In this document: piece after piece, positions 1-48,851 of the stretch
How the letters are laid out: every line of letters begins with the position of its first letter
Numbering within the stretch: the stretch's first letter is position 1
Assembly: GCA_020854235.1 (NCBI GenBank)
Contig: JADZFW010000071.1
Coordinates: 1 to 48,851 of the forward strand
DNA length: 48,851 nucleotides
Reading direction: 5' to 3'
Source of the DNA: Flavobacteriaceae bacterium
GTDB lineage: Bacteria; Bacteroidota; Bacteroidia; Flavobacteriales; Flavobacteriaceae
Notes under the pieces: model-generated
What the model saw: only the letters and a program-made list of their open reading frames with translations
Databases searched by the model: none
What the model was told of the DNA's origin: nothing
Position numbers and translations under genes: made by a program

Positions 1-168
1 TCCATTTCTCAATTAATTCAACCTCAAATAGTACAGAGAAATGTGGCAGGAAGTAATGGCATTTTCAGAGCAACACATGGATTTATTATGGAAAGTGAAT
101 TTGTATGGGGAGCTACTGCTATGATGCTCAGTGAAATCAAGTATCTTTTTAATAATATCGATAAATAA
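1..168 (+). CDS. Nudix hydrolase, CoA pyrophosphatase-like (C-terminal end only)
   Basis: The window opens inside an open frame that reads 55 residues to a TAA at 166-168. The visible tail contains GFIMESEFVWGATAMMLSEI, which resembles the last part of CoA-pyrophosphatase-type Nudix hydrolases, where a V/I-W-G-x-T-A segment precedes the final helix. The Nudix box itself lies outside the window, so the catalytic motif cannot be checked. The gene is followed 149 bp later by a PlsC-like acyltransferase on the same strand, an order I remember from flavobacterial genomes. The family call is an inference from a short tail. Confidence 0.6.
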   Translation, partial: SISQLIQPQIVQRNVAGSNGIFRATHGFIMESEFVWGATAMMLSEIKYLFNNIDK

Positions 169-202
169 TACTTATAGTAATATCAATAATTATTACTTTT
201 CG

Positions 203-210
203 TATATTTG
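203..210 (+). promoter_or_regulatory. Candidate -7 element upstream of the acyltransferase
   Basis: TATATTTG fits the Bacteroidota -7 consensus TAnnTTTG. No TTTG sits at the expected -33 distance, so this is a half match. It would give a leader of about 100 nt before the ATG at 318. Confidence 0.35.
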
Positions 211-317
211 CGTAACCAAAACTGAACCTTTATGAAGTTTGCTTGTATTTTTAATGCAAAAACGAAATGAGGTTCAACTATACCAAACCTTAAACCTTAC
301 TTTTAAATATTAAGGAG

Positions 318-1145
318 ATGAAGTTGATTAAAAGAAATCCATTTGGACATATCTTATTTTTAAAACTGTGGCTCATTAGAATCTTTGGATTAATCTCACA
401 CAGAAGATACAGAGGATTCAATGAATTACAAATTGAAGGATCAGAAATCATTCGAGATTTACCCGATACCAATGTCCTTTTTGTATCCAATCATCAAACG
501 TATTTTGCCGATGTAACCGCCATGTTTCATGTATTTAATGCAGCATTACACGAACGCGTAGATAGTATTAAACATATTAGCTATATATGGAATCCCAAAC
601 TCAACATCTATTTTGTTGCAGCATCAGAAACAATGAAATCCGGGCTTTTACCCAAAATATTTGCCTATGCTGGTTCGGTTTCTATTGATAGAACTTGGAG
701 AGCCAAAGGTCAAGATGTGAATAGACAAGTAAAAATGTCAGATATTAAAAATATTGGAATTGCTTTGGAAGACGGTTGGGTCATCACATTTCCGCAAGGG
801 ACTACAACTCCATTCAAACCCATACGAAGAGGAACGGCACATATCATTAAAACATTCAAACCAATTGTTATTCCGATCGTAATTGATGGATTTAGAAGAT
901 CATTTGACAAAAAAGGATTAATGATAAAAAAAAGAGGAATTTTACAAAGTATGGTTATCAAAAGTCCATTGGAAATTGATTATGAAAATGAATCTGTTGA
1001 AAGTATTATTCATAAAATTGAAATGGCAATTGAACAACATCCTTCTTTTTTAAAGGTTGCGCCAGCTGAAGAAATTCAGGTAGACGTCTATCAAAAAGAA
1101 GAAGATGAGTTGAACAGCCAAAGAAATTTCTGGAAAAATTACTAA
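318..1145 (+). CDS. PlsC-like lysophospholipid/lyso-lipid acyltransferase, atypical motifs
   Basis: This 275-residue protein has the order of motifs of the PlsC/LPLAT family: an NHQ block at residues 58-60, GSVSIDR at 119-125, and FPQGTT at 158-163 followed by a basic segment. The family transfers an acyl chain from ACP or CoA to a lyso-lipid at the inner membrane. Two details are unusual. The first block reads H-x5-D (H59, D65) rather than the usual H-x4-D, and the third block has Gln where FPEGTR normally has Glu, and lacks the Arg. It may therefore acylate something other than lysophosphatidic acid, for example an amino-acid lipid. The ATG at 318 directly abuts an AAGGAG sequence; a TTG at 324 would be better spaced from it, so the start is uncertain by two codons. 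Confidence 0.8.
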   Translation: MKLIKRNPFGHILFLKLWLIRIFGLISHRRYRGFNELQIEGSEIIRDLPDTNVLFVSNHQTYFADVTAMFHVFNAALHERVDSIKHISYIWNPKLNIYFVAASETMKSGLLPKIFAYAGSVSIDRTWRAKGQDVNRQVKMSDIKNIGIALEDGWVITFPQGTTTPFKPIRRGTAHIIKTFKPIVIPIVIDGFRRSFDKKGLMIKKRGILQSMVIKSPLEIDYENESVESIIHKIEMAIEQHPSFLKVAPAEEIQVDVYQKEEDELNSQRNFWKNY

Positions 1146-1325
1146 GAAAAGTAAATGGTTAATAGTTACTAAATATTGTAGATAATCAGCAATAGAAAGT
1201 TAAAAAGCTTTGGTTTTCAATGATACAATATACTAGTTCAAATCATATTTTAAAACTCATTTCAGTACAATTGAAACATCTAGTTTGTTTAATTGGATTA
1301 TTATAAATCAAAATTCAAAATTAAA

Positions 1326-2264
1326 ATGACTATTTCCCAATTAGAATATGTCCTTTCTGTAGCCAAATATCAAAATTTTACAGAAGCAGCCAAACACAGT
1401 TTTGTTACCCAACCTACGTTGAGTATGCAAATTCAAAAATTGGAAGAAGAATTGGAAATTATCATATTCAATAGAAAAAAGAAACCTATTGAATTGACTG
1501 AAATTGGCAAGAAAATAGTTGAACAAGCCAAATTGATTGTAAGCGAGAGCCATCGCATGACCGATATCGTCGATCAACAAAAAGGATATATCGGTGGTGA
1601 GTTTAGAATTGGAATAATTCCAACCATCATTCCTACGCTTCTTCCCATGTTTCTCAAAATATTTATTAAAAAATATCCCAAGGTAAACCTGATTATCAAT
1701 GAAATGACCACAGATGAGATCATTCGTCAACTCAGTAATGGAAATCTGGATGCCGGAATAGCAGCAACTCCATTAGAGAACGACCATATTAAAGAACGAG
1801 TATTGTATTATGAACCATTTTTAGGATTTATCCCCAAAAACCATCCACTTTTTGAGAAAAAAAAATTGGATGTCAATGATTTGGATATTTCTGAAATATT
1901 ACTTTTGGAAGATGGTCATTGTTTTAAAAACAATATCATCAATCTGTGCAAACCTGCGCAATTTCAGAAAAGCAAACATTTTGAATTGGAAAGTGGTAGT
2001 ATCAGTACATTGATTAAACTTACGAAAGAAAATATGGGTATGACTTTACTACCATACCTAGACACTTTAGATTTACATGAAAAAGATAGAGAATTGGTCA
2101 GAGAATTTCAGTTACCTGTACCAGCAAGAGAAGTGAGTTTAATCTATCACAAATCACAATTGAAAATACAATTGGTCGAAGCTTTAAAAACCGCTATTGA
2201 TTCAGTAGTTAGAGGTGCTATAACTTTCAGTGATGTGAAAATCATTAGCCCTATTCAAAAATAA
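1326..2264 (+). CDS. oxyR: OxyR, hydrogen peroxide-sensing LysR-type regulator
   Basis: A 312-residue LysR-type regulator with an N-terminal winged HTH (TLSMQIQKLEEEL at about 31-43) and a substrate-type effector domain from about residue 91. It carries the OxyR redox pair: GHC at C199 and a second Cys at C208, the same numbering as in Escherichia coli OxyR when the start is ATG 1326. In the family these cysteines form a disulfide on peroxide exposure and switch the tetramer to activation of catalase, peroxidase and Dps genes. I prefer ATG 1326 because MTISQLEYV is the usual N-terminus; an upstream in-frame TTG at 1293 would add 11 atypical residues. No peroxide-defence gene is adjacent. It converges on the next gene with a 1-bp gap. 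Confidence 0.92.
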   Translation: MTISQLEYVLSVAKYQNFTEAAKHSFVTQPTLSMQIQKLEEELEIIIFNRKKKPIELTEIGKKIVEQAKLIVSESHRMTDIVDQQKGYIGGEFRIGIIPTIIPTLLPMFLKIFIKKYPKVNLIINEMTTDEIIRQLSNGNLDAGIAATPLENDHIKERVLYYEPFLGFIPKNHPLFEKKKLDVNDLDISEILLLEDGHCFKNNIINLCKPAQFQKSKHFELESGSISTLIKLTKENMGMTLLPYLDTLDLHEKDRELVREFQLPVPAREVSLIYHKSQLKIQLVEALKTAIDSVVRGAITFSDVKIISPIQK

Positions 2265-2265
2265 T

Positions 2266-2460
2266 CTAGTTGATTATTGTTAGGCAAACCACTAATTCGG
2301 GTTTTTCTTTCGTAAAATTGATAAGCCAAAACCTCAATTCATCTATTTCGTAGGGCAACAGACGATTCAAAGCTTTATGCAATTCACGGGTAAATAATTC
2401 TACACTAAAACTCACTTTTTCCAAAACGGTTTTGGTATATTCAAACATTGCTCGAGCCAT
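2266..2460 (-). CDS. Conserved small hypothetical protein (64 aa)
   Basis: A 64-residue soluble protein beginning MARAMFEYTKTVLEKVSF and containing ALNRLLPYEIDELRFWL. From memory, near-identical short proteins occur in many flavobacteria without assigned function. It has no signal peptide, no membrane segment and no recognisable catalytic motif; it looks mostly helical. It ends 1 bp from the oxyR stop on the opposite strand and is followed upstream by another small minus-strand gene (2547-2810). Clean frame and plausible amino-acid composition support it as a real gene, but no role can be given. Confidence 0.7.
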   Translation of the reverse strand: MARAMFEYTKTVLEKVSFSVELFTRELHKALNRLLPYEIDELRFWLINFTKEKPELVVCLTIIN

Positions 2461-2546
2461 AGGTTGGTTGTGTGGTTAATACATATTGAACGAATCAATA
2501 CGAGCGGTTATTGTTGTGGGGTTTAAAGAATCGTGCTAAAAAAATG

Positions 2547-2810
2547 TTAAAGTTTTGGAAGCTTTTCCAATAATTCAGCAGTAACTTTGTTTAAATCAGT
2601 TTTTATATTTTGAAAATGAACTTTTTTATTCTGAAGATTATCAGCATTAACCCTATCAATCAAATTATCAAAATGAGCAATCGCTTCATCAATAACATCC
2701 TCCGCTTTTTCAGCATTCTCCGGATTGACCAATTGCCACACATAACATTCTTCAATTACTGAAGATAATTCATTATTGATAACTCTTTTTAAATCTCTAA
2801 TTTTTGCCAT
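2547..2810 (-). CDS. Hypothetical helical protein (87 aa)
   Basis: An 87-residue acidic, helix-rich protein (MAKIRDLKRVINNELSSVIE at the start, LLEKLPKL at the end) with no signal peptide, membrane segment or cysteine motif. Its length, charge pattern and clean ATG start suggest a real cytoplasmic protein; I recall similar short proteins in other flavobacteria, with no known function. It reads away from porP, so the 371-bp gap at 2811-3181 holds the promoters of both. Confidence 0.65.
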   Translation of the reverse strand: MAKIRDLKRVINNELSSVIEECYVWQLVNPENAEKAEDVIDEAIAHFDNLIDRVNADNLQNKKVHFQNIKTDLNKVTAELLEKLPKL

Positions 2811-2968
2811 ATATACTTTAATTTTATGCTGTAAAGATACAATTTTTTAAAATGCAGACAATGGATTAAGTAAATTTAAATCAATTCAAATAAAATTAGT
2901 TAATTACGATTTTAAATAAATACTTGTAAATGAATTACAAATACCAAAATTTAAAAGAAATTTGAAAA

Positions 2969-2976
2969 TATATTTG
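2969..2976 (+). promoter_or_regulatory. Candidate -7 element for porP-ompA
   Basis: TATATTTG matches TAnnTTTG; a -33 TTTG at normal distance is not visible. If used, transcription would begin near 2980 and leave a leader of about 200 nt before the porP ATG at 3182, long enough to contain the inverted repeats at 3041-3134. Confidence 0.4.
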
Positions 2977-3040
2977 CACAATTTTTCAAAACAATATGAA
3001 CTTATAGTGTATTTTTAACTTTTTTTATTATTTTTACAAA

Positions 3041-3134
3041 ATGTTTTTGAGTTATATGTAAACCTAATAATAATTGATATAATTGTTTGAAAAATGTCTC
3101 AAAAACATCAACTAAAAATTATTGATTTTTTCAA
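3041..3134 (+). repeat. Overlapping inverted repeats in the porP leader
   Basis: Two inverted repeats interlock in this otherwise gene-free stretch. ATGTTTTTGAG at 3041-3051 is perfectly complementary to CTCAAAAACAT at 3098-3108 (11 bp, 46-nt spacer). TTGAAAAA at 3087-3094 is complementary to TTTTTCAA at 3127-3134 (8 bp). Because the right arm of the first lies inside the loop of the second, the two stems are competing or pseudoknotted. I see no T-run that would make either a terminator. Confidence 0.45.
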
Positions 3135-3181
3135 TATAAATATTTGATAAATAATACTTTAATAATTTTCAACAAATAGAT

Positions 3182-4111
3182 ATGATGAATAAAACTACAT
3201 TTGGCTTTTTATTTTTCGCTTTATTGAGCATGTTCAGTGTTTTTGGACAACAAGACGCACAGTTTACCCATTATATGCACAATATGAACGTAATGAATCC
3301 TGCTTATGCCGGTTCTAGAGGAACTTTGAGTATTGGATTATTAGGCAGAACTCAATGGGTTGGATTTGATGGTGCTCCTCAAACCCTTACCGCTACATTT
3401 CATGCTCCAGTGGGAGAAAGAACAGGGTTAGGTCTTTCATTGGTTGGAGACCAATTGGGACCTGTTAAAGAACAAAACATTTATGCTGATTTTTCGTACA
3501 CCATTCCAACATCAGAGACAACTAAATTGGCTTTTGGTATTAAAGGTGGAGTTACGCTTTTTGATGTAAATGCCGATTGGAATTTACCTGATACAGATCC
3601 TATGTCTGACCCTTCATTTAATCAAGACTTAAGAAAAACAACTCCCAATATAGGAGCTGGATTGTACTTTTATTCTGATAAGTACTACCTTGGTTTCTCA
3701 GTTCCCAATATATTGTCTTCATTGCATTATCAAGACAGTCAAAACGGCGTTCCTCATGCTTCAGATATTATGCATGGATTTTTAACAGCAGGATATGTTT
3801 TTGATTTGACAGAAAATGTAAAATTCAAACCATCCACGATGTTGAAATTGGCTGAAAATTCTCCTCTTTCCATGGATTTATCTGCAAACTTTCTATTCAA
3901 TGAAAAATTTGAGGTAGGTGCCAGCTATAGATTGGATGATTCAATATCCGGTATGTTTTTAATCAATGCGTTAAAAGATTTGAGAATCGGTTATGCTTAT
4001 GATTATACTTTATCCAATATGGGTAAATACAATGATGGATCTCACGAAGTTATTTTACTTTGGGATATCCAATTCTCTGAAACTAATTTCAAATCACCAC
4101 GTTTCTTCTAA
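3182..4111 (+). CDS. porP: PorP/SprF family type IX secretion system outer-membrane protein
   Basis: A 309-residue protein with an N-terminal signal peptide (hydrophobic to about residue 20, then FGQQDAQFTHYM) and the family hallmark NPAYAGSRG near residue 38. The remainder is rich in alternating aromatic/polar strands, as expected for a small outer-membrane beta barrel. PorP/SprF proteins partner with PorK/PorN or with particular large surface proteins for export or attachment by the type IX system. It is followed 17 bp later by an OmpA/PD40 protein, the usual partner; the pair forms an operon ending at the terminator at 5725-5758. No giant SprB-like adhesin gene is adjacent, so the cargo cannot be named. 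Many genomes carry several paralogues, so this need not be the essential PorP. Confidence 0.88.
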   Translation: MMNKTTFGFLFFALLSMFSVFGQQDAQFTHYMHNMNVMNPAYAGSRGTLSIGLLGRTQWVGFDGAPQTLTATFHAPVGERTGLGLSLVGDQLGPVKEQNIYADFSYTIPTSETTKLAFGIKGGVTLFDVNADWNLPDTDPMSDPSFNQDLRKTTPNIGAGLYFYSDKYYLGFSVPNILSSLHYQDSQNGVPHASDIMHGFLTAGYVFDLTENVKFKPSTMLKLAENSPLSMDLSANFLFNEKFEVGASYRLDDSISGMFLINALKDLRIGYAYDYTLSNMGKYNDGSHEVILLWDIQFSETNFKSPRFF

Positions 4112-4128
4112 CCATACATTTTATTACA

Positions 4129-5706
4129 ATGAGAAAAATATTATTTGCAATATTATTATTTATAGGTATTGTTGGTTTTGCACAAAAATCAGGAAAATAT
4201 ACCGTTAAGAACTTGGCAGTAAACACTGAAAATTCTGATTTCGGTGCATCATTTTACAAAAATAAACAAGTTGTTTTTGCCAGCCCAAAAGCTAAAACTT
4301 TTTGGTCTACTATGGTGAAAAGTTATTGGAAACCCAATGGACAACGTTTTTTAAATCTATATTCATCTGATGTCGATGTAGATGGTGAATTAATTAACAA
4401 AGTTGAATTAAATGCTGAGGTGAATTCTAAATATCATGAAGCCAATGTAACTTTTACCAATGATTTCAAAACAGTTTATTTTACAAGAAACAACTATCTT
4501 GAAAAAGTTGGAAAGGATTCAACCGGTATGTCCAATCTAGCTCTATACAAAGCTACTATTGATGAAAGTGGAAATTGGGTAGATGTAGTTGCTTTACCAT
4601 TTAATAATGTAGATTATTCTGTGGGTCATCCGGCATTGTCTCCAGATAACAAAAAGTTGTATTTTTCATCAGATATGCCAGGAGGAAAAGGTGCTACAGA
4701 TATATATGTAGTTGATATAAAAGGTGATAATGTTTATGGAACTCCTGTAAACTTAGCAGCTGTCAATACACCTGCTCAAGATATGTTTCCTTTTGTGAGT
4801 AAAAATAATGTTCTATATTACTCAAGTAACTGTAAAAATAATAATCTTGGAGGTCTTGATATTTTTGCATATAATTTTGAAACGGCTCCAATTCATTTGG
4901 ATAGTCCTTTAAATAGTGCGGAAGATGACTTTTCTTTCATCATGGATTCTGATAAAAAAACAGGATATTTTTCTTCAAATAGAACAGGCGGAAAAGGTGA
5001 TGACGATTTGTATTATTTCACAGAAGTTCAACCTATCGAATTTGAATGTAATCAATATATCGTTGCTAAAGTTGTGAATAGTGAAAACAATCAACCTATT
5101 TCAGGCGCAAAATTGTTTGTATTCCACAATGGTAAATTGGAGACTGAGAAAGTTTTAGATGCTTCAGGTACTTATAAAATAGATACCAAATGTAAAGAAG
5201 ACTTTGCATTTAAAGCCTCTATGGACAATTTCACAGGTGCGGAATCTTCCGTTAAAACAGGTGAGAAAAATGAGTTTACAAACAATATAGAACTTTCTTT
5301 AAATCCAATAAAAAAACCTGAAGTACCCCGTATTTTCTTAGGTCCGGTTAGATTTGACTTTGATAAATATGATATTCGTAAATCAATTGATGCTGATATA
5401 GAATTGGATCGTATTATTGCCATAATGAACCAATATCCAGATATGATCGTTTCTATTGAATCATTTACTGATGCGCGTGGTAATGACAAATACAATTATA
5501 AATTATCTCAAAAGAGAGCCGATATGACCAAGGATTACTTGGTTAAAAAAGGGATAGCTGAAAACAGAATTGTAGGTGTTAAAGGTAGAGCTGAAGAATT
5601 ACCTACAAACAAATGTACCAATGATGTTGAATGTACTGATGAAGAACATCAAGCAAATCGACGTACAGAGTTTGTTATTGTAAACCCTGAATCCTATCAA
5701 AAATAA
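4129..5706 (+). CDS. OmpA-family protein with PD40 repeats and carboxypeptidase-regulatory domain
   Basis: A 525-residue exported protein: signal peptide at 1-18, WD40-like PD40 beta-propeller repeats (LSPDNKKLYFSSD and a second FSSNRTGGKGDDD copy at roughly 165-300), a carboxypeptidase-D-like regulatory/CNA-B fold at about 309-390, and an OmpA peptidoglycan-binding domain from about 406 (VRFDFDKYDIR, then an SFTDARGND motif and NRRTEF at the end). Proteins of this design (PorE/SprE-neighbour type) anchor type IX secretion components to peptidoglycan. It follows porP/sprF by 17 bp. Which of the several OmpA-PD40 paralogues it is cannot be told from the sequence alone. Confidence 0.88.
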   Translation: MRKILFAILLFIGIVGFAQKSGKYTVKNLAVNTENSDFGASFYKNKQVVFASPKAKTFWSTMVKSYWKPNGQRFLNLYSSDVDVDGELINKVELNAEVNSKYHEANVTFTNDFKTVYFTRNNYLEKVGKDSTGMSNLALYKATIDESGNWVDVVALPFNNVDYSVGHPALSPDNKKLYFSSDMPGGKGATDIYVVDIKGDNVYGTPVNLAAVNTPAQDMFPFVSKNNVLYYSSNCKNNNLGGLDIFAYNFETAPIHLDSPLNSAEDDFSFIMDSDKKTGYFSSNRTGGKGDDDLYYFTEVQPIEFECNQYIVAKVVNSENNQPISGAKLFVFHNGKLETEKVLDASGTYKIDTKCKEDFAFKASMDNFTGAESSVKTGEKNEFTNNIELSLNPIKKPEVPRIFLGPVRFDFDKYDIRKSIDADIELDRIIAIMNQYPDMIVSIESFTDARGNDKYNYKLSQKRADMTKDYLVKKGIAENRIVGVKGRAEELPTNKCTNDVECTDEEHQANRRTEFVIVNPESYQK

Positions 5707-5724
5707 GATTTAAGATAAAAATTC

Positions 5725-5758
5725 AAAAAAGCGTTCTGTTACCGGAACGCTTTTTTTT
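5725..5758 (+). terminator. Rho-independent terminator after ompA
   Basis: AGCGTTCTG and CGGAACGCT form a 9-bp stem (one T-G wobble) with a TTAC loop, flanked by A6 and followed by T8. It closes the porP-ompA operon 18 bp after the stop codon. Confidence 0.9.
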
Positions 5759-5773
5759 ATCTCCATATTTGAT

Positions 5774-5781
5774 TATATTTG
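5774..5781 (+). promoter_or_regulatory. Candidate -7 element for anmK
   Basis: TATATTTG, a full TAnnTTTG match, sits just after the ompA terminator and about 100 bp before the anmK ATG. The upstream -33 position falls in the terminator T-run, which has TTTT but not TTTG. Confidence 0.45.
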
Positions 5782-5880
5782 TTGAAACATAATTATTAGT
5801 ATTATGTTGATCAAGCAAAATATTTCCATGTAAAATTTTTACTTTACGCTAATAAGAAATTAAAAAATCAAATTTTAATC

Positions 5881-6933
5881 ATGAAAAATGGTTCCTGGTA
5901 TATAATAGGATTAATGAGTGGTACTTCACTTGACGGTTTAGATATTGCTTATATCAAATTTACAAATTCCGATTATTTTTTTTACGAAATTATTTATGCT
6001 ACTACCCTACCCTATTCAACTAAATGGAAAACCGAACTCAAAAATGCTTATCATGCTTCGGCCGTTGAAATAACCAAATTAAACTCAGATTATGGAAGAT
6101 TTTTAGGCGAAAGTGTTTTAACTTTTATGTCACAGTTTGCCATTGAAAAAGTGGATTTTGTCGCCTCACATGGTCAAACTATTTTTCACAATCCAAATGA
6201 AGGTTATACTTTACAAATTGGAAATGGAGCTACTTTAGCCGCTACATGTCGTCAAAAAGTCATTTGTGACTTTCGTACCCAAGATGTTGCTTTAGGTGGA
6301 CAAGGTGCACCTTTGGTTCCAATAGGTGATCGGATCTTGTTTTCCCAATACGATTATTGTATCAATATTGGTGGTTTTGCTAATATTTCACTTGAACATC
6401 AATCAGAACGCTTGGCTTTTGATATCTGTCCCGCCAATATTGTACTCAATACTTTTGCGGAAAAATTGGGAAAAGCCTACGACGAAAATGGCAATATAGC
6501 TAAAAACGCCTCACTTCATGAAGGTCTATTAGTCCAATTAAATAATATGGACTTTTATCAAAATAGAAAATCTATGGGTTTTGAAATTGTCCAAAATCAA
6601 GTTCTTCCACTGATAGATTCTTTCCATCTTTCTCCAGAAATCATATTGAGAACGTACACCGAACATATTGCGATACAAATTGCCAAACATATTCAAACGA
6701 ATGCCCAAGTACTCATAACCGGTGGAGGAGCCTTAAACCAATTTTTGATGCATCGAATTCACGAATTAGCTCAAGTAAGATTGGTCATTCCTGATCGACA
6801 ACTCATTGATTTCAAAGAGGCTCTTATTTTTGGATTATTAGGATTACTCAGAAATGAAGGGGAAATAAACTGTCTAAAATCTGTTACCGGTGCTTCCCAA
6901 AACCATTCGAGTGGAGTTGTATATAATCCTTAG
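5881..6933 (+). CDS. anmK: Anhydro-N-acetylmuramic acid kinase
   Basis: A 350-residue sugar kinase of the ASKHA fold. The N-terminus GLMSGTSLDGLDIA is the AnmK signature, and the C-terminal half has the nucleotide-site glycine run LITGGGALNQFL. AnmK phosphorylates and opens 1,6-anhydro-N-acetylmuramic acid to MurNAc-6-phosphate, recycling peptidoglycan fragments in the cytoplasm. Length is near the usual 360-370 residues. It has its own candidate promoter after the ompA terminator; nhaB follows 43 bp later with another promoter. The dependent etherase MurQ is not in the window. Confidence 0.93.
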   Translation: MKNGSWYIIGLMSGTSLDGLDIAYIKFTNSDYFFYEIIYATTLPYSTKWKTELKNAYHASAVEITKLNSDYGRFLGESVLTFMSQFAIEKVDFVASHGQTIFHNPNEGYTLQIGNGATLAATCRQKVICDFRTQDVALGGQGAPLVPIGDRILFSQYDYCINIGGFANISLEHQSERLAFDICPANIVLNTFAEKLGKAYDENGNIAKNASLHEGLLVQLNNMDFYQNRKSMGFEIVQNQVLPLIDSFHLSPEIILRTYTEHIAIQIAKHIQTNAQVLITGGGALNQFLMHRIHELAQVRLVIPDRQLIDFKEALIFGLLGLLRNEGEINCLKSVTGASQNHSSGVVYNP

Positions 6934-6948
6934 AAAAACCTATATTTG
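6917..6948 (+). promoter_or_regulatory. Promoter of nhaB
   Basis: TTG at 6917-6919 and TATATTTG at 6941-6948 are separated by 21 nt, close to the Bacteroidota promoter architecture. The upstream box lies in the last codons of anmK. Transcription would begin near 6952, 25 nt before the nhaB ATG. Confidence 0.55.
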
Positions 6949-6976
6949 TCCCTGTATAGATTTTTAAAATTAATAT

Positions 6977-8446
6977 ATGTTTGAGAATTTTTTAGGAAAT
7001 AGTCCCAAATGGTACAAATTGACCATTTTATCTTTTTTGATTTTTAACATTTTTTCATTTTTTGTTTTAGGTCAACAATTTACTTCTTGGTTAATTATTG
7101 GAGAATTTATTTTTACTTTGGCAATGGCTCTCAATTGCTATCCTCTACAAAGTGGTGGACTTATCGCATTGGAAGTTATTGTGTTGGGATTAACGACCCC
7201 ATTTCACGCATATGATGAAGTAAAAAGCAACTTGGAAGTAATCTTGCTGTTGGTTTTCATGGTAGCCGCCATATATTTTATGAAACCTTTACTGATGTTT
7301 ATTTTCAGCAAAGTATTTACCAAAATAAAATCTAAGGTTTTTCTTTCCTTACTTTTTGTGATTTTAGGGGCTTTTCTTTCTGCTTTCTTGGATGCTTTGA
7401 CTGTAACTGCTGTTTTCATCAGTGTTGCAGCCGGTTTTTACAACGTATATCATAAAATTCATTCCGGAGGAAGTGATTTGGATACAGATGGTTATTTTGA
7501 CAGAGATCAACTCAGCGGTGAAACACTTGAAAAATTCAGATCATTTTTACGAAGTTTGGTAATGCATGGTGTAGTTGGTACAGCTTTGGGAGGTGTTATG
7601 ACTTTGGTTGGCGAACCGCAAAACTTATTAATCGGTGAAAAAATGGGATGGGATTTTATTGAATTCTTCAAACAATCGTTTCACGTTACCTTACCGGTTT
7701 TAATTGCCGGTTTATTGACTACTGTACTCTTGGAAAAAACAAAATGGTTTGGATTTGGAGAAACATTACCACCTGTTGTTAGAAAAATAATTGATCAATA
7801 TACATTAAAAGAAGATCAAAATAGAAGTTCGAAAGAAAAATCAGCTTTAGTTATACAAGGTATCGCTGCTGTTTTTTTAATAGTAGGACTAGCTTTACAT
7901 ATTGCTCCTGTAGGACTTATAGGTTTGGCATTGATTATTCTCCAAACCGCTTTCATGGGTATTACAGACGAACATCAATTGGGTCATGCCTTTACAGAAG
8001 CTTTACCCTTTACCGGCTTGATTGTAGTGTTTTTCGTAATTGTTGCCATGATTCATGATCAACATTTATTCAAGCCAATCATCGAAACCGTTTTGGCAAT
8101 GGATATCGACAAACAACCCGCCATGTTTTATTTGGCTAATGGAGCTTTATCAGCCATAAGTGACAATGTATTTGTAGCAACAGTTTATATCAACGAAGTC
8201 AAAGCTGCTTTTGAGGCAGGAGAAATATCTCGCGAACATTTTGAAAAATTGGCCGTGGCAATCAATACCGGAACCAATTTGCCTAGCGTGGCAACACCCA
8301 ATGGTCAAGCAGCTTTTCTATTTCTATTGACCTCCACATTGGCTCCATTAATTAATCTATCCTATATGAAAATGGTTAAAATGGCTTTACCATACACCAT
8401 CGTCCTTACTCTTGTTGGTTTATTGGGAGTTATTTATTTCTTATAA
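6977..8446 (+). CDS. nhaB: Na+/H+ antiporter NhaB
   Basis: A 489-residue polytopic membrane protein that tracks the proteobacterial NhaB sequence closely from end to end (recalled, not aligned): [12 protein letters not shown] at the start, [59 protein letters not shown] and [19 protein letters not shown]. It exchanges external protons for internal sodium across the inner membrane. The family length is about 510, so this is slightly short but complete. It stands directly before exbB with a 49-bp gap that has no terminator, so sodium extrusion and the ExbB/D energy complex may be co-transcribed. Confidence 0.92.
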
Positions 8447-8495
8447 TATTTCTAACAAAGTAACGTTATACCTTAATCAGTTTAAAAATATAAAT

Positions 8496-9194
8496 ATGTT
8501 TATTTCACTACAAGAAACCGTTCAAGCAACTCAAGAAGTATTGGAAGTGGCACCAGTTGAAAAAACCATGTCCATCATCCAATTATTGAAAGACAGCGGT
8601 CTTTCAGGACAAATCATTATATACATTATTCTTGGATTATTAGCCATGGGTTTGTTTATTTATTTTGAAAGACTTTCTGCTATTAATGCAGCATCCAAAG
8701 TAGATAAAAATTTCATGAATCAAATCAGGGATTATGTGAGCAATGGCAAATTGGATGCTGCCAAAATCCTATGTGCTCAAAATAGTACACCTGCCGCCAG
8801 ATTGGTAGAAAAAGGTATTTCACGTATTGGCAAACCATTGGATGACATCAATAAAGCCATTGAAAATGCTGGTAGTTTGGAAATATATAAATTGGAAAAA
8901 AACGTTAGTGTTTTGGCAACAATTGCAGGTGCTGCACCCATGTTAGGTTTTTTGGGAACTGTTGTCGGAATGATTATTGCATTTCACAACATGGCATCTA
9001 GTGGAGGTCAAGCCGAAATGGGAGTTCTTGCTGGTGGTATTTATACTGCGATGACCACAACAGTTGCAGGTTTGGTAGTAGGTATTATTGCTTATATTGC
9101 CTATAATCACTTGGTAGTAAAAACCAATAAAGTCGTACATCTCATGGAAGCCAATTCCGTCGAATTTTTGGATTTATTAAATGAACCTATTTAA
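8496..9194 (+). CDS. exbB: ExbB/MotA/TolQ-type proton channel
   Basis: A 232-residue inner-membrane protein with three hydrophobic segments (about 36-56, 135-160, 180-205). The second and third contain the family core APMLGFLGTVVGMI and YTAMTTTVAGLVVGI. With ExbD it forms the proton-driven motor that energises TonB. ATG 8496 is chosen; an upstream in-frame ATG at 8412 would overlap nhaB by 35 nt and add an atypical 28-residue stretch. exbD follows after 89 bp holding a stable hairpin; tonB-like and folC continue the operon. Confidence 0.92.
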   Translation: MFISLQETVQATQEVLEVAPVEKTMSIIQLLKDSGLSGQIIIYIILGLLAMGLFIYFERLSAINAASKVDKNFMNQIRDYVSNGKLDAAKILCAQNSTPAARLVEKGISRIGKPLDDINKAIENAGSLEIYKLEKNVSVLATIAGAAPMLGFLGTVVGMIIAFHNMASSGGQAEMGVLAGGIYTAMTTTVAGLVVGIIAYIAYNHLVVKTNKVVHLMEANSVEFLDLLNEPI

Positions 9195-9232
9195 AGTGTT
9201 CTTTTTGAGAAATTAAAATGTTTCCAAATTAA

Positions 9233-9260
9233 TTAAAGTTTGTTTGCAAAACAACTTTAA
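9233..9260 (+). other. Hairpin between exbB and exbD
   Basis: TTAAAGTT (9233-9240) pairs with AACTTTAA (9253-9260), and the inner GTTT/AAAC pairs after a single-T bulge, giving a 12-bp stem with a GCA loop. No T-run follows on the plus strand, so it is not a normal terminator; an mRNA-processing or stability hairpin is more likely. Confidence 0.5.
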
Positions 9261-9283
9261 ACCTAAATCTTTACATCAAAACA

Positions 9284-9670
9284 ATGAATTTCAAAAAAAG
9301 AAATAAAGTAAGTGCCGAATTCAGCATGGCCTCCATGACTGATTTGGTTTTTCTATTGTTGATTTTCTTTATGCTTTCAGCCAACACTCCCAATGCATTG
9401 GATTTACTTTTACCCAAAGCTAAAGGAAAATCCACTAACAAACAGAATGTTGCTATCAGTATTAAAAAAGATTTAACTTATTATATTGATGCTAAACCCA
9501 TTGCATTAGAAAATATTGAAAATGCATTGGTAAACAAACTCGCTAATGAAGAAAATCCAACGATTATATTACGGGTTGAAGAAACAGTTCCAATAGAAAA
9601 AGCAGTGACCGTAATGGATATTGCCAATAAGCATAAATTTAAAATTATTTTGGCTGTAAGACCCCAATAA
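9284..9670 (+). CDS. exbD: ExbD/TolR-family biopolymer transport protein
   Basis: A 128-residue protein with a short cytoplasmic N-terminus, one membrane helix (DLVFLLLIFFMLSA, residues about 20-33) carrying the conserved Asp at its start (SMTDLVF), and a periplasmic domain. In ExbD this Asp takes part in proton conduction, and a dimer sits inside the ExbB pentamer. The length is normal for the family. It lies 89 bp after exbB and 11 bp before the tonB-like gene. Confidence 0.92.
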   Translation: MNFKKRNKVSAEFSMASMTDLVFLLLIFFMLSANTPNALDLLLPKAKGKSTNKQNVAISIKKDLTYYIDAKPIALENIENALVNKLANEENPTIILRVEETVPIEKAVTVMDIANKHKFKIILAVRPQ

Positions 9671-9681
9671 ACCATAGAACC

Positions 9682-10470
9682 ATGTCAATTCTCAATACCA
9701 TACACGAAAGAAAAGCAGCTGTTGAGACCGCTGTCATCATGATTCTATTGATAATTTCCTTCTTCTTTTTAGGAATGACTTATATGGATCCACCTCCTGA
9801 AATTGGGATTGAATTGGTTATGTTGGATGAAGGTGGTTCTTCCAATTATGGTACTTCTGAAACCGGAAGTGGTGAAATACAACCCATGACTACCGATACT
9901 CCACAAAGCCAGAGCACCTCACAATCAAATTCGGAATCTTCGACGCCAACTTTAACCCAAGACCATGAAGATAATCCGGTTATAGTTAATAATCCAAAAG
10001 TTAAACCTAAAAAAGACAATCCAAAACCAGATCAATCCACTTTAAATGCAGTTAACAATATATCAAGTGCTCCATCAGATACAAATCAATCATCCACTTC
10101 ACATGGTAACACTACAGGTGGTGGCGATCAAGGAAATATTAATGGTAATCCCTACGCCAACTCATATTACGGTGATGGAAATGGAAAAGGAACAGGTACA
10201 GGATACGGTATAAATGGTAGAAACAAAACTTCTAACCAAAAATTCACTCAAGAATGTGATGAAGAAGGTAGAGTTGTTGTCCAAATTGAAGTTGATAGAA
10301 ATGGTAAGGTTATAAACGCAATACCTGGAGTTAAAGGCACAACAAATTCTGCTTCTTGTTTATTAGAACCAGCGAAACGAACAGCACTTTCCTATAGATT
10401 TAACGCAGACTCCAAAGCTCCAACTAAACAAATTGGTTTTGTAGTAGTTAACTTTACATTAGGTCAATAA
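9682..10470 (+). CDS. TonB-like energy transducer
   Basis: A 262-residue protein with one membrane anchor near residues 16-35, PPPEIGIELV just after it, a long low-complexity Ser/Thr/Asn/Gly linker (about 50-180, including KPKKDNPKPD), and a C-terminal domain with RVVVQIEVDRNGKV that ends in VVVNFTLGQ. This is the layout of TonB: it spans the periplasm and opens TonB-dependent receptors using the ExbB/ExbD motor. The linker is Ser/Gly-rich rather than the Pro/Lys/Glu-rich type of enterobacteria. Its stop codon is directly followed by the folC ATG. Confidence 0.82.
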   Translation: MSILNTIHERKAAVETAVIMILLIISFFFLGMTYMDPPPEIGIELVMLDEGGSSNYGTSETGSGEIQPMTTDTPQSQSTSQSNSESSTPTLTQDHEDNPVIVNNPKVKPKKDNPKPDQSTLNAVNNISSAPSDTNQSSTSHGNTTGGGDQGNINGNPYANSYYGDGNGKGTGTGYGINGRNKTSNQKFTQECDEEGRVVVQIEVDRNGKVINAIPGVKGTTNSASCLLEPAKRTALSYRFNADSKAPTKQIGFVVVNFTLGQ

Positions 10471-11688
10471 ATGACATATCCTGAATCACTTAGATGGATG
10501 TACGCCCAACTCCCCATGTATCATCGCGTGGGTGCTCAAGCTTATAAAAAAGATTTATCCAACACTCAGGCTTTAGCTCAATATTTAGGAAATCCGCATA
10601 ATCAATTTAAGTCAATACACGTTGCAGGAACAAATGGGAAAGGCTCTACAAGTCACATGTTAGCTTCAGTATTACAAGAAGCCGGTTATAAAGTGGGTTT
10701 GTACACTTCACCACATCTCAAGGACTTTAGAGAACGAATCAAGATCAATGGCGGTTGTATCAGTAAAAGAAATGTTTCAAGTTTTATTACTAAAAATCAA
10801 AGTTTTTTAGAAAAACAAGGTTTATCTTTCTTTGAAATGACTGTAGGTTTGGCATTTCATTATTTTGCAAAATCCAAAGTCGATATTGCGGTGATTGAAG
10901 TGGGTTTGGGTGGTCGATTGGACTCTACCAATATTATCAACCCTGAATTGTCCATTATTACCAATATTGGATACGATCATATGAATATGTTGGGAAATAC
11001 GCTCCCAGAAATTGCATTTGAAAAAGCTGGAATTATCAAAAAGGGAATTCCGGTGGTGATAGGTGAAAAACAGGAAGAAACTACTGCTGTTTTTGAACGA
11101 ATTGCCAAGTCACTTCAAGCTCCGATTTCTTTTGCATCCGATTCTCACTTGTCACTACCACCATACGAATTGAAAGGAAATTACCAAGTGCACAATGTCA
11201 AAACCGTGTTATCAGCTCTTAACATCCTTCATCAAAAAGGATGGAATTATAATCAACTAGCAATCGAAAAAGGTTTGATGCATACTGTTTACAATACCGG
11301 ATTACAAGGTCGTTGGCAAAAACTGGGCGAATATCCACTAATTATTTGTGATACGGCTCACAACAAAGACGGATTGAAATATACCATGCAACAAATCAAA
11401 GAGCAAAGCTTTAAACAATTACACATAGTCCTCGGCGTTGTGAATGATAAAGATTTGGATGCCTTTTTACCACTTTTCCCTTTATCGGCCACTTACTATT
11501 TCTGTCAGCCTAATATTCCAAGAGCTCTGGATAAAAAAATTCTTCAGAAAAAAGCTGCTGAATTTGGACTCAAGGGTCAAACTTATTCTTCAGTCAAACG
11601 AGCACTTTCAAAAGCTAAGAAACTGGCTACACCCAATGATTTTATATACATAGGTGGTAGCACTTTTGTTGTAGCTGAAGTTGTTTGA
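10471..11688 (+). CDS. folC: Bifunctional folylpolyglutamate synthase/dihydrofolate synthase
   Basis: A 405-residue Mur-ligase-fold protein. The ATP-binding motif GTNGKGSTSHML is at about residues 53-64; IEVGLGGRLDSTNII and the C-terminal ICDTAHNKDGL are family motifs. FolC adds glutamate to dihydropteroate and then to tetrahydrofolate, retaining folates in the cell. It starts at the base after the tonB-like stop codon, so the genes are very probably translated from one mRNA; the exbBD-tonB-folC order is, from memory, common in flavobacteria. It ends at a strong terminator (11706-11741). Confidence 0.94.
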   Translation: MTYPESLRWMYAQLPMYHRVGAQAYKKDLSNTQALAQYLGNPHNQFKSIHVAGTNGKGSTSHMLASVLQEAGYKVGLYTSPHLKDFRERIKINGGCISKRNVSSFITKNQSFLEKQGLSFFEMTVGLAFHYFAKSKVDIAVIEVGLGGRLDSTNIINPELSIITNIGYDHMNMLGNTLPEIAFEKAGIIKKGIPVVIGEKQEETTAVFERIAKSLQAPISFASDSHLSLPPYELKGNYQVHNVKTVLSALNILHQKGWNYNQLAIEKGLMHTVYNTGLQGRWQKLGEYPLIICDTAHNKDGLKYTMQQIKEQSFKQLHIVLGVVNDKDLDAFLPLFPLSATYYFCQPNIPRALDKKILQKKAAEFGLKGQTYSSVKRALSKAKKLATPNDFIYIGGSTFVVAEVV

Positions 11689-11705
11689 TTTTAAATAAAA
11701 TCCAT

Positions 11706-11741
11706 AAAAAAATCCTGTAATAACTTACAGGATTTTTTTTT
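11706..11741. terminator. Bidirectional terminator between folC and tRNA-Val
   Basis: AAAATCCTGTAA and TTACAGGATTTT form a perfect 12-bp stem with a TAAC loop, with A-runs on the left and T-runs on the right, so it can stop folC transcripts on the plus strand and tRNA transcripts on the minus strand. Confidence 0.9.
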
Positions 11742-11742
11742 G

Positions 11743-11817
11743 TGGTCAATACTGGATTCGAACCAGTGACTTCCACGTTGTCGACGTGACACTCTGAACC
11801 AACTGAGTTAATTGACC
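11743..11817 (-). tRNA. tRNA-Val, anticodon GAC, with C at position 33
   Basis: On the minus strand the acceptor arms GGTCAAT/ATTGACC pair fully, the D stem is ACTC/GAGT, the T arm is ACTGG-TTCGAAT-CCAGT, and the anticodon stem is TCACG/CGTGG with loop TCGACAA. By position the anticodon is GAC (valine). Position 33, almost always U, is C here. The discriminator is A and CCA is not encoded. Length is 75 nt. A terminator separates it from the upstream tRNA-Val(TAC), and no clear promoter of its own is visible. Confidence 0.88.
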
Positions 11818-11824
11818 AAACATA

Positions 11825-11849
11825 GTAGAAAATCAAAAAAACTTTCTAC
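11825..11849 (-). other. Small hairpin upstream of tRNA-Val(GAC)
   Basis: GTAGAAA (11825-11831) is complementary to TTTCTAC (11843-11849), a 7-bp stem with an 11-nt A-rich loop in the spacer between the two tRNA genes. It may mark a processing site in a joint precursor; nothing else supports a function. Confidence 0.3.
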
Positions 11850-11855
11850 GAAACT

Positions 11856-11884
11856 AAAAAAGGCTGTCGGAAGGACAACCTTTT
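11856..11884 (-). terminator. Terminator-like hairpin between the two valine tRNAs
   Basis: Read on the minus strand, AAAAGGTTGTC pairs with GACAGCCTTTT (11 bp, one T-G wobble) around a CTTCC loop and runs into T6. It lies immediately after tRNA-Val(TAC) and would end most of its transcripts before tRNA-Val(GAC). Confidence 0.6.
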
Positions 11885-11885
11885 G

Positions 11886-11960
11886 TGGGCGATGAGGGGT
11901 TCGAACCCCCGACCCCCTCGGTGTAAACGAGGTGCTCTGAACCAGCTGAGCTAATCGCCC
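11886..11960 (-). tRNA. tRNA-Val, anticodon TAC
   Basis: On the minus strand GGGCGAT/ATCGCCC form the acceptor stem, GCTC/GAGC the D stem, CCTCG/CGAGG the anticodon stem with loop TTTACAC (anticodon TAC, normal U33), and GGGGG-TTCGAAC-CCCTC-type pairing the T arm. Discriminator A; CCA not encoded. A strong Bacteroidota promoter lies just upstream at 11981-12011. Confidence 0.95.
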
Positions 11961-11980
11961 TATTACGTTTTTAGAGATTG

Positions 11981-12011
11981 CAAATATAAGACGATTATTT
12001 AATTTGGCAAA
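11981..12011 (-). promoter_or_regulatory. Promoter of the valine tRNA genes
   Basis: Read on the minus strand, TTTG (12011-12008) and TATATTTG (11988-11981) are separated by exactly 19 nt, a full match to the Bacteroidota sigma consensus. Transcription would start about 15 nt before tRNA-Val(TAC). The remaining bases to 12261 hold only AT-rich sequence; I see no gene or clear promoter there for the plus-strand ABC operon. Confidence 0.75.
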
Positions 12012-12261
12012 CTTTTTTATTAAAAACTAGCATTTTTTTTTATCACATAATTAAGTGGTTCATTATCAAATATTTTCATATATGACTTGAATTTCAGAAT
12101 ATTTGATTTCACATAAAGAATCGTTTACCAACAGACTTTACAAATTACTAATGAAACCTAACACATTGTTTATCATTCAATTAAATATTAATGAATTTCA
12201 TTTAATATCAAATGTAACATCTTACCCATTCATTCGTCTGATACTTTAAATCGGAAATCTT

Positions 12262-13155
12262 TTGGAAACTATCATACAACTTTTTAATTTAGATAAAAAA
12301 TACGGTGCCGTTCATGCCGTAAATAATTTGAGTTTTTCCATTCAGAAAGGCAATGTATATGGTATTTTGGGACCTAATGGGAGTGGAAAATCTACTACAT
12401 TGGGCATGTTGTTGAATGTGGTCAATCCAACCTCAGGAACATTTAATTGGTTTGATGGTCAAACCTCTACCCATGAAGCATTAAAAAAAGTCGGTGCTAT
12501 TATTGAAAGGCCTAATTTTTACCCTTATATGTCAGCAGCTCAAAATCTTGAGTTAGTTTGCAAAATTAAAGGTATAACAACAGATAAAATCAATGAAAAG
12601 CTTGAACTTGTAAATTTACTAGAACGCAGAAATGACAAATTTCGCACCTATTCTCTAGGTATGAAACAACGACTAGCTATTGCTTCTGCCCTACTGAACG
12701 ACCCTGAAATTTTAATTTTGGACGAACCCACCAATGGTTTAGATCCGAAAGGGATTCAAGAAATCAGAAATATCATCAAATTCATATCACAACAAGGAAC
12801 AACCATCTTATTGGCATCTCATTTATTGGATGAAGTTGAAAAAGTGTGTTCTCATGTTGTAGTTTTACAAAAAGGTCAAAAACTTTATGAAGGTCGCACT
12901 GATTTAATGACTCAATCACATGGTTTAGTAGAACTTAAAACTGAAGGTGATATTGAAAAACTCACATCGCTTTTACTTAAATTTGAAGGAATTGAAAAAA
13001 TTGAAAAAGAAAACGAAATGGTTTTAGCCTATTTGAATCTAGATATCAATACTGGACAATTGAATCAATATCTCTTTGAAAACGGTTTTGTAATATCACA
13101 TTTAAAAATGAGTAAACCAACACTTGAACAACGATTTTTAGTTTTAACTGAATAG
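12262..13155 (+). CDS. ABC transporter ATP-binding protein (BcrA/ABC-2 exporter type)
   Basis: A 297-residue ATPase with Walker A GPNGSGKST (37-45), the signature YSLGMKQRL, Walker B LILDEPTNGLDP, and a switch His in LLASHLLDEVE. The extra C-terminal 80 residues are typical of BcrA/CcmA-type ABC-2 exporters. It pairs with the permease at 13278, 122 bp downstream. The only usable start is TTG 12262, because an in-frame stop lies at 12247-12249 and the next ATG falls inside the nucleotide-binding core. The substrate is unknown; family members move antibiotics, lipids or peptides. Confidence 0.9.
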   Translation: METIIQLFNLDKKYGAVHAVNNLSFSIQKGNVYGILGPNGSGKSTTLGMLLNVVNPTSGTFNWFDGQTSTHEALKKVGAIIERPNFYPYMSAAQNLELVCKIKGITTDKINEKLELVNLLERRNDKFRTYSLGMKQRLAIASALLNDPEILILDEPTNGLDPKGIQEIRNIIKFISQQGTTILLASHLLDEVEKVCSHVVVLQKGQKLYEGRTDLMTQSHGLVELKTEGDIEKLTSLLLKFEGIEKIEKENEMVLAYLNLDINTGQLNQYLFENGFVISHLKMSKPTLEQRFLVLTE

Positions 13156-13277
13156 TTTATTCTCACAGATTTTAATCTTAAAATTATTTAACTAATACTA
13201 TTCCTTTAAATAACTTATATATTATCAATTTTAGATTTTAGAATTTAGAATTTGAAATTTAACTTATACCTAATAAT

Positions 13278-14108
13278 ATGTGGCGACTACTTCTAATAGA
13301 ATTACATAAAATAAAACATCATCGTGGTAGTAAATTTTTAATCATATCCTATTTTTTCTTATTAACCTCACTTGCATTGATTGCCTCAATTAAGTTTGAC
13401 ATTGGACCTGTAAAATTTCATTTAGCAGACCAAGGTATTTTCAACTTCCCATATATATGGCATCTCAATACTTATTTAGCAAGTATTCTTAAAATCTTTT
13501 TGATGTTGGTTATCGTATCGATGATGTCAAATGAATACAGTAACAATACATTGAAACAAAATTTAATTGACGGATTGAGTAAAAAAGAGTTTGTTTTGTC
13601 CAAATTTTATACCGTCATTTTATTTGGTTTTATATCTACCATTTTTGTTGCCCTAACTACACTGATTTTAGGATTGGTTTATTCAGATTATACTGAATGG
13701 GCTATCATTACTACTGATTTAGATTATTTGATATCCTATTTTATCAAATTAGTTGCTTTTTTTAGTTTTGGTTTGTTTTTAGGTGTTTTAGTAAAAAGAT
13801 CAGCATTTGCAATAGGAGCCTTATTCCTTTGGTTTATAGTAGAAAGTATATTTATTGGATTGATGCGTTGGAATTGGAAAATTGAAAATTACGATCATTA
13901 CACCCAATTTTTGCCGTTGAATGCGATGTCCAATTTGATAAAGGAACCTTTTACCCGTTTTAATGCCGTTAAATCGGTCGCTCAACAAATTGGAGAAACT
14001 ATACAAAAGGATTTTTCAGTCCAATTTACAGACATTATGATTGTAACAATATGGACTACAATCTTTGTTTATGGAACTTATTATATTTTGGAAAAGAGAG
14101 ATTTATAA
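13278..14108 (+). CDS. ABC-2 type transporter permease
   Basis: A 276-residue protein with about six hydrophobic segments (near 20-42, 70-90, 110-138, 155-172, 178-200 and 250-270), the layout of an ABC-2 permease of the bacitracin/lantibiotic-resistance kind. A cytoplasmic stretch EYSNNTLKQNLIDGLSKKEF after the second segment resembles the coupling region of this family. It follows its ATPase, and together they would form a homodimeric exporter in the inner membrane. The 122-bp spacer between them contains short AT-rich near-repeats (TTTAGAATTT-like) but no terminator. Confidence 0.85.
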   Translation: MWRLLLIELHKIKHHRGSKFLIISYFFLLTSLALIASIKFDIGPVKFHLADQGIFNFPYIWHLNTYLASILKIFLMLVIVSMMSNEYSNNTLKQNLIDGLSKKEFVLSKFYTVILFGFISTIFVALTTLILGLVYSDYTEWAIITTDLDYLISYFIKLVAFFSFGLFLGVLVKRSAFAIGALFLWFIVESIFIGLMRWNWKIENYDHYTQFLPLNAMSNLIKEPFTRFNAVKSVAQQIGETIQKDFSVQFTDIMIVTIWTTIFVYGTYYILEKRDL

Positions 14109-14135
14109 AAAAATCAGTAATTTTTCTAACAAGAA

Positions 14136-14825
14136 TTATTCATATCCTTCTGAAGCATGTTTTAATCCATCCATATCGGTAATTTTAATTTTGCGACCTT
14201 TTAAGTCAACCAATCCTTCATTTTTGTAATTAGATAAGAGACGAATAGCTGATTCAGTAGCGGTTCCTATTGCATTGGCAATCTCCTCACGAGTCAATTT
14301 AACATCTATAAAACCATCAGAATCAACTCCAAAAGTAGTTTGTAGCTGAAGTAAAATATCAGCTAGTCTTTCTTTTACTGATTTTTGAGCCATCATAGAA
14401 ATGGAAGCATTAGCTTGATTCAATTGATGGGATATATTTTTCATCAATTGCAACGAGAAAGCTGGATTTTCCTTTATTGCCTGCATTACTTTGGACTTAG
14501 GTATAAAGCAAACTTGCATATCTTCAAGTGCTGTAATAGTCAAACCTGCCGGTTCTTCACTTAATACAGATCGCTGCCCTAAAATATTACCTTGTTTTAA
14601 AAATTTGATGATTTGACTTTTTCCATTTGTATTCAATTTACTCATTTTACATTTGCCACTACGCAAACAATAAATACCATTCATCACATGACCTTCGGTC
14701 ACAATATTTTCACCTTTTTTAATATTTAGAGTCGTTTTACTTCGGGTAAAAGTCTCTAACTCCTCGAATACCAACGTACTAAATTCATTTTCATTTTTTA
14801 TGAAACAATGTTCACAAGCTCCCAT
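14136..14825 (-). CDS. Crp/Fnr-family transcriptional regulator of the cbb3 locus
   Basis: A 229-residue regulator with an N-terminal cyclic-nucleotide-like beta roll (KKGENIVTEGHVMNGIYCL, GNILGQRSVLSEEPAG) and a C-terminal winged HTH (LTREEIANAIG, then E191 and R195 in the recognition helix, the pair that reads TGA half-sites in Crp and Fnr). It has C4 and C7 near the N-terminus plus C53, C59 and C106, so a redox or Fe-S role is possible but not shown. Start ATG 14825 (MGACEHC) is preferred over an upstream in-frame start at 14945, which would overlap ccoI. It is divergent from ccoI and shares a 96-bp region with a TGA-N6-TCA operator, which makes it the likely oxygen-responsive controller of the oxidase genes. 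Confidence 0.88.
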   Translation of the reverse strand: MGACEHCFIKNENEFSTLVFEELETFTRSKTTLNIKKGENIVTEGHVMNGIYCLRSGKCKMSKLNTNGKSQIIKFLKQGNILGQRSVLSEEPAGLTITALEDMQVCFIPKSKVMQAIKENPAFSLQLMKNISHQLNQANASISMMAQKSVKERLADILLQLQTTFGVDSDGFIDVKLTREEIANAIGTATESAIRLLSNYKNEGLVDLKGRKIKITDMDGLKHASEGYE

Positions 14826-14860
14826 AGTTGTATTATTTAAGATATGTTGTAAATTTGTAA

Positions 14861-14868
14861 CAAATATA
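14861..14868 (-). promoter_or_regulatory. Candidate -7 element for the Crp/Fnr gene
   Basis: Read on the minus strand this is TATATTTG, 35 bp before the ATG at 14825. The FNR-type box at 14878-14891 lies immediately upstream, so the regulator could control its own gene. Confidence 0.5.
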
Positions 14869-14877
14869 TACAAAATA

Positions 14878-14891
14878 TTGATAATTATCAT
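14878..14891. promoter_or_regulatory. FNR-type operator between the regulator and ccoI
   Basis: TTGAT-AATT-ATCAT matches 9 of 10 positions of the FNR consensus TTGAT-N4-ATCAA and contains the perfect palindrome TGATAATTATCA. It lies in the divergent region of the Crp/Fnr gene and ccoI, centred about 37 bp before the ccoI ATG and 34.5 bp before the end of a weak -7 element (TAATTTTT, 14912-14919). Confidence 0.65.
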
Positions 14892-14921
14892 ATTTCCATA
14901 AACGAAAAGACTAATTTTTTT

Positions 14922-17297
14922 ATGAGTGATACTCCATGTTACCATTGCGGACTCGATTGTGATAAAAATCCCATTGTATTCAATGAAAAGAATTTCTGTT
15001 GTAATGGTTGCAAAACTGTTTATGAGATTTTAAATCAGAATGAGTTGAGTTGTTATTATGATATGGAAAATTCTCCAGGTCAAATTCCCAATGAAATAAA
15101 AGGTAAATACGAATATCTAAGCAATCCTGAAATTGTCGAAAAATTAATTGAATTTAATGACGGAAACATCAGTGTAGTTGAATTTTACATTCCATCCATA
15201 CATTGTAGTGCATGTATTTGGGTTTTAGAAAATCTAGAAAAGCTCAATCCTGCAATTGTAAATTCTATGGTCAATTTTCCCAATAAAACCATTCGAATCA
15301 ATTTTAAAACGGAGCATGCTACTTTAAAAGATATTGTTGAGTTATTAACTTCTATTGCCTACGAACCTTATATTAGTCTTGAAGATGCTGATAAAAGCGC
15401 CAAGAAAGTTGATAAAACTTTGATATATCAATTGGGTTATGCTGCTTTTGCTTTTGGGAATATCATGTTATTGGCTTTTCCAGAATATTTTGAAAAAGAC
15501 GATATTTGGTTGGATCATTATAAATATATGTTTAGATATATGATGCTGGTTTTATCTATTCCGGTAGTTGTATACTCCGCAAAAGATTATTTTATAACAG
15601 CATACAAAGGATTAAAAAAAGGGATTCTCAGTGTTGATGTACCAATAGCATTGGGAATAATAGTTTTATTCGCAAGAAGTACATATGAAGCATTTTTAGA
15701 TGACGGAATTGTTTTTTTTGATAGTTTGTCGGGATTAGTTTTCTTCTTATTATTAGGTAGATTCTTTCAGCAAAAAACATATAATTTTCTATCCTTTGAA
15801 AGGGATTATCGTTCCTACTTTCCTATTGCGGTTACAAAAATTGTTCATGGTAAAGAAGAGAATGTACCGGTTCAATCCATTCGAGAAGGAGACAGATTGT
15901 TAATTAGAAATGAAGAATTGATACCAGTAGACGGTATTTTGATAAATGGAGAAGGATTATTGGATTACAGCTTTGTTACCGGTGAATCGGCGTCGGTTTA
16001 TAAAGCAAATGGAGAAAAAGTTTATGCCGGTGGTAAGCAAGTTGGAGGCGCCATTGAAATTGATGTCATTAATAAAATATCCGAAAGTTATCTAACTGAA
16101 TTGTGGAGTAATGATGTTTTCGGAAAAGACACATTTGAAAGAGATTTAAAAACGGTTACGAATAACATCAGTAAATATTTTACAGTTGTAATTCTAATAA
16201 TTGCTGCCCTAGCAGGATCTTTTTGGTTTATACATGATTCAAAAGAAGCGGTTGGGGTCATTTCTGCAGTTTTAATAATCGCTTGTCCGTGTGCTTTAGC
16301 ATTATCTGCACCATTTGCTTTGGGTAATATGTTACGTATTTTCGGATATCGGAAGTTTTATATGAAAAATGCCGGAGTTATTGAAAGAATGAATAAGATT
16401 GACCATATTATTTTTGATAAAACCGGAACTATCACAACCAATGACTCAACCACGCTAAACTTTGAAGGAAAAAAATTGACTACTAAAGAATTGCAGTTGG
16501 TTAAAACATTAATAAGATCATCTAATCATCCATTGAGTCGGGCTTTGAATGATGCAATCATAGTTGAACCTTTATTAGACAAAATAGAAAACTATCAAGA
16601 AGTATTGGGTAAAGGAATCAGCGGAATTATACAAGGAAATGAAATCAAAATAGGCTCGGCATTTTTTGTAGAAACCAAATTGGAGCAAAACTTAAATACC
16701 ATTATTTTCATTAAAATCAATCAGGATATCAAAGGATATTATAGGAGTAAGAATGTGTATAGAGAAGATGTAGAAAGGGTATTTGCTCAATTGGGTAAAA
16801 AGTATAAAATGAGCATTTTATCAGGTGATAATGAAGGTGAAAAAGTTTATTTGGAGAAAATTTTACCTATGGGAACAAATCTACTTTTCTCTCAGACACC
16901 TCAAAATAAATTGGATTATGTAAAAAAACTACAAGTAGATGGACATCATGTATTAATGGTAGGAGATGGCTTAAATGATGCTGGGGCATTAGCTCAAAGT
17001 AATGTAGGAATTGCTATTTCTGAGAATGTAAATGTATTTTCTCCAGCTTGTGATGCTATAATGGAAGCAAAACTTTTTAACAAATTACCCAAGTTTTTAA
17101 CACTTTCACATAAAACTATACAAATTATCAAGTGGAGTTTTAAAGTTTCTTTTACCTACAACGTTGTAGGATTGTATTTTGCTGTAACTGCACAACTTAC
17201 ACCTATTGTAGCTGCTATTTTGATGCCATTGAGTTCCATCAGTATTGTTGTATTTGTTACCGTATTGACCAATTTTGTATCAAAACGTACTAAGTAA
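14922..17297 (+). CDS. ccoI: Copper-translocating P1B-type ATPase for cbb3 oxidase assembly (CcoI/FixI)
   Basis: A 791-residue heavy-metal P-type ATPase. It begins with a cysteine-rich segment (C6, C9, C13 and the CCNGC cluster) followed by a metal-binding domain with C95-x2-C98, then membrane helices, the CPC transport motif (C455, C457), the phosphorylated Asp in DKTGT (D499) and GDGLND (D682). In the family this pump exports Cu(I) to the periplasmic side for insertion into the CcoN active site. It is the first gene of the cco block, divergent from the Crp/Fnr regulator, with ccoS 84 bp downstream. The ATG at 14922 has almost no room for a leader if the weak TAATTTTT box is used. Confidence 0.94.
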   Translation: MSDTPCYHCGLDCDKNPIVFNEKNFCCNGCKTVYEILNQNELSCYYDMENSPGQIPNEIKGKYEYLSNPEIVEKLIEFNDGNISVVEFYIPSIHCSACIWVLENLEKLNPAIVNSMVNFPNKTIRINFKTEHATLKDIVELLTSIAYEPYISLEDADKSAKKVDKTLIYQLGYAAFAFGNIMLLAFPEYFEKDDIWLDHYKYMFRYMMLVLSIPVVVYSAKDYFITAYKGLKKGILSVDVPIALGIIVLFARSTYEAFLDDGIVFFDSLSGLVFFLLLGRFFQQKTYNFLSFERDYRSYFPIAVTKIVHGKEENVPVQSIREGDRLLIRNEELIPVDGILINGEGLLDYSFVTGESASVYKANGEKVYAGGKQVGGAIEIDVINKISESYLTELWSNDVFGKDTFERDLKTVTNNISKYFTVVILIIAALAGSFWFIHDSKEAVGVISAVLIIACPCALALSAPFALGNMLRIFGYRKFYMKNAGVIERMNKIDHIIFDKTGTITTNDSTTLNFEGKKLTTKELQLVKTLIRSSNHPLSRALNDAIIVEPLLDKIENYQEVLGKGISGIIQGNEIKIGSAFFVETKLEQNLNTIIFIKINQDIKGYYRSKNVYREDVERVFAQLGKKYKMSILSGDNEGEKVYLEKILPMGTNLLFSQTPQNKLDYVKKLQVDGHHVLMVGDGLNDAGALAQSNVGIAISENVNVFSPACDAIMEAKLFNKLPKFLTLSHKTIQIIKWSFKVSFTYNVVGLYFAVTAQLTPIVAAILMPLSSISIVVFVTVLTNFVSKRTK

Positions 17298-17308
17298 ATA
17301 CTAAACGT

Positions 17309-17322
17309 ATGATTTTTGTCAT
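17309..17322 (+). promoter_or_regulatory. Weak FNR-like operator upstream of ccoS
   Basis: ATGAT-TTTT-GTCAT matches 7 of 10 FNR-consensus positions; it keeps the TGA-N6-TCA core and sits in the inverted repeat TATGA-N6-TCATA. Its centre is 35.5 bp before the end of the -7 element at 17344-17351, nearly the same geometry as the stronger box before ccoI. Confidence 0.45.
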
Positions 17323-17343
17323 ATTTTATTTCAAAAATAGAAT

Positions 17344-17351
17344 TAATTTTG
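17344..17351 (+). promoter_or_regulatory. -7 element of the ccoS-ccoNOQP operon
   Basis: TAATTTTG is a full TAnnTTTG match 30 bp before the ccoS ATG. No TTTG occurs at -33, consistent with an activator-dependent promoter using the FNR-like site upstream. Confidence 0.5.
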
Positions 17352-17381
17352 CATAACTTTAATATAAATATTGAGTAATAA

Positions 17382-17591
17382 ATGGAGGTAATATATCTCA
17401 CGATGACCATAACGGTAATCATAGCCGGATTGTTTTTGTACCTCTTTTTTGTAAATGTAAAAAAGGGGCAATATGACGATATATATACGCCTTCAGTACG
17501 GATGCTTTTCGATGATGAGTTGGTCAAAGAACCTGCTCAAGAGGTAAAAAAGGAAGAGCAAAAAGCAGCCGAAGTAAAAAAAGACAGTTAG
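17382..17591 (+). CDS. ccoS: cbb3 oxidase maturation protein CcoS
   Basis: A 69-residue single-span membrane protein: helix at about 8-26, then a charged tail containing GQYDDIYTPSVRML, which matches the G-Q-[YF]-D-D motif of CcoS. In other bacteria CcoS is needed to insert copper and haem b into CcoN. The tail after residue 50 is Lys/Glu-rich. It sits between ccoI and ccoNO, the canonical place. Confidence 0.92.
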   Translation: MEVIYLTMTITVIIAGLFLYLFFVNVKKGQYDDIYTPSVRMLFDDELVKEPAQEVKKEEQKAAEVKKDS

Positions 17592-17646
17592 ACTGTAACC
17601 AATAATTTAACACAATCAAATATTAATTAATCAATTTTTTTTAAGT

Positions 17647-19812
17647 ATGGAAAAACAACAATTTTACTACGACAACAAAATTGTAAAAATGTTCTTCTGG
17701 GCAACAGTCCTTTGGGGTGTTGTAGGAATGCTGGTTGGTTTATTAGTGGCTTATTTGTTCTTATTTCCTAACTATTTGACGTTCGCTGGAGCGCAACCTT
17801 GGTTAGGATTTGGACGTTTGAGACCCTTACACACCAATGCCGCCATTTTTGCCTTTGTAGGGAATGGTTTCTTCTTAGGAATGTACTATTCAATGCAAAG
17901 ATTGTTAAAAACGCGTATGTTTAGTGATTTCTTAAGTAGACTTCACTTCTGGGGCTGGCAATTAATCATTGTCCTTGCTGCAGTTACGTTACCTTTGGGT
18001 ATTTCTTCTTCAAAAGAGTACGCAGAATTACAATGGCCTATTGACATTTTAGTAGTGTTGGTATGGGTTGTTATGGGAATCAACATGATTGGAACGTTAA
18101 TCAAAAGACGTCAACGTCACATTTATGTGGCCATTTGGTTCTACATTTCAACATTGGTCACTATTGCCATGTTGTACATTGTAAACAACTTGGAATTACC
18201 TATCGCATTGACTAGTATGAAGAGTTATTCTCTATACTCAGGGGTTAAAGATGCTATGGTACAATGGTGGTATGGACACAATGCCGTTGCATTCTTCTTG
18301 ACAACACCTATGTTAGGTTTGATGTACTACTTTGTTCCTAAAGCAGCCAACAGACCGGTATATTCTTATAGATTATCTATCATTCACTTCTGGACATTGA
18401 TTTTTATCTATATCTGGGCAGGACCTCACCACTTGTTGTATTCTGCTTTACCTGATTGGATTCAAAATTTAGGAACTGTATTTTCAGTAATGTTGATTTT
18501 CCCTTCTTGGGGAGGTATGATCAATGGATTATTGACTTTACGTGGTGCTTGGGATAAAGTTAGAGAAGATCCGGTTTTAAAATTCTTTGTTGTAGCTATT
18601 ACTGCGTATGGTATGGCAACCTTTGAAGGTCCGATGTTGTCTTTCAAAAATTTAAATGCAATTGCTCACTTTACAGATTGGATCGTAGGTCACGTTCACA
18701 TCGGTACATTAGGATGGAATGGGTTCTTATTATCAGGTATCTTGTATTGGTTAGTGCAAAAACTTTACAAAACTGATTTATGGTCAACTAAATTGGCTAA
18801 TTATCACTTTTGGATTGGAACAATAGGTATTTTATTCTATTCTATGCCATTGTACATTGCCGGATTTGCTCAAGCATTCTTATGGAAACAATTTGACGAA
18901 TCAGGAACTTTGGTTTATGGTAACTTCCTTGAAACCGTAACTCAAATCATCCCCATGTATGCCATGCGTGCTTTTGGTGGAACTTTATACTTTACCGGTT
19001 TTGTTTTATTAGCCATCAATTTACTTAAAACTGCAGCTATCGGTAGTAAAGTAGAAGATGAATTAGCCGAAGCAATGCCTTTGGAAAAAATCAGTGGACA
19101 ACGTGCAACCAAAGAAGGAATCCACACTTGGTTAGAAAGAAAAGTGGTATTATTTACTGTTTTGGCATTTATAGCAACTGCTATAGGTGGAGCCGTTCAA
19201 ATCATTCCATTATTGGTAGTAAAATCAAATATTCCTGAAATAACAAGTGTGAAACCTTATTCTCCACTTGAAGTTGAGGGTAGAGATATTTACATTCGTG
19301 AAGGTTGTAATAATTGTCACTCTCAATTGGTACGTCCATTCCGTTCTGAAGTAGAAAGATATGGTGAGTATTCAAAAGCTGGTGAATATGTATATGACTT
19401 CCCATTCTTATGGGGATCACGTAGAACCGGACCAGATGTTCATAGACTTGGAGGAAAATACAATGACAATTGGCATTTTAACCATATGATGGATCCACGT
19501 TCTACTTCCGAAGGTTCCATTATGCCAATGTATCCTTGGTTGATTAAAAACAAATTGGATTATAGCATGTTGGAAGCCAAATTGAAAGCTTTAAAAACTT
19601 TGGGTGTTCCTTATACTGATGAGGAAATTGCAGGAGCAAAAGCTAGTTTGGAAACACAAGCTAAATCTATTGAGCAATCATTACATCAAGATCCTGAATA
19701 TGTGAAAAACTATGCAACTAGTAATATTCAAGAAAAAGAGATTGTAGCTCTGATTGCTTATTTGCAACGTCTAGGTATGGATATCAAAGCTAACCAAACC
19801 GCTCAAAAATAA
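17647..19812 (+). CDS. ccoNO: cbb3-type cytochrome c oxidase, fused subunits I and II (CcoN-CcoO)
   Basis: A 721-residue fusion. Residues about 1-480 are CcoN with twelve predicted membrane helices and the metal-binding histidines in LHTNAAIFAF, WWYGHNAVAF, GPHHLLYSALP and VGHVHIGTLGWNG (haem b, haem b3 and CuB). Residues about 490-721 are CcoO: one membrane helix, the haem c site C554-NN-C557-H558 followed by SQLVRPF, and a Met ligand in IMPMYPW. The complex reduces oxygen at low concentration and pumps protons. Fusion of N and O is typical of Bacteroidota. The stop overlaps the ccoQ ATG by one base. Confidence 0.96.
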   Translation: MEKQQFYYDNKIVKMFFWATVLWGVVGMLVGLLVAYLFLFPNYLTFAGAQPWLGFGRLRPLHTNAAIFAFVGNGFFLGMYYSMQRLLKTRMFSDFLSRLHFWGWQLIIVLAAVTLPLGISSSKEYAELQWPIDILVVLVWVVMGINMIGTLIKRRQRHIYVAIWFYISTLVTIAMLYIVNNLELPIALTSMKSYSLYSGVKDAMVQWWYGHNAVAFFLTTPMLGLMYYFVPKAANRPVYSYRLSIIHFWTLIFIYIWAGPHHLLYSALPDWIQNLGTVFSVMLIFPSWGGMINGLLTLRGAWDKVREDPVLKFFVVAITAYGMATFEGPMLSFKNLNAIAHFTDWIVGHVHIGTLGWNGFLLSGILYWLVQKLYKTDLWSTKLANYHFWIGTIGILFYSMPLYIAGFAQAFLWKQFDESGTLVYGNFLETVTQIIPMYAMRAFGGTLYFTGFVLLAINLLKTAAIGSKVEDELAEAMPLEKISGQRATKEGIHTWLERKVVLFTVLAFIATAIGGAVQIIPLLVVKSNIPEITSVKPYSPLEVEGRDIYIREGCNNCHSQLVRPFRSEVERYGEYSKAGEYVYDFPFLWGSRRTGPDVHRLGGKYNDNWHFNHMMDPRSTSEGSIMPMYPWLIKNKLDYSMLEAKLKALKTLGVPYTDEEIAGAKASLETQAKSIEQSLHQDPEYVKNYATSNIQEKEIVALIAYLQRLGMDIKANQTAQK

Positions 19813-20000
19813 TGTTAAGTTTTATCAAACATAATTTTGATTCAATAGATGGAATAGGAATTTATCCTATGATTGCCATTCTCATATTCTTTCCCATATT
19901 CATATTTGCAGTAGCCTATGTGTTTGTGTTGAAGAAAAAATATTTCAATGAGAATGCCAACCTTCCATTTGAAGATGATGAAAACCTTTTAAACAATTAA
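19812..20000 (+). CDS. ccoQ: cbb3 oxidase subunit IV, CcoQ-like
   Basis: A 62-residue protein with one membrane helix (YPMIAILIFFPIFIFAVAYV, about 18-37) and an acidic tail (FEDDENLLNN). Its ATG shares one base with the ccoNO stop (TAATG), so translation is coupled. In other bacteria CcoQ stabilises the oxidase complex. Assigned by position, size and topology because CcoQ sequences are poorly conserved. Confidence 0.82.
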   Translation: MLSFIKHNFDSIDGIGIYPMIAILIFFPIFIFAVAYVFVLKKKYFNENANLPFEDDENLLNN

Positions 20001-20007
20001 AAATATT

Positions 20008-20718
20008 ATGAGTAACAACAATCAAAATATGAGTTTTTGGCAAAAGTTCATGAAATCCATGACCAAAGCCAATGATTTGGAACGCGAAGACGAAGTAATG
20101 CTCGATCATGATTATGATGGCATTAAAGAGTTGGATAATGTATTACCACCATGGTGGTTGTATGGATTTTATATCACTATCGGTATTTCTATTTTCTATT
20201 ATGTTGCTATCCATATTTTAGGATGGTATGGGCAAGAAAATGAATACAAAGAAGAAGTGGCTCAGTTTGAAAAATACAAAGCTGAAAATCCACAGTTCTT
20301 TACTACCGACAACCTTACTGCAAAAATGGATGCAGCAAGTTTGGCAAAAGGAAAAGAACTTTTTACTACAAAAACATGTGTTGCATGTCATTTAGTAGAC
20401 GGAGGAGGTTTAATTGGACCAAATTTAACAGATAAAAACTGGATTTTAGGTGGTGATTTCTCAAGTGTAATGAATACTATTGCTAAAGGAGGACGTCCAG
20501 GTAAAGGTATGGTAGCTTGGGAAAAAACTATATCACCTGAAGACCGTCAATTATTAGCCAGTTATGTATTATCCTTACAAGGAACTACTCCTGCAAAACC
20601 AAAAGCTGCAGAAGGAGACGTTTGGGAAAACGGTGTGAAAGTTGAAGCTCCAGTTCTAAATGATACAATTCAAGCAACTGATAGTATTTCTGTTGCACCA
20701 GTAACTGAAGTAAAATAA
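20008..20718 (+). CDS. ccoP: cbb3 oxidase subunit III, mono-haem CcoP
   Basis: A 236-residue membrane-anchored cytochrome c. The N-terminal part contains the CcoP signature EYDGI-like HDYDGIKELDNVLPPWW (about 44-56), one helix (about 55-75), then a periplasmic domain with a single haem c motif C124-VA-C127-H128 and a Met ligand in the GKGMVAWEK segment. Proteobacterial CcoP has two haems; a single one is, from memory, common in Bacteroidota. The C-terminal tail after residue 195 is low-complexity. It ends the operon at the terminator 20743-20773. Confidence 0.93.
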   Translation: MSNNNQNMSFWQKFMKSMTKANDLEREDEVMLDHDYDGIKELDNVLPPWWLYGFYITIGISIFYYVAIHILGWYGQENEYKEEVAQFEKYKAENPQFFTTDNLTAKMDAASLAKGKELFTTKTCVACHLVDGGGLIGPNLTDKNWILGGDFSSVMNTIAKGGRPGKGMVAWEKTISPEDRQLLASYVLSLQGTTPAKPKAAEGDVWENGVKVEAPVLNDTIQATDSISVAPVTEVK

Positions 20719-20742
20719 GTTATTTACTTAATTTAATAAATG

Positions 20743-20773
20743 AAGCCAGGAGTTATAACTTCTGGCTTTTTTT
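20743..20773 (+). terminator. Terminator after ccoP
   Basis: AAGCCAGGAGTT pairs with AACTTCTGGCTT (12 bp, one wobble) with a 2-nt AT centre, followed by T7. It separates ccoSNOQP from ccoG. Confidence 0.88.
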
Positions 20774-20809
20774 GTATCACTTGTTACGGTTTATTAATTA
20801 TATTTCAAT

Positions 20810-20817
20810 TAAATTTG
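20810..20817 (+). promoter_or_regulatory. Candidate -7 element for ccoG
   Basis: TAAATTTG, a full TAnnTTTG match 24 bp before the ccoG ATG and just after the ccoP terminator. No TTTG is at the -33 position, and I see no FNR-type box here. Confidence 0.5.
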
Positions 20818-20841
20818 TAGGTCTTTTAAATCACTTCTTAT

Positions 20842-22260
20842 ATGAGTACAAAATTTGATGAAAGTTTCCGCGATTCCATTGCCACTATCGATACAGAAGG
20901 GCATCGAAATTTTATTTATCCTCAAAAACCAGATGGACGATTTTATAAATGGCGTTCAATATTAAGTTGGTTTTTAATTGCTTTTTTGTTTGCCGCTCCT
21001 TTTATCAAAGTAAATGGGATTCAATTTATCCTATTTAATGTTTTAGAAAGGAAATTCAATATTTTTGGCTTTCCATTTTTTCCTCAAGACTTCCATTTAT
21101 TTGCACTTTCGATTGCTTTATCTGTGGTATTTATTATTTTATTTACTGTGGTCTTTGGTAGAATATTTTGTGGTTGGTTATGCCCTCAAACTATTTTTAT
21201 GGAAATGATTTTTCGTAAAATTGAATATTTAATTGAAGGAGATAGACCTGCACAGTTGAAATTGACACGTCAAGATTGGAATTTTGAGAAATTTTGGAAA
21301 AGACTTTTAAAATGGACTGTGTTTTTCCTTATTTCATTTATCATTAGTAATGTGTTTTTAGCATATATCATTGGAAGTGATAAATTGTTATTATACATCT
21401 ATGACGGTATTGGAAAACATCTTACTACTTTTATTATTTTATTGGTCTTTACCGGTATATTTTATTTTGTATTTGCATGGTTCAGAGAACAAGTATGTAT
21501 CATTGTTTGTCCCTATGGTCGTTTACAAGGTGTTTTATTGGATAATAATTCCATCAATGTTGCCTATGACTTTGTAAGAGGTGAAAACAAAAACGGTCGC
21601 GCTAAATTTAAAAAAGGTCAAGATAGAACAGCTGATGGTATAGGAGATTGTATTGATTGTAAACAATGTGTTTTAGTATGTCCAACAGGAATTGATATAC
21701 GCAATGGCACGCAATTGGAATGTATTAATTGTACTGCATGTATTGATGCTTGCGATATGGTTATGGACAAAATCGATAAACCTCGTGGGTTAATACGCTA
21801 TGCTTCAGAAGATCAAATTGAAACCGGACGAAAATTTCACTTCACACCTCGTTTGTGGTTCTATACATTCGTATTGACAGTTTTGATGGCATTGGTTACA
21901 GCATTATTGGTATTAAGAGGCAATTCTGAAACTATTATGCTTAGAATACCAGGACAAACCTTTTTAACTGATGAAACTAGTGTACAAAATGTTTATGAGT
22001 TTAAGGTGATCAATAAAGGCACTAAAGAAATTAAGGATATTTCCTTCAAACTTATTTCTCATAAAGGAGAGATCTTGAACAATAGTAGTGAACATAGTTC
22101 TATTAAAATTCAAGAAAAAGCAGAAGGTACTATTTTTGTTAAAATTCCTAAAAATGAGCTAAACAAAGCCAAAGAACGCATAAAATTAGGACTATATTCG
22201 GAAGGAAAACTGATCGAAACATTTAAAATTAACTTTCAAGGACCAATTGTTATTAAGTAA
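20842..22260 (+). CDS. ccoG: cbb3 oxidase accessory ferredoxin-like protein CcoG/RdxA/FixG
   Basis: A 472-residue membrane protein with about five helices in the N-terminal half (FCGWLCPQTIFMEM motif near residue 115, VCPYGRLQGVL near 220), two 4Fe-4S clusters in the middle (CIDCKQCVLVCPTG from about residue 270 and CINCTACIDACD about 30 residues later), another helix near 345-360 and a C-terminal Ig-like domain. CcoG helps copper handling in cbb3 assembly. It has its own promoter and terminator. The usual next gene, ccoH/fixH, is not present. Confidence 0.94.
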   Translation: MSTKFDESFRDSIATIDTEGHRNFIYPQKPDGRFYKWRSILSWFLIAFLFAAPFIKVNGIQFILFNVLERKFNIFGFPFFPQDFHLFALSIALSVVFIILFTVVFGRIFCGWLCPQTIFMEMIFRKIEYLIEGDRPAQLKLTRQDWNFEKFWKRLLKWTVFFLISFIISNVFLAYIIGSDKLLLYIYDGIGKHLTTFIILLVFTGIFYFVFAWFREQVCIIVCPYGRLQGVLLDNNSINVAYDFVRGENKNGRAKFKKGQDRTADGIGDCIDCKQCVLVCPTGIDIRNGTQLECINCTACIDACDMVMDKIDKPRGLIRYASEDQIETGRKFHFTPRLWFYTFVLTVLMALVTALLVLRGNSETIMLRIPGQTFLTDETSVQNVYEFKVINKGTKEIKDISFKLISHKGEILNNSSEHSSIKIQEKAEGTIFVKIPKNELNKAKERIKLGLYSEGKLIETFKINFQGPIVIK

Positions 22261-22290
22261 GTCTTTATACAGTTATTACTAATATGATAG

Positions 22291-22321
22291 AAAGGCAAAC
22301 CAATTAGGTTTGCCTTTTTTT
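22291..22321 (+). terminator. Terminator after ccoG
   Basis: AAAGGCAAACC and GGTTTGCCTTT form a perfect 11-bp stem with an AATTA loop, followed by T7. It closes the cco block. Confidence 0.9.
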
Positions 22322-22367
22322 ATTCAATAAAATTAATTTTAAATTTATTGAAACAATTTACAGTTTA

Positions 22368-22398
22368 TTGATTTCTTCAAATAATCTTTTTATATTTG
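22368..22398 (+). promoter_or_regulatory. Candidate promoter of the acyltransferase
   Basis: TTG at 22368-22370 and TATATTTG at 22391-22398 are 20 nt apart. A start near 22402 would give a leader of about 200 nt with no other gene. Confidence 0.5.
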
Positions 22399-22418
22399 TT
22401 AGTCTAATGATTATCTTT

Positions 22419-22432
22419 TTGATAATATTCAA
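22419..22432 (+). promoter_or_regulatory. FNR-like site in the acyltransferase leader
   Basis: TTGAT-AATA-TTCAA matches 9 of 10 FNR-consensus positions. It lies about 20 bp downstream of the candidate -7 element, a place where a bound regulator would repress. AT-rich DNA yields a few such matches per window by chance, so this is tentative. Confidence 0.3.
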
Positions 22433-22608
22433 TCAAATTGATATAAATCCAACGTATTTGTCAAATTATAATTTGATATTTAAGATTTCATTATAAATAT
22501 CAAAGTAAAATACTCCTAAAAAGCTCATCTTAATGCAAATAAAACATGAATACTGAATTCCAACGATATCTATTGAGCTTAATTTAAAAACCTGAAAATT
22601 GAATTCAT

Positions 22609-23637
22609 TTGACAAATTCCAAAACAATCAATCTAACCTGGCATTGGCCAGATCAAGTAAGGGCAATTGCAACAGTTTCTGTAATATTACTTCATGTTGC
22701 TGCACCATTGTTATATCAATACCGCAAAATTGAGATTTCAGATTGGTGGATAGCCAATATTATTGATAGCGCCATACGATTTTGTGTTCCTGTATTTATG
22801 ATGCTGACCGGATCTCTTTTACTATCTAAAAATGAATCGACTATTCTTTTTTATAAAAAACGTTTTACGCGATTGGTTTATCCATTTATTTTGTGGTCAT
22901 TCATTTATTTATGGTATAATTTTGATCCAAAGGTTACTAAAAGCTTCAATATGACTTACGTTTGGGAACAACTTGTAAAAGGAACTTCCTATCACCTTTG
23001 GTATGTGTATATGATTGTTTTTTATTATCTACTGATTCCATTTTTGAGAAAATGGATTCAAGTTGCAACTACCAAAAAAATTTTAATTTTTCTAATCATT
23101 TGGTTTGTTGTACTCATGCTTAGTTTGAGTTATCTTCAAATGTTGAAAAGCAGAATCCATGGATTATATTTTATTGGGTTTTTGGGGTATCCTATTATAG
23201 GATATATAGTTAGCAATCGATTAAGTTTAAATTTTAATAAATATAAGTTAATTCTATTATTTGTTGTAGGATGGTTTGTAACAGCTGTTGGAACCTTTTA
23301 TTTAACTCAAAGATCAGGGAATTTTAAAGGAGAATATTACCATTATTTAAGTCCTAATGTCATGTTTATGTCTGTTGGAATTTTCCTATTATTCAAACAA
23401 ATAAGTATTATAAGCAATAGTCTTAATGCAGTTATAAAAATGATCAGCACTTATAGTTTTGGAATATACTTATCGCATGTATTGGTTTTGAGTTTGCTAA
23501 AAGAGGTTGGTATAACAGGTAGTTGGATTCATCCATTATGGGGAATACCGGTAACCACTTTAATGGCCATGGTTTTATCTATTTCTTTAATATATGCAAT
23601 TAAAAAACTTCCCTTTGGAAATTATATTTCGGGTTGA
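22609..23637 (+). CDS. Acyltransferase 3 family membrane protein
   Basis: A 342-residue protein with about ten membrane helices. It has the acyltransferase-3 opening D-x-V-R-A-I-A-x3-V-x3-H (DQVRAIATVSVILLH, about 15-29), VFMMLTGSLLLS and a later GIYLSHVLVL. Family members O-acetylate or O-acylate surface sugars, lipids or osmolytes. The start must be TTG 22609, because a TGA lies three codons upstream and no ATG occurs before the motif. The acceptor is unknown. It lies 126 bp before the small membrane protein/ATPase pair; a link to them is only positional. Confidence 0.88.
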   Translation: MTNSKTINLTWHWPDQVRAIATVSVILLHVAAPLLYQYRKIEISDWWIANIIDSAIRFCVPVFMMLTGSLLLSKNESTILFYKKRFTRLVYPFILWSFIYLWYNFDPKVTKSFNMTYVWEQLVKGTSYHLWYVYMIVFYYLLIPFLRKWIQVATTKKILIFLIIWFVVLMLSLSYLQMLKSRIHGLYFIGFLGYPIIGYIVSNRLSLNFNKYKLILLFVVGWFVTAVGTFYLTQRSGNFKGEYYHYLSPNVMFMSVGIFLLFKQISIISNSLNAVIKMISTYSFGIYLSHVLVLSLLKEVGITGSWIHPLWGIPVTTLMAMVLSISLIYAIKKLPFGNYISG

Positions 23638-23763
23638 TTCCATTTTAAACTAAACTTTTTTAAACCATATTGATAGCTATAAAATTATGTGTGTCTATCT
23701 TAATCTTTAAAATATTTTATTGAATTTCTTTATAAAACTTTCAATTTATTCATATCATTCATC

Positions 23764-24054
23764 ATGACCATTTTTAAAGCAATATACTATTTCCATCTCA
23801 AATTATTTATTCCTAGTTTGATTGTTGGCATTATAACAGGAAGTTTGGGATGGATGGAACATGATCATTTTTCAATACAAAAAATGGCTTTTGGATATTG
23901 GATCACATCTCTATTATTTCACCTTTTCATATACGAAGTCGACAGAAAAAAAGAATATATCTTTTATTACAATTTGGGTTTGAGTAAATTAGTATTGTGG
24001 ATTTCTACTTTTGTCATCGGGTTGTCGTTATATTTAATTTCTTTACTATTATGA
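23764..24054 (+). CDS. Small three-helix membrane protein (96 aa), partner of LptB-like ATPase
   Basis: A 96-residue protein with three hydrophobic segments (about 14-31, 41-58, 73-95) separated by a short loop GSLGWMEHDHFS and a charged loop EVDRKKEYIFYYNLG. I do not recognise a family. Its stop TGA overlaps the start of the ATPase (ATGA, 24051-24054), a strong sign of coupled translation and of a functional pair. The charged loop followed by NLGLSKLVLW resembles, in length and place, the coupling segment through which ABC permeases contact their ATPase, but that is inference. Confidence 0.78.
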   Translation: MTIFKAIYYFHLKLFIPSLIVGIITGSLGWMEHDHFSIQKMAFGYWITSLLFHLFIYEVDRKKEYIFYYNLGLSKLVLWISTFVIGLSLYLISLLL

Positions 24055-24710
24055 GTGAATTACATATAGATAGTATCCAAAAAAGTTATAATAATATTCC
24101 ATTACTTACCGATATTTTTATCAGATGTAATACGGGTGAAATTATTGGAATATTGGGAAGAAATGGTAGTGGGAAAACAACATTAATGCAAATTATTTTT
24201 GGTTCAATACAAACAGAAAACAGATATATTAATGTTGATGGAAAAATGATACTAAATCAATTTGACCATATCAACCAAATTCATTATTTACCTCAATTTG
24301 ATTTTATACCACATCATCTCCGAATTAGAAACATTATAAAATTGTATTGCAACAAATTGAATACAGCTAAAATGTTTGAAAATCCAATTATTAAACCCTT
24401 GATTGACAAAAAGATAAATCAAATTTCAGGAGGAGAAAGAAGACTTATCAGCGTTTATCTTTTATTGTATTCAGATGCAAAATTCATATTATTAGATGAA
24501 CCTTTTAATGGAGTAGCCCCCATTCAACGCGAGAATATTCAAGAAATAATCCAAGAACAATCCCAATTTAAAGGCTTTATAATTACAGATCATGATTATA
24601 GAAGTATTTTAAAAATTGCAACTAAAACAATTCTATTACATGATGGAGGAACAAAAATTATTCATTCAAATGAAGAATTAGTAGAATGGGGCTACTTAAA
24701 TGAATTGTAG
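24051..24710 (+). CDS. LptB-like ABC ATPase without a conventional permease
   Basis: A 219-residue ATPase with Walker A GRNGSGKTT (36-44), Q-loop Gln82, signature SGGER (126-130), Walker B FILLDE (145-150) and switch His181. The stretch LLDEPFNGVAPIQRENIQEI followed by ITDHDYRSIL is strikingly close to LptB, the ATPase of the lipopolysaccharide bridge, as I remember it (DEPFAGV..P, ITDHNVR). ATG 24051 is preferred to an upstream start at 23997, which would overlap the 96-residue gene by 58 bp. No LptF/LptG-type permease is present; the only partner is the coupled three-helix protein. Substrate unknown. Confidence 0.88.
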   Translation: MSELHIDSIQKSYNNIPLLTDIFIRCNTGEIIGILGRNGSGKTTLMQIIFGSIQTENRYINVDGKMILNQFDHINQIHYLPQFDFIPHHLRIRNIIKLYCNKLNTAKMFENPIIKPLIDKKINQISGGERRLISVYLLLYSDAKFILLDEPFNGVAPIQRENIQEIIQEQSQFKGFIITDHDYRSILKIATKTILLHDGGTKIIHSNEELVEWGYLNEL

Positions 24711-24714
24711 TCGT

Positions 24715-25512
24715 TTAAATAATTTGAAAGCCATCCCAATCTGAACCAACCGGAAAACTTTCACGTGCTTTATGTAAGCTTGAGTTGGAAATAGTTACGA
24801 TCTCAAAAGTTTCCACATCAGCAGTTATTTCAGTAATATGATTGCCATTAAAATCCAAAACTGTACTATTGCCTTGATAATAAAGTCCTTTACCATCTAC
24901 TCCTACTCTATTGACTCCTATCACAAATGATTGATTTTCAATAGCCCTAGCTATTAATAATTGCCTAAATGCGTGTGCTCTTACCGAAGGCCAATTGGCG
25001 ATGTAAATCAGCAAATCATAAGTATAATTTCCTTCTTGAACAGTATTCTTGGACCATACCGGAAAACGTAAATCGTAGCAAACTAAAGGGCAAATTTTCC
25101 AACCGTATAAATCTACAACCAACTTTTGGTTACCTGCTGAAAAGTGATGGTGTTCACCACCATAGGTAAATAAATGTCTTTTGTCGTAATAGGAAATCTC
25201 TCCCAATCGATTGATCCATACCAATCGATTGTAATACTTTCCGGTTTCCTCAATAACAACACTTCCCATTAGAGCCAACTTATGTTGGGTAGCAATTTTT
25301 CGCATCCACTTCACTGTCTCACCTTCCATGTTTTCGGCTATTTCATATGCATCAGTGACAAATCCAGTAGCAAACATTTCGGGTAAAATCATCAAATCCA
25401 AGGCTTCCTTTTGTTTGTATAACCAATTTTCAATTTTCAAAAAATTGCTCTGTTTATCTTTCCAAATAATATCAGTTTGAGCTAAAGCGATACGCAGTGT
25501 TTCGGGTTTCAT
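24715..25512 (-). CDS. yafV: Omega-amidase (YafV/Nit2-type carbon-nitrogen hydrolase)
   Basis: A 265-residue nitrilase-superfamily enzyme with the catalytic triad E45 (LPEMF), K111 (YYDKRHLF) and C145 (LVCYDLRFPV). The subgroup deamidates alpha-ketoglutaramate and alpha-ketosuccinamate, the by-products of glutamine transaminases. It lies downstream of a methionine-type aminotransferase on the same strand with a 58-bp gap, which supports the coupled transaminase/omega-amidase pathway, including salvage of alpha-keto-gamma-methylthiobutyrate to methionine. It ends 4 bp from the convergent ATPase gene with no terminator between. Confidence 0.88.
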   Translation of the reverse strand: MKPETLRIALAQTDIIWKDKQSNFLKIENWLYKQKEALDLMILPEMFATGFVTDAYEIAENMEGETVKWMRKIATQHKLALMGSVVIEETGKYYNRLVWINRLGEISYYDKRHLFTYGGEHHHFSAGNQKLVVDLYGWKICPLVCYDLRFPVWSKNTVQEGNYTYDLLIYIANWPSVRAHAFRQLLIARAIENQSFVIGVNRVGVDGKGLYYQGNSTVLDFNGNHITEITADVETFEIVTISNSSLHKARESFPVGSDWDGFQII

Positions 25513-25570
25513 GAATTGAGTATCTTGTTTTTTAATAGTTAAAAAGTTAGTCTAAGAGTTATATTTCACT

Positions 25571-26725
25571 TTAAATACTTTTTAAAATTTCGGCTGCTTT
25601 CAACAAAGTTTCTTCTCCCTTGGCAAAACAAACTCTCAACATTTTGTTACTTTGCTTGTCGTGATAAAATGGAGAAACCGGTACGGTTGCCACTCCATAT
25701 TCTTTAGTCAATCTAATGGCAAAATCCAATTCATTTTCATCTGAAATACCTTCGTAATTCAACAATTGAAAATAAGTACCAAAACAAGGAATGATATTAA
25801 ACCGAGATCCTTGCAAAGCCTTTACAAAAAAATCTCTTTTTTGTTGGTAAAAGGCAGGTACATAATCATAATGGGATTTATTCTTGATAAATGTTGCCAA
25901 TGCATATTGTACAGGTGTATTGGATGCAAATGTTACAAATTGATGAACTTTGCGAACTTCTACCATTAAATCGTGAGGAGCCAAAATAAAACCTGTTTTC
26001 CAGCCGGTAGCATGAAATGTTTTTCCAAATGAACCTACTACGAAACTGCGTTTGGCTAACTCAGGATACCAGCAAACACTTTCATGGCGTATGCCATCAA
26101 AAATCAAATGTTCGTATACTTCATCACTCAATACTAAAATATCGGTTCCATCAGTTATTTTTTGCAATTCCAATAAATCGGAAGTTTGCAAAACAGCTCC
26201 GGTTGGATTGTGTGGTGTATTGATTATAATCATTCGGGTATGCACATTAATCAAACTTTTGATTTCATCCCAATGTACATGATAATCGGGTAATTGTAAT
26301 GCAGAATGTCTTACTACTCCACCACATAATTCAATGGCAGGTGCATAAGAATCGTAGGCTGGTTCGATAATGATTACTTCATCACCGGGATGAACTACCG
26401 AGGTGATAATACTAAAAAGAGCTTCAGTTGCACCAGGTGTGATGGTAATTTCAGAAACAGGATTGTAAGACAATTGATAAGTCTCCCAAGTTTTTGCAGC
26501 AATACCTTCCCTTAAAGCCAAAACGCCAGGCATAGGCGCATATTGATTGTAACCATCTCGCATATAACGGGTTACTAAATCTATTAACTCATTTGAAATT
26601 GGAAAATCTGGAAAACCTTGTGAAAGATTGATAGCTCCAACTTCATTGGCTAAACCAGACATTACTGCAAAAATTGATGTTCCCACATCTGGTAGTTTGG
26701 AATAAACGGGTCTTATATAATCCAT
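25571..26725 (-). CDS. ybdL: PLP-dependent methionine/glutamine-type aminotransferase (YbdL-like)
   Basis: A 384-residue class I/II aminotransferase. INLSQGFPDFP near the N-terminus, YNQYAPMPG, the NPTG-type motif PHNPTGAV (171-178) and the PLP lysine K235 in GSFGKTFHATGWK are as in YbdL/kynurenine-glutamine transaminase K relatives. It probably transfers the amino group from glutamine or an aromatic amino acid to a keto acid such as the methionine precursor. The omega-amidase gene follows on the same strand. The other PLP aminotransferase subfamilies are possible on sequence alone; the neighbour makes this assignment more likely. Confidence 0.88.
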   Translation of the reverse strand: MDYIRPVYSKLPDVGTSIFAVMSGLANEVGAINLSQGFPDFPISNELIDLVTRYMRDGYNQYAPMPGVLALREGIAAKTWETYQLSYNPVSEITITPGATEALFSIITSVVHPGDEVIIIEPAYDSYAPAIELCGGVVRHSALQLPDYHVHWDEIKSLINVHTRMIIINTPHNPTGAVLQTSDLLELQKITDGTDILVLSDEVYEHLIFDGIRHESVCWYPELAKRSFVVGSFGKTFHATGWKTGFILAPHDLMVEVRKVHQFVTFASNTPVQYALATFIKNKSHYDYVPAFYQQKRDFFVKALQGSRFNIIPCFGTYFQLLNYEGISDENELDFAIRLTKEYGVATVPVSPFYHDKQSNKMLRVCFAKGEETLLKAAEILKSI

Positions 26726-26789
26726 AAATTGATAAAATTATTTTTCTTCTGTCAGAAAAATGACTCTTAAAACTGATTCAAAGTTTGTA

Positions 26790-26806
26790 TTCAATTTCAA
26801 ATTGAA
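26790..26806. repeat. Perfect palindrome upstream of the aminotransferase
   Basis: TTCAATTT-C-AAATTGAA is an 8+1+8 perfect inverted repeat 65 bp before the aminotransferase start. It is the only notable structure in the 390-bp gene-free stretch 26726-27117 apart from the dnaN promoter, and may be an operator. The remainder shows nothing I can name. Confidence 0.35.
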
Positions 26807-27063
26807 AATACACCTAACACTTCAAAATTCTATTTTTGAAATTCAATTAAGAAGCTGAATGTTAAGCAATAGCATTCCAATTAAACTTTCAATTCTTCAA
26901 GTGTAAAGATATGAAAAAAAGGTTTGAAGTTTAGATTAATTCCAAACGCATCTAAATGAATGTATAAAGTGCAAACATAGATTCAAAATAAGGTGATATT
27001 TATCATAAAACAATAGCTAAACACCAATTATATTGAGGTATAGCTAAGATATATTAATCGATT

Positions 27064-27095
27064 TTTGTCAACACCAACATTTTTTATTACCTTTG
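27064..27095 (+). promoter_or_regulatory. Promoter of dnaN
   Basis: TTTG (27064-27067) and TACCTTTG (27088-27095) are spaced by 20 nt, a complete Bacteroidota-type promoter. Transcription would start near 27100, leaving a leader under 20 nt. Confidence 0.7.
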
Positions 27096-27117
27096 CATTC
27101 CTATAAAAACTAATGAT

Positions 27118-28236
27118 ATGCAATTTATTGTATCCAGTTCTCAACTTTTAAAACAACTTCAAGTATTAGTCGGTATAGTAAACACCAACAATACTTTACC
27201 CATATTGGATAATTTCTTGTTTGAGCTATCAACCAACAAATTGAAAATTACCGCTTCGGATATTGAAACTATTATGAGTACGTCTATCGATGTACAATCC
27301 GATTACAAAGGTGCCATCGCTATTAATGCCCGTTTGCTTTTGGAAGCTATTAAAACGTTTCCTGAACAACCTTTGACATTTGTAGTAAAAGACAATCATA
27401 CAGTAGAAATCAGTTCTGATTTTGGTAAATATGATATGGCATATTACGACGGTAGTGAATTTCCTAAGACTGTTAACCTTGAAGCACCAAGCAAAACTGT
27501 AATTAGTAGTGAAATTTTAGCAACGGCTATCAACTATACCGTATTTGCTACAGGAAATGATGATTTGAGACCGGTAATGAGTGGTGTATTTTTCCAATTC
27601 AATTCTGATAGTTTGACATTTGTAGCTACAGATGCACACAAATTGGTAAAATATGAACGTACCGATTTGACTGCCAAAGATGCTGCAGAGTTCATTATGC
27701 CAAAAAAACCACTTTCCATTTTAAAGAATATATTAACTACTGCTGAAAGTGATGTAACCATTGAATACAATGAAACCAATGCCAAATTCAGTTTTGACAA
27801 AGTCGTATTGACTTGTCGATTGATAGATGGTAAATATCCAAATTATGATGCGGTTATTCCAAAAGAAAACCCCAATAAATTGACTGTAAACCGAGCTTCA
27901 TTCCTTAATTCTGTCAGAAGAGCTTCTATTTTCTCGAGTAAATCAACCCATCAAATTCGTTTGAAAATGGCTGGTACTGAATTAAATATTTCAGCAGAAG
28001 ATGTAGATTTTTCCAACAAAGCTGATGAACGTCTTACATGTAACTTTGAAGGAGATGATATGCAAATCGGATTCAATTCCAAGTTTTTAATTGAAATGTT
28101 GAACAACTTGAGTTCTGAAGAAATTTTAATTGAAATGTCGGTTCCCAATCGCGCAGGTATTTTGACTCCAATGGACGGCAAGGAAGAGGGAGAAAATATT
28201 TTAATGCTAGTTATGCCGGTTATGTTAAATAACTAA
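27118..28236 (+). CDS. dnaN: DNA polymerase III beta sliding clamp
   Basis: A 372-residue protein made of three repeats of the clamp fold (about 1-120, 130-245, 246-372). It opens MQFIVSSSQLLKQLQVLVG and contains DATDAHKL-like FVATDAHKLV and the terminal VMPVMLNN, which corresponds to the VMPMRL end of DnaN. The dimeric ring encircles DNA and tethers polymerase and repair enzymes. It has its own promoter and a terminator at 28269-28305. dnaA and recF are not adjacent, so the window does not show a replication origin here. Confidence 0.95.
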   Translation: MQFIVSSSQLLKQLQVLVGIVNTNNTLPILDNFLFELSTNKLKITASDIETIMSTSIDVQSDYKGAIAINARLLLEAIKTFPEQPLTFVVKDNHTVEISSDFGKYDMAYYDGSEFPKTVNLEAPSKTVISSEILATAINYTVFATGNDDLRPVMSGVFFQFNSDSLTFVATDAHKLVKYERTDLTAKDAAEFIMPKKPLSILKNILTTAESDVTIEYNETNAKFSFDKVVLTCRLIDGKYPNYDAVIPKENPNKLTVNRASFLNSVRRASIFSSKSTHQIRLKMAGTELNISAEDVDFSNKADERLTCNFEGDDMQIGFNSKFLIEMLNNLSSEEILIEMSVPNRAGILTPMDGKEEGENILMLVMPVMLNN

Positions 28237-28268
28237 TTAAAGATACCAATTTCAAAATAATCTATAAG

Positions 28269-28305
28269 AAATCTACTCTTTCAAAAAAGGGTAGATTTTT
28301 TTTTT
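28269..28305 (+). terminator. Terminator after dnaN
   Basis: AAATCTACTCTTT pairs with AAAGGGTAGATTT (13 bp with one wobble) around CAAA, followed by a long T-run. Confidence 0.88.
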
Positions 28306-28348
28306 ATAAAACGTCCGATTTCCCTTTCAAAATTTAAATCAATCGACC

Positions 28349-28945
28349 ATGAATTATCTAGCACATTTGTATTTATCAGGTTCAGATGAAGCACTTCGAT
28401 TTGGTAATTTTATTGGAGATGCTGTCAAAGGGAATAAATATGTGCATTTTCCAAAACCCATTCAAGAAGGTATTATTTTGCACAGAAAAATTGACTCATT
28501 TACAGATCATCATCCTATTTACAAAGAAACCAAGCAATTATTCCGACCTATTTTTGGTCATTACAAAGGGGTTATTTTGGATGTTATTAACGATCATTTT
28601 TTAAGTTTGCAATGGGAGCAATATCATCCTCATCCTTTAAATAATTATTTATTAGATTTTGAAAAATCATTTCAAACATACGCATATCATTTAACACCAG
28701 AAGCCAAACATTTTTACGAAATGTTCATTTCAAGAAAGTTTATGCATCAATACGGCACTTTTGAAGGACTCGAATTGACACTTCTAGGAATAGAGCGCAG
28801 AATAGGTTATAAAGCGCCACTTAGTCAATCTATTGATGATTTAAAAGCACATTATGCTCATTTTGAAAACGAATTTCAATTGTTTTTTAATGAAATACAA
28901 GAATATTGCAAATTGGAAATCAATAAAATGAATTCGGAGCTATGA
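28349..28945 (+). CDS. acpH: Acyl carrier protein phosphodiesterase
   Basis: A 198-residue all-helical protein with the DUF479/AcpH hallmarks: MNYLAHLYLS at the start, GNFIGDAVKG (about 24-33), ILHRKIDSFTDHHP (about 48-61) and LDVINDHFLS. These Asp/His clusters bind the metal used to remove 4-phosphopantetheine from holo-ACP. Homologues of the HD fold share only parts of this. Length matches the family (about 190). It is single-gene, with ggt 120 bp downstream. Confidence 0.9.
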   Translation: MNYLAHLYLSGSDEALRFGNFIGDAVKGNKYVHFPKPIQEGIILHRKIDSFTDHHPIYKETKQLFRPIFGHYKGVILDVINDHFLSLQWEQYHPHPLNNYLLDFEKSFQTYAYHLTPEAKHFYEMFISRKFMHQYGTFEGLELTLLGIERRIGYKAPLSQSIDDLKAHYAHFENEFQLFFNEIQEYCKLEINKMNSEL

Positions 28946-29065
28946 ATATACCCTAAATTCATTTTGAATTCTTTAATTCAATAACTTATTACAAAATCAA
29001 TCCAATTATTTTATACTTTTGAGATAGTTTAGTAATCTTTGGTTTTCGATTCATAATACTTTCAA

Positions 29066-30793
29066 ATGAAGCATACCATTAACTCTTCAATTAGACATTT
29101 ATATTTAATTGCACTTTTGATAGTGATATTTGGAAGTGAAAATTTGCTAGCTCAAATACCAAACAATTCAAACCCTTCTTTAGGATTGGTTACCGAACAC
29201 GCCATGGTGGTTAGTGCACGCATAGAAGCTTCGCAAATTGGAATAGAAATTCTCAAAAAAGGTGGCAATGCTTTTGACGCTATGATTGCAACAGACTTAG
29301 CTTTGGCAGTAGCTTATCCATTTGCAGGTAATATTGGCGGTGGTGGTTTTATGGTATACAGAAAAGCTGATGGAACTACCGGAGCTTTAGATTATAGAGA
29401 AAAAGCACCTCAATTGGCAGAACGAAATATGTATTTGGATGCAAATGGCACTGTTATTCCCGATCTCAGTATTTTAGGAGCCAAAGCCGTAGGTGTACCT
29501 GGAACCATTGCCGGACTTTTTGAAGTACATCAAAAATTGGGTAGTTTACCTTTTACAGAATTGATACAACCAGCAATTGATTTGGCAAAAAAAGGTGTTA
29601 TAGTAACTGAAAGTGATGTGAATAGTTTTGAAAATCAAAGGGAAAAATTCAAAAAAGCCAATGGCACAATTATCCCATTAGACCGTAATTGGAAAATTGG
29701 TGATACGGTTAAATATCCCGAACTGGCACAAACCTTAGAAAGAATTAGAGATTTTGGAAGAAGTGAATTTTATGAAGGAGAAACTGGTCAAAAAATGCTT
29801 GCATATCTTCAAAAAAAAGGAGGTATTTTGACCTTAGAAGATTTAAAAAATTACAAGGCTATTTGGAGACAACCGATTCAATTTAATTACAAAGATTACA
29901 CCATCACGTCCATGACTTTACCATCTAGTGGCGGTATCTGTATGGCTCAAATCTTGAAAAGTATAGAACCATTTAACATCGGACAATATCCTCATAATTC
30001 GAAGGAATACATTCAATTACTTACTGAAGCTGAAAGAAGAGCATATGCCGATCGGGCATACTACTTAGGAGATATTGATTTTGTAAAAGTTACAATTTCC
30101 CAATTATTTCAACCTGAATATCTAGCCAAAAGGATGCAAGATTTCAACTGGAATCAAGCAACAACATCAAGTGCAGTTTCTCATGGTTCAGTCGATTGGT
30201 CAGAAAGTGATGAAACGACCCATTATTCAATCGTAGATGCCTATGGTAATGCAGTATCAGTTACCACAACTTTAAATGGCGCTTTCGGTTCAAAAGTTTA
30301 TGTACCTGAAGGTGGATTCTTCCTCAATAATGAAATGGATGACTTTAGTGTAAAACCTGGAACTCCCAATATGTTTGGACTTATTGGAGCTGAAGCCAAT
30401 GCCATACAACCCGAAAAAAGAATGTTGAGTAGTATGTCTCCAACATTGGTAACCTACCAAGGTAAATTAAAAATGGTCCTAGGCTCACCAGGTGGATCAA
30501 CTATCATTACTTCGGTTTTACAAAATATTTTAAATGTTATAGAATTCAATATGAGTATGCAGGAATCGGTTAATCAACCCCGTTTTCATCATCAGTGGTT
30601 ACCTGATGTTTTAAAAATGGAACCTAATGGATTTGATCTTAAAACCATTTCAAAACTTAAAACTATGGGATATCAAATCGATGAATCCAAATCGGTAATC
30701 ATTGGAAAGGTTGATGCAATTTTGGTTTTACCCAATGGACATTTAGAAGGTGGTGCAGATCCTAGAGGAGATGACAGTGCTGTAGGCTACTAA
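29066..30793 (+). CDS. ggt: Gamma-glutamyltransferase
   Basis: A 575-residue exported N-terminal-nucleophile hydrolase: signal peptide to about residue 29 (ENLLAQ), [11 protein letters not shown] (about 70), then the self-cleavage site where T385 in ETTHYSIVD becomes the nucleophile of the small subunit, followed by [16 protein letters not shown] and [10 protein letters not shown] oxyanion-site motifs. It cleaves the gamma-glutamyl bond of glutathione in the periplasm. Length and motif order match the family, and the lid/loop region is present. It stands alone; no terminator is visible after it. Confidence 0.95.
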
Positions 30794-30868
30794 ATATTGT
30801 CCTAAAAAACTATAGGCAATTCCAAATTGCATTAAATCAACATTAAAATCCCAATTCTACAATTCTTA

Positions 30869-30886
30869 TCCAGATAGCTATCGGGA
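30869..30886. repeat. Imperfect palindrome centred on GATAGCTATC
   Basis: TCCAGATAGCTATCGGGA has a perfect 10-nt core and three further pairs after one mismatch. It lies in the 142-bp gap between convergent ggt and rlmH. Similar CCCGATAGCTATCGGG palindromes recur between genes in several flavobacterial genomes, as I recall; the copy here is slightly degenerate. Confidence 0.4.
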
Positions 30887-30935
30887 CTTAATAACTTAAT
30901 AACTATTTAACTTTAAAACTTTTAAACCTCACATC

Positions 30936-31409
30936 CTACTCATGATGATAAGGCTCATTACTCAAAATAGTAAATGCTCTATACACTTGTTCTACAAAAA
31001 ATAATCGAATCATTTGATGTGAAAAAGTCATTTTGGATAAGCTGATTTTCTGATTGGCGCGATTGTATACTTCCTTAGAAAAACCATAGGGACCACCAAT
31101 TACAAAAATCAAATTTTTCAAACCGGAAAGCATTTTTTTAGAAAGGTATTCAGAAAATTTAATAGAAGTGAATTCAGTTCCTTTTTCATCTAATAAAACT
31201 ACAAAATCTGCCTCTTGAAAAGATTTTAGTAAAAACTCACCTTCTTGATTTTTTTGTTGTTCAATACTCAATACTTTTCTATTTTTCAAATCGGGAATTA
31301 GGGTCAATTCAAATTTGACATAAAAAGACAAGCGCTTTTGATATTCATTAATCAGAACTTCCAATTCTTTTTGATCGGTCTTTCCTATACTGATGAGTTT
31401 GATATTCAC
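30936..31409 (-). CDS. rlmH: 23S rRNA (pseudouridine1915-N3)-methyltransferase RlmH
   Basis: A 157-residue SPOUT-class methyltransferase, the usual RlmH length. It begins with the family start N-I-K-L-I-S-I-G-K and has LLDEKGTEFTS, the knot motif VIGGPYGFSKE and the conserved C-terminus RAFTILSNEPYHHE. It methylates helix 69 of 23S rRNA on 70S ribosomes. The start is taken as GTG at 31409, because this gives exactly the family N-terminus; an ATG 105 nt further upstream would add 35 unconvincing residues and nearly reach the divergent protease gene. Confidence 0.94.
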   Translation of the reverse strand: MNIKLISIGKTDQKELEVLINEYQKRLSFYVKFELTLIPDLKNRKVLSIEQQKNQEGEFLLKSFQEADFVVLLDEKGTEFTSIKFSEYLSKKMLSGLKNLIFVIGGPYGFSKEVYNRANQKISLSKMTFSHQMIRLFFVEQVYRAFTILSNEPYHHE

Positions 31410-31525
31410 AAATTTTCGTTTTGACAAAAGTAATAATCTTTTGAAAATCGAACTTAATTTTTGAAATGTTTTAGAAAAACCGATTTCCATTTGTTTTCTT
31501 ACTTTTGCAAGCAAAATCAGAATAC

Positions 31526-32761
31526 ATGACTGCTCAACTTTTATTTTATTTATTAATAGGACTTTTAATTTTGGAGTTTATTTGGGATAATATCCTAGAT
31601 CATCTCAATGCACGTCATTTTAACGATCCGATTCCAGCAGAATTGGATGGTATTTTTGACCAAGATGAATATAAAAAATCACAACTATATAAGGCTTCAA
31701 ACCATCGATTTTCACAGTGGCATGATGGATTTAATTTTGTGCTCATGCTTACCTTTTTTGTTGTAGGTGGATTTGCTTATATAGATAGTTTTGTCAAACA
31801 GTTCTCTGAAAATCCAATTGTTATTAGTTTGGCATTTATTGGAATTTTAGCTTTCGTTGGTAGTTTGATTAGTTTACCATTTGCCTATTATGATACTTTT
31901 GTTATTGAGGAAAAATTTGGTTTCAATAAAACAACTCGAACCACTTTTTGGTTGGATCAAATCAAAAGCGCCTTTATGTCGGTAATTATTGGTGGGCTTT
32001 TACTTTGGGCTATTTTATGGTTTTATCATCGCGTTGGAAGTGATTTTTGGTGGTATGCTTGGATACTCTTTACTGTTTTCACAATTTTAATGACTTTGTT
32101 TTATTCTAATCTCATTGTACCATTATTCAACAAACAAAAACCTTTGGATGAAGGAGAATTAAAAGATGCAATCAATCAATTTGCCCAAAAAACCGGATTT
32201 AAACTCGACAACATCTATGTAATTGATGGCAGTAAACGATCAACCAAAGCCAATGCTTATTTTACGGGTTTTGGCCCTAAAAAGCGCGTAGTTTTATACG
32301 ATACCTTAATTCATGATTTAAATATCAATGAAATTGTAGCGGTATTGGCACATGAAATTGGACATTATCAAAAAAAACATGTGTTTTACAATCTAATCAT
32401 GAGCATTTTATTAACGGGTTTAACCTTGTATATTTTGGGTTATTTTGTAAGTAATCCAATATTATCGCAAGCTTTGGGAGTTGCGCAATCTGAATTTCAC
32501 ATTGGAATTATAGCCTTTGGAATATTGTATAGTCCTATTTCTGAGATTACCGGTTTGGGTATGAATATCTTATCTCGTAAATTTGAATACCAAGCCGATG
32601 CTTATGCAAAAACCCATTACCATGTATCTGATTTAATCTCAGGATTGAAAAAATTATCAAAAAAATCATTGAGTAATCTGACTCCACATCCCTGGTATGT
32701 ATTTTGGCATTATTCGCATCCCACATTGTTACAGAGAATCAGAAAGTTAAGCGGTTTTTAG
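31526..32761 (+). CDS. M48-family membrane metalloprotease (Ste24/CAAX protease-like)
   Basis: A 411-residue polytopic membrane protein with seven or so hydrophobic segments and the zinc site H276-E277-IG-H280 (LAHEIGHYQKKH); the third ligand Glu lies in EYQADAYAK about 80 residues later. It has the long N-terminal helical half and the QYNPFNR-like pattern of Ste24 rather than the short HtpX form. In bacteria such proteins degrade misfolded membrane proteins. ATG 31526 is preferred to 31505, since MTAQLLFYLLIGLL begins the first helix. TACTTTTG at 31500-31507 is a candidate -7 box. Confidence 0.92.
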   Translation: MTAQLLFYLLIGLLILEFIWDNILDHLNARHFNDPIPAELDGIFDQDEYKKSQLYKASNHRFSQWHDGFNFVLMLTFFVVGGFAYIDSFVKQFSENPIVISLAFIGILAFVGSLISLPFAYYDTFVIEEKFGFNKTTRTTFWLDQIKSAFMSVIIGGLLLWAILWFYHRVGSDFWWYAWILFTVFTILMTLFYSNLIVPLFNKQKPLDEGELKDAINQFAQKTGFKLDNIYVIDGSKRSTKANAYFTGFGPKKRVVLYDTLIHDLNINEIVAVLAHEIGHYQKKHVFYNLIMSILLTGLTLYILGYFVSNPILSQALGVAQSEFHIGIIAFGILYSPISEITGLGMNILSRKFEYQADAYAKTHYHVSDLISGLKKLSKKSLSNLTPHPWYVFWHYSHPTLLQRIRKLSGF

Positions 32762-32900
32762 TGTGAACTTCAATCAACAGTGGATCAAACTAAGTATTCT
32801 AATAACTAAAGAACGGATTATAAAAATTTGGAATTCGATAAGAATAGTTCATTTAACAAATTAATTTCCAAACTTCAAAAACTAAAAATCAATCCAATAA

Positions 32901-33665
32901 ATGAAAATAACCTTTCTAGGTACCGGTACATCTCAAGGCATTCCAGTTATAGGATGCGATCATCCGGTGTGTTTATCGGAAAATCCAAAAGATAAAAGAT
33001 TGAGATCTTCTGTACTCATACAAGATGAAGATTTTCAAATTGTCATAGATTGTGGTCCAGATTTTAGAATGCAAATGCTTCAAACTGGGATTAGGCAATT
33101 GGATGCTATCATTTTTACACATGAACATTCAGACCATACTGCAGGTTTGGATGATATTCGACAATTTTCTCACAAAAATGGAGCATTACCCCTTTATGCT
33201 GAAGCTAGAGTGCTCCGTGATTTACACAAAAGATTTGAATACATTTTCAACAACGACATCATTTACGAAGGCAAACCGCAAGCAAAAAGCGTTCAAATAG
33301 AAGCTCAAAAAACTTTTAAAATCAAGAATAAAACTATTGTACCAATTGCAATCATGCATGGTGATTTGCCAATATTAGGATTCAGAATTGGTGATTTTGC
33401 ATATTTAACTGACATTAGCTACATTACGTCTAGTGAATTGGAAAAACTAAATGGCTTGAAAATGTTGGTTGTAGATGCTTTACGAATAGAACCCCATTAT
33501 ACGCATTTCAATTTGGCACAAGCATTGGATTTAGTAGAAACAATAAAACCCAAGCAAACCTATTTCACACACATCAGTCATCGATTGGGATTTCATGATG
33601 AAGTTGAAAAATTGCTTCCAGAAAGGGTATATTTAAGTTATGATGGTTTGGAAGTTACTTTATAA
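32901..33665 (+). CDS. MBL-fold metallo-hydrolase (PhnP-like)
   Basis: A 254-residue beta-lactamase-fold hydrolase. GTGTSQGIPVIGC opens the fold, and the metal motif is H74-E-H76-S-D78-H79 (FTHEHSDHTAGLDDIR), with further ligands in AIMHGD, LTDISY and the C-terminal THISHRLGF. The N-terminal GC-x3-H-x2-VC pattern with C19 and C24 suggests the structural metal site seen in PhnP. PhnP-type enzymes hydrolyse cyclic ribose phosphates; no phn genes are near, so the substrate is uncertain (nucleotide or RNA-end processing are alternatives). Confidence 0.88.
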   Translation: MKITFLGTGTSQGIPVIGCDHPVCLSENPKDKRLRSSVLIQDEDFQIVIDCGPDFRMQMLQTGIRQLDAIIFTHEHSDHTAGLDDIRQFSHKNGALPLYAEARVLRDLHKRFEYIFNNDIIYEGKPQAKSVQIEAQKTFKIKNKTIVPIAIMHGDLPILGFRIGDFAYLTDISYITSSELEKLNGLKMLVVDALRIEPHYTHFNLAQALDLVETIKPKQTYFTHISHRLGFHDEVEKLLPERVYLSYDGLEVTL

Positions 33666-33719
33666 TTATTATAAAAGTATGGAATTTAAAAAGAATAAAA
33701 CACTTAACTTTTATTCAAA

Positions 33720-34169
33720 TTATTCCAATCCCATTAATTCAGAAATTTTATCCCAAGCAAGTTGTCTATTGGAATCATAAGAAGTACTTGCCTCAGTTGA
33801 CTTTGTATTGCTGTATTCTTTTAAATAAACTGCTTCTAATTTCAAGTAATCAAAAACTACTAAAATCTCTCTCATAAAATCTTTATCCAATACATCGACA
33901 TTATTATTGTTGTTTTCAATTACTTTGGTCAACATATCCGAAACATTGGTCAACATTCCAATTTGTTCATCCATTAAATCTTGAACATGAGCTGTATCAT
34001 ATTGTTCAGCTGCAAAGCCATCAGCAATTGCTCCTATACCTATATACGTGTTGTACATAGCAATTACAGACATTCCACCATAGGATTCTAACAAATCATC
34101 ACTGCACTGTGCTTTGGCAGATGAAAAAGATAAAAAGATAACGATAAAAAAAGATAATACTGTTTTCAT
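33720..34169 (-). CDS. Exported hypothetical protein (149 aa)
   Basis: A 149-residue protein with a clear signal peptide (MKTVLSFFIVIFLSFSSAKA, cleavage near residue 20) followed by a mainly helical, acidic mature part with an Asn5 run in the middle. One cysteine follows the cleavage site (AQC) but lacks a proper lipobox. No family is recognised. It is transcribed in the same direction as, and lies 22 bp downstream of, aroB, so it may share that mRNA. Probably periplasmic. Confidence 0.75.
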   Translation of the reverse strand: MKTVLSFFIVIFLSFSSAKAQCSDDLLESYGGMSVIAMYNTYIGIGAIADGFAAEQYDTAHVQDLMDEQIGMLTNVSDMLTKVIENNNNNVDVLDKDFMREILVVFDYLKLEAVYLKEYSNTKSTEASTSYDSNRQLAWDKISELMGLE

Positions 34170-34191
34170 TTAACTCGATTTTGAATTTGTT

Positions 34192-35241
34192 TTACGATTT
34201 TAAATAATAGGCTATCGCATTTCTAATTTGGATTTCTGAAACTTGACAATCCCAAATTACATCAGAAATGCTTTCCAAAAGTACAAAATTTATCTGATTT
34301 TTATAGTTTTTCTTATCGTGTTTTAAAAGATTTAAAATTTCGCGTATGTCATTTTCTTCCAGCTGAATAGGTGTGTAAAATTTTAACAAAACACTTTTAA
34401 TTTCTTCCATTTTTACAGCAGCAAAACCTAGTGTTTGATAAGATAAATGGACAGCCATAATCATCCCAATTGCAATTGCTTCTCCGTGAAGCAGTCTTTG
34501 AGAATTTGATTTTGTCATGAAATAAGTTTCAATGGCGTGACCTAAAGTATGACCAAAGTTTAAGCTTTTTCGCAATCCATCTTCAAATGGATCTTGGGCA
34601 ACAATATTTTTTTTAATGTCGGTAGAAGTATAAATAATCTGTGGATCTATATGATTACCATCAAAATCCATCAACTTGTTCCATAGATTTTCATCGGCAA
34701 TCAAACCGTATTTAAAAACCTCAGCCATACCTGAAATGAATTCTCGAGCAGATAAAGTTTGTAAATAAGTTGGATCAATCAACACCATTTTTGGTGGAGC
34801 AATAATGCCAATTTGATTTTTTAAATCATTAAAATCAATTCCCGTTTTACCGCCGATTGCAGCATCAACCATACCTAGTAATGTTGTGGGAATATTGATA
34901 AAACTCATTCCTCTTTTAAAAGTAAGGGCAACAAATCCTCCCATATCGGTTAAAACACCTCCACCAAGATTAATCAATAAGGATTTTCTATCGGCTCCCA
35001 AATCAGTTAGTTTTTGCCAAAGTTTTTGAACTGTTTCAATATTCTTAAAACCTTCTCCTGCTGGAATTTCAACAATTTGAAAGTCATATTGAAGCTGCTT
35101 TTTTAAAATTGGCAAACAATATTTATGTGTGTTTTCGTCAACCAATACAAATACAGTAGATGGTTTGCTTTGTAATAAATAACTCTGAAGTTGATTATAA
35201 CTTTCTAGGTCATAAAAAATAGTTTCAACGGGTAGCGTCAT
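34192..35241 (-). CDS. aroB: 3-dehydroquinate synthase
   Basis: A 349-residue enzyme of the shikimate pathway. NAD-binding glycine motifs (LLINLGGGVLTDMGG) and metal/substrate segments (AEVFKYGLIAD, LNFGHTLGHAIE, LLHGEAIAIGM) are in the right order. It converts DAHP to 3-dehydroquinate with Zn2+ or Co2+. The start is taken as ATG 35241 (MTLPVETIFYDL); an in-frame ATG at 35283 adds 14 atypical residues. Divergent from the proline dehydrogenase gene, sharing 129 bp. Confidence 0.95.
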   Translation of the reverse strand: MTLPVETIFYDLESYNQLQSYLLQSKPSTVFVLVDENTHKYCLPILKKQLQYDFQIVEIPAGEGFKNIETVQKLWQKLTDLGADRKSLLINLGGGVLTDMGGFVALTFKRGMSFINIPTTLLGMVDAAIGGKTGIDFNDLKNQIGIIAPPKMVLIDPTYLQTLSAREFISGMAEVFKYGLIADENLWNKLMDFDGNHIDPQIIYTSTDIKKNIVAQDPFEDGLRKSLNFGHTLGHAIETYFMTKSNSQRLLHGEAIAIGMIMAVHLSYQTLGFAAVKMEEIKSVLLKFYTPIQLEENDIREILNLLKHDKKNYKNQINFVLLESISDVIWDCQVSEIQIRNAIAYYLKS

Positions 35242-35370
35242 AATATAATGAAAATATTTAACGCAAAATACGATAAAAATCATAAAACTTTTACGTCTAG
35301 AATGATTAATTTTGTCAAATATTTAAAAATATAACGAATTCCGTGTAAACGGCAATAAAATCAATAATTT

Positions 35371-36537
35371 ATGTACGAAATATTTCAAAATACAGAAGTG
35401 GCATTTGCTGTAAAAACAGATGCTGAAATCGAACGCGCTTATTATTTGTTTAGAATAATTCAAAGTCAACCCATGGTTAAAATTGGGTCCAAACTCACTC
35501 AATTTGCGCTAGCTGCTCATTTACCAGTTGAAGGATTGATCCGAACAACTGTTTTTAACCATTTTTGTGGTGGTGTAACAGAAGAGGATTGCATGCCTGT
35601 CATCGATAAATTATATGCTAAAAATGTTCATTCCATTTTGGATTATTCAGCAGAAGGCAAAGAAGAAGAAGAAGCCTTTGAAAAAGCTGCAAAAATTACG
35701 ATAAACATCATCAATTTTGCTAAAGAAAAATCCAGCATGCCATTTGCCGTATTCAAACCTACAGGATTTGGAAGAATGGAACTTTACGAAAAAGTGACAG
35801 AAGGCCATTTATTAACTGAAGATGAACAAGCTGAATGGGAAAGAGTTGTCGAAAGATACAATCGCGTAGCTAAAGCTGCTTTTGAAAATGATGTACCTTT
35901 ATTGATTGATGCTGAAGATTTTAGTATGCAAAAAGCTGCAGATGATTTGATTGAAAGTATGATGGTATTATACAATAAAGAAAAAGCGATTGTATGGGGA
36001 ACTTTACAATTATATCGTTATGATCGAATGGATTATTTGAAAGGTTTACATCAAAGAGCAATCGAAAAGGGATTCTATATCGGTATGAAACTAGTACGTG
36101 GTGCTTATATGGAAATTGAACGTGAAAGAGCTGCTAAAATGGGTTATCCTGATCCAATATGTGCTACCAAAGCTGACACAGATGCCAATTACAATGCTGT
36201 TTTAAAATATATGTTTGAAAATATCGACCGAATGTCAGTTTATAATGGTACGCATAATGAAGAAAGTTCATTCTTGTTTAAAGAAATGATAGATAATGCT
36301 GGATTGGCTAAAAACGATAAAAGAGCTTGGTTTGGTCAATTATATGGCATGAGTGATAATATTACGTTTAATTTGGGAGCTTTGGGTTATAACGTAACAA
36401 AATATTTACCATTTGGTCCGGTAAGAGATGTAATGCCTTACTTAATCAGAAGAGCAGATGAAAACACCTCGGTCGGAGATCAAACCAACCGAGAGTTAGA
36501 ACTTTTAAGAAAAGAAAGAGAAAGAAGAAAACTTTAA
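35371..36537 (+). CDS. Proline dehydrogenase
   Basis: A 388-residue monofunctional proline dehydrogenase: FAD-dependent TIM barrel with FKPTGFGRMELYE, VPLLIDAEDFSMQ, GTLQLYRYDRMDYL, MKLVRGAYMEIERERA, YNGTHNEESS, FGQLYGMSDNIT and the terminal RRADENTSVGDQTNRELELL, all family motifs of the eukaryote-like bacterial type. It oxidises proline to pyrroline-5-carboxylate and passes electrons to the quinone pool. The last 4 bp overlap the end of the small antisense gene at 36534-36665. A plus-strand terminator lies 240 bp downstream. Confidence 0.93.
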   Translation: MYEIFQNTEVAFAVKTDAEIERAYYLFRIIQSQPMVKIGSKLTQFALAAHLPVEGLIRTTVFNHFCGGVTEEDCMPVIDKLYAKNVHSILDYSAEGKEEEEAFEKAAKITINIINFAKEKSSMPFAVFKPTGFGRMELYEKVTEGHLLTEDEQAEWERVVERYNRVAKAAFENDVPLLIDAEDFSMQKAADDLIESMMVLYNKEKAIVWGTLQLYRYDRMDYLKGLHQRAIEKGFYIGMKLVRGAYMEIERERAAKMGYPDPICATKADTDANYNAVLKYMFENIDRMSVYNGTHNEESSFLFKEMIDNAGLAKNDKRAWFGQLYGMSDNITFNLGALGYNVTKYLPFGPVRDVMPYLIRRADENTSVGDQTNRELELLRKERERRKL

Positions 36538-36665
36538 TTTTTCTTTTTTCCGCCTCTCATAAATAAAATTAAAGCAATAATTAAAGCCAAAAATGCAACA
36601 AGCATAACAATTGCTTGAATTATACCATTGGTATAATCAACGAGTGAAATAAAGTTTGAGATCAT
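36534..36665 (-). CDS. 43-residue single-span membrane protein
   Basis: A short minus-strand frame: ATG at 36665, TAA at 36534-36536. The peptide starts MISNFISLVDYTNG, has a strong 19-residue hydrophobic helix (IVMLVAFLALIIALILF) and ends RGGKKKN, a positive-inside tail typical of real small membrane proteins. It overlaps the end of the proline dehydrogenase gene tail to tail by 4 bp. No family is recognised. Its start has no obvious -7 box (TAACTTCG on the minus strand, about 30 bp upstream, is one mismatch away). Confidence 0.7.
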   Translation of the reverse strand: MISNFISLVDYTNGIIQAIVMLVAFLALIIALILFMRGGKKKN

Positions 36666-36776
36666 AATTCGATTAGTTTAGTTCATTTGTGCGAAGTTAT
36701 CAATATTTTCACAATTAAATATGACAAATATCACTCTGTGCATTTTTTATTGTGAATTCAAGAAATTAAATTTCAT

Positions 36777-36814
36777 AAAACCAATGTTTAAACTAAGTTA
36801 AAACATTGGTTTTT
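36777..36814 (+). terminator. Terminator distal to proline dehydrogenase
   Basis: AAAACCAATGTTT and AAACATTGGTTTT form a perfect 13-bp stem with an 11-nt loop, followed by T5. It is 240 bp after the proline dehydrogenase stop with no plus-strand gene between, so it either ends a long 3' UTR antisense to the 43-residue gene or belongs to an unseen small RNA. Confidence 0.75.
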
Positions 36815-36905
36815 CTTTGAAAATAGGAATTTTATATGTTTATAATTTGTTGAAAAAAAGTGAACCAATTACATTTGAAACTAGTAATGATTTGAGAATA
36901 ATTAT

Positions 36906-36913
36906 TAAATTTG
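36906..36913 (+). promoter_or_regulatory. Candidate -7 element for the cytochrome lipoprotein
   Basis: TAAATTTG fits TAnnTTTG and lies 26 bp before the ATG at 36940; no TTTG at the correct -33 distance. Confidence 0.4.
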
Positions 36914-36939
36914 ATATTTCCTAAACCTATATCATTAAA

Positions 36940-37380
36940 ATGAAATCGATTTTCTCACATCGCTTAATTTATCTAGTTTCTTTACAACTTTTATCTATTT
37001 TAAATAGCTGTAGCTCAGATAAGTCTAATGAAACTAAAGTCGTTTTAAAAGATGAATTTAAGCAAAAAGCTGAAATGAAAAATCAGGAAATGGAAGCACT
37101 CTTGCATGCTGCATGTCTGTATTGTCATAAAACACAAGATATTCCTGGAGAAAAAGAATTAGCTCCTAAAATGCAAGTTGTAATTGATCTTTATAAAGCT
37201 CAATATCCTAATCGTGAGGATTTTGTGAAAGCAGTAACTGAATTTACCGTCAATCCGCAAGCAAACAACACTTTAATGCAAAGTGCAATTGACACTTATA
37301 AATTAATGCCTAATTCGGGAATAGTTAAGCAAGATGCTGAAGACATTGCCAATTATTTATTTGATTATAAATTTCAGTAG
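36940..37380 (+). CDS. Mono-haem cytochrome c-like lipoprotein
   Basis: A 146-residue exported protein: lipobox SILNSC with the acylated Cys at C24, a Ser/Lys-rich spacer, then one haem c site C59-LY-C62-H63 and a likely axial Met in YKLMPNSG (about residue 123), with a final helix IANYLFDYKF like that of small class I cytochromes. It would sit on the periplasmic face of a membrane and shuttle electrons, possibly to the cbb3 oxidase encoded elsewhere in the window. The subfamily is unknown to me. Confidence 0.85.
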   Translation: MKSIFSHRLIYLVSLQLLSILNSCSSDKSNETKVVLKDEFKQKAEMKNQEMEALLHAACLYCHKTQDIPGEKELAPKMQVVIDLYKAQYPNREDFVKAVTEFTVNPQANNTLMQSAIDTYKLMPNSGIVKQDAEDIANYLFDYKFQ

Positions 37381-37440
37381 TCAATTCCGTATTGACTTTA
37401 ATAAAAATAAAGTTATTATATTGCCTTGTTAAATGGCAAA

Positions 37441-37479
37441 AAAAAAGACAGTTAATCTAAAAATCAACTGTCTTTTTTT
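37441..37479. terminator. Bidirectional terminator between cytochrome and prfC
   Basis: AAAAAAGACAGTT and AACTGTCTTTTTT are perfectly complementary (13 bp) around a 12-nt loop, with A- and T-runs on both sides, serving two convergent genes. Confidence 0.9.
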
Positions 37480-37496
37480 ATTACTTGTTTAATACT

Positions 37497-39086
37497 TTAT
37501 TTAAACTCGCTAGTAAAATGTAATCTTACGGTTGGATATTTTTGTTGGCTCATCTGAATGGAAAATGCTGAATCGGCTAAAAACACCAATTGTCCTTGTT
37601 TGTCTCGAGCCAAATACCGTTGTTTGATTCTCACAAATTCTTTATACTCTTCATTATTAGGGTTTTCCGGATCAACCCAACAAGCCTTGTGTACATTGAT
37701 ATTTTCATAGGTACATTTGGCCCCATATTCGTGTTCCAAACGATATTGGATTACCTCATATTGCAAAGCACCAACGGTACCAATAATTTTTCTACCATTA
37801 GATTCCATTGTAAATAATTGCGCCACACCTTCATCCATTAATTGATCTACTCCTTTTGCCATTTGTTTGGATTTCATCGGATCTGCGTTGTTGATATAAC
37901 GAAAATGTTCGGGTGAAAAGCTAGGTATACCTTTGAAATTCAAGATTTCACCTTCGGTTAATGTATCTCCAATTTTAAAATTTCCTGTATCAGGTAAACC
38001 GACGATGTCTCCGGGATACGATTTTTCAATAATTTCTTTCTTTTCTGCAAAAAAAGTATTGGGACTTGAAAATTTAAAACGTTTGTCCAATCTCACGTGT
38101 AAATAAGGAACATTACGTGTAAAAACACCCGATACAATCTTCACAAATGCTAATCTATTGCGATGATTGGGATCCATATTAGCATGAATTTTAAAAACAA
38201 AACCGGTCACTTTATCTTCCTCCGGTTTAACCAAACGCTCATCACTCATCTTAGCCAAAGGTGCCGGAGCAATTTCTATAAAGCAATCCAACAGTTCTTT
38301 CACTCCAAAGTTATTCAAAGCCGATCCAAAAAAAACCGGTTGTAATCTTCCTTCCAAATAGGATTGTCTGTCAAATGTTGGGTAAATTTCGGTTACCAAT
38401 TCCATTTCTTCTCTCAATGTTTGTGCAGACTTCTCTCCTATTTTCTTTTCCAATTCAGGACTTTGAATATCATTAAATTCGATTCCCTTGGATATCTTTT
38501 GTTTGTTTTCTCCTGAATATAAATTCAGTTTTTGTTCCCAAATATTATAAATTCCTTTAAACTCATAACCCATTCCAATTGGAAAACTCAGTGGTACAAC
38601 ACGCAAACCTAGTTTTTGTTCTACTTCGTCAAGGAGATCAAATGCATCTTTTCCTTCTCTATCCAATTTATTGATAAATACAATAATAGGAATTTGACGC
38701 ATTCTACACACTTGAACCAGCTTTTCAGTCTGTTCCTCTACCCCTTTTGCTACGTCAATCACTACAATTACACTATCTACAGCTGTAAGTGTACGAAAAG
38801 TATCTTCTGCAAAATCCTTGTGACCCGGAGTATCTAGAATATTGATTTTTTTTCCATGATATTCAAATGCCAATACAGAAGTAGCTACCGAGATACCTCT
38901 TTGACGTTCAATTTCCATAAAATCGGATGTGGCTCCTTTTTTAATTTTGTTGCTTTTTACAGCACCAGCTTCCTGAATGGCTCCACCAAACAACAATAAT
39001 TTTTCGGTCAAAGTAGTTTTTCCAGCATCAGGATGCGATACAATACCAAAAGTTCTACGACGGGCTATTTCTTTAGTTAACGGCAT
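37497..39086 (-). CDS. prfC: Peptide chain release factor 3 (RF3)
   Basis: A 529-residue translational GTPase with G1 SHPDAGKTT (about 17-25), G2 RGISVATS, G3 DTPGHKDFAEDT and G4 NKLDREGKD. The long insert and C-terminal domains (RQRYLARDKQGQLVF, end VRLHFTSEFK) are those of RF3 rather than EF-G. It recycles RF1/RF2 from terminated ribosomes. Length is the family norm. It is divergent from idi; a -7-like box (TATTTTTG) lies 75 bp upstream. Confidence 0.95.
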   Translation of the reverse strand: MPLTKEIARRRTFGIVSHPDAGKTTLTEKLLLFGGAIQEAGAVKSNKIKKGATSDFMEIERQRGISVATSVLAFEYHGKKINILDTPGHKDFAEDTFRTLTAVDSVIVVIDVAKGVEEQTEKLVQVCRMRQIPIIVFINKLDREGKDAFDLLDEVEQKLGLRVVPLSFPIGMGYEFKGIYNIWEQKLNLYSGENKQKISKGIEFNDIQSPELEKKIGEKSAQTLREEMELVTEIYPTFDRQSYLEGRLQPVFFGSALNNFGVKELLDCFIEIAPAPLAKMSDERLVKPEEDKVTGFVFKIHANMDPNHRNRLAFVKIVSGVFTRNVPYLHVRLDKRFKFSSPNTFFAEKKEIIEKSYPGDIVGLPDTGNFKIGDTLTEGEILNFKGIPSFSPEHFRYINNADPMKSKQMAKGVDQLMDEGVAQLFTMESNGRKIIGTVGALQYEVIQYRLEHEYGAKCTYENINVHKACWVDPENPNNEEYKEFVRIKQRYLARDKQGQLVFLADSAFSIQMSQQKYPTVRLHFTSEFK

Positions 39087-39160
39087 GTGAATGAGTTAAG
39101 GTTGAGTGTTTGCTATATTTGACATCTATCAAATCCAGTTTCTTCACTTTTAAAAGTTTG

Positions 39161-39168
39161 CAAAAATA
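39161..39168 (-). promoter_or_regulatory. Candidate -7 element for prfC
   Basis: TATTTTTG on the minus strand, a TAnnTTTG match 75 bp before the prfC ATG; no clear -33 partner. Confidence 0.35.
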
Positions 39169-39207
39169 CACTTTTCTAACCGAATTAAAAGTATGGTAGG
39201 ATTTTTG

Positions 39208-39215
39208 TAGTTTTG
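39208..39215 (+). promoter_or_regulatory. Candidate -7 element for idi
   Basis: TAGTTTTG, a TAnnTTTG match about 62 bp before the idi ATG; no clear -33 partner. Confidence 0.35.
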
Positions 39216-39276
39216 CGATGCTTAAAAATTTGAAAAATATTTTTCAAGCAACTAATGCACTCAACATCATACATAA

Positions 39277-39810
39277 ATGAACGAAGAATTTGTAATCCTA
39301 GTTAACGAACTAGACGAACCAATAGGATTGATGGAAAAAATGGAAGCACATCAAAAAGCTGTTTTGCATCGTGCATTTTCAGTTTTTGTTTTTAATGAGC
39401 TAAATGAACTCATGTTACAACAAAGAGCGGCCGACAAATACCATTCTCCCTTGTTATGGACCAACACTTGTTGCAGTCATCAGCGTGATGGAGAAACCAA
39501 TATACAAGCCGGTTTGAGACGTTTGGAAGAAGAAATGGGTTTCACTTGCAATTTGGAAGAAGTTTTTTCGTTTATATATAAAGCACCATTTGATAATGGC
39601 TTGACCGAACATGAGTTGGACCATGTAATGATTGGATATTACAATCAAGCACCAAAAATCAATTCTATTGAAGTAGCATCTTTTAAATGGATGCCATTGG
39701 AAGCTATTAAAAATGATTTGTTGGTTCATCCTGAATTATACACAGAATGGTTTAAAATTATTTTCAAAGAGTTCTATTCACATATAGACAAAGTGAATTT
39801 AAAAAATTAG
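39277..39810 (+). CDS. idi: Isopentenyl-diphosphate delta-isomerase, type I
   Basis: A 177-residue Nudix-fold isomerase. The active-site Cys lies in WTNTCCSH, a metal-binding His in HRAFSVFVF and a Glu in the Nudix-like GLRRLEEEMGF; a second catalytic Glu is in LTEHELDHVM. It interconverts isopentenyl and dimethylallyl diphosphate. Length matches the bacterial type I enzyme. The MORN-repeat protein gene starts 4 bp after the stop, implying co-transcription without an obvious functional link. Confidence 0.94.
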   Translation: MNEEFVILVNELDEPIGLMEKMEAHQKAVLHRAFSVFVFNELNELMLQQRAADKYHSPLLWTNTCCSHQRDGETNIQAGLRRLEEEMGFTCNLEEVFSFIYKAPFDNGLTEHELDHVMIGYYNQAPKINSIEVASFKWMPLEAIKNDLLVHPELYTEWFKIIFKEFYSHIDKVNLKN

Positions 39811-39814
39811 TTTT

Positions 39815-40516
39815 ATGACACCTAAAATAAAATCTCATGTATTCCTTCTGATTTTTTTTGGAAGTTTGATTACTTCAATTTATGCCCAAGACAGTATCAA
39901 CTTATTGGATACAAATGGCAAATTTCACGGAAAATATCGCAAACTATACGACAATGGTAATTTGAGATATGAAGGTCAATTTGATCATGGCAAAGAAATC
40001 GGGATATTTAAGTTTTATGCCATCACAGGAGAAAAAAATCCCATAGTCATCAAAGAGTTTTCGCCAAAAACTGACAGTGTAAATGTGAAATTTTATGCAT
40101 TATCCGGCAAATTGGAAAGTGAAGGTAAAATGTTAAACAAATCCCGTGAAGGTTTGTGGAAATATTACTTTCCAGATGGTAAAACTTTGATGTCAACCGA
40201 AAATTACAAAAAGGATTTACTAGATGGAGAAACTCGTATATTTTACAAAAACGGAAAATTGACTGAAGTTTCACAATATAAAAATGGGAAACTCGACGGC
40301 AATCGCAAACGTTTTGATGAAGATGGAAAAATAGTGGAAGACTTAAATTTTGCAAATGGCACCATGCACGGACCGGCAATTATTTATGATGAGAATGGTG
40401 AACTCTATGCTAAAGGGCAATATGAAAATGGACTTAAAACCGGAGAATGGGAATTTATGATAGATGGAAACTGGATCAAAACTTCCAATCCCGATAATTT
40501 CATCAATAATAAGTAA
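39815..40516 (+). CDS. Exported MORN-repeat (YwqK-like) protein
   Basis: A 233-residue protein with a signal peptide (residues 1-24, ending SIYAQ) followed by about seven tandem MORN-type units built on the pattern Y-x-N-G-x-L...E-G-x-Y-x-x-G-x-x-x-G-x-W. Examples are YDNGNLRYEGQF, YKNGKLTEVSQYKNGKLDG and YDENGELYAKGQYENG. Automatic annotation often labels these toxin-antitoxin YwqK, but nothing here indicates a toxin partner. MORN sheets usually bind lipids or proteins; in Bacteroidota they are secreted. Function unknown. Confidence 0.82.
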   Translation: MTPKIKSHVFLLIFFGSLITSIYAQDSINLLDTNGKFHGKYRKLYDNGNLRYEGQFDHGKEIGIFKFYAITGEKNPIVIKEFSPKTDSVNVKFYALSGKLESEGKMLNKSREGLWKYYFPDGKTLMSTENYKKDLLDGETRIFYKNGKLTEVSQYKNGKLDGNRKRFDEDGKIVEDLNFANGTMHGPAIIYDENGELYAKGQYENGLKTGEWEFMIDGNWIKTSNPDNFINNK

Positions 40517-40620
40517 AAGAAAAACTTTTAAATTGATTGGATTAAATCATTATTGGCACAAAACTTTAATTATGATTTGAAACTTCCCATAGTTTTAAAA
40601 GGTTTACAATTAAAACTGAC

Positions 40621-40660
40621 AAAAAAAATTCGCCAAGCAATCTTATATGCTCAGCGAATT
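40621..40660 (-). terminator. Terminator after sppA
   Basis: On the minus strand AATTCGC and GCGAATT close a stem with an inner AGCA/TGCT pairing, followed by T8. It lies 23 bp after the sppA stop. On the plus strand no T-run follows, so it serves sppA only. Confidence 0.75.
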
Positions 40661-40682
40661 CTATATATTTATTTATAAAAAG

Positions 40683-42437
40683 TTACTTAATTTCAATCTC
40701 AAAAGGCAAACGAGCTTGAACTCCTTCCATTTTTTGATAGCTCTTGATAGTTTTATACATTTTGTAATTTTCCAAACCAATTTCTTCTATCAATTTATTT
40801 TCTTGGGCTTTCATAAATGGATTGGCTGAAAATGCATCCTTGATATCTTTTTCATATCGAGGATAAAAAGTGAGTTTGTATTTTTCCAATTTCACCAATT
40901 TGGCAGTATAAGCAATCGCATCATTCAATCCGCCTAATTCGTCAACCAAACCTATTTCTTTGGCTTCTTTTCCTGTCCAAACACGACCTTGACCGATAGA
41001 ATCAACCGCAGCAGTGGTCATTTTTCTACCGGTTGCAACATGTCCTATAAATGTTTGATAAATATCATCGATGCTTCCTTTGATGTAATCATGAAATTCA
41101 GGAGTTAAAGGTTCAAATACACTGTAATTGGCGCCCTTATTCGTAGTAACTTGTTCGGCATTTATACCCATATCTCCCGCTAAACCGCTCATATTGGGAA
41201 TAGCGCCAAATACACCGATGGAACCCGTAATAGTGGTAGGTTCGGCAAAAATTCGATCTGCATTACAAGCAATATAATAGCCACCTGATGCAGCAACATC
41301 ACCCATAGATACCACTATTGGTTTAATCTTTTTGGTAATTTCAATTTCTCTCCAAATTAAATCTGAGGCCAATGCACTTCCGCCTGGAGAATTGATTCTC
41401 AACACAATAGCTTTAATACTTTTATCTTCTCTCATTTTTTTCAAAGCTTCCATCATGGATTCTTGTCCAATATAAGATTCATCACCTTCACCATAATTTA
41501 TCTCTCCTTGCGCATAAAGCACTGCAATTTTATCTTTGGCAGTCGAAATGATTTGACCTTTTCCAGAATCAATATAATCTGCTAAAGATATTCTTTCCAA
41601 ATCTTTATCAACAGCCACACCACTTAATTTCTTCAATTTAATTTCATATTCATCGGCGTAAATCGCTTGATCAACCATTTTATTTTGAAGGGCCAATGTG
41701 ATACTGGAAGTTCCCAATTTATCGGCAATTTCATTGAGTTCTGCCACAGATTTCTTGCGACTTACGGCAATATCATCAAGAATCTCTCCCCAAATGGAAT
41801 TTAGGAAGGAAAGTGTTTGCTCTCTATTGGCATCACTCATTTTATCGGTTATAAAACCTTCCATTGCACTTTTATATTTTCCATGACGAATCACTTCCAT
41901 TTTAACACCATATTTTTCTTGAAATCCTTTGAAATATAATTTTTCAGTTGATAAACCAGAAAATTCAACCATTCCAACTGGATTTACAAAAATTGAATCT
42001 GCTACACTACTTAGATAATAGCTTTTTTGGGTATACAAGTCGGAATATGCTGTCACAAATTTACCACTGGTTTTAAAATCAAGTAATTTATTTCTAATGG
42101 CTTGCATTTGAGAAATGCCGGCTTCAGTATTAAATAATTCAATACTGATTCCTTTGATTTTATCATCTGTTTTTGCATTTTCAATGGCATTTAAAATTTG
42201 AGCCAATTCAAATTTTCCGTCATTTGTACCGAGTAATTCGTCCAATGGATTGTCACTTTTGGGGACATAATCTTCTATTACTCCATCCAAATTAAGGGTT
42301 AAAACCGATTGATCTTTTACTTCAATTTTATCATCATCGCCCACTAATGCTGCGATTCCGATAAATAAAAACAAAATGAGGAACAAGGCAATAATGGTTC
42401 CTAAAATAGCTGCTAATAAATTTCCTAAAAATCTCAT
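40683..42437 (-). CDS. sppA: Signal peptide peptidase SppA, 67-kDa type
   Basis: A 584-residue membrane-anchored serine protease (helix at about 5-35). It has two tandem S49 domains: the first supplies the catalytic Lys (VIRHGKYKSAMEGFI around residue 185), the second the Ser in GDVAASGGYYIACNA. The motif NSPGGSALASD belongs to the second domain. SppA degrades leftover signal peptides in the inner membrane. Length fits the long form found in E. coli. Divergent from the His/Cys-rich peptide gene. Confidence 0.93.
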   Translation of the reverse strand: MRFLGNLLAAILGTIIALFLILFLFIGIAALVGDDDKIEVKDQSVLTLNLDGVIEDYVPKSDNPLDELLGTNDGKFELAQILNAIENAKTDDKIKGISIELFNTEAGISQMQAIRNKLLDFKTSGKFVTAYSDLYTQKSYYLSSVADSIFVNPVGMVEFSGLSTEKLYFKGFQEKYGVKMEVIRHGKYKSAMEGFITDKMSDANREQTLSFLNSIWGEILDDIAVSRKKSVAELNEIADKLGTSSITLALQNKMVDQAIYADEYEIKLKKLSGVAVDKDLERISLADYIDSGKGQIISTAKDKIAVLYAQGEINYGEGDESYIGQESMMEALKKMREDKSIKAIVLRINSPGGSALASDLIWREIEITKKIKPIVVSMGDVAASGGYYIACNADRIFAEPTTITGSIGVFGAIPNMSGLAGDMGINAEQVTTNKGANYSVFEPLTPEFHDYIKGSIDDIYQTFIGHVATGRKMTTAAVDSIGQGRVWTGKEAKEIGLVDELGGLNDAIAYTAKLVKLEKYKLTFYPRYEKDIKDAFSANPFMKAQENKLIEEIGLENYKMYKTIKSYQKMEGVQARLPFEIEIK

Positions 42438-42597
42438 ATATTGATTGTTTAATTTAACTCGGATATTTGTCGCAGGTCTTTGAATATGTTACATATATGT
42501 TAATAATCATCTATTTAAAATTTATGATTATTCCAAAAATTAGTTACTTTCAAAACCCAATATAAGTATTGTTACAGAAATGGTATGTGAAAAGGAT

Positions 42598-42629
42598 GTG
42601 TCAACAACATTATTTTATATCTTTGACAC
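42598..42629. promoter_or_regulatory. Inverted repeat and -7 box upstream of the metal-uptake pair
   Basis: GTGTCAA (42598-42604) and TTGACAC (42623-42629) are perfect 7-bp inverted repeats 18 bp apart. The right arm overlaps TATCTTTG (42618-42625), a TAnnTTTG -7 match, 34 bp before the TTG start at 42659. The layout suits a repressor operator, possibly Zur-like. Confidence 0.4.
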
Positions 42630-42658
42630 TGAAATTTATTTAAAAATTTCCTTATTCA

Positions 42659-42976
42659 TTGAAAACTTTCTTTCGGACAAGTATTGCATTCTTATTCGTT
42701 TTGATATATGGGTTGCCTTCATGGGTACAACTTCTACATCATCACGAAGAGGTTTTTTTATGTAATGCAGTGGACGAATACCATTTTCACACCCAACATG
42801 ATTCCTGTGAAATTTGTAGTTTTCATGAAACATTATTTGAATTTGAACTACCGGTTTTTGACGTTGAATCTCCTGTTTACTTTTTTCAAAATCTGGTACA
42901 TAGCTTATCTCTTTCCTATATAATACAACCTCATTATTCTTTTTTATTGCGAGCTCCTCCTGTTGAAATTATTTAA
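42659..42976 (+). CDS. Small exported His/Cys-rich protein (105 aa)
   Basis: A 105-residue protein with an N-terminal hydrophobic export signal (about 5-25), then a compact metal-ligand cluster: H27-H28-H29-E-E, C35, H42, H44, H47, C50, C53 and H56. The only possible start is TTG 42659, since a stop lies at 42641-42643 in frame. It is transcribed 40 bp ahead of a TonB-dependent receptor. Such short His/Cys peptides in front of receptors are, from memory, a recurrent Bacteroidota arrangement. A role in binding zinc or copper in the periplasm is inferred. Confidence 0.72.
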   Translation: MKTFFRTSIAFLFVLIYGLPSWVQLLHHHEEVFLCNAVDEYHFHTQHDSCEICSFHETLFEFELPVFDVESPVYFFQNLVHSLSLSYIIQPHYSFLLRAPPVEII

Positions 42977-43016
42977 CTTTTATCAACAAGTAAGTAACAT
43001 TTAAAATCGTAATAAT

Positions 43017-45242
43017 ATGTATAAATTCATACTCGTTTTGGGTTTGTTGTTCCATTTACCAATGGCTCAAGCCCAAAACACAATATCAGGAAGTATCCAA
43101 AACAGCCAAAACCAGCTATTAGAAGGAGCCTCTATTTTTATTTCAGAAACACATCAAGGTACAGTCTCAGATGCTAATGGATTGTTTCAACTCAATCATT
43201 TACCAAATGGAAAAATAACCTTACAATTTTCATTTGTAGGATATGCCAATCATATTGAAATTGTTCAACTTTCAGGTCAACCCATACAACTTCAGATTAT
43301 TCTTTTGGAATCAGCAATTGAATCTGAAGAAATTGTCATTTCAGCCGGATACAATACAACACAGCATGATAATACAGTAAAAATAGAAGTGTTTAAAATT
43401 CATCCCATGGAAGTTAAGATAACTCCCAATTTTGCTGAAATGCTTACAAAAGTTCCGGGAGTAGATATGATTTCAAAAGGTAGTGGAATTTCCAAACCTG
43501 TCATTAGAGGTTTGTCTATGAATGATATATTAATACTCAACAATGGTGTTCGTTTTGAAAATTATCAATATTCTAGTCATCATCCACTCGGAATAGACGA
43601 ATTTGGAATAGAAAATGTTGAAATCATCAAAGGACCGGCATCTCTACTTTACGGTTCGGATGCTATCGGTGGTGTTATCAATTTTATCAAAGAAAAACCA
43701 GCTCCTGTCAATTCATTTCAGGGAGATTACAATGCACAATTCTTTTCAAATTCTTTAGGTTTCAATAACAATATAGGTTTGAAAGGAGCAAGTGAAAAGA
43801 TTTTTGGGAGTATTCGATTGGGCCAAAAATCCAATGCTGATTATCTTCAAGGTGGAGGTACATTTGTACCCAATTCACGATTCAATGAAAAATCTTTCAA
43901 ATCAAATGTAGGTTTGACCAATACTTTAGGCACTTTCAAACTTTTTTATGATTTCAATCAACAACGATTAGGTTTGGTTGAGGATGAAGCAATTGAAAGT
44001 ATTGAAAAAAGAGGTAGAAAAGTTGATATAATGTATCAAGATTTTAATACACACTTACTCTCATCTCAAAATAAATTACATCTAGGAACCTACAAACTAG
44101 ATGTTAATGGGGCATTTCAAAATACGGAATTAGCTCATTTTGACGAAGCAGGTGGTTATGAACTTCAAATGCAATTACAAACTTTAACATATGAGACTAA
44201 ATTCTATTTTCCTTCTTCAGAAAAATCAGATTACATCATTGGTTTTCAAGGTTTCAATCAAAAAAACATCAACATAAACAATCGGGAAACCATACTCCTA
44301 CCCGATGCTGTTACCCAAAATTATTCCGTTTTCGGTATGATGCAATTTCAACCCCTTGAAAAATTACGAATTCAAACCGGTATGCGATTTGACACTAAGT
44401 CAATAGAAACCGAAGCAGTGACCGATGAAATAACATCAGAAATCATCAGAAATGCTTTAGAAGTTTCATATCAAAGTTTGAGCGGTTCACTTGGAGTAAC
44501 ATTTCATGTAAATGATTATGCCTTAATAAGAGGGAATTTGGCTTCTGCTTATCGAACTCCCAACTTAGCTGAACTCACCTCAAATGGACCTCACGAATTG
44601 AGATTTGAAATTGGCAATTCAGCATTGGATCCAGAAAAATCTTGGGAAACTGATTTGAGTTTCCATTATCACAAAAAAGATTTCACTTTTGATGTAGCTG
44701 CCTATCTCAACACTATCAAAAACTATATATTCATTGCTCCAACAGGTTCAAATACAGAAGATGGTTTACCCATTTTTCAATATCGACAAGCCAATTCAAA
44801 ATTATATGGTGGCGAAGTAGGTTTTCACTACCATCCAGAAAATCTCAAATTTTTACATTTTGAAGCTACCTTTGCAAGTGTTGTTGGCAAGCAAGACGAT
44901 GGTGCTTTTTTACCTTTTGTTCCGGCACATAAATTGAATTTTGAGGTTAGAGCCGAAAAAGAAAGGGTAGCTTTTTTTAACAATACTTTTGTTTCCTTTT
45001 CAGTTCAAAATGCATTCAAACAAGAAAATACAGCAGATGATGAAACACCAACTGATGCCTATTCTTTATTTGACACAAGTTTAGGAGGCTCAATCCCTTG
45101 GCAAAAACAAGAAATAAACTTACAATTAAGTGTGACCAATATTTTTGATCAGAAGTATATTGATCATTTATCAACTTTAAAAGAAGTAGGATTGTTTAAT
45201 CCCGGTAGAAGTTTTAATATTTCACTAAGGATTCCATTCTGA
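43017..45242 (+). CDS. TonB-dependent receptor, ZnuD-like
   Basis: A 741-residue outer-membrane receptor: signal peptide (1-20, MAQAQ), carboxypeptidase-D-like domain (about 22-105), plug (about 120-215, with KGPASLLYGSDAIGGVINF) and a 22-strand barrel ending in an aromatic residue (RIPF). The segment SNGPHELRFEIGNSALDPE followed by NTIKNYIFI resembles the corresponding part of the zinc receptor ZnuD. With the metal-ligand-rich peptide upstream, zinc is the best guess; iron, copper or haem cannot be excluded. It would be driven by the ExbB/ExbD/TonB-like proteins at 8496-10470. Closed by the terminator at 45268-45305. Confidence 0.85.
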   Translation: MYKFILVLGLLFHLPMAQAQNTISGSIQNSQNQLLEGASIFISETHQGTVSDANGLFQLNHLPNGKITLQFSFVGYANHIEIVQLSGQPIQLQIILLESAIESEEIVISAGYNTTQHDNTVKIEVFKIHPMEVKITPNFAEMLTKVPGVDMISKGSGISKPVIRGLSMNDILILNNGVRFENYQYSSHHPLGIDEFGIENVEIIKGPASLLYGSDAIGGVINFIKEKPAPVNSFQGDYNAQFFSNSLGFNNNIGLKGASEKIFGSIRLGQKSNADYLQGGGTFVPNSRFNEKSFKSNVGLTNTLGTFKLFYDFNQQRLGLVEDEAIESIEKRGRKVDIMYQDFNTHLLSSQNKLHLGTYKLDVNGAFQNTELAHFDEAGGYELQMQLQTLTYETKFYFPSSEKSDYIIGFQGFNQKNININNRETILLPDAVTQNYSVFGMMQFQPLEKLRIQTGMRFDTKSIETEAVTDEITSEIIRNALEVSYQSLSGSLGVTFHVNDYALIRGNLASAYRTPNLAELTSNGPHELRFEIGNSALDPEKSWETDLSFHYHKKDFTFDVAAYLNTIKNYIFIAPTGSNTEDGLPIFQYRQANSKLYGGEVGFHYHPENLKFLHFEATFASVVGKQDDGAFLPFVPAHKLNFEVRAEKERVAFFNNTFVSFSVQNAFKQENTADDETPTDAYSLFDTSLGGSIPWQKQEINLQLSVTNIFDQKYIDHLSTLKEVGLFNPGRSFNISLRIPF

Positions 45243-45267
45243 TTTAAAAACTGATTTTAAACTCTCG

Positions 45268-45305
45268 AAAACCGGAATTTACCTGATGGTATATTTCGGT
45301 TTTTT
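45268..45305 (+). terminator. Terminator after the TonB receptor
   Basis: AAAACCGGAATTTACC and GGTATATTTCGGTTTT pair over 16 positions with one wobble and one mismatch around TGAT, followed by T6. Confidence 0.82.
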
Positions 45306-45372
45306 AGGTTATTTAAAACCGTAAATAAAACTGAAAACAAAAGGAATCAAATTTATTCTACAAAAAAAACTT

Positions 45373-45380
45373 TACATTTG
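45373..45380 (+). promoter_or_regulatory. Candidate -7 element for recR
   Basis: TACATTTG, a TAnnTTTG match ending only 4 bp before the recR ATG; if functional, the message would be leaderless or nearly so. Confidence 0.35.
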
Positions 45381-45384
45381 TCCA

Positions 45385-46002
45385 ATGAATTTTTCTTCAA
45401 AATTATTGGAAAAAGCGGTTGATGAAATGTCTCAACTACCCGGAATTGGAAAGCGCACTGCTTTGCGATTAGTCTTGCATTTATTAAATAGGCCCAAATC
45501 TCAAACAGAACAACTGACTGATTCTTTGATTCAATTGGTCAATCAAATTAATTTTTGCACCTCATGTCACAACATCTCCGATCATGAAATTTGTGAGATT
45601 TGTGCCAATCCAAGAAGAGACAGCGAAACCATTTGTGTAGTAGAAGACATTAGAGATGTCATGGCTATAGAGAATACAGCGCAATTTAAAGGACTTTATC
45701 ATGTTTTAGGTGGAAAGATTTCCCCTATGGAAGGAATTGGTCCACAACATCTTAAAATTGATACACTCGTCGAAAAAATCAAGAGTGGCAAAGTAAAAGA
45801 ATTGATTTTTGCATTGAGTTCAACCATAGAAGGTGACACGACCAACTTTTATATTTTTAAGAAAATTCAAGCTTACGATATTAAAATCACCACCATTGCC
45901 AGAGGAATATCAGTTGGAGATGAATTGGAATACGCAGATGAAGTTACTTTAGGGCGAAGTATTTTACACAGAATTCCATTTGAGAATTCATTGAGAAGAT
46001 AA
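45385..46002 (+). CDS. recR: Recombination mediator RecR
   Basis: A 205-residue protein with a helix-hairpin-helix ([18 protein letters not shown], about 17-34), a zinc finger with C58, C61, C70 and C73, and a Toprim domain ([12 protein letters not shown] onwards, [18 protein letters not shown]). It works with RecO/RecF to load RecA at gaps. Length is the family norm. Convergent with fabI through a shared terminator. Confidence 0.95.
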
Positions 46003-46033
46003 AAAAGGCTTTACAGTGATGTAAAGCCTTTTT
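46002..46033. terminator. Bidirectional terminator between recR and fabI
   Basis: AAAAAGGCTTTACA and TGTAAAGCCTTTTT form a perfect 14-bp stem with a GTGA loop, flanked by A- and T-runs on both strands. Confidence 0.92.
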
Positions 46034-46054
46034 AGTATCTTTATTTAATCTTTA

Positions 46055-46891
46055 TTAAGAAGGATTTTGTTCATTATGTTGACTTTCCATAAAATCATCC
46101 ATGATGGCATCGCTAATTCCCATATTGGAGAAACCTCCATCGTGAAACAGGTTTTGCAAAGTTACTTTACGGGTCAAATCGGAGAATAAGGTAATAGAAT
46201 AATTGGCACAATCTAAAGCTGTAGCATTACCCAGTGGAGACATTTTTTCGGCAAAGGCAAAAAACCCTCCAAATCCTTTCACACCACTACCGGCAGTAGT
46301 AACCGTAGGCGATTGAGAAATGGTATTGACTCTTACCTTTTTATCTCTACCAAAGAAATATCCAAAACTACGAGCAATAGATTCTAAATATGCTTTGTTA
46401 TCGGCCATATCATTGTAATCGGGAAATACTCTTTGAGCAGCCATATAAGTCAAGGCAATGATACTACCCCATTCATTCATGGCGTCTTTTTTATATAATA
46501 CACTCATGAGTTTATGAAAAGACAAAGCAGATACATCCCATCCTTTTTGCGTATAGTCATAATCTTCTTCCGTGTAATGTAGACCTTTGCGTACATTGAC
46601 TGACATTCCAATAGAATGCAAGACAAAATCCAATTTACCTCCCAATATTTTAACAGCAGAATCAATCAATTCTTCCAAATCCTCCACGTTGGTTGCATCA
46701 CAAGGAATCACTTGTGCACCGGTTTTTTCAGCCAATTCATTAATAGTTCCCATTCTCATGGCTACAGGCGCATTGGTTAAAACGATACTAGCACCTTCTT
46801 CAACAGCTCTTTCTGCAGTAATCCAAGCTATTGATTTTGAGTCTAAAGCTCCAAATATGATTCCTCTCTTTCCTTTGAGTAAATTGTACAT
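46055..46891 (-). CDS. fabI: Enoyl-[acyl-carrier-protein] reductase (FabI type)
   Basis: A 278-residue short-chain dehydrogenase-like reductase. The atypical NAD-binding start GIIFGALDSKSIAWITA is that of FabI (GxxxxxSIAxxxA), and the catalytic residues keep FabI spacing: Y149, Y159 and K166. Around Lys the sequence is DMADNKAYLES rather than the common VMGxAKAALE, a divergent variant. It reduces enoyl-ACP in the last step of fatty-acid elongation. It lies 82 bp after recN on the same strand with a -7-like box (46964-46971) of its own. Confidence 0.92.
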   Translation of the reverse strand: MYNLLKGKRGIIFGALDSKSIAWITAERAVEEGASIVLTNAPVAMRMGTINELAEKTGAQVIPCDATNVEDLEELIDSAVKILGGKLDFVLHSIGMSVNVRKGLHYTEEDYDYTQKGWDVSALSFHKLMSVLYKKDAMNEWGSIIALTYMAAQRVFPDYNDMADNKAYLESIARSFGYFFGRDKKVRVNTISQSPTVTTAGSGVKGFGGFFAFAEKMSPLGNATALDCANYSITLFSDLTRKVTLQNLFHDGGFSNMGISDAIMDDFMESQHNEQNPS

Positions 46892-46963
46892 TTTAAAAAA
46901 GTTAATTGGTTAAGTTGGTTATTTCAATCTGTTTTCCACATGAGAAGTTACAGAATGAAGACG

Positions 46964-46971
46964 CAAAAATA
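46964..46971 (-). promoter_or_regulatory. Candidate -7 element for fabI
   Basis: TATTTTTG on the minus strand, a TAnnTTTG match just after the recN stop and about 73 bp before the fabI ATG. Confidence 0.4.
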
Positions 46972-46973
46972 GA

Positions 46974-48635
46974 TTATTTTTTGAATTGTAAAAGTTCTGC
47001 AGCATGATTGAGTGCTGTTTCCGAAAATTGCTTTCCTCCGAGCATTTCTGCAATTTCATTTAAACGCTCATTATCAGTGAGTTTTTTAATTTGGGTTTGG
47101 GTTTTATTCAAAGTACTTTCTTTATAGACTTTGAGTTGAATTTCACCTTTGGAGGCAATCTGTGGCAGATGTGTAATGCAAATCACTTGCATATCTTGAG
47201 CCATACGCTTCATGATTTCACCCATTTTCAAAGCAACTTCACCTGATACACCCGTGTCAATTTCGTCAAATATAATTGTAGGTAAATTGGCTTTTTTTGC
47301 CATAACTGATTTTACAGCCAACATGATACGTGACATTTCACCGCCAGAAGCTACTTGTTTTAGCAATCCTAATACATTTCCTTTATTGGCACTAAACAAC
47401 CATTGTAAAGTATCCATTCCGTAAGCATTGTATTTATCAATAGATTCCAATTGAACTTTAAAATTTGCTTCCTGCATCCCCAAATTCCTCAAAATTGAAG
47501 TGACTTCAGATTCAAATTGGGATAAAATGGCTAAGCGTTTTTGATGTAATTGCATAGCTTTTTCAACCAATTTAATCTGCAAATCTTGAAATTCTAGTTG
47601 TTTTTCTTTTAAAACAGCATCCGATTCATTGACTCTTTTCACCTTTTGAGCTAAGTCGTTAAACACTTCAATCAATTCCACATCTGATTGAACATGGTGC
47701 TTTTGCATTAAATTGTAAAATATCTGAATTCGGGCATTGATATGTTCCAATTCATCGGGTGCATATTGTTCTTTCTCAACCCAATGGGCTAAATCTCGGT
47801 TTAAATCAGCCAATTCAATATAAGTACTTTGTACCCGATTGAAAAGCTCTTCATAATTTTTAGAAAAACTTTTAATTTTATCCAAATGATTTCGAACCAA
47901 ATGTAAACGGGAAATCACTCCAAAATCTTCTTCAGAAAGTAATTTATAAGATTCCAACAAGCTCAATTGAATCAACTCCATATGGCTCAATCGTTCTTGT
48001 TCTGCTTCTAATGTTTCCAATTCACCAACTTTAATATCAGTTAATTGCAATTCTTGATACAAATGAAAATGGTATTCATATTGAATAGATTCCTGTCGGA
48101 TTTGCTCTTTAAGTTCATCATATTCACGAACCGATTGTTCAAATGCTTGCTTGATTTTTCTAAATTCAAAAACTTCTTTTTGAGTTTCAGCAATGGCATC
48201 TATGACATCATATTGAAAAGAGGAATCATTTAAAAGTAAGGTTTGATGTTGAGAATGAACATCTATGAGTCTAGATTGTAAATCGGAAAGCACTTCCAAT
48301 CTAACGGGCGTATCATTGACAAAAGCTCTAGATTTCCCACCGGGTAATAATTCTCTACGAATAACAGTTACAGTTTCATAATCCAAATCATTATCATAAA
48401 AAAAAGATTCCAATCGGTACTTGGAAATTTCAAATTCACCTTCAATTACACATTTCTTATCAGGATTCAACATTGCATTGGTATCGGCTCTATTTCCTAA
48501 AATCAAGCCCAAACCACCTAATAAAATAGACTTACCGGCACCGGTTTCTCCGGTGATAGTAGTAAGACCACTTGTAAATGCTACATTTACATCGTCAATT
48601 AATGCATAATTCTGAATACTTAATTTGGTCAGCAA
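46974..48635 (-). CDS. recN: DNA repair protein RecN
   Basis: A 553-residue SMC-like ATPase: Walker A GETGAGKS at about residues 29-36, two long coiled-coil arms (about 150-380), signature QVASGGEMSRIMLA, Walker B TIIFDEIDTGVSG and the switch motif CITHLPQIASKG. RecN holds broken DNA ends together and promotes RecA-dependent repair. Length is normal. fabI lies downstream; the upstream neighbour on this strand is porX, ended by its own terminator. Confidence 0.95.
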   Translation of the reverse strand: MLTKLSIQNYALIDDVNVAFTSGLTTITGETGAGKSILLGGLGLILGNRADTNAMLNPDKKCVIEGEFEISKYRLESFFYDNDLDYETVTVIRRELLPGGKSRAFVNDTPVRLEVLSDLQSRLIDVHSQHQTLLLNDSSFQYDVIDAIAETQKEVFEFRKIKQAFEQSVREYDELKEQIRQESIQYEYHFHLYQELQLTDIKVGELETLEAEQERLSHMELIQLSLLESYKLLSEEDFGVISRLHLVRNHLDKIKSFSKNYEELFNRVQSTYIELADLNRDLAHWVEKEQYAPDELEHINARIQIFYNLMQKHHVQSDVELIEVFNDLAQKVKRVNESDAVLKEKQLEFQDLQIKLVEKAMQLHQKRLAILSQFESEVTSILRNLGMQEANFKVQLESIDKYNAYGMDTLQWLFSANKGNVLGLLKQVASGGEMSRIMLAVKSVMAKKANLPTIIFDEIDTGVSGEVALKMGEIMKRMAQDMQVICITHLPQIASKGEIQLKVYKESTLNKTQTQIKKLTDNERLNEIAEMLGGKQFSETALNHAAELLQFKK

Positions 48636-48664
48636 ATCAATGTCGTTTTGAAAACACGAAAATA

Positions 48665-48710
48665 CAAAAAACGTTGAGAATAAATTATTTTAGGAAGATT
48701 TATCAACGTT
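48665..48710 (-). terminator. Terminator after porX
   Basis: On the minus strand AACGTTGA-TAAAT and ATTTA-TTC-TCAACGTT pair with a small bulge around a 12-nt loop and run into T6. It stands between the porX stop and recN. Confidence 0.75.
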
Positions 48711-48728
48711 TATATTTTGGAATTCCTA

Positions 48729-48851
48729 TTATTTAGGCTCATACACGACACAAGGAATAATCATTTCCTCTAATGATATTCCACCATGTTGGTAAGTGTT
48801 TTTATAATATTTGACGTAATGATTGAAATTATTGGGATAGGCAAAAAACAA
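48729..48851 (-). CDS. porX: PorX-like response regulator with PglZ domain (C-terminal end only)
   Basis: The last 40 residues of a minus-strand gene that continues beyond the window; stop TAA at 48731-48729. The visible part, containing AYPNNFNHYVKYY and QHGGISLEEMIIPCVVYEPK, matches the end of the PglZ/alkaline-phosphatase-like domain of PorX as I remember it (HGGISLEEMIVP). PorX is the response regulator that, with PorY and a sigma factor, controls type IX secretion genes. The receiver domain is outside the window, so another PglZ protein cannot be ruled out. Confidence 0.8.
   Translation of the reverse strand: MFFAYPNNFNHYVKYYKNTYQHGGISLEEMIIPCVVYEPK

Follow-up and report, generated by a model that had tools for sequence, protein, structure and literature searches.

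The window, the 48,851-nucleotide stretch of Flavobacteriaceae DNA analysed here, carries on its forward strand a small membrane-protein gene that overlaps the gene of an ABC ATPase. Both open reading frames and their ATGA overlap had been described in the original prediction and were recovered as such (96 and 219 amino acids). The features of the pair are as follows.

23764..24054, forward strand: small-protein gene, encoding a 96-residue partner with three transmembrane (TM) helices, predicted N-in/C-out (open reading frame; AlphaFold2, AF2; 300 aligned homologues; positive-inside charges)
23770..23844, forward strand: TM1, residues 3-27, with a conserved F-Y-K at its cytoplasmic start (AF2; F 79%, Y 76%)
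23875..23943, forward strand: TM2, residues 38-60 (AF2)
23947..23973, forward strand: putative coupling helix KKEYIFYYN, residues 62-70, running into the near-invariant N70-x-G72-x-S74 (AF2; N 98%, G 95%; LptF/G consensus)
23986..24048, forward strand: TM3, residues 75-95, where about two thirds of family members have Asp/Asn at mid-helix (AF2)
24051..24054, forward strand: ATGA stop/start overlap of the two genes (sequence; shared by 157 of 299 pairs)
24051..24710, forward strand: ABC ATPase gene, 219 amino acids, ATG at 24051 (open reading frame; PF00005; own clade)
24156..24179, forward strand: Walker A GRNGSGKT, residues 36-43 (sequence; K42 100%)
24303..24311, forward strand: family-specific F85-I86-P87 after the Q-loop Q82, P87 standing in place of LptB F90 (alignment to LptB; F/Y 83%, P 96%)
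24426..24440, forward strand: ABC signature SGGER, residues 126-130 (sequence; S126 99.7%, G128 99.3%)
24486..24503, forward strand: Walker B ILLDEP, residues 146-151, with the D-loop next (sequence; family conservation)

The overlap reads TATGAGTG, with the ATG at 24051-24053 and the TGA at 24052-24054, an arrangement from which we predict translational coupling of the pair. An acyltransferase gene (PF01757) precedes the pair on the same strand after a gap of about 126 bases, and genes for a carbon-nitrogen hydrolase and a methionine aminotransferase follow on the opposite strand. No linked permease was found in the neighbourhood of the pair in the window, and neither a promoter and terminator scan nor a count of TANNTTTG around the pair returned anything specific. 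Positions 12262-14108 of the window offer a contrast to this minimal pair in the form of an ordinary ABC exporter, in which an ATPase close to lantibiotic-protection/DrrA/GldA types (TIGR03740, 233 bits, below the cut-off of 309.75) is followed by an ABC-2 permease (PF12679).

The ATPase matches PF00005 with 76.8 bits (cut-off 25, E 3e-21) and, as originally claimed, has all ABC motifs, namely Walker A, Q82, SGGER, LLDEP and the H-loop H181. Conservation of the catalytic residues among 300 family members is 97-100%: the Walker A Lys stands at 100%, the signature Ser at 99.7%, the Walker B Asp and Glu at 99.3% and 99%, the Q-loop Gln at 99% and the H-loop His at 97%; the second signature Gly reaches 73%. 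Judged from this alignment, the catalytic residues are under strong constraint, barring a few degenerate copies such as L004; L004 and L100 (G040) have Glu for the Walker B Asp and Phe for the H-loop His, which makes this a catalytically doubtful copy. The family is further marked by F/Y-L/I-P 3-5 residues past the Q-loop Gln, by a C-terminal E-L-x4-Y-L, and by a D-loop that lacks its Asp (Ala in the window, Ser/Ala/Glu across the family) and has an invariant Pro (P157).

The ATPase had been called LptB-like, a description that stands as far as the nearest profile is concerned and fails as an identity. LptB (TIGR04406) is indeed its nearest NCBIfam profile, and LptB entries head its PDB profile list; the score, however, is 113 bits against an equivalog cut-off of 240. 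The same genome encodes a true LptB elsewhere; in the comparison with it that had been proposed, the true LptB reaches 373 bits with the same profile. Two LptF/LptG proteins are likewise encoded elsewhere in the genome, so that the earlier statement that neither is present holds for the window and not for the genome, which also has the true LptB2FG (type VI) system. In LptB, F90, R91 and R150 hold the coupling helices of LptF/G (PMC5548808, PMC5082905). Aligned to an E. coli LptB sequence consistent with the published residue numbering, the window ATPase has P87 for F90, H88 for R91 (K 36/N 21 in the family) and L137 for R150 (L 60); the essential groove residue F90 is thus a Pro in 96% of the family. 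In a tree whose backbone is poorly supported (51), the family appears as a separate clade (SH-aLRT 100) with a long stem and is not nested with LptB. On score, groove residues and this separate clade, we rejected an LptB identity.

We collected 302 non-redundant ATPases scoring above 160 bits, one of which (L188) is LptB and was set aside. Most loci were picked by the ATPase alone. The small gene lies directly upstream of the ATPase gene in 300 of the remaining 301, phylum-wide; its product was recognised by profile score in 299, with a weak score in one (L428), and was not recognisable in one (L445). This last locus, the sole family ATPase without a recognisable small gene, has stops in its upstream frames and is perhaps a decayed copy. 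Pairing of the two genes is a family trait far beyond chance. It bears out the conserved pairing across Bacteroidota that had been suggested for checking, and the small protein, which might have proved unconserved or unlinked in relatives, is conserved and linked throughout. Searching 60 related genomes with the small protein returned distant homologues, each just 5' of a homologous ATPase gene, the exception being one spurious weak match.

Profiles of both proteins were also run on samples of the phylum and of three families. At E 1e-50 or better, the ATPase was found in 130 of 397, 55 of 246 and 128 of 251 genomes of the three families, mostly in single copy. Named loci suggest that the sampled families include Flavobacteriaceae, the family of the window; the other two are presumably Weeksellaceae and Sphingobacteriaceae. 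Altogether, the overlapping pair is present in several hundred Bacteroidota genomes, and carriers identified by name include Flavobacterium, Fulvivirga lutimaris and an uncultured Flavobacteriaceae bacterium. A mobile-element origin was considered and rejected, as plasmids and phages gave no tblastn matches to the small protein, and PHROGs none; a defence system was likewise rejected, the PADLOC matches (mads_3 and others) being generic ABC/AAA.

The third co-occurring gene that had also been proposed for checking did not appear: in 119 loci with flanks, no linked gene recurs across clades. Flanking genes recur within clades only and are unrelated between clades, and the unit therefore consists of these two genes. 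This bears on the idea of a three-subunit transporter, in which the small protein would be an accessory and the real permease or substrate-binding component would be unlinked in every host. A bundle of three TM helices offers little for a transport path and split operons are common in Bacteroidota, both of which speak for it; yet a pair that is constantly tight, combined with a third part that is constantly unlinked, would be unusual, and we regard this explanation as improbable. Conserved and always linked, the two genes support the original proposal of a minimal two-component system of their own, with no normal permease.

AF2 modelling of the small protein with 48 homologues (pLDDT 92.8, pTM 0.81) gave the order TM1-TM2-short helix-TM3, so that the three hydrophobic segments noted earlier correspond to three predicted TM helices. 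In the family alignment (300 sequences, Neff 263 at 80% identity), mean K+R counts are 2.66 in the N-terminus, 0.38 in loop 1, 3.60 in loop 2 (TM2-TM3) and 0.55 in the C-terminus; this concentration in the N-terminus and the TM2-TM3 loop points to an N-in/C-out topology. Members are otherwise about 25% identical, and the most conserved positions cluster in the TM2-TM3 loop (Y68 85%, N70 98%, G72 95%, S/T74 85%, L78 86%), which gives a near-invariant cytoplasmic motif Y-x-N-x-G-x-S/T. Next come F10-Y11 at the start of TM1 (79% and 76%), position 11 being His in the window. Residue 86 in TM3 (24019-24021) is Asp in 44% and Asn in 24% of the family (203 of 300 together) and Gly in the window protein, and is a candidate functional or packing residue.

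The pair reaches another class of the phylum in L185-L187, which retain the arrangement of small gene and ATPase gene. Here D-N-L replaces N-x-G-x-S/T in the loop, with a Pro two residues on in two of the three, and the L187 partner, 14% identical to the window protein, is predicted by AF2 to have the same four elements (pLDDT 81.8). These divergent pairs may reflect an early split within the system.

No match to the small protein was found in Pfam, NCBIfam, PADLOC or PHROGs. A fold search of the PDB (Foldseek/VIA) was uninformative, giving only weak hits with E of at least 0.9 and VIA Z below 6, including farnesyl diphosphate synthase, EMC6 and Cys-loop receptors; LptF/G were absent from this match list. 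EMC6 and other three-TM subunits resemble the small protein as three-helix bundles of about 95 amino acids, but their Z of about 5.5 lies in the chance range for helical bundles, and they are eukaryotic and have no ATPase partner.

The loop helix of the small protein resembles the coupling helix of LptF and LptG, whose consensus, Φ----E-Φ-x-Φ-Φ---G, lies in the TM2-TM3 loop and is strictly conserved only at E and G (PMC5082905). The window protein fits this consensus exactly and in the same topological place (V59----E64-Y-I-F-Y---G72-L-S74). In its strict form, the consensus occurs in 96 of 300 partners, which are related sequences and hence not independent events, against 0.012 occurrences per 96 residues in 1,187 unrelated open reading frames; it is found in 28 of 31 LptF/G, 6 of 30 FtsX and 2 of 30 ABC-2 proteins. 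The consensus Glu is kept in only about 41% of partners, and the aromatic face and the Gly in most. Given this retention and the consensus fit, the loop helix likely acts as a coupling helix, as far as sequence and model can tell. The EVDRKKEY loop, singled out in the original prediction, is thereby supported as a coupling-helix look-alike, with an AF2 helix at residues 62-70.

Likeness to the Lpt system extends beyond this motif, the element order TM1-TM2-coupling helix-TM3 and an aromatic residue where TM1 begins being common to LptF/G and the small protein; in LptF and LptG, the TM1 aromatics Y6 and Y10, respectively, touch LptB F90 (PMC5548808). LptF/G differ in having six TM helices and a periplasmic jellyroll, compared with 96 residues, three TM helices, a short periplasmic loop and no TM4-6 in the small protein. 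No Pfam match to LptF/LptG (PF03739) was found for the window protein or among 26 members. In hhalign, the small protein scored 21-23 against LptF/G, with a local-shuffle maximum of 16. We did not accept this as proof of homology, because the signals are weak and the best alignment places TM1 on TM3; homology to FtsX or ABC-2 by hhalign was not accepted either.

These likenesses raise the question of an origin from Lpt. In that case, a duplicated LptB would have given rise to the ATPase and the N-terminal part of LptF/LptG, up to TM3 and about half of the protein, to the small protein (TM1-TM2-coupling helix-TM3), making the pair a reduced Lpt paralogue; this descent would be compatible with our preferred explanation below. 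Shared element order, shared coupling consensus and LptB as the best NCBIfam and PDB profile of the ATPase all fit such a descent. We nonetheless consider it unlikely: the ATPase falls outside the LptB group on its long stem (backbone support 51), hhalign reaches a probability of 32 at best, in one sub-window and with TM1 paired to TM3 in an unexpected register, and Foldseek gives no match to LptF/G.

Alternatively, the pair could be regulatory and rely on a permease from another locus, for example LptF/LptG, its small protein imitating a coupling helix or anchoring the ATPase at the membrane and competing with or modulating LptB. LptF, LptG and a true LptB are available in the same genome, the small protein fits the LptF/G coupling consensus, and the patchy distribution of the pair is not that of a core transporter. 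A borrowed LptF/G, however, would meet an ATPase groove altered at the positions that contact it (F90 to Pro in 96%, R91 to Lys/Asn, R150 to Leu), and no lpt linkage occurs in the loci seen; we judge the odds to be against this reading.

Two other types of ABC system were compared. FtsX/MacB/LolCE proteins (type VII), with known roles in mechanotransmission and lipoprotein extraction, resemble the small protein in that a coupling helix with a related E-x7-G motif lies between two of their TM helices, but they differ in their four TM helices and large periplasmic domain, and FtsX/MacB (PF02687) gave no Pfam match to the small protein and an hhalign probability of 2. ABC-2 exporters, such as the one at 12262-14108, also encode ATPase and membrane partner side by side; their permease, however, has six TM helices, profile comparison showed no similarity, and the hhalign probability for PF12698 was 0.1.

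We then asked what the two families reveal about their contact. Pairwise identities of partner and ATPase correlate with r 0.73, which common descent alone can give, and the total inter-protein information is 5155 compared with 5004 ± 8 in within-clade shuffles, a surplus that residual phylogeny can explain. Direct coupling analysis of 300 concatenated pairs (Neff 263) found no enrichment of inter-protein couplings between the coupling loop and groove positions; L71-F85 and L71-R130 are single plausible coupled pairs, and the top pairs look phylogenetic. In a charge test set a priori, an acidic partner residue 64 goes with a basic ATPase residue 88 (the LptB R91 position) in 58% versus about 26% (p 2e-8, raw), an association that is gone on phylogenetically independent pairs and contrasts on the tree. 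As the coevolution, fold-search and charge tests brought no confirmation, we rate docking of the loop helix on the ATPase as likely by anatomy and not as proven.

Taken together, we favour the explanation that the two genes encode one obligate machine, and think it probable that an ATPase dimer works with two or more copies of its own three-TM partner, which docks through the coupling helix. Presumably, the TM2-TM3 helix with its Y-x-N-x-G-x-S motif would sit in the ATPase groove beside the Q-loop and work as in type VI/VII ABC proteins (LptF/G, FtsX/MacB), with ATP binding and hydrolysis moving the small TM bundle of the N-in/C-out partner. With one coupling helix per partner, the simplest complex would comprise two ATPases and two partners, and would thus have six TM helices and no periplasmic domain. 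Such a 2:2 complex would be too small for a classical pore; with neither a binding protein nor a periplasmic domain, it seems better suited to handling lipids or to a mechanical role than to solute transport.

A bolder version, which we offer tentatively and hold to be possible though short of an even chance, is that the pair represents a class of ABC machines not recognised before and widespread in Bacteroidota. Its entire membrane part would be formed by the three-TM protein, as a homodimer or small oligomer in which every subunit contributes a single coupling helix and lacks a periplasmic domain. It would possibly be the smallest ABC membrane domain, acting as a lipid handler or pure mechanotransmitter. 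To our knowledge, known ABC systems combine two ATPase domains with membrane domains of at least four TM helices each (four in type VII, six in type VI). If the proposal is true, a three-helix partner with a coupling motif would be about the minimum for turning ATP hydrolysis into membrane movement, and the pair would reveal what a coupling helix alone requires. We found no description of such a pair in the open-access literature searched. The ATPase family adds a new branch to a known superfamily, and its membrane partner makes up an unclassified family. With the pair in a third to half of the genomes of two sampled families and a fifth in the third, catalytic residues intact and the small protein outside all Pfam and NCBIfam families, a common two-gene module has thus gone unannotated, and one that is easy to delete and purify.

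Several individual observations complete the survey. In L002, L009 and L190 (G001, same genus), a T9 run is followed by a frame break in the small gene, and the ATPase gene is intact; this break may be either an assembly homopolymer error or a real lesion. In L024 (Flavobacterium micromati), an intact small gene stands beside an ATPase gene broken into two frames that overlap. Elsewhere in the window, positions 17647-22260 hold a cbb3 oxidase cluster with a fused ccoN/ccoO (721 amino acids), CcoG and a cytochrome c-type subunit at 20008-20718.
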